From Bacteroidota bacterium (GTDB lineage: Bacteria > Bacteroidota > Bacteroidia > Chitinophagales > JADIYW01), in contig JAGQYE010000039.1 of NCBI GenBank assembly GCA_020436225.1, positions 1 through 40,154 of the forward strand: 40,154 nucleotides of DNA. The letters run 5' to 3'. Position numbers and translations under genes: made by a program. Shown piece by piece: positions 1-40,154 of the stretch (positions are counted from its first letter, which is position 1; every line of letters starts with the position of its first letter). The notes beneath the pieces are model-generated. The model saw nothing but the letters and a program-made list of their open reading frames with translations, was not told the origin of the DNA and made no database searches.

Positions 1-1164
1 ATCTTTATACAGCAAATATTTTTTTCGTATTGCTTTGAATTTAGCAATGTCGGTTTTCCAACTTGATTTTATTTCTTTCTCACATAACCCATTTTTAATT
101 TGATTTTGAAGCAAATCGTTTCCACTTAGTTTATTGAAAAAGTCATTGAAGAAATGTGTTTTATCGTTGGTTTGTTTGTAGGCATCCAATAAATATTTTA
201 GAGTAAATTTTTGTTGCTGTAATTTTTTTAAATTCAAAGAACTCAAATCAAAACCAAAACATTTCTTATTTAATAATGGTGGATTTTTTGCTCCTTCAAC
301 TGATTTCGGAGTAAACGAATAGGACAACTTATTGCTAAATGTATTGCTACCATAAAGTTGAAATGGTTTATCTGTTCCTCTTCCTAAACTAATATTGTTT
401 GTGCCTTCAAAAAAACACAAACTCGGATACAAATAAATGGATTGCATATTGGGCAAATTCGGTGAAGGTTTTATTGGCAACGAATAAAAAATGGTGTGGT
501 CGTAATCCGAACATTTTATAATAGTCAAATTACATTGAACTTTGTTTTCCAGCCACTTTTCGCCATTGAGCATTAGTGCATATTCGCCAATGGTCATTCC
601 ATAAACCACCGGAATTTCTTGCATGCCAACAAAACTTTTAAATTTGTTTGTTAATGTTGGTCCGTCCACATAATGTCCGTTTGGATTTGGTCTGTCCAAC
701 ACAATTAAAGGCTTGTTGTTTTCTGCACAAGCTTCCATAGCATATTGCAATGTGGAAATATAAGTATAGAAACGCACGCCGACGTCTTGGATATCAAACA
801 CAAGAACATCTAAATGTTGCAGTTGCTCAGGTTTTGGTTTTTTATTATCGCCATACAAAGAAATAATTTTGGTATTTGTTTTTTTGTCAACTCCATTTTC
901 AATATGTTCACCTGCATCTGCAGTTCCTCGAAAACCATGTTCAGGCGCAAACACAACTTCCACATCAACACCTAAACTCAATAAAGTATCTAACAAATGT
1001 GTGTTGCCAATAACAGATGTTTGGTTAACCACCAAACCAACTTTTTTATTTTTTAATAAAGGAAGATATTGCTGAATATGCTCGGCGCCAACTTGAATAT
1101 TTTTCGAAATAGAAGAAAAACTAAACGCATTTAGTACAATGCAAAAAATCAAAACTTTTTTCAT
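1..1164 (-). CDS. namZ: NamZ-type exo-beta-N-acetylmuramidase (DUF1343), C-terminus cut by window edge
   Basis: The reading frame runs open for 388 codons from ATG at 1164 to the window edge, so only the last residues or short tail should be missing (the family is about 400 residues). The first 20 or so residues form a signal peptide (MKK followed by a hydrophobic run). Family hallmarks are visible: GLVVNQTSV, EHGFRG near residue 80, DIQDVGVRFYTY, LDRPNPNG, and YPSLCFFEGTNISLGRGTD. DUF1343 proteins of this type remove N-acetylmuramic acid from the non-reducing ends of peptidoglycan fragments and act in the periplasm or outside, in wall recycling or scavenging. The gene is divergent from the permease at 1251. 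The family assignment is firm; the exact enzyme activity is inferred from the NamZ homologue. Confidence 0.88.
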   Translation of the reverse strand, partial: MKKVLIFCIVLNAFSFSSISKNIQVGAEHIQQYLPLLKNKKVGLVVNQTSVIGNTHLLDTLLSLGVDVEVVFAPEHGFRGTADAGEHIENGVDKKTNTKIISLYGDNKKPKPEQLQHLDVLVFDIQDVGVRFYTYISTLQYAMEACAENNKPLIVLDRPNPNGHYVDGPTLTNKFKSFVGMQEIPVVYGMTIGEYALMLNGEKWLENKVQCNLTIIKCSDYDHTIFYSLPIKPSPNLPNMQSIYLYPSLCFFEGTNNISLGRGTDKPFQLYGSNTFSNKLSYSFTPKSVEGAKNPPLLNKKCFGFDLSSLNLKKLQQQKFTLKYLLDAYKQTNDKTHFFNDFFNKLSGNDLLQNQIKNGLCEKEIKSSWKTDIAKFKAIRKKYLLYKD

Positions 1165-1206
1165 AAATCTACATTAACAAATATTGTGCTAAAGTTGGAA
1201 ATTCAT

Positions 1207-1238
1207 TTTGGTAATACAAAGAGAAAGAAATACTTTTG
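1207..1238 (+). promoter_or_regulatory. Bacteroidota-type promoter for the FtsX/LolE-like gene
   Basis: TTTG at 1207-1210 is followed after 20 bases by TACTTTTG at 1231-1238, matching the Bacteroidota -33 (TTTG) and -7 (TAnnTTTG) elements with normal spacing. Transcription would begin about 1243-1245, giving a leader of only some 6-8 bases before ATG 1251. It is the best complete promoter I found in the window. Confidence 0.55.
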
Positions 1239-1250
1239 ATGTGAATAAGT

Positions 1251-2483
1251 ATGAACCTCGAACTTTTTATTGCAAAGCGATTGGCATTAGGCGACAAAAA
1301 ATCTTTTTCTCGTTTTATTATTCGCATTGCTATTGTCGCTATTGCTTTAAGCGTTACGGTGATGATTGTTTCTTCGTGTATGGTTTCGGGTTTTTCTAAA
1401 GAAATTAAAGAACGCATTTTTGGCTTTTGGGGCGAAATTCATATTCTGAATTTTGATAACAGCAATTCGTTTGAATCAACGCCGATAAAGAAAGAACAAG
1501 TGTTAGTCGATAAATTGCGCAAAGCTAAAGATGTAAAAAATGTTGCTCCGTTTATTATAAAAGCCGGCATTTTAAAAACCAAAGAAGATTTTGACGGTAT
1601 TGTGTTGAAAGGAATCGACACAAGTTATGATTGGAAAAACACAAAACAGTTTTTGAAATCCGGAAATTTAATTTCTTATAAAAATGATTCTACTGCAAGT
1701 AAAGATATTTTGGTTTCGCATTCAACAGCACAAAAATTGAAATTGAAAGTAGGCGATAAGGTGATTGTTTATTTTATCCGTAAAGATTTGTCGGCACCGA
1801 TTGGAAGGCGATTGCAAGTTTGCGGCATTTATCAAACCGGATTGGAAGAATACGACAGACAATATGCATTAGTTGATATTCAATTGTTGCGCCAATTAAA
1901 CCAATGGAATGCCGGCGAAGTGGCAGGCTATGAAGTGCGCTTGCATGATATGAAACAAATGGATATTTTTAAAGATTCGGTTTATTATAAATACATCGAC
2001 CAGAAATTGAATGCGCAAACCATGAAAGAAATTAATCGAAATATTTTTGAATGGTTGGATTTAACAAAGGTAAGTGGACAATTAATTTTAGTGTTTGCTT
2101 TTTTAATTGCTGTGTTGAATATGATAACGGCATTGATTATTTTAATTATTGATCGTACCAATATGATTGGTGTTTTAAAATCTTTGGGCGCCGATAATTG
2201 GCAAATTACAAAGGTGTTTATTTATAATGCATCGTATATTATTTTAAATGGATTATTTTGGGGAAATGTAATCGGATTAGGCATTTGTTTGTTGCAACAT
2301 TTTACCGGATTTATAAAAATGAACCAAGAAAATTATTATCTGAGTGAAGCACCTATTTATTTTAATTGGTTGAGCATAATGCTAATAAATATTGGTACTT
2401 TGGTGATTTGTAGTTTGATTTTATTATTGCCAACACGATTGATAAGTCGCATTTCGCCGATGAAAGCCATTCGATTTGAATAA
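1251..2483 (+). CDS. FtsX/LolE-like ABC transporter permease
   Basis: A 410-residue inner-membrane protein with the MacB/FtsX permease layout: one membrane segment near residues 22-48, a large periplasmic domain of about 220 residues, and three segments near residues 277-300, 325-350 and 375-400. The C-terminal part, with LILVFAFLIAVLNMITAL and GVLKSLGA, is the FtsX core. Related proteins are LolC/LolE subunits of the lipoprotein-releasing complex, which move lipoproteins from the inner to the outer membrane using the ATPase LolD. No LolD-type ATPase gene is seen here, so the partner must lie elsewhere. The final stop directly abuts the stop of the convergent DUF2130 gene with no spacer. Substrate is inferred only. 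Confidence 0.85.
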   Translation: MNLELFIAKRLALGDKKSFSRFIIRIAIVAIALSVTVMIVSSCMVSGFSKEIKERIFGFWGEIHILNFDNSNSFESTPIKKEQVLVDKLRKAKDVKNVAPFIIKAGILKTKEDFDGIVLKGIDTSYDWKNTKQFLKSGNLISYKNDSTASKDILVSHSTAQKLKLKVGDKVIVYFIRKDLSAPIGRRLQVCGIYQTGLEEYDRQYALVDIQLLRQLNQWNAGEVAGYEVRLHDMKQMDIFKDSVYYKYIDQKLNAQTMKEINRNIFEWLDLTKVSGQLILVFAFLIAVLNMITALIILIIDRTNMIGVLKSLGADNWQITKVFIYNASYIILNGLFWGNVIGLGICLLQHFTGFIKMNQENYYLSEAPIYFNWLSIMLINIGTLVICSLILLLPTRLISRISPMKAIRFE

Positions 2484-3716
2484 CTATTCATCTAACAATT
2501 TAATGTCGATATTTTCTGTGCCTGCAATGCCTTCAATCGAGCCGGAAATATGCGATGAATTAAGCAAAATTTTATCTAATTGTTTTTCTCTGGCTTTCCA
2601 TAATTTTTCCATTTGTGCACGTTCGCTGTCAATAGAATGACGCATCGCCAAAAAACCTTCGCGTATGGCTTTCCATTGTTCGGTAAACTCATTTCCGGTT
2701 AAATAATCATATAGTAAATGAATTTTATCACCTTTATTTTCTTGAGCTTTGGCAACAGCATAAACTTTTAAAATAGATTGACGTAAAACGTGTGATAAGG
2801 CGCGAACTTCATGGAAAGTACAAATCCAGATGCCATTTTTTTCGCCGAATTGTTCCATATCTTTCGGCATACTTTGTGTAACGATTATAGCAATATCAGC
2901 GTTTTGTGCGCGCATATCTGTTTTGAGTTTTTCAATCCAATCGTTGGCAAAAGCAACTGTGCGTTTACTTTCATAAATTATTTTTCCGCAAACCTGACCA
3001 AAATTATTTCTAACGATTTGAACACAATCAGCTCCACGAACGCCTTTGCCAACTTCTTCTATTACATCAAACGGAAAAGCTTCTTTTAATAAAGCTTCTA
3101 ATGCCAATTCTTGCACTTCGCCTTGTAATTGCATGCTGCCTTGTGTGGCTTTGCGTTGTGCATCTTCTAAGGCTTTTTGTGTTTGTTCTAATTTTTTTTC
3201 GTATTCTCTAAATCGCAAGTCGTTTTTTTCTTGCTCTTGTTTGATGATTTTTTGTTCTAAGGTTTCGCGTTCTTCTTTTAATTTTCGTTGTAATTGCAAT
3301 TCTAATTCTTGTTCTTTCTCTTTTAGTTGTTCTTCGCGCTTCAAAAAAGCTAATTCTTTTTCTTTTAATGTATTGTTTTCTTGTTTGCGTTGTACAATTT
3401 CTTCTTGCAATATTTTAATATTCGATTCAAATTCTTCTTTTATTTTTTTTGCTTGTTCTTGCGCAATTTTTTGTTTTTCTTCTTCTATTTTTTGGTCTAA
3501 ACGCTTTTGAAAAAGCTCATTTTCTTTTGCTTTTTTTTCTTCAAACGCTTGTTGTTGCTGAGCTAATTCAGTTTTTTGTTGTGCTAAAAGTTGATTCGAT
3601 TGTTGTAGTTTATTTTCGAATGCTTTTCTGTATTTTTCTTCAGCTTGATGATTCAATAATTCATCGACATCTATTGCTGTTCCACAATTCGGACATTTAA
3701 TTTTAGGATTATCCAT
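2484..3716 (-). CDS. DUF2130 protein: zinc ribbon, long coiled coil, predicted nuclease-like C-terminal domain
   Basis: A 410-residue protein in three parts. Residues 8-11 (CPNC) suggest a short N-terminal zinc ribbon, although a second CxxC pair is not evident. Residues about 25-200 are a Glu/Lys/Gln-rich coiled coil. Residues about 205-345 match the DUF2130 domain. In this domain D230 (in RGADC) followed by E249-S-K251 (in YESKRT) is the D...ExK pattern of PD-(D/E)xK phosphodiesterases, and FANDWIEKLKTDMR follows as a helix. Cytoplasmic; no signal peptide. The family is widespread but its biological role is not established. Start ATG 3716 is well placed. It is a single gene, convergent with the permease. 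Confidence 0.85.
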   Translation of the reverse strand: MDNPKIKCPNCGTAIDVDELLNHQAEEKYRKAFENKLQQSNQLLAQQKTELAQQQQAFEEKKAKENELFQKRLDQKIEEEKQKIAQEQAKKIKEEFESNIKILQEEIVQRKQENNTLKEKELAFLKREEQLKEKEQELELQLQRKLKEERETLEQKIIKQEQEKNDLRFREYEKKLEQTQKALEDAQRKATQGSMQLQGEVQELALEALLKEAFPFDVIEEVGKGVRGADCVQIVRNNFGQVCGKIIYESKRTVAFANDWIEKLKTDMRAQNADIAIIVTQSMPKDMEQFGEKNGIWICTFHEVRALSHVLRQSILKVYAVAKAQENKGDKIHLLYDYLTGNEFTEQWKAIREGFLAMRHSIDSERAQMEKLWKAREKQLDKILLNSSHISGSIEGIAGTENIDIKLLDE

Positions 3717-3854
3717 TGTTTATTTTATTAATATGAATTGTATAAAAGTACAGAAATATGTCAAAATTTTATTTGATTAAATAGACAAAAGAGAAGAATA
3801 TTGTCTTTGCTTTATTATTTTTATGTACAAATGTCAATATTTAATTTAAAGGTA

Positions 3855-3862
3855 TATTTTTG
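3855..3862 (+). promoter_or_regulatory. Candidate -7 box (TAnnTTTG) for kup
   Basis: TATTTTTG matches the Bacteroidota -7 consensus 29 bases before the kup ATG. No TTTG lies at the expected upstream spacing, so the call rests on one element. The 175-base gap between the divergent DUF2130 gene and kup holds nothing else I can name. Confidence 0.35.
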
Positions 3863-3891
3863 TACTCCTGATTTTTTATTAAAATTGTACA

Positions 3892-5853
3892 ATGTCAGAT
3901 AATCATGCTTTAGATATTCGTAAATTATCGTCTATTGGTGCGTTAATTTCTTTAGGAATTGTTTTTGGAGATATTGGAACATCACCGATTTATGTGCTTC
4001 GAGCTATAATGACTATGGCAATGGAAGGCAACCATGCTATTACTGAAAAGTTGGTATTAGGTGGCTTGTCGTGTGTATTTTGGACGTTGACCTTATCTAC
4101 CACTATAAAATATATGATATTGGCTTTAGATGTAGATAACAACGGCGAAGGTGGCATTTTTTCATTGTATGCTTTGGTGCGTAGGTACAAAGCAAAGTGG
4201 ACAATGATTCCGGCATTAATTGGCTGTGCAACTTTAATGGCTGACGGATTTATAACACCGGCTATTTCCATTTCTTCAGCCGTAGAAGGTTTAAATATTG
4301 TTTATCCGCATATAGAAACAGTGCCAATAGTTTTAATGATATTGATTGTAATTTTTATGTTTCAACAATTTGGTACTAATAAAGTAGGGAAGACATTTGG
4401 ACCTATAATGTTTATTTGGTTTACCATGATTGGAATATTAGGAACAATAGCTTTAATTGAAAATCCAATTGTATTAAAAGCAATAAATCCGATGTATGCG
4501 TTAGATTTGGTATTGCATTATCCTGGCGGTTTTTGGTTTTTGAGTGCAGTATTTTTGTGTGCTTCCGGTAGTGAGGCTTTATATTCAGATTTAGGTCATT
4601 GCGGTAAACATAATATCAGAGTAAGTTGGGGTTTTGTAAAAATTACATTATTACTATGCTATTTTGGTCAAGGTGCTTATATATTAAGCAATAAAAATTT
4701 AGATTGGCATACAGTTTCACCATTTTATTCCTTAATGCCACAATGGTTTATATATATTGGAATTGGTATCACAACAGTAGCAACAATTATAGCATCACAA
4801 GCATTAATTTCCGGTTGTTTTACATTGGTTAACGAAGCGATGAAATTAAAATTATGGCCAAATCAACGAGTTGTTTATCCTTCTTTATTACAAGGACAAA
4901 TTTATATTCCATTTATTAATTGGTTCTTGTTTTCTGGTTGTGTAACTGTTGTTTTAATCTTTAAAGAGTCTTCAAAAATGGAAGCCGCTTATGGTTTGGC
5001 AATCGCAATTAATGGTATTATGACAACAGCATTGATGGGTTATTACTATGCTGTAAAAAGAAAACCTAATTTTTTTATTTATTCTTTCTTGATATTTTTT
5101 ATATGGTTAGAGTTTACATTCTTGGTTGCCAATATGGTCAAGTTTTCTCACGGAGGATGGTTTGCTATTCTAATTGCTTGTTTTATTTTCTCTGCGATGT
5201 ATATATTTTTCTATGGCAAAAAATTGAGAAAAAAACATGTAGAGTTTGTAGAGTTCAAAGATTATATAGATGATTTAACGGATTTACAAAACGATACAAG
5301 TGTACCAAAAGAGGCAACAAATTTGGTGTATATGACCAACTCAGAAGATAGAAAATTGTTGGATTCAAATGTGGTATATTCTATTTTTAGAAAGAAACCA
5401 AAACGTGCTGATACGTATTGGTTTATACACGTAGATATTACAAACGAACCTTATGGAGCCAGTTATTCAGTTGATACAATCATTCCACAGAAATGTTTCT
5501 TCATTAATCTGAAATTTGGATTTAAAGTTGACCATAAAGTGCATGTAATGTTTACGCAGATTGTAGAAGAAATGGAAAAAAGTGGAGAGATAGATTTGTT
5601 GAGTCAATATCCTTCTTTAAGAAAACATGGCTATCCGGCAGATTTTAAATATGTCATCATGAATCCGTTGGTTTCTATCGATAATAAACTCAATCCGTTT
5701 GAGCAGTTTGTTGTTAATGTCTATAATATTATCAAGAAAATCAGTTTAACGGCGCAAGAAGATTTTGGTTTAGAGAAAACAAACTGTAGAGTTGAGAATG
5801 TTCCGATTCGCATTGCCCGTAAAGCACACATTGAATTAAAACGAGAAAATTAA
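3892..5853 (+). CDS. kup: Kup-family low-affinity potassium:proton symporter
   Basis: A 653-residue integral membrane protein of the KUP/HAK/KT family. The N-terminal signature GIVFGDIGTSPIYVLRA is near residues 23-39, GEGGIFSLYALVRR near 84-97 and GSEALYSDLGH near 225-235. About twelve membrane segments occupy residues 15-445, followed by a cytoplasmic C-terminal region of roughly 200 residues. It takes up K+ together with H+ across the inner membrane. Length is within the family range of 620-660. Single gene with its own likely promoter. Its TAA overlaps the convergent neighbour's stop by four bases: the palindrome TTAA at 5850-5853 provides both stop codons. Confidence 0.95.
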   Translation: MSDNHALDIRKLSSIGALISLGIVFGDIGTSPIYVLRAIMTMAMEGNHAITEKLVLGGLSCVFWTLTLSTTIKYMILALDVDNNGEGGIFSLYALVRRYKAKWTMIPALIGCATLMADGFITPAISISSAVEGLNIVYPHIETVPIVLMILIVIFMFQQFGTNKVGKTFGPIMFIWFTMIGILGTIALIENPIVLKAINPMYALDLVLHYPGGFWFLSAVFLCASGSEALYSDLGHCGKHNIRVSWGFVKITLLLCYFGQGAYILSNKNLDWHTVSPFYSLMPQWFIYIGIGITTVATIIASQALISGCFTLVNEAMKLKLWPNQRVVYPSLLQGQIYIPFINWFLFSGCVTVVLIFKESSKMEAAYGLAIAINGIMTTALMGYYYAVKRKPNFFIYSFLIFFIWLEFTFLVANMVKFSHGGWFAILIACFIFSAMYIFFYGKKLRKKHVEFVEFKDYIDDLTDLQNDTSVPKEATNLVYMTNSEDRKLLDSNVVYSIFRKKPKRADTYWFIHVDITNEPYGASYSVDTIIPQKCFFINLKFGFKVDHKVHVMFTQIVEEMEKSGEIDLLSQYPSLRKHGYPADFKYVIMNPLVSIDNKLNPFEQFVVNVYNIIKKISLTAQEDFGLEKTNCRVENVPIRIARKAHIELKREN

Positions 5854-6560
5854 CTAATTGCTTTTATCTTTTCTGAATGCGTAAAAACAAACACGCATAA
5901 TAATAAAAAAACTAATACAATATTGGTGGAAAATACCTCGTTCAACGCACCATGCTTGAAGAATGCCAACCAACAGAAGATAAAACTACTTACGCTTGCA
6001 AATCCGGTTAATTTATTTAGCCATTTTTGTTGTTGTAAAAAATAGAAAGAAAAAAGGAGGAAAGTAGTTGCTATTGCGCTCCATTTTATCCAGGTGAAAA
6101 ATTTTAGAAGTGTTATATGGATATCATAGTAATTGTAACTATTAATAGATTGAACAAGCTCAGGAGTGTATTTTAATTTAGTTATCAATTGGTAGATTTG
6201 ATAGTTTTCAAGTGCATCTGCAAGACACATTGTTATACAGAAAATGAATGCTAAATTCATCCATTTCCATTTTTTTTCTCTTTTGATGATGATTGCAATA
6301 CAAAATAAAAGTCCGCTGTATAAGCACATAAATAAATAATCTATTGCGTTGCCCAATAACATTGAAGATTGGTAGGTTTCTACATTTTTTACGGAAAAGA
6401 AATTTATGATTTCTTGTTTGTTTTGAATAAATTCAAATGCAATAATAGGTGTAATAAATCCATTTGGTAAGTTGTCTTCAGCTTTAGGATTAACAAACAA
6501 CAATATTAATGCTGTGAACAACAAAGCAACACTTAGTATGCGCGTTATTTTATACAACAT
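5850..6560 (-). CDS. Multi-pass membrane protein of unknown function
   Basis: A 236-residue protein with about six hydrophobic segments (near residues 7-23, 70-92, 101-118, 150-175, 185-202 and 211-228). I do not recognise a named family. Visible motifs are AIDYLFMCLYSGLLF near residue 73 and ADALENYQIYQL near residue 114; a D-F-x-x-Y then D-x-x-EN pattern recurs in uncharacterised bacterial membrane proteins of this size. Its ATG is three bases after the stop of the BFN/UVR gene upstream on the same strand, so the two are probably one transcript. Its stop overlaps that of kup. Function cannot be given. Confidence 0.75.
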   Translation of the reverse strand: MLYKITRILSVALLFTALILLFVNPKAEDNLPNGFITPIIAFEFIQNKQEIINFFSVKNVETYQSSMLLGNAIDYLFMCLYSGLLFCIAIIIKREKKWKWMNLAFIFCITMCLADALENYQIYQLITKLKYTPELVQSINSYNYYDIHITLLKFFTWIKWSAIATTFLLFSFYFLQQQKWLNKLTGFASVSSFIFCWLAFFKHGALNEVFSTNIVLVFLLLCVFVFTHSEKIKAIS

Positions 6561-6563
6561 TAT

Positions 6564-7178
6564 TTATTTGTTTTGTAATTTCTTTAATTCATCTCGTAAA
6601 AATGCTGCTTTTTCATAATCTTCATTTGCAATGGCTTCGCGCATCATATTTTGTATTTCATTGAGTGTGTATGGAGAAGATTGTGCGTCTTTTGCTTCGT
6701 CTTTTATGTCTATTTTGGTTGATTTTCTTTCTACATTATCAGTATTTTCTTCTTTGTTTTCTTGTTCTTCCATCAATATAATGCCGGAATTGTTTAATAT
6801 ATTCTCATCGATGTAAAGCGGACAACCAAAACGAACGCAAAGTGCAACGGCATCAGAAGTTCGAGAATCTATCTCATATTCTTCACCATCAAAAATACAA
6901 ATCAACTTGGAATAGTAAATTCCTTCTAATAAATCGGTTATGATAACTTCACTAAGTTGAATATGAAAAGTCTCCATAACTGTCTTCAATAAATCATGAG
7001 TGAGTGGGCGAGCGGAAGACATATTTTCTATCGCTAAAGCGATTGCTTGTGCTTCGGAAACCCCAATAACTATTGGTAAACGCCTTTTGCCATTGATTTC
7101 GCCCAATACTACGGCATACGAATGATGATGCGTAAATCCTTGCGTTACGTTGATAACTTCTAATTCAACTTTTTTCAC
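6564..7178 (-). CDS. Bifunctional nuclease (BFN, DUF151) domain protein with C-terminal UVR motif
   Basis: A 204-residue cytoplasmic protein. Residues 1-128 are the BFN/DUF151 domain: VVLGEINGKRRLPIVIG, SEAQAIALAIE, RPLTHDLL and DSRTSDAVALCVRFGCPLY are all typical. After a charged linker, residues about 172-202 (MREAIANEDYEKAAFLRDEL) form a UvrB/UvrC-type helical motif that contacts partner proteins. Homologues of the BFN domain have been reported to have DNase/RNase activity, but in Bacteroidota the role is not settled. The start is GTG at 7178; no ATG lies near, and MKKVELEVINVTQG is the expected N-terminus. It lies downstream of the etf terminator and upstream of the membrane protein, which likely shares its transcript. 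Confidence 0.9.
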   Translation of the reverse strand: MKKVELEVINVTQGFTHHHSYAVVLGEINGKRRLPIVIGVSEAQAIALAIENMSSARPLTHDLLKTVMETFHIQLSEVIITDLLEGIYYSKLICIFDGEEYEIDSRTSDAVALCVRFGCPLYIDENILNNSGIILMEEQENKEENTDNVERKSTKIDIKDEAKDAQSSPYTLNEIQNMMREAIANEDYEKAAFLRDELKKLQNK

Positions 7179-7230
7179 GCAGTAAAGTTAACAAAAACAG
7201 AAATAATTTAAAGATGCTCTTTTCAACATC

Positions 7231-7265
7231 AGAAAATAAAAAAGCCACCGAAAAATCGATGGCTT
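7231..7265 (-). terminator. Rho-independent terminator after etfA
   Basis: A 10-bp stem (7242-7251 with 7256-7265, loop 7252-7255) is followed on the minus strand by a U-rich tract (7241 down to 7231). The one imperfect pair is C/A if read on the plus strand but G-U if read on the minus strand, so the hairpin is better as minus-strand RNA. It sits 44-78 bases past the etfA stop and separates etfBA from the BFN gene. Confidence 0.8.
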
Positions 7266-7269
7266 ATAT

Positions 7270-7297
7270 CTAATCACTAATCACTACTCACTGATTA
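7270..7297. repeat. Four imperfect tandem copies of a heptamer
   Basis: Reading the plus strand, CTAATCA, CTAATCA, CTACTCA and CTGATTA follow one another without gaps between the etfA stop and the terminator hairpin. The first two copies are identical and the others differ at one or two positions; a fifth, weaker copy follows. No function can be assigned. Confidence 0.6.
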
Positions 7298-7308
7298 CTG
7301 TTCTCTCA

Positions 7309-8277
7309 TTAGTGTTGACCAGCTTTTAATGCTTTCACCGCTTCTGTCAATTTTGGAACTATCTCAAATAAATCTCCAACAATTCCATAATCAGCTGCTT
7401 TGAAGAAAGGAGCTTCCGGATCTTTGTTAATTACCACAATACATTTAGATTGGTTTACACCGGCTAAATGTTGAATTGCACCAGAAATACCAATTGCAAT
7501 GTATAAATTAGGACGAATAGCAACACCTGTTTGTCCAACGTGCTCATAATGTGGTCTCCAATGTAAATCAGCAACCGGACGAGAACAAGCTGTTGTTGCA
7601 CCTAATGCTTTCGCTAAATCTTCAATAATTCCCCAATTTTCAGGTCCTTTCATACCTCTACCTGCAGAAACTACTAATTCAGCTTCAGGAAGAGGTGCGA
7701 TGTCACCTTGTTGACGAGTTACTTCTTTAACTGTTACTCGGTTAGGTGCAGCTTCTAAAGTAACGCTCTCAACTGTAGCTGTGCCTGTTCCTTTTGTTGC
7801 ACCAAATGAATTTGGAACAACAGAAACGATTTTTGTGGATGTATTTACTTTCACATAAGCAAAAGCTTTTCCGGAAAATGCTGTTTTCTTTACAACAAAA
7901 TCAGCATCTGGTAAACTTACCGCACCGGAAACGATGCCGGCTTTTAAACGAGCAGAAACAACAGGAGCTACTGCTTTTCCTGTTAATGTTTGTGAGAATA
8001 CGATAGTATCTGCATTTACTTGAGTAGCAACATCAGCAACTGCTTTTGTATATTCATTTGCATCAAAAGAATCAAATTCTTTATTGCCTGCATGCAAAAC
8101 TTTCGTTGCACCATAAACGCCTAATGCAGCTAATTCTGCATCGTCAATAGTTCCTAATGCAATTCCAACGGCATCTTTGCCAATTTGTTTTGCATACGCA
8201 GCAGCATAAGAAGTGGCTTCAAAACTTGCTTTTTTTACTTTGCCGTCTGCTATTTCTATAAAAAATAAAACTGCCAT
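7309..8277 (-). CDS. etfA: Electron transfer flavoprotein subunit alpha
   Basis: A 322-residue protein. The C-terminal FAD-binding half carries the family signature: GRGMKGPENWGIIEDLAK near residue 206, TACSRPVAD, GQTGVAIRPNLYIAIGISG near 269-287, and INKDPEAPFFKAADYGIVGD near 301 with the last residues forming the usual tail. It pairs with EtfB to carry electrons from acyl-CoA and other flavin dehydrogenases to the quinone pool through ETF:quinone oxidoreductase, or in bifurcating types to other acceptors. The gene is two bases after etfB on the same strand and ends at the terminator at 7231-7265. The length is normal and the assignment firm. Confidence 0.96.
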   Translation of the reverse strand: MAVLFFIEIADGKVKKASFEATSYAAAYAKQIGKDAVGIALGTIDDAELAALGVYGATKVLHAGNKEFDSFDANEYTKAVADVATQVNADTIVFSQTLTGKAVAPVVSARLKAGIVSGAVSLPDADFVVKKTAFSGKAFAYVKVNTSTKIVSVVPNSFGATKGTGTATVESVTLEAAPNRVTVKEVTRQQGDIAPLPEAELVVSAGRGMKGPENWGIIEDLAKALGATTACSRPVADLHWRPHYEHVGQTGVAIRPNLYIAIGISGAIQHLAGVNQSKCIVVINKDPEAPFFKAADYGIVGDLFEIVPKLTEAVKALKAGQH

Positions 8278-8279
8278 AA

Positions 8280-9023
8280 TTATATCATTTTAGCTTCTTC
8301 GTGTAACAATCGGATTAATTCTTCTGGATGATCTGCAGGAATCATTTTACATGCAGATTTTGCCGGTGGTAATTCGTATTTAACAACTGAAGTTAAAGAA
8401 CCAACACCTTGAGGAGCAACTACATTCAATGGTTTTGTTTTTGCACTCATAATTCCTTTCATATTTGGAATACGTGCTTCTGCCATACCTTTAGCGCAAG
8501 AAATTACGAAAGGAGTATCAACAGTTAATACTTCTTTTCCGCCTTCAATATCTCTTTCAATAGTGGCTGTGTTGCCTGCCATATCTAATTTTGAAGCATA
8601 AGACACAAAAGGTAAGTCGATTAATTCAGCTAACATACCGCCTAAATTTGAGCCGTTGTAGTTGATTGTTTCTTTACCTAATAAAATCATATCGTATCCG
8701 CCACTTTTTGCTACTGCTGCAATTTCTGAAGCAATTGAAAAAGAATCTGCTTCTCCGGTTACATCTATTCGGATGGCATCATCAGCACCAATTGCCAATG
8801 CTTTTCTGATTACTTGATCATTAGCAGCTGAACCTACGTTTACAACGGTTACTGTTCCGCCATTTGCTTCTTTTAATTCTAATGCGCGTACCAATGCATA
8901 CCACTCATCATAAGGATTTAAAATCCATTGAACTTTATCGTTGTTGAATTTTGTATCATTGTCAACAAACGAAATTTTGGTAGTAGTATCCGGCACTAAA
9001 CTTATACATACTAGAAATTTCAT
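8280..9023 (-). CDS. etfB: Electron transfer flavoprotein subunit beta
   Basis: A 247-residue protein with the EtfB pattern: MKFLVCISLVPDT at the N-terminus, NPYDEWYALVRALELKE near residue 37, ADDAIRI, LLGKETINYNGSNLGGMLAE near 117-136 and the nucleotide-binding region up to VDTPFVISCAKGMAEARIPN. EtfB binds AMP and forms the heterodimer with EtfA. First gene of a two-gene operon (etfB-etfA, two-base spacing). The upstream gap of 62 bases to the divergent TPR gene holds no clear TAnnTTTG box on this strand. Confidence 0.96.
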   Translation of the reverse strand: MKFLVCISLVPDTTTKISFVDNDTKFNNDKVQWILNPYDEWYALVRALELKEANGGTVTVVNVGSAANDQVIRKALAIGADDAIRIDVTGEADSFSIASEIAAVAKSGGYDMILLGKETINYNGSNLGGMLAELIDLPFVSYASKLDMAGNTATIERDIEGGKEVLTVDTPFVISCAKGMAEARIPNMKGIMSAKTKPLNVVAPQGVGSLTSVVKYELPPAKSACKMIPADHPEELIRLLHEEAKMI

Positions 9024-9085
9024 AAATTTGATTTTAGTTTATTAAAAATTCGTCGCTAATTTACTCATTTTAATTAATACAATGC

Positions 9086-9409
9086 ATGCATACGAATAGA
9101 ATAGAACATTTTGAACATGTAATTAAAGAAAATCCAAAAGATACATTTGCATTATTTGCATTATCTAAAGAGTATGAAAAAAATAAACAGTTTAATGAAG
9201 CTATACAATATCTTGAAAAACTGTTACTTATAGATAACAAATACATAGGAACATATTATCATTTAGCTAAATTATATGAACAGATTAATGACGTTAAAAA
9301 AGCATTAAATATTTATGATAGTGGCATTTTACTCGCACAGGATTTGAACGATTTTCACAGTTTAAGTGAATTAAAGAATGCAAAAATGAATTTAGAATTG
9401 GATTTATGA
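9086..9409 (+). CDS. Small tetratricopeptide-repeat protein
   Basis: A 107-residue cytoplasmic protein that is almost entirely TPR helices: residues about 17-47 (DTFALFALSKEYEKNKQFNEA) and 51-81 (YIGTYYHLAKLYEQINDVKKA) are two repeats, with a partial third to the end. TPRs mediate protein contacts, so this is an adaptor of unknown partner. No signal peptide. An out-of-frame ATG at 9082 precedes the chosen ATG 9086 within the palindrome ATGCATGCAT. It precedes the YbjN-like gene by about 40 bases and may be co-transcribed with it. Confidence 0.8.
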   Translation: MHTNRIEHFEHVIKENPKDTFALFALSKEYEKNKQFNEAIQYLEKLLLIDNKYIGTYYHLAKLYEQINDVKKALNIYDSGILLAQDLNDFHSLSELKNAKMNLELDL

Positions 9410-9450
9410 AATAATATATTTATATTTAATTGAGAATAAAACCAAAAAAT

Positions 9451-9909
9451 ATGACAGAGTTAGAAACAGGCATTAACATAGTAGAGAATGCCATCAAAAA
9501 AATGAACATAGATCCGGTTGCATGCCGAGGAGATAAAACCGGACAATATAATATGGTTCAAGGCTCCATTTCCATTTGGATTGATGTTTGGCACAATGAA
9601 AGAGAACAATGTGCTTATTTTCAAGTAATGAGCCCAATTTTAGATATATTGAAAGTAGAAAATAAATCAGCTTTATATGAAGAATTACTGATTATAAATG
9701 ATGGTTTATACAACGTTTCTTTCACTATCTTTAATAATTTTGTTTGGCTAAAAACAACAAGAGAAGTTCAAGGTTTAGATGAGTCGGAAGTAATGGCACA
9801 AATTAGAAGAGTAGGAAACTATGGTGATAGATATGATGATGTATTAAAACAAAAATATAATCCGACTTCGCCAACTTCAACAAATGTTGCAGGAAGTCAG
9901 CCACAATAA
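9451..9909 (+). CDS. YbjN-like domain protein
   Basis: A 152-residue protein of the YbjN/type III secretion chaperone-like fold: an N-terminal helix (TELETGINIVENAIKKM), then strands GSISIWIDVW and CAYFQVMSPIL, helix SALYEELLIIND, strand NVSFTIFNNFVWLKTTRE, and a final helix followed by a Pro/Thr/Ser tail. Such proteins are thought to be chaperones or regulators; the partner is unknown. An in-frame TTG at 9430 would add seven residues, but ATG 9451 is the natural start, since the helix begins there. It follows the TPR gene in the same direction. Confidence 0.75.
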   Translation: MTELETGINIVENAIKKMNIDPVACRGDKTGQYNMVQGSISIWIDVWHNEREQCAYFQVMSPILDILKVENKSALYEELLIINDGLYNVSFTIFNNFVWLKTTREVQGLDESEVMAQIRRVGNYGDRYDDVLKQKYNPTSPTSTNVAGSQPQ

Positions 9910-9974
9910 AAAAATCTAATAAATATCTTCATTTCAATCTTTCTATAAGCAGTTTAATATTGTATTTTTGATGC

Positions 9975-11348
9975 GTGCTTAGCTCGATACAAGAATATAT
10001 CCAACAACATCAACTTTTTAATGTTGGAACGCCTGTTTTGGTAGCTTGCAGTGGTGGCGTTGATTCTATGGTTTTGTGCTCAATTTTATACAAGTTGAAT
10101 TATAAATTTGCTATTGCACATTGTAATTTTCAATTAAGAGCAAAAGACAGCGATGGCGATGCAATGTTTGTTGAAGATTTCGCCAAACAAAATAAAATCC
10201 AATTTTTCTCCACCACTTTTGATACTATTTCTTTTAAAAAAGATAAACAGATTTCCACGCAAATGGCTGCGCGCGAATTGCGTTATCAATGGTTTGAGAA
10301 AATCAGAAAGGAAAATCATTTTCATAAAATAGTTACGGCGCATCACTTAAACGACCAAATTGAAACCATCTTATTAAACTTCACAAAAGGAACCGGTTTA
10401 CAAGGATTAACTGGAATGCAACCTAAAAATGGCTATATCGTCCGTCCAATGTTGAATATTTCCAAGCAAGCAATTTTACAATTTGCACAAGAAAATAAAA
10501 TTCCATATCGAGAAGATGCCAGCAATGCTTCCGATTATTATCAACGCAATAAAATTAGATTACATGTTGTACCAAAGTTGGAAGAAATAAATCCGGCGTT
10601 TGAAACTACCATGATTTCATTCATTCAAAATATGAACGATTATGCGCAATTAATGAATGAATATCTTCAAAAAATAAAACAAAAATGTTGTAGCATAAAA
10701 AACGATATTGTTGAAATTAAAACCGGATTTATTCAAACCCATCTTGCCGGAAAAACAATTTTATTTCATTTGATAAACGAATACGGATTTAATGCGTCAA
10801 CAGCACAACAAGTATATCAAACAATTAACCAACATCCAAAAGCAAAAACAAGCAACAGTCAACAATTTTTTTCAGATTCACATCGATTAATTGTTGATAG
10901 AAAAAGCATTTTCATCGTAAATAAAAACATAGAACGAGAAAATTATTTGTTGTTTGATAAAATTCCGAAACAAATTCGATTCAATAATTATACAATTCAA
11001 TGCAGTCTTGTTCCTATCCACGAAGTAAACATTAAAACATCTTCTCGAAATGCTTATTTTGATGCTGATAAATTGGCATTTCCACTGTTGATTCGATATG
11101 CAAAAGAAGCCGATTATTTTTATCCGTTTGGATTAAGCAAACCTAACAATCCAAATAAAATAGGCAAGAAGAAGTTGTCTAAATACTTTAAAGACGAAAA
11201 ATTTTCGTTGTTAGAAAAAGAAAATACGCCGGTTTTATTTTCTGGAGAAAAAATGCTTTGGTTGGTTAATCATCGCATAGACGACAGATTTAAAATTAGC
11301 GATAAAACCAAAAATGTACTTAAATTAGTAGTAACGAAAGTCGATTAA
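9975..11348 (+). CDS. tilS: tRNA(Ile)-lysidine synthase
   Basis: A 457-residue enzyme that converts C34 to lysidine in the CAU anticodon of tRNA-Ile, using ATP and lysine, so that AUA is read correctly. The PP-loop SGGVDS is at residues 26-31; AHCNFQLR and TAHHLNDQIETILLNFTKG follow, together forming the N-type ATP pyrophosphatase core (residues 1-215). The substrate-binding middle region and a C-terminal TilS_C domain (residues about 375-455, with YPFGL and KKLSKYFKDEK) are present, so the protein is complete. The start is GTG at 9975; the nearby ATG at 9971 is out of frame and stops after three codons. A TATTTTTG box at 9963-9970 sits so close that the message would be leaderless or nearly so. 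Confidence 0.94.
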   Translation: MLSSIQEYIQQHQLFNVGTPVLVACSGGVDSMVLCSILYKLNYKFAIAHCNFQLRAKDSDGDAMFVEDFAKQNKIQFFSTTFDTISFKKDKQISTQMAARELRYQWFEKIRKENHFHKIVTAHHLNDQIETILLNFTKGTGLQGLTGMQPKNGYIVRPMLNISKQAILQFAQENKIPYREDASNASDYYQRNKIRLHVVPKLEEINPAFETTMISFIQNMNDYAQLMNEYLQKIKQKCCSIKNDIVEIKTGFIQTHLAGKTILFHLINEYGFNASTAQQVYQTINQHPKAKTSNSQQFFSDSHRLIVDRKSIFIVNKNIERENYLLFDKIPKQIRFNNYTIQCSLVPIHEVNIKTSSRNAYFDADKLAFPLLIRYAKEADYFYPFGLSKPNNPNKIGKKKLSKYFKDEKFSLLEKENTPVLFSGEKMLWLVNHRIDDRFKISDKTKNVLKLVVTKVD

Positions 11349-11401
11349 TTATTTGCTCACTTTCTAATGATTGATTATAATAAACTTCCAAAAAATAGTT
11401 T

Positions 11402-12946
11402 ATGCAATTTTTTGATTTTGGAATAGAAGATTTAACGATAAGCAAAGCACTTCAACTTTGCGATGGAAAATTGAAAGGTAGATTAACCGCTACAGCCCAA
11501 AAAAAAATCAATAAATCGCAAAACGACGTTCAAAAAATTGTTGAGCAACAACATACGGTTTATGGTATCAATACAGGTTTTGGAATTTTATCCAACAAAA
11601 AAATTTCGGAAGACGATACGCGCACCCTTCAATACAAAATTCTTCAATCGCATAGTGTTGGTGTCGGAAATGCTATTCCAAAAACTATTGCCAAGTTTAT
11701 GTTGATTACCAAATTACAAGCATTGGCAAAAGGTTATTCCGGTGTTCAATTGTCCACTTTGGAGCGTATTTTATGGCATATTGACCGCGATATTATTCCG
11801 GTTGTTCCGGAGAAAGGTAGCGTTGGTGCCAGTGGCGATTTAGCTCCACTTTCGCATTTATTTTTGCCTTTAATTGGATTAGGCGAAGTTGAAAAAAACG
11901 GAAAAATTATCTCTTCAAAAACACTTTTCAAACAAGAAAATATTGAACCGATTTTGCTCGGACCCAAAGAAGGTTTAGCATTGATTAATGGCACACAATT
12001 TATTCTTTCGTATGCAGTAAAAAATATTCAGCGTTTACAAAATTGTCTTGAAGTAGCTGATATTATTGGTGCTATGAGCTTGGAAGCACTACAAGGAACA
12101 AAAGCACCTTTTGATGAACGTTTGCATGAACTGCGTCCATTTCGTGGTAATCAATTAGTGGCAAAACGCTTACGATTGCTGTTAGATAATTCGGAAATTA
12201 TGCATAGCCACGAAGATTGTGAGCGCGTGCAAGATCCGTATAGTTTGCGCTGTATGCCGCAAGTGCATGGTGCATCACGTAATGCTTGGTTGCATCTCAA
12301 ACAAATGACGGAAATCGAATTAAATTCTATTACTGATAATCCGATTATTTTTAATGAGAATGATAGCATTAGTGGCGGAAATTTTCACGGACAACCACTT
12401 GCTTTACCTTTAGATTATGCTTGTTTTGCTGCTGCAGAAATAGGAAATATTTCGGATAGAAGATGCTATTTGTTGTTGGAAGGGAAATTTGGTTTGCCAA
12501 TGTTGTTGATGAAAGAAGTCGGCTTAAATTCCGGATTTATGTTGCCGCAATACACCACTGCAGCTTTAGTAACAGAAAATAAAACCTTGTGTTTCCCGGC
12601 AAGTGCCGATAGTATTCCAACTTCATTAGGACAAGAAGATCACGTTTCTATGGGCAGTATCAGTGGCAGAAAACTCTATCAGATTATTGACAACTTGGAA
12701 TATATTTTAGCTATCGAATTGATGTGTTCTTGCCAGGCAATCGAATTCAGGCGACCCTTAAAAAGTTCTGCATTGTTAGAAGCTGCACATGATTTTGTTC
12801 GAAGAACAGTATCTTTTGCTAAAGAAGATAGGATTTTTGCTGAAGATATAAACGCCATAAAAAAAATAATCAACGATTTTTCTTTAGTAGATTTTATTAA
12901 TCAACAGCAAAATTTAAACTCCGATTTTGAAGAGTTTGCGATTTAA
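11402..12946 (+). CDS. hutH: Histidine ammonia-lyase
   Basis: A 514-residue cytoplasmic enzyme of the MIO-dependent aromatic ammonia-lyase family. A143-S144-G145, within GSVGASGDLAPLSH, cyclise to form the MIO electrophile. YGINTGFG near residue 54 and QDPYSLRCMPQVHGA near 277 are further hallmarks. The pocket pair Ser-His in LQSHSVGVG favours histidine over tyrosine or phenylalanine. It deaminates L-histidine to urocanate and ammonia, the first step of histidine breakdown. Urocanase and imidazolonepropionase genes are not in the window, but glutamate formimidoyltransferase, which acts at the end of the same route, is at 38613-39578. It lies 53 bases after tilS and may be read through from it. 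Confidence 0.92.
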   Translation: MQFFDFGIEDLTISKALQLCDGKLKGRLTATAQKKINKSQNDVQKIVEQQHTVYGINTGFGILSNKKISEDDTRTLQYKILQSHSVGVGNAIPKTIAKFMLITKLQALAKGYSGVQLSTLERILWHIDRDIIPVVPEKGSVGASGDLAPLSHLFLPLIGLGEVEKNGKIISSKTLFKQENIEPILLGPKEGLALINGTQFILSYAVKNIQRLQNCLEVADIIGAMSLEALQGTKAPFDERLHELRPFRGNQLVAKRLRLLLDNSEIMHSHEDCERVQDPYSLRCMPQVHGASRNAWLHLKQMTEIELNSITDNPIIFNENDSISGGNFHGQPLALPLDYACFAAAEIGNISDRRCYLLLEGKFGLPMLLMKEVGLNSGFMLPQYTTAALVTENKTLCFPASADSIPTSLGQEDHVSMGSISGRKLYQIIDNLEYILAIELMCSCQAIEFRRPLKSSALLEAAHDFVRRTVSFAKEDRIFAEDINAIKKIINDFSLVDFINQQQNLNSDFEEFAI

Positions 12947-12970
12947 AATTTAATTGAAAAAATTTCTTCT

Positions 12971-14338
12971 TTATTGCACGACAAATTTAGTTTGTACAAA
13001 AACTTCGCTTGTTTTCCAAACAGCATAATACATGCCTTTCGAATAATTTTGCACGCCGATGTATAGATAATGTTTGCCTTTATCATACGTTTGAACTTCA
13101 TCTTTATAGATGACTTGTCCGTTCAGATTATAGATTTCAAATACGCCAAATGTCGATACTTTCGCATCTAATTCCACCTTTATCTCGTTGACATTTTTAC
13201 CAACTAAATTTGGCGTAACTTTTATGGTGTGATAATCGGCAATATTAGAGTGTTGTTGCTGTATGCCGACAGTCGTACTGCCTGATGTATATATATAAGC
13301 ACCGGCAATCACAATTTTTCCATTATCTAAAAGCAACATTCTATTGCCTGCTTTTGTCGTATCTTCAGAAAATGCAAGTTTTGTCCAATTCACGCCACCA
13401 TCTGTGCTTTTCCACATTCCATATTGATGTTGTTCTGTTGTAAATGCAACATCATTATCTAGCAAAATAATTCCACCAAAATTTCCAACTGTATCAACAA
13501 CATGTTCTTGCCATGTTGCACCAAAGTCAGTAGTTCGCAAAACATATCCATATAATGAAGGGTCATTAAAATTATTTTCAACTGAAGCCAAACCATTGCC
13601 ATCCGGTCTGAAATAAATTTTCCATACGTAACCACCAACAGCGTTCAACATAGACACTACTTGAAAGGAATTGCCGCCGTCTGTTGTTTTAAGAATTAGT
13701 GGACGTTCGTGTGTTGCTGTATCAGATGAACCAGTAATGAAAAAGGTATCTTTGTTTACGATATAACAATCTACCAAAGCTGATGCTAACGATGATAAAT
13801 CTTTTGTAATGAATGTTGCGCCATAATCATGTGAAATATACAAGTTTGCCGGACCGGCATAAGTGCCAACACCAACCAACATATTTTCGTAATGATCCAT
13901 TCCACAAACACCTTCCCCTAAATCTGAAACTTCAAATACTTTTTTCCAGGTGAGCCCTTTATCTGTTGTTTTAAAAATGCCACCTTTAAAAGTATTTACC
14001 GTTAATGTACCTACAAATCCGGTGTCTTCATTAATAAAATCTACACTTCTGGAATAGGTTCTGAATGCAGAACTTGTGTCTAATTTTGAAATATATGTCC
14101 AATTATTGCCACCGTCAATACTTTTATATACGCTTCCTCGAGAGCTGGTATAACCTATATTGTTATTTACAAAGCTAACGTCATCATACCTTGAAGAACG
14201 TGGAATATTAGATGCTGAGAATGATTGAGCTTGAAGTTGAATTGCAGATACAAAAAATAATAAGAATGTACAAAGTAGTTTTATTGATTTTTTCACAGTG
14301 ATGAATTTTTGTTTAAGTAAGTTAAACAAAAAAATCAT
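12971..14338 (-). CDS. Secreted YCF48/BNR-type beta-propeller protein with T9SS type A sorting domain
   Basis: A 455-residue secreted protein. A signal peptide ends near LQAQ (residues 35-38). Residues about 40-360 are repeats of the YCF48/sortilin-type propeller, each with a turn like GSVYKSIDGGNNWTYIS, GGIFKTTDKGLTW, YVLRTTDFGATWQ and MWKSTDGGVNW. The last 80 or so residues (FGVFEIYNLNGQVIYKDE, YLYIGVQNYSKGMYYAVW, final KFVVQ) are a T9SS type A C-terminal domain, so the protein should be exported through the outer membrane and anchored or released. ATG 14338 lies 12 bases after the dehydrogenase stop; GTG at 14296 would give a more typical signal peptide (MKKSIKLL...). Function is unknown; no active site is apparent. 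Confidence 0.85.
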   Translation of the reverse strand: MIFLFNLLKQKFITVKKSIKLLCTFLLFFVSAIQLQAQSFSASNIPRSSRYDDVSFVNNNIGYTSSRGSVYKSIDGGNNWTYISKLDTSSAFRTYSRSVDFINEDTGFVGTLTVNTFKGGIFKTTDKGLTWKKVFEVSDLGEGVCGMDHYENMLVGVGTYAGPANLYISHDYGATFITKDLSSLASALVDCYIVNKDTFFITGSSDTATHERPLILKTTDGGNSFQVVSMLNAVGGYVWKIYFRPDGNGLASVENNFNDPSLYGYVLRTTDFGATWQEHVVDTVGNFGGIILLDNDVAFTTEQHQYGMWKSTDGGVNWTKLAFSEDTTKAGNRMLLLDNGKIVIAGAYIYTSGSTTVGIQQQHSNIADYHTIKVTPNLVGKNVNEIKVELDAKVSTFGVFEIYNLNGQVIYKDEVQTYDKGKHYLYIGVQNYSKGMYYAVWKTSEVFVQTKFVVQ

Positions 14339-14350
14339 TTTTACAAAGCT

Positions 14351-15394
14351 TTATATTGTACTCATATCAATGACAAATCGATACTTTACATCACTTTTGA
14401 TAACACGTTGATAAGCTTCATTTATATAAGAGATTGGAATAACTTCAACATCGGAAACAATATTATTTGCCGCACAAAAATCCAACATTTCTTGTGTTTC
14501 TTGAATGCCTCCAATAGAAGAAGCAGCGACACTTCTGCCGTTAGTCAATAAAGAAAATGCGCTGAATTGAATAGGTTTATCAGGAATGCCAATTAATACA
14601 AGCGTTCCATACATTTTCAACATTCGTAAATATAAATCGTAATTATGTGGAACAGAAACTGTGTCAAGAATAAAATCGAAAGTTGAGTATAATTTTTTGG
14701 CTTGTTCTTCATCTTTCGTGTTGCAGAAATGAGTTGCACCTAAGCGTTTAGCATCTGCTTCTTTGTTGGGCGAAGTGCTTAGAACCGTAACTTCTGCTCC
14801 GTGTGCAGCCGCAAGCTTTACTGCCATGTGACCTAATCCTCCTAATCCTAAAACAGCCACTTTATGTCCTTTTCCTATCTTATATTTTTTAATAGGAGAG
14901 AAGGTAGTTATGCCAGCACATAGAAGTGGTGCAACACCTTCTAATGGTAATTTATCTGAGATATGCAATGCAAATGCTTCTTTTACCACAATCTTATTGG
15001 AATAGCCGCCATAAGTAGGCGTGGTGCCATCTCGTTCCAAAGCATTATAGGTAAAAACGGCTCCTGAAGTACAAAATTGTTCGTATCCTTTTTTACAAGA
15101 TTCACATTCTAAACAAGCATCAACCATGCAACCAACACCAGCCAAATCGCCGACTTTAAAGTGTTTAACTTGATTGCCAACTTCAGTAATTTTCCCGACT
15201 ATTTCATGCCCCGGAACCATTGGATAGATGGATTTTCCCCATTCGCCTTTTGCTTGATGAATATCGGAGTGGCAAACGCCGCAATATAATATCTCTATTA
15301 AAATATCATCATCACGGAGCGTTCTTCTTTCAAAATTCCAAGGTTTAAGTTCGCCTTTGGCTTCTTGAACGGCATACGCTTTTGCTGGATACAT
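14351..15394 (-). CDS. Zinc-dependent NAD(P) alcohol dehydrogenase (YahK/CAD-like MDR)
   Basis: A 347-residue medium-chain dehydrogenase. Catalytic zinc ligands are C41 and H63 (GHE motif); structural zinc ligands are C94, C97, C100 and C108. The Rossmann motif GLGGLGH is near residue 183. The family reduces aldehydes to primary alcohols, usually with NADPH, in the cytoplasm; the cinnamyl alcohol dehydrogenase/YahK branch is suggested by CGVCHSDIHQAKGEWG and GIPDKPIQFSAFSL. Physiological substrate is not predictable. It lies between two T9SS cargo genes on the same strand (11 bases after the protease, 12 before the propeller gene), a mixed operon in which it looks unrelated by function. Confidence 0.92.
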   Translation of the reverse strand: MYPAKAYAVQEAKGELKPWNFERRTLRDDDILIEILYCGVCHSDIHQAKGEWGKSIYPMVPGHEIVGKITEVGNQVKHFKVGDLAGVGCMVDACLECESCKKGYEQFCTSGAVFTYNALERDGTTPTYGGYSNKIVVKEAFALHISDKLPLEGVAPLLCAGITTFSPIKKYKIGKGHKVAVLGLGGLGHMAVKLAAAHGAEVTVLSTSPNKEADAKRLGATHFCNTKDEEQAKKLYSTFDFILDTVSVPHNYDLYLRMLKMYGTLVLIGIPDKPIQFSAFSLLTNGRSVAASSIGGIQETQEMLDFCAANNIVSDVEVIPISYINEAYQRVIKSDVKYRFVIDMSTI

Positions 15395-15405
15395 ATCGAA
15401 GTTTT

Positions 15406-16656
15406 TTATTGAATAATAAGTGTTTGTGTGTCGATTACTTTATCTTCATTTTTAATTAAAACAAGATAAAAACCTTTTTCTATTTTATTGTCGAATGAAA
15501 TATATTGTTCGTTTCCAGAGTTTAATTTCTTGGAAAATAAAGTTTGACCTAAACTATTTCTAATTTCAATTTCAAAAGGTAGATTTTTATTCATTCGATT
15601 TGAAATAGTAAAACCTGTAGATGCCGGATTCGGATAAATTGAAAAATTATGATTTATATTTTTGGTAATTCCACTGATTACGCCTGTGCAAGCAGTTGAT
15701 TGTAATAATGCTTTTCTGCTTGAATTAAAAATCGTATTCCGAATTCTGTCTTTTTGGTCTTTCGTGAAAATATATCTGTTACTGCAATAGCTCATTAGAT
15801 TTTTAAACGATAAAATACTATCCGGACTATTGTTGCAGTTGCTATTATTACAATCAGACCTTCTATGCGGTGGTGTGTCACAAATCCAATCTCCTTGAAT
15901 AAAACATAAATCATTTGCCGGACAGCCATTTTCAGCACCTTGAAAAGTGTGAAATAAGCCCATAGCATGACCTAACTCATGCGCTAAGGTTGTAGAATTT
16001 TTATTCATACTATTTGCAGTAATGACAACGCCATCTGTCGGGTAATTATTTCCGAATGGGAAAAAGGCATATCCGCCCCAGCCTCCGGCAATTTTATGTA
16101 CTACCCAAATGTTGAGCACATAATTATGATCCCAATCACTAAAGCCTTTAGTTTGCGTTTCATCAGAACCAAAAATTCCTTGTAAAACGGCTTCAATATA
16201 GCCAATGCCGGTTTCAGCATATCGAGGTATAGAGCTGGCATCTGCACGTACGATTCCTGTACTTGGGTTGCCGTGTGGGTCATATTGTGCCAAACAAAAT
16301 TCTACTTTTATATCATTACTCAAACTGTTTTCAGTTACAAATGTATTTCGCCATAAGCTATTGGCTTTTTCAACGGCTTCTTGAATTTGAAGATCGGGAA
16401 TGTTACTTCCAACGCCACTATCTTCGCCTAAATGCAATACATGTACAGCAATTGGAATTACAAGAACATCTTCTGTTGTTTTATTTGTTGCTTGGTTGCT
16501 ATTTATAATGGATTCAACCTGTTGTCTGAATTCAGGATTTTGAAGTTGAATAGTTTGAAATTGCTCATTAGCACAAGTATTATTTTGCGCTTGCAAAAAA
16601 TAAATAGGTAAAATTAAAAAGGAAATAAATATAAAATTTGTGCAAATTGTTTTCAT
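15406..16656 (-). CDS. Secreted M43 (pappalysin-like) zinc metalloprotease with T9SS type A sorting domain
   Basis: A 416-residue protein. A signal peptide ends near YFLQAQ. The zinc site HELGHAMGLFH is at residues 226-236, i.e. HExxHxxGxxH with the extra ligand histidine, and a Met-turn occurs in KNLMSYC farther on. Eight or more cysteines lie in the catalytic domain (ENGCPANDLC, WICDTPPHRRSDC). This is the M43B metzincin pattern. The C-terminal 80 residues (FSIYPNPAS, IRNSLGQTLF, GFYLVLIKNED, final LIIQ) are a T9SS type A domain, so it is a surface or secreted protease. A longer frame begins at TTG-like 16707, but it would overlap ilvE and spoil the signal peptide; ATG 16656 is chosen. It starts 29 bases after ilvE. 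Confidence 0.9.
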   Translation of the reverse strand: MKTICTNFIFISFLILPIYFLQAQNNTCANEQFQTIQLQNPEFRQQVESIINSNQATNKTTEDVLVIPIAVHVLHLGEDSGVGSNIPDLQIQEAVEKANSLWRNTFVTENSLSNDIKVEFCLAQYDPHGNPSTGIVRADASSIPRYAETGIGYIEAVLQGIFGSDETQTKGFSDWDHNYVLNIWVVHKIAGGWGGYAFFPFGNNYPTDGVVITANSMNKNSTTLAHELGHAMGLFHTFQGAENGCPANDLCFIQGDWICDTPPHRRSDCNNSNCNNSPDSILSFKNLMSYCSNRYIFTKDQKDRIRNTIFNSSRKALLQSTACTGVISGITKNINHNFSIYPNPASTGFTISNRMNKNLPFEIEIRNSLGQTLFSKKLNSGNEQYISFDNKIEKGFYLVLIKNEDKVIDTQTLIIQ

Positions 16657-16685
16657 TGTAGTATTGGTTTCTACAATAAAGATAA

Positions 16686-17759
16686 TTAATTTACTTGCGT
16701 TACCCAATTAAATTTATCTTCGAGCATGCACTTTTGAATGCCAACTAAATTTTCCTTTATTTTTTGTGCAACCACATATTTAGTTTCATCTAATGGGTAA
16801 TCTTTTTCTTTATAGCCAAATTTATTAACCGGACTAATCACTGCTGCTGTACCAGAGCCAAAAATTTCTGTTAGTTTACCTGCATTATATGCATCTACAA
16901 TCTCATCAATAGAAATTTGTCTTTCTTCAACGTCAATTCCTAAATCTTTAGCGATTGTAATTACGCTATCGCGTGTTACACCATCTAAAATTGTACCATC
17001 GGTTTCCGGAGTTACTAATTTCCCATCAATCACAAAGAAGATGTTCATAGTTCCTACTTCGTTGATATATTTCTTATGTTCTCCATCTAACCATAAAACA
17101 TCTTTATACCCTTTTTCTTTTGCCAATTTTACAGGATATAAAGTGCCTGCATAATTTCCGGCTGCTTTTGCATTTCCATAACCGCCTTTTGTAGAACGTA
17201 CATACGAATCATACACTAAAACTGAAATTGCTTCATCGTAATACGCACCGGTTGGACCAGTTATAATGATAAATAAATATCTATCAGAAGATCGAACACC
17301 AATAAATGGCTCAGTTCCGATCAAAAATGGACGAATATAAAGTGAGCTTCCTGTTTGTTTAGGAACGAATGAATTATCTACTTCCAACAAATGACGAATT
17401 CCATCCATAAATAATTCTACAGGCACTTCCGGCATCGACATTCTTTTGGCAGAAGCATTTAAACGAGCAGCGTTTTTTTCAGGACGAAACAACACGATGC
17501 CACTTCCATCAGCTTTATAATAGGCTTTTAATCCTTCAAAAATAGCTTGACCATAATGAAAAACATTGCACGCAGGACTCAACGCAATTTCTTTGTAAGG
17601 TTGAACTTTTGCCGATTGCCATTTGCCGTCGTAATACTCAGCAATAAACATGTGGTCGGAAAAAGTTTTTCCGAATGGCAAATCATTAAAGTCAACCGAA
17701 GCAATTTTACTTTCTTTGACTAATTCAACTTCTATTGTAGGTAATTCGTTTAATTCCAT
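16686..17759 (-). CDS. ilvE: Branched-chain amino acid aminotransferase (class IV, PLP)
   Basis: A 357-residue cytoplasmic enzyme that transaminates leucine, isoleucine and valine with 2-oxoglutarate, working in both synthesis and breakdown. The PLP lysine is K198 in GGYGNAKAAGNYAG; NEVGTMNIFFVI and SGTAAVISPV follow. N-terminal FGKTFSDHMF and the FHYGQAIFEGLKAY motif are diagnostic. An in-frame TTG at 17792 adds 11 residues; ATG 17759 gives the normal family length and lies 25 bases after a probable transcription start from the box at 17790-17797. It heads a minus-strand run of four genes to 12971. Confidence 0.94.
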   Translation of the reverse strand: MELNELPTIEVELVKESKIASVDFNDLPFGKTFSDHMFIAEYYDGKWQSAKVQPYKEIALSPACNVFHYGQAIFEGLKAYYKADGSGIVLFRPEKNAARLNASAKRMSMPEVPVELFMDGIRHLLEVDNSFVPKQTGSSLYIRPFLIGTEPFIGVRSSDRYLFIIITGPTGAYYDEAISVLVYDSYVRSTKGGYGNAKAAGNYAGTLYPVKLAKEKGYKDVLWLDGEHKKYINEVGTMNIFFVIDGKLVTPETDGTILDGVTRDSVITIAKDLGIDVEERQISIDEIVDAYNAGKLTEIFGSGTAAVISPVNKFGYKEKDYPLDETKYVVAQKIKENLVGIQKCMLEDKFNWVTQVN

Positions 17760-17789
17760 AACTAATTCAGTAATGTGCAAATAATAATT

Positions 17790-17797
17790 CAAAGTTA
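17790..17797 (-). promoter_or_regulatory. Candidate -7 box for ilvE
   Basis: On the minus strand this reads TAACTTTG, an exact match to TAnnTTTG, about 30 bases before the ilvE ATG. No clear TTTG is seen upstream at the usual spacing. It lies back to back with the plus-strand box at 17812-17819. Confidence 0.4.
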
Positions 17798-17811
17798 CGA
17801 AAAAAGCGATT

Positions 17812-17819
17812 TACTTTTG
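17812..17819 (+). promoter_or_regulatory. Candidate -7 box for the psi-like gene and rdgB
   Basis: TACTTTTG matches the Bacteroidota -7 box and sits 16 bases before the TTG start at 17836, implying a leader of about 10 bases. No matching -33 element is obvious. It supports 17836 as the true start. Confidence 0.4.
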
Positions 17820-17835
17820 TGAAAATAAAATTAAG

Positions 17836-18261
17836 TTGAGCTACGAATCGTTTTATATTATAAATACAGGAACTTCTTTGTCGGTTGAAATTGATTTCAA
17901 AGGTTATCTAATTGTATATAAAAAAAGTAAAGATGATGAAATTGCTAATACACAACTACAATTGTTGAAGCGTTTAATAGAAAATGGACTAAAACTAAAA
18001 AAGGAAAATTTTTTGTTTATAGATGTAGCTAATCAACAAAGTAGATTTTCTGTTTGGAGAAAGCAAATTGAAATCAATAAATGTATATTTTTTGGTGTTG
18101 AACCTTCGGAAGTTGGATTGAATTTCAATTTGCCGAGTTATAAAAACACAACATTTTCTTCTATATTATTTTTAAAAGCGGATGCGCCGGAAGTATTAGA
18201 GAAAAATAGCGCTTTGAAAGCAAAACTTTGGGAACAATTACAATTGGCATTTAATTCATAG
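17836..18261 (+). CDS. Unnamed 141-residue protein, possible divergent DNA polymerase III psi-like subunit
   Basis: A small cytoplasmic protein with no signal peptide, no membrane segment and no internal methionine, so the start is almost certainly TTG 17836. Predicted alternation of strands and helices: NFLFIDV, CIFFGVEP, SSILFLKA, ending in a helix. The last 45 residues (PSEVGLNFNLP, then LKADAPEVLEKNSALKAKLW) resemble the end of HolD (psi), where a leucine/proline segment precedes L-x-x-NP-x-A-R-x-A-LW-x-x-L; length is also close to the 137 residues of E. coli psi. This is my own pattern match and unproven. It is followed three bases later by rdgB in the same direction. Without that match it is simply a conserved-looking hypothetical protein. 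Confidence 0.6.
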   Translation: MSYESFYIINTGTSLSVEIDFKGYLIVYKKSKDDEIANTQLQLLKRLIENGLKLKKENFLFIDVANQQSRFSVWRKQIEINKCIFFGVEPSEVGLNFNLPSYKNTTFSSILFLKADAPEVLEKNSALKAKLWEQLQLAFNS

Positions 18262-18264
18262 ATT

Positions 18265-18846
18265 ATGATAGAACTCGTTTTTGCTACCAACAATATCAAT
18301 AAAATTAGAGAGATTGAACTTTTATTGCCTTCGTTTTTTAAGATAAAAAGATTAGAAGATATTGGTTGTACAGAAGAACTGCCGGAAACGCACGAAACCA
18401 TAGAAGAAAATTCTCTTGAGAAAGCAGAATTCGTTGCACAAAAATATAATGTGAATTGCTTTGCCGAAGATTCCGGTTTGGAAATTGATGCATTAAATGG
18501 AAATCCCGGTGTACATAGTGCGCATTATGCGGGCGACAGAAATGCCGACAAAAATATGGACAAAGTGTTACAAGAAATGGAAAATAATGACGATAGAAAT
18601 GCTAATTTTAAAACCGTCATTACACTGATTATTGATAAGGTTCAGTATCAATTTGTTGGTACTATAAATGGAAAAATCGGCAAAGAAAAAAAAGGCTTAT
18701 ACGGTTTTGGTTACGATCCGATTTTTGTTTTAGAAGACGGACGAACCATGGCAGAATTGATGTTAGAAGAAAAATCAAAAATTAGCCACAGAGCCAAAGC
18801 AACACAGCAATTGATACAATTTTTGAAAGAAAATTATTCAGCATAA
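18265..18846 (+). CDS. rdgB: RdgB/HAM1-type non-canonical purine NTP pyrophosphatase
   Basis: A 193-residue house-cleaning enzyme that hydrolyses dITP, ITP and XTP to monophosphates and so keeps deaminated bases out of DNA and RNA. The N-terminal VFATNNINKIREIE (substrate-binding T/SNN...K), the EENSLEKA motif near residue 47, FAEDSGLEIDALNGNPGVHSA near 66-85, and GYDPIFV plus KISHRAKA at the end are all family signatures. Normal length. It starts three bases after the psi-like gene, indicating one transcript, and ends four bases from the stop of the convergent YigZ gene. Confidence 0.96.
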   Translation: MIELVFATNNINKIREIELLLPSFFKIKRLEDIGCTEELPETHETIEENSLEKAEFVAQKYNVNCFAEDSGLEIDALNGNPGVHSAHYAGDRNADKNMDKVLQEMENNDDRNANFKTVITLIIDKVQYQFVGTINGKIGKEKKGLYGFGYDPIFVLEDGRTMAELMLEEKSKISHRAKATQQLIQFLKENYSA

Positions 18847-18850
18847 ATTT

Positions 18851-19450
18851 TCATTCTATATTTTTTTTGAATTCAATTTTTTCAAGCGATAAAATTGTTT
18901 CCAATTCCATATTTTTTTCTTCTTCAATGCTGATTTCAAACGTTGCGTTGGTTGAAATTTCTTGTTTGATGATAATTAGATTAAATTTTTCAACAATTTT
19001 ATACCAACGATTTAGATGTTCGTAATCGCAATTTATTTTGTAATACGACAAAGTTTTTAACTCTATAATTTCTGTGGAAGACAGAGTCAATTTTGCACAT
19101 TCTTTATAAGCTTGAATTAATCCGGAAACGCCTAATTTTGTTCCACCGAAATAACGAACAACCACAACCAAACAATCTGTAATACTGAACGAATCTATTT
19201 GTCCTAAAATAGGTTTGCCTGCTGTTCCGCTTGGTTCGCCATCGTCATTCATCCTGAAATTATTTTTATCTAAACCCAATCGATATGCATAACAATGATG
19301 TGTGGCTTTCGGATGTTTGGTTTTTATCTGAGTTAAATAATTTTTGATATCATCTTCATTTTGAATTGGAAATGCAAACCCAAGAAATTTGCTTGATTTC
19401 TCTTTGAATAAAATTTCTTCAATTGGTTTTATGCTGAAATAAGTTGGCAT
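18851..19450 (-). CDS. YigZ/IMPACT family protein
   Basis: A 199-residue protein. Residues 1-115 are the IMPACT (UPF0029) N-terminal domain with HPKATHHCYAYRLG, NDDGEPSGTAGKPIL and VVVRYFGGTKLG signatures; the rest is the DUF1949-type C-terminal domain. Bacterial YigZ binds nucleic acid or translation factors in the crystal structure of the E. coli protein, but its biochemical role is not settled. Third gene of a ribD-EamA-YigZ run; its ATG is three bases after the EamA stop. Confidence 0.88.
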   Translation of the reverse strand: MPTYFSIKPIEEILFKEKSSKFLGFAFPIQNEDDIKNYLTQIKTKHPKATHHCYAYRLGLDKNNFRMNDDGEPSGTAGKPILGQIDSFSITDCLVVVVRYFGGTKLGVSGLIQAYKECAKLTLSSTEIIELKTLSYYKINCDYEHLNRWYKIVEKFNLIIIKQEISTNATFEISIEEEKNMELETILSLEKIEFKKNIE

Positions 19451-19453
19451 TTC

Positions 19454-20326
19454 TTATATAAAAACAAAAATTAAAATACTGGTTACAGCAAAAATAAATC
19501 CAAGCATTTTTTGCATCGTAATGCGTTCTTGAAAAAGCAAAATTCCGGCAAATGCTGATAACCCAACAACGCCTAAATTATTGACAGGAAATATTACAGA
19601 GCTTTCCCACTTCATTGTATCTAAAGTTTTCATCAAAAAATAAAGCGAAAAATAATTGGGAATTCCAAGTGCTAAACCGCCTAAAACATTTTTCCATTGA
19701 TACAGTTTTTTATCCCGAACATTAATGAAAATGCCGGTTACACAAGCACTTGCAAAAACTAAAGTAGTTATTGGATGCGACCAACTTTCGTCTTGCATAT
19801 TTTTTTGAATATAGTTGAATGTAGCATCACATAATCCACTGCCAATAAACACAATTAATGGCAAAATAATTTTTTCTCTTTGATTCGTTTGGTTGGTGTT
19901 AGATAGAGCTTCTTTATTTTTTTCAAAAGCAATCAACACAACCGCAATAATAGCACAAAGAATTCCAAGAATTTTTAGAGTAGAAATTTTGTCGTTGTAT
20001 AGAATAATAGCCAACGATACCGGAATTACAAACGATAATTTCATGGCAATGCTTGCAGTGAGAACGCCTGAAACTATAGTTGTTTTAGCTATTAAGAAAA
20101 AAACAAGAATAAATCCAATTCCTAAACAGATGACAAAATAAAAAATACTACTTTGTCCAACTGCTTTAAATAATGATAAATCGCCGGAGAAAAACAAACC
20201 GATAAGTACACAAAAAATATAGTTAAACGTTATACCGTGACTGTCTTTTATTTGCCATCTTTCATAAGAACGAAGCACAACAAAAAGTGATGTGGCGCAA
20301 ATTATACTAAGTAAGAGATAAAGCAT
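19454..20326 (-). CDS. EamA/DMT-superfamily transporter
   Basis: A 290-residue inner-membrane protein with about ten hydrophobic segments in two halves, the drug/metabolite transporter layout. The second half ends in the usual pattern: FPVNNLGVVGLSAFAGILLFQERI then MLGFIFAVTSILIFVFI. Substrate is unknown. Its first 20 bases overlap the 3' end of ribD (20307-20326), so translation is probably coupled; a link to riboflavin export or salvage would be tempting but nothing in the sequence shows it. Confidence 0.82.
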   Translation of the reverse strand: MLYLLLSIICATSLFVVLRSYERWQIKDSHGITFNYIFCVLIGLFFSGDLSLFKAVGQSSIFYFVICLGIGFILVFFLIAKTTIVSGVLTASIAMKLSFVIPVSLAIILYNDKISTLKILGILCAIIAVVLIAFEKNKEALSNTNQTNQREKIILPLIVFIGSGLCDATFNYIQKNMQDESWSHPITTLVFASACVTGIFINVRDKKLYQWKNVLGGLALGIPNYFSLYFLMKTLDTMKWESSVIFPVNNLGVVGLSAFAGILLFQERITMQKMLGFIFAVTSILIFVFI

Positions 20327-21344
20327 TCGGATTTTTTAAAACTTGAATTTGATCGTCAGCAAAAGTAAATGATTGCTCTAAAGTACCTGAAATTATTGGT
20401 GCTTTGATGAATTTATGTTCATTTTTTTCTTTGTTTATTGCTTTCATATTTCTTGAATTTGTAAGTATATGCGCTTCGTTCCAATAATTTGCATCTATAA
20501 ATTGTTGCAACACATCTGCGCCACCTTCAACCAAAACGGATATGATATTTTTGCCAGCTATTTGTTGAACAATTTTATCAATTTTCATTTTTTTATGTTC
20601 ATTTTCAAACAAGAAAAATGTTTCAATTTCCGAATTAAAAATATTGAAATCTTTTGGTATGTTTTCTTCGTTTCCCAACACTATTCTTATTGGATTATTG
20701 CCATTTACCAAGCGAACATCTAATCTTGGGTTGTCGGCTAAAATGGTATTTTTTCCAACTAATATAGCTTGATTTTCTGCTCGAAGATGATGCACATAAC
20801 GCTGGCTCAATGCATTTGTAATTTTTATTTCCTGTTGTTGAATACCTAAGTATTTATCGGCAGTTTGAGCAAATTTTAAAGTAATATATGGCAATTTATG
20901 ATGATTAAAATAAAAGAATTTTTTATTGATTTCTTTGCCTTCATTTGCTAAAATATCGGTTATTACTTCAACGCCATTTTTTCTTAATTTTTCTATGCCT
21001 TTGCCATTTACCAAGCTAAAATTGTCTTCATTTGCAATGACAATTTTTTTAATTTTTTGTTCGAGAATTAAATCAGCGCAAGGTGGCGTTTTTCCGTGAT
21101 GCGCACAAGGTTCTAAGTTGACATACAAAGTTGAAAATGGAATTAGAAGTTTATTTTCCAATGCAACACTATTAATACAATTCACTTCTGCATGTGCTTT
21201 GCCATATCGTTGATGATAGCCTTCGCCGATAATTTTATCTTCATAAACTAAAACGGCGCCAACCATCGGATTTGGTGCGGCAAATCCATTGCCGAGTTTA
21301 GCCAACTCAAAACAACGACGCATATATGTAAAATGTTTTTCCAT
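20307..21344 (-). CDS. ribD: Bifunctional riboflavin biosynthesis protein RibD
   Basis: A 345-residue enzyme with the two usual domains. Residues 1-145 are the deaminase: GNGFAAPNPMVGAVLV, the zinc motif HAE (near 51-53) and PCAHHGKTPPCADLI. Residues about 150-345 are the HTP reductase: TLKFAQTADKYLG, AILVGKNTILADNPRLDVR and SVLVEGGADVLQQFI. It makes the second and third steps from GTP in riboflavin synthesis. First gene of a minus-strand operon, divergent from prmC; the ribD/prmC head-to-head pair is one I recall from other Bacteroidota. The gap of about 50-65 bases has no riboswitch; an FMN riboswitch needs more space. Confidence 0.94.
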   Translation of the reverse strand: MEKHFTYMRRCFELAKLGNGFAAPNPMVGAVLVYEDKIIGEGYHQRYGKAHAEVNCINSVALENKLLIPFSTLYVNLEPCAHHGKTPPCADLILEQKIKKIVIANEDNFSLVNGKGIEKLRKNGVEVITDILANEGKEINKKFFYFNHHKLPYITLKFAQTADKYLGIQQQEIKITNALSQRYVHHLRAENQAILVGKNTILADNPRLDVRLVNGNNPIRIVLGNEENIPKDFNIFNSEIETFFLFENEHKKMKIDKIVQQIAGKNIISVLVEGGADVLQQFIDANYWNEAHILTNSRNMKAINKEKNEHKFIKAPIISGTLEQSFTFADDQIQVLKNPNALSLT

Positions 21345-21408
21345 TTCTTGCGCTGCTAAAAATTATTCAGCATCTTTATCCAATTATTGATTGCACAAAA
21401 ATAAGAAA

Positions 21409-22263
21409 TTGAACGTACAAGCTTACAAAAATATCATCGTGCCAATGTTGCTTGAAACTTTTGAAGAACGAGAAGCTGAGCATATTTTCAAAATTGTTTT
21501 GGAAGATTATTTTAATCGACGATATTTTGATGTTCGAAATGCTGTTTTGCAAGATGAAGAAATGGAAGCGTTGAATTTCATTTTTGAGAAAATTAGCAAC
21601 CATTATCCGGTGCAATATATTTTTAACAAAGCATATTTTTATGATTTAGAATTATATGTAGATGAACAAGTTTTAATTCCACGACCGGAAACAGAAGAAT
21701 TGGTACATTGGATTTTATCAGAAAATATAAAAGAACATCTAAAATTGATTGATATCGGAACAGGCAGTGGTTGTATTCCGATTTTGTTAAAAGTAAAAAG
21801 AAATAATTGGCAAATTAGTGCTTTAGATATTTCAGAAAATGCGTTGAAAATTGCTGATCAAAATGCCAAAAAATATGAAGTAGATATTGAATTTCTTCAA
21901 CGAGATATTTTAAATGTTCAATCAGGTTTTTTTCAACAAAAATTTGATATCATCGTCAGCAATCCACCTTATATTCCGAAGAAAGAGAAAGAATTAATGT
22001 CGATATCGACACTACAACACGAACCCGATTTAGCTTTATTTGTTGAAGATGATAACGCACTTATTTTTTATAATAAAATTGCTGATTTCGCTTTGAATTT
22101 TCTTAATGAAAATGGAAAAGTGTATTTGGAATTAAACGAATTTAATGCGAATGATGTCAAAAAATTATTTCATCAAAAAGGATTTTCTTCCGTAGAAATA
22201 AAAGAAGATATGAGTGGAAAACAAAGAATGTTGCGTGCTCAACTTACTTCCACTGCACTTTAG
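21409..22263 (+). CDS. prmC: Release factor glutamine methyltransferase PrmC
   Basis: A SAM-dependent enzyme that methylates the GGQ glutamine of RF1 and RF2. The catalytic motif N185-P-P-Y188 lies in SNPPYIPKKEKELM, and DIGTGSGCIPI is the SAM-binding glycine loop. The N-terminal helical domain for RF contact is present (EEREAEHIFKIVLEDYF). No ATG lies near the N-terminus. TTG at 21391 would add six residues; TTG at 21409 gives MNVQAYKNII, which lines up better with the usual short N-terminus, so it is chosen with moderate certainty. Its last 20 bases overlap the convergent nitroreductase gene. Length is 284 residues from this start. Confidence 0.9.
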   Translation: MNVQAYKNIIVPMLLETFEEREAEHIFKIVLEDYFNRRYFDVRNAVLQDEEMEALNFIFEKISNHYPVQYIFNKAYFYDLELYVDEQVLIPRPETEELVHWILSENIKEHLKLIDIGTGSGCIPILLKVKRNNWQISALDISENALKIADQNAKKYEVDIEFLQRDILNVQSGFFQQKFDIIVSNPPYIPKKEKELMSISTLQHEPDLALFVEDDNALIFYNKIADFALNFLNENGKVYLELNEFNANDVKKLFHQKGFSSVEIKEDMSGKQRMLRAQLTSTAL

Positions 22264-22813
22264 TTTTCCAATCAGAATGCCGTGCTTTTATTGGAACATT
22301 TTCTGCACATTTTCCAATAAATAGAAGCGCAACCATTTTATCTTGCTCATCAAATCCAAGTATTTCTTTCATTTTTGGATGATAAAACATACCGCCTGTA
22401 CTCCAAAAAGTTGCCACTTGATTTTCGCTTGCAATCAGCAACATATTTTCTATAGCACAACAAGTGGCTGCAATTTCTTCGTGGTCTGGAATATTGCTTT
22501 TGGTTCCGCATTTAGCAGCGCAAATAATCAAATGCGAACACTTGTTGGCTCTGTTTAAAATTTTATCGTATTTATTTTGTGCAAATTGTTCTTCCGATGT
22601 CAACGATTTATATAACTCAGCATGTTGTTGACTAAATGCTTGGATAGCATCTTTAGTTAAAACGATAAATCGCCAAGGCTCAGTAACGCCATGCGTAGGC
22701 GCACAATTTGCAGCTATTAACATGCGTTCTACAATCGTATCTGAAACAATTTCTCCAGTAAATAAATTCGGATCGATACTTCTTCTTTTGTGAATAATTT
22801 CTTCTGCTGACAT
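22244..22813 (-). CDS. Nitroreductase family protein (FMN)
   Basis: A 189-residue FMN-dependent oxidoreductase of the YdjA/small nitroreductase type. N-terminal EEIIHKRRSID gives the FMN phosphate-binding arginines; ANCAPTHGVTEPWRFIVLT near residue 34 is the YdjA-like signature, and the C-terminal half includes CCAIENMLLIASENQVATFW. The substrate is unknown; family members reduce quinones, nitroaromatics or act in vitamin/metabolite chemistry. Compact length suits YdjA rather than NfsB. Its 3' end overlaps prmC by 20 bases; it is divergent from the large barrel gene at 22891. Confidence 0.88.
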   Translation of the reverse strand: MSAEEIIHKRRSIDPNLFTGEIVSDTIVERMLIAANCAPTHGVTEPWRFIVLTKDAIQAFSQQHAELYKSLTSEEQFAQNKYDKILNRANKCSHLIICAAKCGTKSNIPDHEEIAATCCAIENMLLIASENQVATFWSTGGMFYHPKMKEILGFDEQDKMVALLFIGKCAENVPIKARHSDWKTKVQWK

Positions 22814-22890
22814 AGCACAAAATTAATCAACTCTACTTAAAAAATTTCGACTTAATACAATAATGTCTTTATTTTTACCTTTATTAATCA

Positions 22891-25800
22891 ATGTTGAAGA
22901 AACGCGCCATTTTTTTTTCTTTTTTAGTGCTATTAGTTGGGAGCATTTTCGCGCAGTCGTTGCTCTATTCTCCGACATCATTTTCAAATTATAGAACAAA
23001 AATTTTATCTATCAAATCCGATACAATTTTGTTGGATACTTTAAGCGTTTTTCCGAATACATTGATATTGAGAGATTATAAAACAAATGCTTTAATTTCT
23101 GCTGATGCTTATGAGTTGGATTTCTCAAAAGGCAAATTAATTCTAAAAAATAGATATTCTTTTGATTCTTTAGTAGCATCTTATCGTGTGTTTCCAACAA
23201 ATTTAGGAATAGTAACGCAACATAAAATTCCTCAATATTATAAAAGAGGAGATTCTGTTTTTTACGACCGATTTTATTTTCAACCAAAAGAAGAAAAAAC
23301 AGCATCGTTTCTAAATTTTGGTGGATTGGATTACAGTGGGAATTTTGCACGTGGTATTCAATTTGGTTCTAATCAAGATCTGAGCTTAAACTCTGTTTTA
23401 GATTTGCGATTGAGTGGAAAAATTGCCAATGATATAGAAATTACGGCATCTTTGACCGACAATAATATTCCGCTTCAACCTGATGGAACTACACAGCAAT
23501 TACAAGATTTCGATAAAGTTTTTATTCAACTAAAAAAAGATCCGCATCGCATTATTGCAGGCGATTACAGCTTAAAAAGTTTCGACAGTTATTTTATGAA
23601 ATTCAATAGGCAATTGCAAGGTGCTAGTTATGTCGGCGATTTTAAGTTTAAAAACGATATGCAATTGACTACATCTACATCAATGGCGGTTAGTCGTGGA
23701 AAATTTGCGCGCAATGTGTTTCAGGGAGCAGAAGGCAATCAAGGTCCATATAGATTAGTTGGCAATAATAACGAAACATTTATTATTGTATTGGCGGGAA
23801 GTGAGAAGGTATATGTGAATGGCGAGTTGTTGCAAAGAGGAGAGTTGCAAGATTATGTGATGGATTATAACAGCGGCGAACTGATTTTTATGCCGAGATT
23901 TTTAATAACGAAAGACTCTAGAATAGTTGTTGAGTTTGAATATTCGGATAGAAATTATTTTAGAACGACTGTGCATCAAGCTATTCAATTCAAATGGAAA
24001 AAATTAAACCTTTACACTCAAATTTATTCCGAGCAAGATGCCAAGAAAAAACCGATTACTAATCAACTTTCTGACAGCACTATCCAATATTTATCTACAA
24101 TAGGAAATGAAATAACAAGTGCCTATACATCCGGCATTAAAACCACAACTTTCGACCCAAATACTGTTCAATACAAAAAAATAGATTCTACGGTAAATTC
24201 TATTTTATATGATTCTGTTTTCGTGTATGATACCAATCCGGACAGTGCTATTTATTCGTTGAGTTTTTCTTATGTTGGCGTTGGAAAAGGCAATTATGTT
24301 CCGACACAAAATGCCAATAATGTTCGAGTGTATAAATGGGTGGCGCCTATCAATAATGTATCGCAAGGTACGTATGAGCCTGTTATTTTAGTAGTTACGC
24401 CAAAAAATCAATTGATGTTTACGTTTGGAGCAGCTTATGCTATAGATACCAAAACCAACATAAAAGCAGAAATGGCCTTTTCAAATAACGATAGAAATTT
24501 ATTTTCTTCTTTAGGAAAGAAAGAAAACAAAGGTTTTGCTGCTAACTTACAAGTAAATAGGAAAGATTCGTTGAAACAAAATCTGATTTTTACCAACTCG
24601 GTTGATTATGAATTTAAACAAGCAAATTTCCAACAATTAGAACCTTATAGAAATACAGAATTTACAAGAGATTGGAACATTGCCAATCAAGCGACAAATA
24701 TTACTGAACATATTGCACGCTATCAAGTTCAATTACAAGATTCAAAACACAACATTACTTCAGGTTATAAATTTTCAACTTTTATCAGGCAGAAAAAATA
24801 TAAAGGTTTTGAAAATTGGTTGAGTTTTTCTACCAATTACAAAAATCTAAAAATTGATGCCAATGCAAGAATTTTAAATACGACAGATTCATTGACTAAA
24901 TCTCTTTTCTTGCGACCATCGTTGTATGCATCTTATGCTATTGCCAAAACAAAAGCAAAAGCAAAAGGATTAGGCTTCGGTTTCGGATTTTTTCAAGAAA
25001 ATAATACGTTTAAAAACAAACAAACTGATTTATTGCAAACTAATTCTTTCAAGAATAATAATCTCAATTTTCAAATTTTCTTGCCGGATTCTGCAAAGTG
25101 GAATTTTATGTTAGAATATAAATACAGAAAAGATATTGCTGTAAAAAATGCCCAATTTTCCGATTCTACTTTGGCGCATACACTTAGCTTTAAAGGCAGT
25201 GCAAATCAATTGAAAAATCAAACATTTAATTGGACGTTTACGTATAGAAATTTACAAGTTAAAGATACTTCACTAACACAAAAACCCGAACAAACATTCT
25301 TGGCAAGAACAGAATATGGTGCCAGAATAAAACATGGAGTTTTGCGTACCAACTTTATTTATGAAATTGGCGGTGGACGCGAACGCGTGCGTCAATTCAC
25401 TTATATCGAAGTGGCTTCAGGGCAAGGTTATTACAAATGGATAGACCAAAATGGCAATGGAATAAGAGAGTTAGACGAGTTTGTGCCATCGCAATTCAGT
25501 GATAGTGCGCAGTATATTCGCATCTTAACCGACTTAAACGAATATGTAAATTCTAATTCTACAGCTTACACGCAAACAATTACCATTCAGCCTAAAGTTG
25601 TTTGGTTTAATGCTACTTCAGGATTTAAGAAATTTATGTCTAAAATTACGTTGCAATCCTATATGCAAGTATCTCGGAAAACGTATAAAAATAATATCAG
25701 AAAATTGTTTAATCCTTTTGTGTTTAATACATCAGACAGCAACACCTTGAGTTTAAATTCCAATATCAGAAATTCGTTTATTTTTAATTCCGGCGATCCG

Positions 25801-26400
25801 GTGTATTCGTTTTCATTTACCAATCAATTAGTGCGCGATAAAATTTTGTTGGTCAATGGTTTTGATACTCGAAAGCGAATGGATAATACAGTTGAGGCAT
25901 ATTATAATTTAAGTCAGAAATTTAATTTGAATCTGAAGTTTATTCAATCTAAATTAGAATTTGAATCGCAGTATTTCAGCACGAATAATTATATTATTAG
26001 AAGTTATTATACAGAGCCAAAATTTATTTATAATTATAAAACAATGTTGCGTACCGCATTTAATTATGGCTTTACCTATAAAAAGAATGCGGCGTCGCTT
26101 GGTGGAGAAAAAGTTTTGTCCAACAAGTTAGAGTTTGAATTAAGATATAGCAAGGCTTCTAAAAATACGCTCGAAACTAAATTTTCTTTCTATTTGGTTA
26201 AATACAACGGCGAAAATGGAACAACCAAAGCATATACCATTTTAGAAGGCTTACAACCGGGCAAGAATTACCTATGGAGTTTGCGATATACTAGAAACAT
26301 TTCTCGAAATTTGGAATTAAGTTTGAGCTACGAAGGCAGAAAAACCGGCACAGCTAAACTTGTAAATACAGGAAGTGCCCAACTAAGAGCTATTTTTTGA
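22891..26400 (+). CDS. Giant predicted outer-membrane beta-barrel protein, unnamed family
   Basis: A 1169-residue protein with a signal peptide (LKKRAIFFSFLVLLVGSIFA, cut before QS). Residues about 25-110 form a small N-terminal domain (LDTLSVFPNTLILR). Residues 140-370 contain alternating amphipathic strands with LRLSGKIANDIEITASLTD, GNQGPYRL, IIVLAGSEKVYVNGELL and RIVVEFEYSDRNYFR. The remaining 750 residues are long runs of alternating hydrophobic/polar residues ending in aromatic -F (AQLRAIF), as in outer-membrane barrels. A loop D852-Q-N854-G-N856-G...D862-E863 looks like a calcium-binding insert. I recognise this arrangement as recurring in Bacteroidota but know no name or function. Not a TonB receptor: no plug motif, no TonB box. 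Single gene. Confidence 0.8.
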   Translation: MLKKRAIFFSFLVLLVGSIFAQSLLYSPTSFSNYRTKILSIKSDTILLDTLSVFPNTLILRDYKTNALISADAYELDFSKGKLILKNRYSFDSLVASYRVFPTNLGIVTQHKIPQYYKRGDSVFYDRFYFQPKEEKTASFLNFGGLDYSGNFARGIQFGSNQDLSLNSVLDLRLSGKIANDIEITASLTDNNIPLQPDGTTQQLQDFDKVFIQLKKDPHRIIAGDYSLKSFDSYFMKFNRQLQGASYVGDFKFKNDMQLTTSTSMAVSRGKFARNVFQGAEGNQGPYRLVGNNNETFIIVLAGSEKVYVNGELLQRGELQDYVMDYNSGELIFMPRFLITKDSRIVVEFEYSDRNYFRTTVHQAIQFKWKKLNLYTQIYSEQDAKKKPITNQLSDSTIQYLSTIGNEITSAYTSGIKTTTFDPNTVQYKKIDSTVNSILYDSVFVYDTNPDSAIYSLSFSYVGVGKGNYVPTQNANNVRVYKWVAPINNVSQGTYEPVILVVTPKNQLMFTFGAAYAIDTKTNIKAEMAFSNNDRNLFSSLGKKENKGFAANLQVNRKDSLKQNLIFTNSVDYEFKQANFQQLEPYRNTEFTRDWNIANQATNITEHIARYQVQLQDSKHNITSGYKFSTFIRQKKYKGFENWLSFSTNYKNLKIDANARILNTTDSLTKSLFLRPSLYASYAIAKTKAKAKGLGFGFGFFQENNTFKNKQTDLLQTNSFKNNNLNFQIFLPDSAKWNFMLEYKYRKDIAVKNAQFSDSTLAHTLSFKGSANQLKNQTFNWTFTYRNLQVKDTSLTQKPEQTFLARTEYGARIKHGVLRTNFIYEIGGGRERVRQFTYIEVASGQGYYKWIDQNGNGIRELDEFVPSQFSDSAQYIRILTDLNEYVNSNSTAYTQTITIQPKVVWFNATSGFKKFMSKITLQSYMQVSRKTYKNNIRKLFNPFVFNTSDSNTLSLNSNIRNSFIFNSGDPVYSFSFTNQLVRDKILLVNGFDTRKRMDNTVEAYYNLSQKFNLNLKFIQSKLEFESQYFSTNNYIIRSYYTEPKFIYNYKTMLRTAFNYGFTYKKNAASLGGEKVLSNKLEFELRYSKASKNTLETKFSFYLVKYNGENGTTKAYTILEGLQPGKNYLWSLRYTRNISRNLELSLSYEGRKTGTAKLVNTGSAQLRAIF

Positions 26401-26470
26401 TATTTATTCCTAATGATTTTATAACACACTAAAAAACAAGAAATCTTTGATAAGGTAATAATTTTATTCT

Positions 26471-27142
26471 ATGGCTTTTGAACAAGAAATTGATTCGATT
26501 CGGATTAAAATAAATCAATATAAAAGTGAAGGTAAAAAACTCTTTGCCGGTTCTTCTTTTCAAACGCACTCTATTCCGATGTTACATATTCTTGCGCAAA
26601 TAGATAATACAATTCCCATTTATTTCTTAAATACAGGCTATTTATTTCCGCAAACCATAGAATATAAAGATAAGATTGCACAAGCATTTGGCATCAATGT
26701 CATCGACTTAAAATCGCCGACACCACGCAATATGCAAAAAGATGGAAACGGTAGATTGTTGTTTACTTCTGACCCAGATTTTTGTTGCCATCTCAATAAA
26801 GTTGTTCCTATGGAACCAATTTTAAATTCGTATGATGTTTGGATTAATGGCGTTCGTGCCGACCAAAATGCCAATCGTGCGAATATGAAAGAAGAACAAG
26901 CAACGCCGCAACGTGCTATGCGTTATCATCCAATGTTACGCTGGACGAAGCAAATGATTTGGAAATATATCAAAGAATATAATTTGCCACATCATCCTTT
27001 AGATGCACAAGGATATACCAGCATTGGCTGTGAGCCTTGTACGAGAAAAGTTGACCCAACGCAAATGAATGACGAACGTATGTCGCGCTGGTTTGGCTTA
27101 AACAAAACAGAATGTGGCTTACACACAGAATTAATTAAATAA
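26471..27142 (+). CDS. cysH: Assimilatory adenylylsulfate (APS) reductase, [4Fe-4S] type
   Basis: A 223-residue member of the PAPS/APS reductase family. The cluster cysteines are visible as C105-C106 (PDFCCHLN) and C187/C190 (GCEPCTR), and the catalytic cysteine is C215 (ECGLH). The spacing C190 to C215 is 25 residues, as in the Pseudomonas APS reductase; the CC...CxxC pattern marks APS rather than PAPS reductases. It reduces APS to sulfite and AMP with thioredoxin, in cytoplasmic sulfate assimilation. No ATP sulfurylase (cysD/cysN) or sulfite reductase gene is in the window. It stands 20 bases before the SDR gene and probably shares its transcript. Confidence 0.85.
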   Translation: MAFEQEIDSIRIKINQYKSEGKKLFAGSSFQTHSIPMLHILAQIDNTIPIYFLNTGYLFPQTIEYKDKIAQAFGINVIDLKSPTPRNMQKDGNGRLLFTSDPDFCCHLNKVVPMEPILNSYDVWINGVRADQNANRANMKEEQATPQRAMRYHPMLRWTKQMIWKYIKEYNLPHHPLDAQGYTSIGCEPCTRKVDPTQMNDERMSRWFGLNKTECGLHTELIK

Positions 27143-27162
27143 AAGCACTACAAATAACATAA

Positions 27163-28092
27163 ATGAGAGTATTAATTACAGGTGGAGCCGGCTATTTAGG
27201 AACGGAATTAGTAAAAAAATTAGTGAAAATTCCTAAGGTAAAAGAGATAATTGTATATGATAATCTAAATAAAGGTGCCTATAATTTTTTCTTGTGTACT
27301 TGCATTGGCGGCGACAATATTCGTTTTGTGCATGGCGATATTTTAGATACTCGAAAGTTGAAAAAAGAATTGAAAGATGTAGATGTCGTGTTTAATTTGG
27401 CGGCTAAGATAACACCGCCTTATGCCGATGCCGATCCACATTTATACGAACAAACCAACCATTGGGGAACAGCCGAATTATCTTACGCTATTGAAGAAAG
27501 CGATGTAAAAATGTTGATTCATGTTAGTACACTTTCTGTTTATGGCGCTTCTTCCAAAGGAAAATTAATTACCGAAAATACCAAACTCAATCCTAGAACA
27601 AATTATGGTATTTCAAAGATGCGAGGCGAAGGTTTTATTGAACGTTTGATGAAAAATGAGAAATTGCAAACCTATATTATTCGCTTAGGTAATGTATATG
27701 GCTTTAATCAAACAATGCGTTTCGATGCCGTAATTAATCAGTTTGCGTTTGAGGCAAATTTCTTAAAAAAGATTTCTATTCACGGTGATGGACAACAAAT
27801 TCGCTCGTTTATTAGTGTGGATAAAGCTGCGCAATACATTACTCAAATTCCATTTTTAAATATTCCGATAGGAATTTATAACATGGTTGATTTTAATATG
27901 GAAATAATGGAAATTGCTTTAAATTTTAAAGATTTAATTCCTGAATTAGAAATGCAATTTATCAACCAGCATTTGCAATTGCGCAATATCGCTGTTGATG
28001 AAGATTGCAAGATCTATAAATATATTCCAAAGCAAAAAACAAATTTTAAAGAAGATTTATTTCAGATGATGAGTCAATTTGCTTTTCAATAA
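27163..28092 (+). CDS. NAD-dependent sugar-nucleotide epimerase/dehydratase-type extended SDR
   Basis: A 309-residue protein of the extended SDR superfamily. ITGGAGYLG at residues 5-13 is the NAD-binding glycine motif; FVHGDILD, VFNLAAKITPP and the catalytic Y-x-x-x-K (NYGISKMRGEG) follow. Members act on UDP-, GDP- or dTDP-linked sugars for polysaccharide or lipopolysaccharide synthesis. The precise reaction cannot be read from the sequence. It follows the APS reductase by 20 bases and its last 36 bases overlap the 3' end of kdsB on the opposite strand. Confidence 0.85.
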   Translation: MRVLITGGAGYLGTELVKKLVKIPKVKEIIVYDNLNKGAYNFFLCTCIGGDNIRFVHGDILDTRKLKKELKDVDVVFNLAAKITPPYADADPHLYEQTNHWGTAELSYAIEESDVKMLIHVSTLSVYGASSKGKLITENTKLNPRTNYGISKMRGEGFIERLMKNEKLQTYIIRLGNVYGFNQTMRFDAVINQFAFEANFLKKISIHGDGQQIRSFISVDKAAQYITQIPFLNIPIGIYNMVDFNMEIMEIALNFKDLIPELEMQFINQHLQLRNIAVDEDCKIYKYIPKQKTNFKEDLFQMMSQFAFQ

Positions 28093-28803
28093 TAAAGCTC
28101 TTTCAACATCTTCAGGCGCATCAATGCTAATGCTATCAAACGTAGTAATGCCAGCTTTTATCGAATAATTATTATCTAACCAGCGCATTTGTTCTAAGCG
28201 GCGTTCATGTTCGTTTTTTGTTGGTTGAAATTGCGTAATTTGCGCTAATACATCAGCACGAAAACCATAAATTCCAATATGTTTATAGAAATAATTGCTT
28301 GGATTTATGCTTGGATTTTCTCTTGTAAAATCAACCACAAAATTATTTTCATCTAAAATTGCTTTTACAATATTTTGATTGTTTAAAAACTCAAGCGAAG
28401 TTTCTTGTTTTACTTGCGTAACTATTTCTATTTCTTTTGAAGAAAACAATTGACATAATTCATCAATTTGTTGTGGTTGAATATAAGGCTCATCACCTTG
28501 AATATTGATAATAAAATCAAACGATTTATACTGGTTCGTTTTTATTTTCTGATACGCTTCAAAACATCTTGATGTGCCATTCAAATGCTGAGTAGATGTC
28601 ATTAATACATTACCGCCAAACGTTTGTACAGTGTCAAAAATTCGTTCATCATCAGTAGCCACAAGAACTTCATCTAAAAATTTAGTTTGTATGCATTGTT
28701 CATACACGCGTTGAATCATTGACTTTCCTTCTATTAAAATCAATGGCTTTCCCGGAAATCGAGATGAATCAAAGCGTGCAGGAATAACTCCAAGAATTTT
28801 CAA
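28057..28803 (-). CDS. kdsB: 3-deoxy-manno-octulosonate cytidylyltransferase
   Basis: A 248-residue cytoplasmic enzyme that makes CMP-Kdo from CTP and Kdo, the activated sugar for the inner core of lipopolysaccharide. VIPARFDSSRFPGKPL near residues 6-21 is the nucleotide signature; EVLVATDDERIFD and NIQGDEPYI are typical, the last being the metal-binding region. The start codon is TTG at 28803 (no nearby ATG; the protein would otherwise be truncated before VIPAR). Its 3' end overlaps the SDR gene by 36 bases. Divergent from the LysM gene. Confidence 0.93.
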   Translation of the reverse strand: MKILGVIPARFDSSRFPGKPLILIEGKSMIQRVYEQCIQTKFLDEVLVATDDERIFDTVQTFGGNVLMTSTQHLNGTSRCFEAYQKIKTNQYKSFDFIINIQGDEPYIQPQQIDELCQLFSSKEIEIVTQVKQETSLEFLNNQNIVKAILDENNFVVDFTRENPSINPSNYFYKHIGIYGFRADVLAQITQFQPTKNEHERRLEQMRWLDNNYSIKAGITTFDSISIDAPEDVERALLLKSKLTHHLK

Positions 28804-28928
28804 TGTTAAAAAATGTTGTGTTACAAATTTAGTTTAAACTATTGTTGAAAAAAAGCATTCTTAAAAAACTTTAAACATTCCATTTTTGTTGAGTGAATAG
28901 CTTTATTGCACAACTTAAAATTCGTGTT

Positions 28929-29843
28929 ATGACTCATGTGAAGAAATTATTTTTTATATTTTTTTGTTTGAACGTGTTGCTTGTGTTTGGAAATAAAAAA
29001 CAAGAATACAAAATGCATACGGTAAAAAAAGGAGAAACTTTGTATCAAATTGCCAAACTATATAAAGTAAGTATTGATGCAATCGAAAATGTAAATCCAT
29101 CTATTGTTCAACATATCATCAAACCTGAACAAATATTACGAATTCCTATTTCTATTCAAAAAAAAGAAGCAATTCAACCTAAATCTAACCCAATCTCAAT
29201 AAAATCAGTTCAGAAAACAATACAACATACAGTAAAAAAAGGAGAGACATTGTATTCGATATCTAAGTTATATGGCATGAAACCTGAAGATATTAGAACT
29301 TGGAATTCGATAGATGGAAATGCTATTAGTATTGACGAAAAGTTGACCATAAAGCTAAATGCAGAAGCAAATAAATTAAATGAAGAAAAATTAATTAAAG
29401 AGAAACCTATTACAGAAACACCAGCAATTCCTATCGTTCACAAAGATACTATGTTGGATGAAGTACTAAAAAATGCCCAAACATCAGAAATAGAAGAAAA
29501 ACCGGCACTCGACAATGAAAGTCAAACTGAATTGGCAAAAAAATATAAATCAAATTTAATAAATAAGAATGCTATTTCAGTAAGAGGCACAGGCGCACCA
29601 ATGACAACCACACTTGGTGCTATGGAAAGTGTTTATTTTGTCGTGCATAAAACATTGCCAATAGGAACGGTCATTAAAATAATAAACTTGGTGAACAATA
29701 AATCCATGTATGCAAAAGTTATCGGAAAACTTGAAGATTCGCCCGAAAATGAACATGTAATTGTGCGTTACACACTCGGAATAAAAAAAGCACTTCAACT
29801 TAAAGATGGTAAATGCTACGTGCAAATAATTTATCCTGAATAG
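28929..29843 (+). CDS. Secreted double-LysM protein with an RlpA-like DPBB domain lacking its catalytic aspartate
   Basis: A 304-residue exported protein. A signal peptide covers residues 1-24. Two LysM repeats follow: HTVKKGETLYQIAKLYKVS near residues 29-75 and HTVKKGETLYSISKLYGMK near 98-140; these bind peptidoglycan. A charged linker leads to a C-terminal domain (residues about 205-304). Its HKTLPIGTVIKIINLVNNKS matches the double-psi beta-barrel of RlpA, but the DRGP motif that follows in RlpA, with its active-site Asp, is replaced by IGKLEDSPEN. This suggests a binding rather than lytic role. An in-frame GTG at 28893 would add 12 residues; ATG 28929 gives the clean signal peptide. Confidence 0.85.
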   Translation: MTHVKKLFFIFFCLNVLLVFGNKKQEYKMHTVKKGETLYQIAKLYKVSIDAIENVNPSIVQHIIKPEQILRIPISIQKKEAIQPKSNPISIKSVQKTIQHTVKKGETLYSISKLYGMKPEDIRTWNSIDGNAISIDEKLTIKLNAEANKLNEEKLIKEKPITETPAIPIVHKDTMLDEVLKNAQTSEIEEKPALDNESQTELAKKYKSNLINKNAISVRGTGAPMTTTLGAMESVYFVVHKTLPIGTVIKIINLVNNKSMYAKVIGKLEDSPENEHVIVRYTLGIKKALQLKDGKCYVQIIYPE

Positions 29844-29935
29844 GTTATCATTTTGTTAGAGTACCAAAATATGAGTAAAATCATTTTTTTATTGCTTAAT
29901 ATAATACGATATTTGTATTAGTATAAAAAGTAAAA

Positions 29936-31183
29936 GTGCAGCAATACAAAGTAGTTACTATAACGCATAAAACAGCGAACGTTAGTAAGTTGAAAGATTA
30001 TTTGCTGGCAGATGATGATACTTCTGATTATCCAGCTATCCGACTTAAAGAGTTGAAGAGTAATTTTTCTATTAACGAGTTGTTGTATCTTAATACGTGC
30101 AATCGCGTAACTTTTTTCTTTACGTACAACAAGCGAATTGATACCAAATTTTTAAAAGATTTATTTCAATTCATCAATCCCGACTTTAATAAAGAACTCA
30201 TCAACCTTCATATCTCCAAAGCTTTAGTGTTTGAAGGTGTAGATGCGATTAGACACTTGTTTAGTGTGGCTGCATCATTGGATTCTTTGGTCATCGGAGA
30301 ACGAGAAATTTTAGGACAAATTAAAGCGGCATACATCAAAGCTAAAGAACACAGTCTCTGCGATGACGATATTCGCTTGGCATACCAGCAAGCTATCGTT
30401 TTTGCAAAAAAAATTCACTGCGATACTCGAATTGGTGAAAAGCCGGTTTCTGTAGTTTCTTTGGCTTATAGGACTTTAGCCGAAAGAAATTTCTTTAAAT
30501 ATGCTAATATTATGATTATTGGAGCCGGACAAACCAATAATTTAATGGCAAATTTGCTGACAAAAATCGAGTTGAAAAGTGTGGTCGTTTATAACAGAAC
30601 TCTAAATAAAGCCGAAGATTTAGCTGCACGTTTTAAAAATTCCAAAGCATTTTCTTTAGAAAAATTGATGCACCACAAAGAAGATATTGACATTATTTTG
30701 ACTTGTACAGGCGCCAATTATGCTGTTTTAACTAAAGAAATTTTCGACAAATTAGTACCGAAAAATAGAAAAGTAACCATCGTAGATTTGGCTGTTCCGA
30801 GAGATGTTGATGAGGAAATTATCGCCATGAAAAATGTTGATTATATTGATATATCTTCGTTAGAAAATAAGGCAAAAGAAAATATGCAATTCAGAAAAAG
30901 CGAAATGTACAAAGCTGAAGCCATGCTGGAAGAATTTATTGTAACATTTAGCGAATTACATAAAGAACGCAAATTAGAATTGGCACTTGCAGATATTCCC
31001 AATGAAGTAAAAAATATTAAGAATAGAGCATTAAATGCAGCTTTTAAGAAAGATATAGAAAGCTTAGATGCTAACTCTAAAGATGTATTGGAAAAAGTAT
31101 TGCAGTATATGGAAGAAAAATATATTGCTTTACCATTTAAAGTGTCTAAAAAATCCTTGCTCGACAAGAAATTCAGACCTTAA
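29936..31183 (+). CDS. hemA: Glutamyl-tRNA reductase
   Basis: A 415-residue enzyme that reduces glutamyl-tRNA(Glu) to glutamate-1-semialdehyde with NADPH, the first step of C5 tetrapyrrole synthesis. The nucleophilic cysteine is C55 in LNTCNR. SLVIGEREILGQIK near residue 118 is the family signature, IIGAGQTNNLMANLL the NADPH Rossmann loop, and the C-terminal long dimerisation helix is present. Start is GTG 29936; no suitable ATG lies near. It precedes the hemC-hemD fusion by 74 bases in the same direction and belongs with it functionally. Confidence 0.95.
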   Translation: MQQYKVVTITHKTANVSKLKDYLLADDDTSDYPAIRLKELKSNFSINELLYLNTCNRVTFFFTYNKRIDTKFLKDLFQFINPDFNKELINLHISKALVFEGVDAIRHLFSVAASLDSLVIGEREILGQIKAAYIKAKEHSLCDDDIRLAYQQAIVFAKKIHCDTRIGEKPVSVVSLAYRTLAERNFFKYANIMIIGAGQTNNLMANLLTKIELKSVVVYNRTLNKAEDLAARFKNSKAFSLEKLMHHKEDIDIILTCTGANYAVLTKEIFDKLVPKNRKVTIVDLAVPRDVDEEIIAMKNVDYIDISSLENKAKENMQFRKSEMYKAEAMLEEFIVTFSELHKERKLELALADIPNEVKNIKNRALNAAFKKDIESLDANSKDVLEKVLQYMEEKYIALPFKVSKKSLLDKKFRP

Positions 31184-31221
31184 TCCTTGTTTTTATTCTC
31201 CTTTTTCTCAACCGAAAACTC

Positions 31222-31229
31222 TACTTTTG
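31222..31229 (+). promoter_or_regulatory. Candidate -7 box for hemC-hemD
   Basis: TACTTTTG matches TAnnTTTG within the 74-base gap after hemA, about 29 bases before ATG 31258. No -33 TTTG is found at the right distance. It could give the fusion gene a promoter separate from hemA. Confidence 0.35.
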
Positions 31230-31257
31230 TACCAGCAAATAAAGAATATTTTTTTGA

Positions 31258-32841
31258 ATGAATTTACCTATTATAATTGGAACGCGTGGAAGTGACTTGG
31301 CATTATGGCAAGCAAATTTTACTAAAAATGAATTAGAGAGAAAAGGCATTAAAGCCGAAATAAAAATTATTAAAACCAAAGGCGATGCCACACAACAATG
31401 GAATCTTAGTTTTGATAAAATGGAAGGAAAAGGCTTTTTTACAAAAGAGTTGGAAGAAGCTTTGTTGGCAAAAGAAATTGATTTAGCTGTGCATTCATGC
31501 AAAGATTTACCAACTGATTTTCCTGAAGGACTTACCATAGCTGCTTATTCCAAGCGCGCCAATCCATTCGATGTTTTGTTGATAAAGAAAGATAAAGTAG
31601 ATGCTTCAAAACTTCTAAAATTAAAAGAAAATGCCAAAGTTGGAACATCTTCTGCCAGAAGAAAATCACAATTATTGGCACTTCGTCCGGATATCAATAT
31701 TCAAGATTTAAGAGGCAATGTGCCGTCGCGAATAAATAAATTGAGAAATGAAGATTACGATGCTATTACTTTAGCATCAGCAGGTGTGGAGCGATTGAAT
31801 ATTGATTTGTCAGAATTTGAAATAATTCCTTTGCGTTCTACTATGTTTATTCCGGCTCCGGCACAAGGTGTATTGGCTTTCCAAATTCGAGAAGATGATG
31901 TAAAACTAAAAGAAATTTGTGCTTATTTGAATGATAAAAATAGCTCGACAATAAGTGCGATAGAACGCCAACTTTTACACGATTTTGATGGCGGTTGCCA
32001 AATGCCTTTGGGTGTTTATGCCGAGAAAATTAATCAAGAATTTCATGTTTGGATTGCACAAGCTGCTGCTTGGAATACTTTCCCGAAACGTCAGCATTTA
32101 ATTTTAAAAGAAATTATTCTTGAAGATGTAGAGCAATGGAAAACAATGAGTAAAACGATTGTAGAAAATTTTAAATCAAAATCGATACCATCAGTTTTTG
32201 TTTCTTCTCATTTAGAACCAACAAATTATTTGAGAAAAGCTTTAGAAGATCAACAAATTCCATTAACACATCAATCTTACATATCATTTACTCCAATAGA
32301 ATTTTCATTTCCCAAAGATGCTAATTGGATATTTTTCAGTAGCAAAAATGGGGTAAAATATTTTTTTGATGCTTGTTTTGATGAAATTAAAAATGGTCAA
32401 TATAAATTGGCAGCGGTCAATCATGGAACAGCACAAGCTATTTATACATTAGGCTTAAACGTTGATTTTATTGGGCAAGGCAACGACTTAAACCTTATTG
32501 CTCAACAATTTGATGCGATGGCAAATGGAAAAATTGTATTTATACAAGCAAAAAACTCCAATAGAAGTATTCAAAAAGGTATTCAAAAGAATAAGAATAC
32601 AGAAACTTTAGTGGTTTATGAAAACAATCCAGTTCCAAATATTGAACAACGAAAAGAACAAATATTGATTTTTACAAGTCCGATGAACGTTGAAGCCTAT
32701 TTTTCCAAGTTTCAAATTGAATCATTTCAAAGTGTAATTTCAATTGGGTCTTCAACCTCTAAAAAGTTAGACGCTTTTGCAGTTAAAAACTATAAAACTG
32801 CCTATGAACCTTCTTGGTGGTCTATTTTGGATGAATTATAA
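31258..32841 (+). CDS. hemC-hemD: Fused porphobilinogen deaminase and uroporphyrinogen-III synthase
   Basis: A 527-residue fusion. Residues 1-300 are HemC: IGTRGSDLALWQ at the N-terminus, KTKGD, the substrate arginines in TSSARRKSQLLALRP, and C247 in DGGCQMPLGVYAE, which holds the dipyrromethane cofactor. Residues about 310-527 are HemD: VSSHLEPTNYLRKAL, WIFFSSKNGVKYFF, FTSPMNVEAYF and SIGSSTSKKLDAF, the usual SxxxV and IG.tT patterns. Together they turn four porphobilinogen molecules to uroporphyrinogen III in one chain. Separate genes are usual; fusions occur in some lineages. Stop 32839-32841. Confidence 0.93.
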   Translation: MNLPIIIGTRGSDLALWQANFTKNELERKGIKAEIKIIKTKGDATQQWNLSFDKMEGKGFFTKELEEALLAKEIDLAVHSCKDLPTDFPEGLTIAAYSKRANPFDVLLIKKDKVDASKLLKLKENAKVGTSSARRKSQLLALRPDINIQDLRGNVPSRINKLRNEDYDAITLASAGVERLNIDLSEFEIIPLRSTMFIPAPAQGVLAFQIREDDVKLKEICAYLNDKNSSTISAIERQLLHDFDGGCQMPLGVYAEKINQEFHVWIAQAAAWNTFPKRQHLILKEIILEDVEQWKTMSKTIVENFKSKSIPSVFVSSHLEPTNYLRKALEDQQIPLTHQSYISFTPIEFSFPKDANWIFFSSKNGVKYFFDACFDEIKNGQYKLAAVNHGTAQAIYTLGLNVDFIGQGNDLNLIAQQFDAMANGKIVFIQAKNSNRSIQKGIQKNKNTETLVVYENNPVPNIEQRKEQILIFTSPMNVEAYFSKFQIESFQSVISIGSSTSKKLDAFAVKNYKTAYEPSWWSILDEL

Positions 32842-32872
32842 AAGAATTAGATTTATTTTTTTATTTTTAGAT

Positions 32873-35800
32873 ATGTTTTTAGGAAGGAAAATCGTGATGT
32901 TTTCATGGTTGTTTATTTACAACCTTGTTTTATTTGCACAGCCATCAAATGATGCGTGTATAAATGCTATCCATATTGCAAATGTAAGCAATTACTGTTC
33001 TTCAGTTGGTGGTGGAACAACTGTTGGTGCAACAGATGATGCATCAACTACCGGTGGATTTAGTCCGGCAGGATGCTGGGGAAGTGGTGCTGTTAATGAC
33101 GTGTGGTATAGTTTTACCGCAATAGCATCAGATATATCAATTACAGTAAAAGGAAACGAAGGTGTACCTTCCGGTGGAACGCTAAACCGCCCTCAAGTAG
33201 CTTTATATGGTGGTTCTTGTAGTGGAACCATTAATGAAATGGTTTGTGGCTCTGCACCAAGCGGACAAAATATTATCCAAATTTATAGAGGTGGATTAAC
33301 AATTGGACAAACCTATTTAATTCGGGTTGATGGATTAAATTCTAATAAAGGTAGCTTTCAATTATGTGTAAACAATTTTAATCCGGTACCTACACCTGAA
33401 GGAGATTGCCCATCTGCAGTAATTTTATGTGATAAAAGTGGATTTACCGTGCCTGCTGTTTCAGGAGTAGGCTCGATTGCTACAGAAATGAATGACGCTA
33501 CTTGTTTTGATTATGATCCATCAACCGGAAATATAGAATCAAGTTCAACGTGGTATGTATTCTCATTTTCAACTTCAGGAACTTTTACGTTTAATATCAC
33601 ACCTTCAAATATTGATGATGATATAGATTTTGCGTTGTATTTACTTCCAAATGGAGTTGGAAATTGTGCCGGAAAACAAACCGTTCGATGTATGGCAGCG
33701 TCTTGCTATGGTTCTACAGGTTTAAATACAAGCTCTTCTGATATTAGTGAACCTCCTGGTTGCAGTTGGTCAAGTGATAATTATGTAAGACAAGTAAATG
33801 TAACTGCAGGTCAAACTTATGCGTTAGCTATTAATAACTTTACTTCAACCGGAAATGGATTTGGTATTACTTTCGGTGGTACCGCGACTTTTCAAGGACC
33901 AACAGCAACAATCATAGATAGTGATGCTGATGATAAAATTTGTATAGGTGAATCAATTAATTTTTCACAAACATCTTCACCACCAACATCCGGAACCTTA
34001 GTTGCTTGGAATTGGAATTTTGGTGTTGATGCAACGCCGGCTACTTTTGTTGGAACAACGCCGCCACCGATAACTTATAGTAGTAATGGTATAAAAACCA
34101 TTTCACTTACTGTTGAAAGCGATAGAGGTTGTTTATTCACGGTTACTAAAAATATTACTGTTTCTTCAACGCCGCCGGTTTTGTCTATTGTTGCTTCACA
34201 AAACCCGGTTTGTCAAGGAAGTGCTATAACATTTACAGCTACCGCTTCCAATGCCGGAACGAATCCAACAATTCAATGGTATCTAAATAATAACCCGGTT
34301 GGGACAAACAGCACAACTTATACAAATTCTAGTTTAAATAATGGTGATGTAGTGAAAGCACGTGTAACCAGCAATTTAACTTGCAATTTTGGAAGTCAAA
34401 CAACAAGTAATAGTATCACTGTTCAAATCACAAATCCCAAACCTGTTTCTGTTACAATAAGCGGAGATAATTCTATTTGTCAAGGAGATGCTTTAACATT
34501 AACTGCTCAACCTACTAATGGCGGAACATCACCAATATATCAATGGTTTGTAAATGGAAATCCAAGTGGTACAAACAGTAATACTTTTTCATCTTTATCA
34601 ATAAATAATGGAGATATTATTACTGTTAGTTTGACAAGTAATTTGACTTGTGTATCCGGAAATCCGGCTACAAGTGCAAATTTTAATGTTATTGTTAATC
34701 CGAAACCAACATTAACTGCAAGTAATCCTACTATTTGTAGTGGGCAATCAGCCACACTTTCTATAAGTGGTGCTACAAGTTATACATGGACAGGTGGATT
34801 AGCACCAATTGCCAATCCTACAACACCAATATTAACAACAAATGCTACTTACACCGTAACCGGAACACTGAATGGATGTAAGAATACAAAAGATATTACC
34901 GTTAACGTAAAACCAAATCCTACGGTTAGTGTCAATTCTCCAAAAATATGTGAAGGTCAAAAAGCAACATTAACTGCAAGTGGCGCAACTTCGTATTCTT
35001 GGAATGGTGGCTTACCTGCTGTTGCCCAACCAACAACACCGACTTTAACAACAACTACTACTTATGAAGTAATTGGAATAACTAATGGCTGTAAAGATTC
35101 AGCTACAGCAATAGTTACAGTTAATCCTAAGAAAACAACCAATATTTCAAAAACGATTTGTGCAAATGAAAGTGTTACAATAGGAAACCAAACATTTAAT
35201 ACAAATGGAACGCATACTGTTACTCTATCAACTTCAGAAAATTGCGACAGTGTTGTAATTTTAGATTTAACAGTAACAACTCCAATTACACCAAAAATTA
35301 CTATTACAGCCAATAAAACATCAATATGTAATAATGAAGAAGTGATTTTTAAAGCCACCACTCAAAATACTTTGGGAAATATAACTTATAAATGGGTTAT
35401 AAATGGAAGTGATGTTGGCGTGAATGATTCTGTTTTTACTACAAGAGCATTAAAAAATGGCGATGTCGTGCATGCAGAAATATCCTTATCGAATACAACA
35501 TGTGTAACTTCATTTTCTGCAACAAGTAATTCAATTTCTATAATTTCATCTTTACCAAATTATACTATTCCAAATGTTCAAATTTGCCCAGAACAAAATA
35601 AAACGATAGATATTGGATTATCAATTCCGACTTATACAGTTTCATGGAAAAACGAAAATGATTCATTGACGATAGTAAATGCAGATACATTTCACGTTCA
35701 TAACTCAATAAGTGGAACAGCCTATTTTACTGTTAAATACGGCGATGGATGTTCCGTTTCTGATAGTATTCCAATACGCGTTTTTGATAGACCAATTGTT

Positions 35801-36313
35801 GATGCTACAAGCGATAAAACACATGTGCGAGACCAAGAAATATTTCAATTAAATGCTGATGGCAATGGCTTAATTTCGTATAATTGGCAACCTGCACACT
35901 TGGTTTCATCTTCAACCATAAAAAATCCAACGGCAACAATTACAGAGTCAACAATATTTACAGTTTTAGTAAAAGATAATAATCAATGTGAAAATACAGA
36001 TAGTGTTTTAGTGAATTTTATCGAAGCTTGTAGTGTAGATAATCTCTTTTTCCCGACAGCATTTTCGCCGAATAATGATGGTGTAAATGATTGTTTCGGA
36101 ATCTTATCGCCGCCAAATTTAAGTCAATACAAGTTGGTTATTTTTAATCGTTGGGGCGAATTGGTGTTTGAGACGAACAATGTAAATGAATGTTGGAATG
36201 GCGAATTTAAAGGTGTTGCAGCCGCCGCAGATTCTTATGTTTATGTTTCAAGTTTTGTTTGCAACGATGGTAAAGTAATTACTAAAAAAGGTGGAATTAC
36301 TATTTTGAGATAA
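32873..36313 (+). CDS. Giant surface protein with PKD/Ig-like repeats and T9SS type B (CHU C-terminal) domain
   Basis: A 1146-residue secreted protein. Signal peptide to about residue 23 (RKIVMFSWLFIYNLVLFAQ). Two N-terminal beta-sandwich domains (about 25-175 and 180-335) contain NDACINAI and paired cysteines. A PKD-type domain lies near 350-425 (WNWNFGV...GIKTISLTV). Six Ig-like units follow at about 444-510, 533-598, 618-680, 689-750, 760-800 and 811-877; units 3 and 4 are near-duplicates. Residues about 1053-1146 are the type B sorting domain: FFPTAFSPNNDGVND, FNRWGELVF, KKGGITILR. It is an adhesin-like cargo; ligand unknown. Longer frames start at 32777 or 32831 inside hemC-hemD, but ATG 32873 gives the clean signal peptide. 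Confidence 0.88.
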   Translation: MFLGRKIVMFSWLFIYNLVLFAQPSNDACINAIHIANVSNYCSSVGGGTTVGATDDASTTGGFSPAGCWGSGAVNDVWYSFTAIASDISITVKGNEGVPSGGTLNRPQVALYGGSCSGTINEMVCGSAPSGQNIIQIYRGGLTIGQTYLIRVDGLNSNKGSFQLCVNNFNPVPTPEGDCPSAVILCDKSGFTVPAVSGVGSIATEMNDATCFDYDPSTGNIESSSTWYVFSFSTSGTFTFNITPSNIDDDIDFALYLLPNGVGNCAGKQTVRCMAASCYGSTGLNTSSSDISEPPGCSWSSDNYVRQVNVTAGQTYALAINNFTSTGNGFGITFGGTATFQGPTATIIDSDADDKICIGESINFSQTSSPPTSGTLVAWNWNFGVDATPATFVGTTPPPITYSSNGIKTISLTVESDRGCLFTVTKNITVSSTPPVLSIVASQNPVCQGSAITFTATASNAGTNPTIQWYLNNNPVGTNSTTYTNSSLNNGDVVKARVTSNLTCNFGSQTTSNSITVQITNPKPVSVTISGDNSICQGDALTLTAQPTNGGTSPIYQWFVNGNPSGTNSNTFSSLSINNGDIITVSLTSNLTCVSGNPATSANFNVIVNPKPTLTASNPTICSGQSATLSISGATSYTWTGGLAPIANPTTPILTTNATYTVTGTLNGCKNTKDITVNVKPNPTVSVNSPKICEGQKATLTASGATSYSWNGGLPAVAQPTTPTLTTTTTYEVIGITNGCKDSATAIVTVNPKKTTNISKTICANESVTIGNQTFNTNGTHTVTLSTSENCDSVVILDLTVTTPITPKITITANKTSICNNEEVIFKATTQNTLGNITYKWVINGSDVGVNDSVFTTRALKNGDVVHAEISLSNTTCVTSFSATSNSISIISSLPNYTIPNVQICPEQNKTIDIGLSIPTYTVSWKNENDSLTIVNADTFHVHNSISGTAYFTVKYGDGCSVSDSIPIRVFDRPIVDATSDKTHVRDQEIFQLNADGNGLISYNWQPAHLVSSSTIKNPTATITESTIFTVLVKDNNQCENTDSVLVNFIEACSVDNLFFPTAFSPNNDGVNDCFGILSPPNLSQYKLVIFNRWGELVFETNNVNECWNGEFKGVAAAADSYVYVSSFVCNDGKVITKKGGITILR

Positions 36314-36316
36314 AAT

Positions 36317-36952
36317 TTATTTCCAACTTGTTGGATCTTTACGCCATTGTTGCAAAATACTTATTTCTTCTGCTGATATATAATTTTTTTGTTCGGCAAC
36401 ACGAATTAAAAAGTCATAATTAGATAGTGTTTTGAGTTGAACGCCGGCATCTTCAAATCGTTGTACCGCACTTGCAAATCCATATTTATATATGGCGATC
36501 ATACCAATAACTTCTGCACCTGCAGCACGCAAATCTTCAACCGCTTTTAAAGAACTGCCGCCTGTTGAAATGGTATCTTCAACAACTAAAATCCGTTGTC
36601 CGTGTTTTAAATCTCCTTCAATAGTGTTGGTTAAACCATGTTCTTTAGGTTTAGAACGCACATATACAAAAGGCAAATTTAATGCGTCAGCAATAATGGC
36701 GCCATGCGGAATGCCTGCAGTTGCCACACCTGCAATACATTCTGTTTGTGGAAAATATTCTTGTAATAAACTAATTAATCCATCTTTTACCATATCTCTG
36801 ATTGCCGGATAGGAAAGTAGTTTTCGATTATCACAATACACCGGCGATTTTATTCCACTCGCCCAAGTATATGGAGTTTCAGTATTTAGTTGTATTGCTT
36901 TGATTTGCAATAATTGTTCGATGAGATTTTCTTTGTAGGTGTTATTTTCCAT
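36317..36952 (-). CDS. pyrE: Orotate phosphoribosyltransferase
   Basis: A 211-residue enzyme that joins orotate and PRPP to give OMP in pyrimidine synthesis. TPYTWASGIKSPVYCDNRKLLSYP near residue 21, IAGVATAGIPHGAII near 77, and the PRPP motif VVEDTISTGGSSLKAVEDL near 121 are definitive. Length and signatures are normal. It is divergent from the Nudix gene, an adjacency I recall from other Bacteroidota, and its stop lies three bases from that of the giant surface protein. Confidence 0.96.
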   Translation of the reverse strand: MENNTYKENLIEQLLQIKAIQLNTETPYTWASGIKSPVYCDNRKLLSYPAIRDMVKDGLISLLQEYFPQTECIAGVATAGIPHGAIIADALNLPFVYVRSKPKEHGLTNTIEGDLKHGQRILVVEDTISTGGSSLKAVEDLRAAGAEVIGMIAIYKYGFASAVQRFEDAGVQLKTLSNYDFLIRVAEQKNYISAEEISILQQWRKDPTSWK

Positions 36953-37030
36953 TTAAAATAATTTGTGCTTGGTTTTCTCTAATTTCATCAAAATAATTAG
37001 TATCATAGAGACTGAAAAAAATAATTGTAA

Positions 37031-37675
37031 ATGTATAAACTTTTTATCAATAACAAGGTAGTTTACATAACTCAAAATCCGGCTTCTGTGGAGAATATTC
37101 TCCAAGAAGAATATATTATTGAACGCTATTCAACTAAAGCAAATTTAGAAACACTTTTAACTATTATATTAGGAGATGCAAATAGCAATAATGTTATTTT
37201 ATTTCATAAAGATGTAGATGAACTTTTAGAGCTAGTTTTATCTTATTTTAAAAGTATAGAAGCTGCGGGCGGAGTTGTGAGAAATCATAAGCACGAAATT
37301 TTGTTGATTTTTAGAAGAGGTTTTTGGGATTTACCTAAAGGAAAAATCGAAAAAAATGAAAGCATAGAATCCGCCGCCGTTCGCGAAGTAGAAGAGGAGA
37401 CAGGTTTGCAACAAGTAGAAATTCTTCAACCTATTTATTTTACAAAATGTAAAAATAAAACAACCTTTCATTCTTATGAATTAAATGGAAAACAGTGCAT
37501 GAAAATTACTCATTGGTTTGAAATGAAAACAAATCAAATCGAAAAATTAATTCCGCAAACGGAAGAAGATATTGAACAAGCTGTTTGGGTAAGTGAACAT
37601 AGAATTCCGGAATATTTTTCTATGATGTATCCTAATATTGTAGATGTGTTGAAAGAGATTCTTCCTTCTAACTAA
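37031..37675 (+). CDS. Nudix hydrolase with N-terminal extension
   Basis: A 214-residue protein. The Nudix box is exact at residues 104-126 (G-KIEKN-E-SIESAAV-REVEEETGL), giving a metal-dependent pyrophosphohydrolase of unknown substrate. FRRGFWDLPKGK just before it resembles enzymes acting on diadenosine or diphosphoinositol polyphosphates, but this is weak. About 75 residues precede the Nudix fold (MYKLFINNKVVYI to SIEA); I do not recognise them. Divergent from pyrE, convergent with the AEC transporter, three bases between stops. Confidence 0.85.
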   Translation: MYKLFINNKVVYITQNPASVENILQEEYIIERYSTKANLETLLTIILGDANSNNVILFHKDVDELLELVLSYFKSIEAAGGVVRNHKHEILLIFRRGFWDLPKGKIEKNESIESAAVREVEEETGLQQVEILQPIYFTKCKNKTTFHSYELNGKQCMKITHWFEMKTNQIEKLIPQTEEDIEQAVWVSEHRIPEYFSMMYPNIVDVLKEILPSN

Positions 37676-37678
37676 ATA

Positions 37679-38584
37679 TTACATCAACCATTTCCAAAAC
37701 AAAAGTGTAACTACTGATGCAATAATTCCAAGCGTTGGTAGATAATTGGCTAATTGTTCATCGAGTTTATATTTAGTTGCTAAGATAGATGCCGTAATCA
37801 TGGGCGGCATAGCGCATTCTAAAACGGAAATCTCATAAGGAATTCCGCGCTTTCCTAAAATCAAAAAATATAAAACATAAATAATTAATGGTGCGAGTAT
37901 TAATTTATAAATTAAACCGCCGCATAATTTTTTCCAATCTATATGTTTGATTGATAGGTTGAATTGCATTCCTAAAGATAAAATAGCTAACGGCACCATC
38001 CAATCGCCAACAAATTTTAAAACGTGTTTTCCGTTTTGCGGAATGAAATTATTTGGAAGAAATAAGGCAATTATAAAAATAACAAATGGAGGAAATTTAA
38101 TTAAGCGAATAACAATTGATTTTAAACTCAAGACTTCGCTGCCAAATGAAGTTGCAATGATAATGCCAATTGTAGAAAGAATAACGAAACTGCCGGGTTG
38201 ATCAACAAAAATAGCATATTGCAAATTTTGCTCACCATAGAAATGCTCGATAAACGGAAAGCCGACAAACGATGTATTGCCTAAGCCGCAACACAAAATA
38301 ATACATGCCATTGTTTTTGCATCGTACTTGAATATTTTACAAAATAAATAAGCAAAAAATATCGAAGCAATAAAAATTATCCAAGCAGAAGCAATAGGAA
38401 ATAAAACTTCTTTTGTAATGGTCAGTTCAGGAATTTTTAATAATACAATTGCAGGCAATGGTACATACAAAATAAAGTGATTGATTTTGGTGTAAACTGA
38501 TTTGGAATTTATGGGTAATAATTGCGCTAAAAATCCAAGAAAGAATAAGAAAAGTAGAGCAATCGGTTGATTTAAAAATTCCAT
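37679..38584 (-). CDS. AEC-family (auxin efflux carrier-like) permease
   Basis: A 301-residue inner-membrane protein with about ten hydrophobic segments. PLPAIVLLKIPEL near residue 42, CGLGNTSFVGFPFIEHFYG near 98, LAILSLGMQFNLS near 196 and LECAMPPMITASILATKYKLDE near 251 are the family marks. AEC members export or import organic acids and related anions. It starts 28 bases after ftcD on the same strand, so it may carry a metabolite of histidine or glutamate breakdown; that is inference from position only. Confidence 0.85.
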   Translation of the reverse strand: MEFLNQPIALLFLFFLGFLAQLLPINSKSVYTKINHFILYVPLPAIVLLKIPELTITKEVLFPIASAWIIFIASIFFAYLFCKIFKYDAKTMACIILCCGLGNTSFVGFPFIEHFYGEQNLQYAIFVDQPGSFVILSTIGIIIATSFGSEVLSLKSIVIRLIKFPPFVIFIIALFLPNNFIPQNGKHVLKFVGDWMVPLAILSLGMQFNLSIKHIDWKKLCGGLIYKLILAPLIIYVLYFLILGKRGIPYEISVLECAMPPMITASILATKYKLDEQLANYLPTLGIIASVVTLLFWKWLM

Positions 38585-38612
38585 TTTTGCTCGTTCTAAA
38601 GAGCCAACAAAA

Positions 38613-39578
38613 TTACTTAAATAAATTGTACTCTATAATATTCTTTTCTTTATCAAAAGGTTTAACAGCGTTTAATCCAATATGTTGAATAACTTCATCA
38701 ATAGATAAAGTCGGATGTGCTAAAGCTGCTTTTGGTATCAAGCCGATGAGTTCACTTCCATTTGTGCGAACATCAAATTCTTTTGCTAATTCGCTAATGG
38801 CATCAAATACTTCGCAAACTTTGCTATTTTCTATATCAATAATATTAGTTGAAACTTGCGCACAAGAAAATTCGTCCATATACCAACCAATTGCTTTTAC
38901 CGATTGAAATAAATTACTCAAATACGAATTATCTTTTTTCTCTCTAATCGTGCGTATTTGCTTGGCTATTGCTTGCGCAATATTTACATCTTTTGTATTC
39001 AAGTTGATGTTGTATGCAACCAAGAAATTCCTAGCACCAAGTGCTATCATTCCAAATTTTTTATTAAACGAAAAAGGACCAAAATCAGGTTTCCATTTTT
39101 CAGATTTCATTTTTTCAGGAATGGCTTCGTATTCGCCTTTTCTTATAAAAGATAAATTTTTGCGCTCATTTATTTTGGCTGATTGTTCATATAAATAAAC
39201 CGGAATTCCTAATGCTCCAATTTGTTCGCCTAATTTTTCAGTTAATGAAATTACTTCCTGCATGGAAATATTTTGTAACGGCACAAACGGACAAACATCG
39301 CAAGCACCCATTCTTGGATGTTCTCCTTTATGATGTCGCATATCTATTTTTTCTTGAGCAACAACAATAGCATTATAGGTGGCTTCCAAAATGGCTTCCG
39401 GTTTCCCGACATACGTAAATACAGTTCTATTCGCGTCTATTCCAATATCAACATTCAACAATTTTATGCTTGGAATTGCTTGGATTGCATTGGCAATTGC
39501 ATCAATAGTATGCTTGTTTTTTCCTTCTGAAAAATTGGGTACACATTCAATTAATTGGTCGCTTGCGTTAAATTTCAT
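38613..39578 (-). CDS. ftcD: Glutamate formimidoyltransferase
   Basis: A 321-residue enzyme of the formiminotransferase family. ECVPNFSEGKN near residue 11, DANRTVFTYVGKPEA near 47 and HKGEHPRMGACDVCPFVP near 79-96 (with the catalytic His) are definitive. It moves the formimino group from N-formimino-glutamate to tetrahydrofolate, releasing glutamate at the end of one histidine degradation route. Only the transferase part is present, without the cyclodeaminase domain of the mammalian enzyme. In-frame TTG 39584 adds two residues; ATG 39578 is chosen. It heads a transcript with the AEC permease and is divergent from the topoisomerase gene. Confidence 0.94.
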   Translation of the reverse strand: MKFNASDQLIECVPNFSEGKNKHTIDAIANAIQAIPSIKLLNVDIGIDANRTVFTYVGKPEAILEATYNAIVVAQEKIDMRHHKGEHPRMGACDVCPFVPLQNISMQEVISLTEKLGEQIGALGIPVYLYEQSAKINERKNLSFIRKGEYEAIPEKMKSEKWKPDFGPFSFNKKFGMIALGARNFLVAYNINLNTKDVNIAQAIAKQIRTIREKKDNSYLSNLFQSVKAIGWYMDEFSCAQVSTNIIDIENSKVCEVFDAISELAKEFDVRTNGSELIGLIPKAALAHPTLSIDEVIQHIGLNAVKPFDKEKNIIEYNLFK

Positions 39579-39669
39579 CTTCAAAAATCAAACAATAATA
39601 ATAAAGAAAGTTGAGTTTTATTTTGCAAAGTTGTGGAAAAATTGCCCAAGTATTTTTTTTATTTAAAAT

Positions 39670-39677
39670 TACATTTG
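39670..39677 (+). promoter_or_regulatory. Candidate -7 box for the topoisomerase IV B gene
   Basis: TACATTTG matches TAnnTTTG and lies 17 bases before ATG 39695, implying a leader near 12 bases. No clear -33 element is seen at the right spacing. Confidence 0.4.
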
Positions 39678-39694
39678 TTGCTCAAGGATTGATT

Positions 39695-40154
39695 ATGGCA
39701 GAAATAAATTATACCGAAGACAATATTCGCTCTTTAGATTGGAAAGAACATATTCGTTTGCGTCCCGGAATGTATATCGGGAAATTGGGCGATGGTACTT
39801 CGCCGGATGATGGCATTTATGTTTTATTGAAAGAAATTGTAGATAACTCGATTGATGAATTTGTGATGGGGCACGGCAAACAAATCGACATTTCTATTAA
39901 AGATAAAATGGTTACGGTGCGCGATTATGGACGTGGCATTCCGTTAGGTGCTGTGGTAGATTGCGTTTCTAAAATTAATACAGGCGGAAAATACGATTCG
40001 CGTGCTTTTCAAAAATCGGTTGGATTGAATGGCGTTGGAACAAAAGCAGTGAATGCGCTTTCAACTTATTTCAAGGTAGCATCGGTGCGTGATGGCGAAA
40101 TTAAAGTAGCTGAATTTGATAAAGGTGTTTTGATTAACGACCATAAAATTGCCA
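39695..40154 (+). CDS. parE: DNA topoisomerase IV subunit B, N-terminal part (cut by window edge)
   Basis: Only the first 153 codons are present; the frame is open to the window edge. They hold the GHKL ATPase start: [12 protein letters not shown] near residue 28, the N-box [11 protein letters not shown] with the catalytic Glu and Mg-binding Asn, DYGRGIPLG, and [14 protein letters not shown]. The wording, with [19 protein letters not shown], fits the ParE-type B subunit of Bacteroidota rather than GyrB. With ParC it decatenates replicated chromosomes. parC is usually next downstream and would lie outside. ATG 39695 is right for the expected [19 protein letters not shown] start. Confidence 0.9.

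Follow-up and report, generated by a model that had tools for sequence, protein, structure and literature searches.

The question raised by this locus is what is encoded by a short gene lying immediately upstream of rdgB in a Bacteroidota bacterium, and whether it could be a counterpart of psi (HolD), a subunit of the DNA polymerase III clamp loader. A passage of a 2012 survey places psi in gammaproteobacteria only and chi in alpha-, beta- and gammaproteobacteria, and allows that psi may become too diverged to be detected (PMC3290774). An earlier reading of the locus from the letters alone (the sequence-only reading) had suggested kinship with psi and knew of no described psi in Bacteroidota; our search of the open-licence literature, by titles and abstracts, likewise found no description of psi or HolD in this phylum. 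From the analysis of the window (the whole stretch of 40,154 nucleotides) and of related genomes, we conclude that the gene probably encodes a Bacteroidota relative of psi, for which we infer a function in the clamp loader.

The psi-like gene occupies positions 17836–18261 of the forward strand, with a TTG start, a TAG stop at 18259–18261 and 141 residues that include no Met after the start, as had been described. The C-terminal pattern L-x-x-N-x-A-x-x-x-LW-x-x-L recorded by the sequence-only reading is present at residues 121–135 (LEKNSALKAKLWEQL), and its description of E. coli psi was also accurate: the protein read from NC_000913.3 has 137 residues and ends with ...SPALTDLRANPTARAALWQQI.... 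The C-terminal signature of the window protein, DAPEVLEKNSALKAKLWEQL (18181–18240, forward strand), aligns with this psi segment. In the alignment of the family, whose best conserved part is LKxxLW, K128 and W132 stand out as near-invariant; both lie inside the signature, and neither is a catalytic His, Asp or Asn.

On the downstream side, rdgB (18265–18846, forward strand) begins three bases past the stop of the psi-like gene and encodes a Ham1-family NTP pyrophosphatase, with an unambiguous match to Ham1/RdgB (PF01725, E 9.4e-60). On the upstream side lies a divergent gene for an ilvE-like branched-chain aminotransferase (16686–17792, reverse strand), named by eye from its sequence, whose true start is probably the ATG at 17759. 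Two divergent copies of TAnnTTTG, which we take to be the Bacteroidota -7 box pattern, lie between ilvE and the psi-like gene (17790–17819). One of them, TACTTTTG (17812–17819, forward strand), is a possible -7 box 16 bases ahead of the TTG start. This promoter reading is weak because TAnnTTTG occurs in the window about as often as in shuffled sequence (75 sites against 73.7 expected). Farther upstream, the reverse-strand frame at 15406–16707, read by eye, is probably a gene for a secreted zinc metalloprotease (HELGHAMGLFHTFQG); the protein ends in a sorting-like domain (SIYPNPA...) of the kind typical of type IX secretion.

Searches with the window protein and with profiles derived from it reveal that the reading frame is a real conserved gene, more than a chance frame. 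With the window protein as query, every one of the family's 13 genomes, among them the source genome, yielded one homologue. A profile built from these 13 homologues (A1) matched 196 of the 248 genomes of the order, and a wider profile (A12) matched 226 of them, or 196 of the 202 good assemblies, with a single match in 225 of the 226. The order includes one large family, Chitinophagaceae (Pseudoflavitalea, Niastella, Sediminibacterium, Terrimonas). Outside the order, profile A10 matched 28 of 143 genomes of the class (33 of 148 when five from the order are included), and no psi-like homologue was found with it in the remaining 115 of the 148. In a phylum-wide sample of 247 genomes, profile A12 gave 30 matches, of which 13 came from the order, 16 from other parts of the class and one, marginal at E 0.0077, from another class; it found no homologue in the other 217. 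Many Bacteroidia thus yielded no homologue, so the protein cannot be a required component of the clamp loader throughout Bacteroidota. No relatives turned up in a viral search. As profiles A3, A10 and A12 were built from matches of earlier profiles, the E-values that they give later lack independence; the results given below for PF03603, NCBIfam and UDG stand outside this chain.

The gene neighbourhood is conserved together with the gene. Among 103 loci, counted after the removal of ten repeats, rdgB lies downstream in 87, being in 80 the next gene on the same strand at a median gap of 10 bases, and ilvE lies upstream and divergent in 86, directly adjacent in 80. These counts are lower bounds because the flanks of some loci cover only 1500 bases, and the loci are not all independent (the Chitinophagaceae loci L127, L129 and L130, whose contigs equal those of L062, L076 and L077 in length, are evidently identical with these, and L085, L086, L087 and L089 coincide with L173, L177, L185 and L174). 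For the class outside the order, 25 loci with 1500-base flanks (29 listed minus four belonging to the order, counted by hand) contain rdgB in 16, ilvE in 15 and either gene in 18. This sharing of the arrangement beyond the order indicates that it is old. The spacing makes it likely that the psi-like gene and rdgB are co-transcribed. The sequence-only reading had called the two fused in transcription, a reading that comes from the three-base gap; the arrangement itself is conserved. The rdgB neighbourhood may also serve as a clue to the function of the psi-like protein.

The conserved position was further used to look for diverged homologues in 28 genomes picked from those lacking a psi-like match, one of which had no rdgB match either. 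Among the 27 rdgB loci, one carries a candidate (L274) and perhaps a second does (L272), and the others have unrelated genes at the candidate position. The L274 locus (G264), from a distant family, contains a 135-residue frame exactly between ilvE and rdgB that is matched by A12 at E 3.1e-5. Its N-terminus reads GGLAMLFSEGLVVPRRP and its C-terminus RLWKAL; it is a further diverged psi candidate, located through its position. The frame upstream of rdgB at L272 (G248), with the N-terminal motif IIRLYGRYLFVIPKEE and an acidic and proline-rich linker but no LW signature, is a weak candidate (A13, E 0.088). Neither frame has a Pfam match.

Kinship with psi emerges at the level of the family. The window protein alone yielded only insignificant, unrelated matches in Pfam, NCBIfam and the PDB: PF03603 (DNA_III_psi) was not matched at E<=10, either by the protein or anywhere in its own genome, and no NCBIfam psi model was matched. 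We therefore call it psi-like, or a psi homologue, and do not file it as a Pfam member. By comparison, PF03603 is the most-matched Pfam model over the 58 members of set A3, with 22 members at E<=1 (best 1.1e-4), against two for the next family. PF03603 exceeds its curated cut-off of 22.2 bits in two of 149 class genomes (31.9 and 22.5 bits), and profile A3, built only from the order, recovers exactly these two proteins (1.4e-14 and 1.1e-12). In the class-level set A13, 8 of 28 members match PF03603, the best of them (L173) at E 9.3e-8 and 32.8 bits over model positions 36–123 of 127. Furthermore, the two NCBIfam models most frequent over the A3 members are both psi models, NF005335 (6 of 58, best E 8.9e-4) and NF004764 (3 of 58, best E 1.4e-4).

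A profile comparison with psi, which the sequence-only reading had put forward as a check, was run for the family with hhalign, using an alignment of the psi proteins of E. coli, Klebsiella and Proteus (A11). It gave P 3e-5 (probability 73%) for A12 and P 7.9e-6 (84%) for A13, over 90 to 92 columns; a rerun with other settings gave P 5.4e-4 and 6.4e-5, with low probabilities of 12.6 and 36.4%. The controls failed: across 100 column shuffles, all of them outdone by psi, the best P was 0.03 and 0.01, and with three alignments built from uracil-DNA glycosylases (UDG) of Bacteroidia P was 0.16 or worse. Comparisons with single psi sequences fall below detection: the family profiles fail to pick out E. 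coli psi by itself (2.8 bits), psi was not found among PDB sequences searched with profiles A2 and A10, and hhalign against the single E. coli sequence gives a probability of 2% over 32 columns around the LW motif. Homology to psi, suspected for the window protein by the sequence-only reading, is thus well supported for the family, but the window protein on its own shows no psi profile match.

Structure prediction places the protein in the same fold class. The AlphaFold2 model of the window protein (39 sequences; pLDDT 78, pTM 0.73) has a disordered N-terminal segment of 18 residues (17836–17889, pLDDT < 50), followed by a core of residues 19–141 (17890–18258) that, as modelled and compared by Foldseek and VIA-align, is a UDG fold, the fold shared with psi. 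In the model of a relative from the order (L156, pLDDT 80.6), the core is preceded by a short helix at the N-terminus and an unordered linker. In VIA-align, the window model aligns with the E. coli psi chains 3sxu_B (Z 8.3, rmsd 3.3, 97 of 102 residues) and 1em8_B (Z 8.2, rmsd 4.0, 104 of 110 residues), and with the family-4 UDG/UdgX protein 4zbx at Z 11.3 (rmsd 3.0, 128 residues aligned); for L156, the values are Z 12.7 with 4zbx and Z 8.2 and 7.9 with the psi chains. Foldseek retrieved 1em8_B with the L156 model (E 4.4e-3, probability 1.00), and listed no psi chain among the best 50 matches with the window model. The comparison with 1EM8 suggested beforehand therefore agrees in that psi is aligned over nearly its whole length, but in both models family-4 UDG/UdgX (Z about 9 to 12.7) outscores psi (Z 7.9 to 8.3). 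This ranking alone is not decisive because Z grows with aligned length and the psi chains compared have only about 100 residues; between the two, the sequence comparisons argue for psi.

The fold invites the alternative that the family consists of catalytically dead UDG-fold proteins that arose independently of psi and do another job, for example recognition of damaged bases or nucleotides together with RdgB, the nucleotide-pool cleaner, the likeness to psi then reflecting common descent from UDG only. The best fold matches of both models, which are to family-4 UDG/UdgX (4zbx, 1ui0, 6ail), and the conserved rdgB neighbour in 87 of 103 loci would suit such a protein. The profile evidence points the other way: PF03603 is matched by 22 of the 58 A3 members, whereas the UDG family PF03167 is not among the best 25 Pfam families listed for them, and is not matched by the window protein at E<=10. 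Nor did profile A10 score any UDG protein significantly, the best frame of 30 loci reaching 5.7 bits (E 0.38), and the three UDG alignments show no profile similarity in hhalign. The family is also shorter than family-4 UDG/UdgX. We consider this alternative unlikely, although it retains appreciable weight. A diverged but active uracil-DNA or mismatch glycosylase, for which the UDG-like fold of the models would speak, is scarcely credible. With the motifs defined as in the abstract of PMC10359453, motif A (GE[AGQ]PG) and strict motif B (HPS[SA][LV][LV]R) are each found in none of 120 distinct family members, and HP[SA] occurs in four of the 120, at scattered places. An active UDG was rejected on the absence of these motifs in 120 of 120 members, and the family is therefore not expected to be an enzyme. 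The near-invariant residues lack the catalytic ones, as noted above, and the genome already encodes an ordinary UDG elsewhere (G000:C117).

The remaining alternative, that this is a lineage-specific protein resembling psi only through a short LW motif that matches by chance, draws on the 32-column extent of the comparison with the single E. coli sequence. It is very improbable given that the profile alignments span 90 to 92 columns and outdo all 100 shuffles, that L173 covers most of the PF03603 model at 32.8 bits, and that the fold matches include psi structures aligned almost from end to end.

For a relative of psi, the N-terminus is of particular concern. According to a passage of PMC3197488, the disordered N-terminus of E. 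coli psi is conserved and required for clamp loader binding, and in P. aeruginosa psi, which itself binds ssDNA, the disordered N-terminus is long. Most relatives of the window protein have a short motif at the start (LFTEDIYLI, FLQEDLYLF and LYKNSLVI are examples), followed by a linker and then the core; in Chitinophagaceae the linker can reach many tens of Pro/Ala-rich residues. The motif is visible in the A12 alignment of relatives as [LF][FY]xxx[LI]Yx[IVL], and E. coli psi has LGITQWSL at its place. A pattern defined post hoc for this segment is present in 21 of 58 members, against a shuffled mean of 7.2 and maximum of 17 (500 rounds), and in 3 of 3 psi proteins. It is absent from the window protein, in which the segment ahead of the core is short and keeps only the end of the motif (..SFYII..). 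Most of the motif is missing here and in the genus as a whole, which is the strongest argument against a textbook psi in this genome.

Comparison with the known proteins reveals both shared and distinct features. The family shares with E. coli HolD (PF03603; 1EM8 and 3SXU, chain B) the UDG-like alpha/beta core without catalytic motifs, the C-terminal signature ending in LW..(I/L) and, as predicted, a disordered N-terminus ahead of the core, most relatives having the motif and the linker there. It differs in that single psi-like proteins lie below sequence detection, in the loss of most of the N-terminal motif from the window protein, and in its setting, holD preceding rimI in E. coli while the psi-like gene is flanked by ilvE and rdgB. 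The long disordered N-terminal region of Chitinophagaceae members resembles that of P. aeruginosa psi as described in the passage cited above; this likeness is one of described architecture, and P. aeruginosa psi works with chi.

Chi is a further difference, being essentially absent in the class. Chi (HolC, PF04364) was not found in the genome of the window, in line with the lack of chi in Bacteroidota cited by the sequence-only reading, which had advised looking for a chi-like partner there. Among 148 class genomes, PF04364 exceeded its cut-off in one, a doubtful match divided between two adjacent frames in an assembly that is 69% complete (G380:C58:24781-25180, locus L115). This could be a contaminant or a frameshifted transfer, and is probably the former. 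DnaX is present in the genome of the window (41% identity).

Taken as a psi relative, the protein could act as follows. The folded core would be a non-catalytic module for protein–protein, perhaps ssDNA, contacts. In most relatives, the short hydrophobic and acidic N-terminal motif and the flexible linker would tether this core to the DnaX collar, as in E. coli psi. Without chi, the core itself or another partner would contact SSB or ssDNA, and the contact may stabilise clamp loading on template coated with SSB. In the genus of the window, where the tether is cut to about eight residues, the contact with DnaX would be weaker, different or made through the core.

A single-copy psi homologue without chi in nearly all genomes of a Bacteroidota order would add another phylum to the range of the psi family, would show that psi is able to work without chi, which would make the role of psi by itself directly testable, and would provide a functional guess for an unannotated core gene. 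This Bacteroidota lineage may thus build its DNA-copying machine in a way that has not been described. The finding also lends support to a glycosylase-fold origin of psi. We tentatively go further, with rather less than even confidence, and propose that Chitinophagales and several other Bacteroidia possess, as an old and near-universal clamp-loader subunit in single copy, a chi-less, UDG-derived psi that links DnaX directly to SSB or ssDNA, psi being no gammaproteobacterial invention for holding chi. If so, psi would predate chi or be independent of it.
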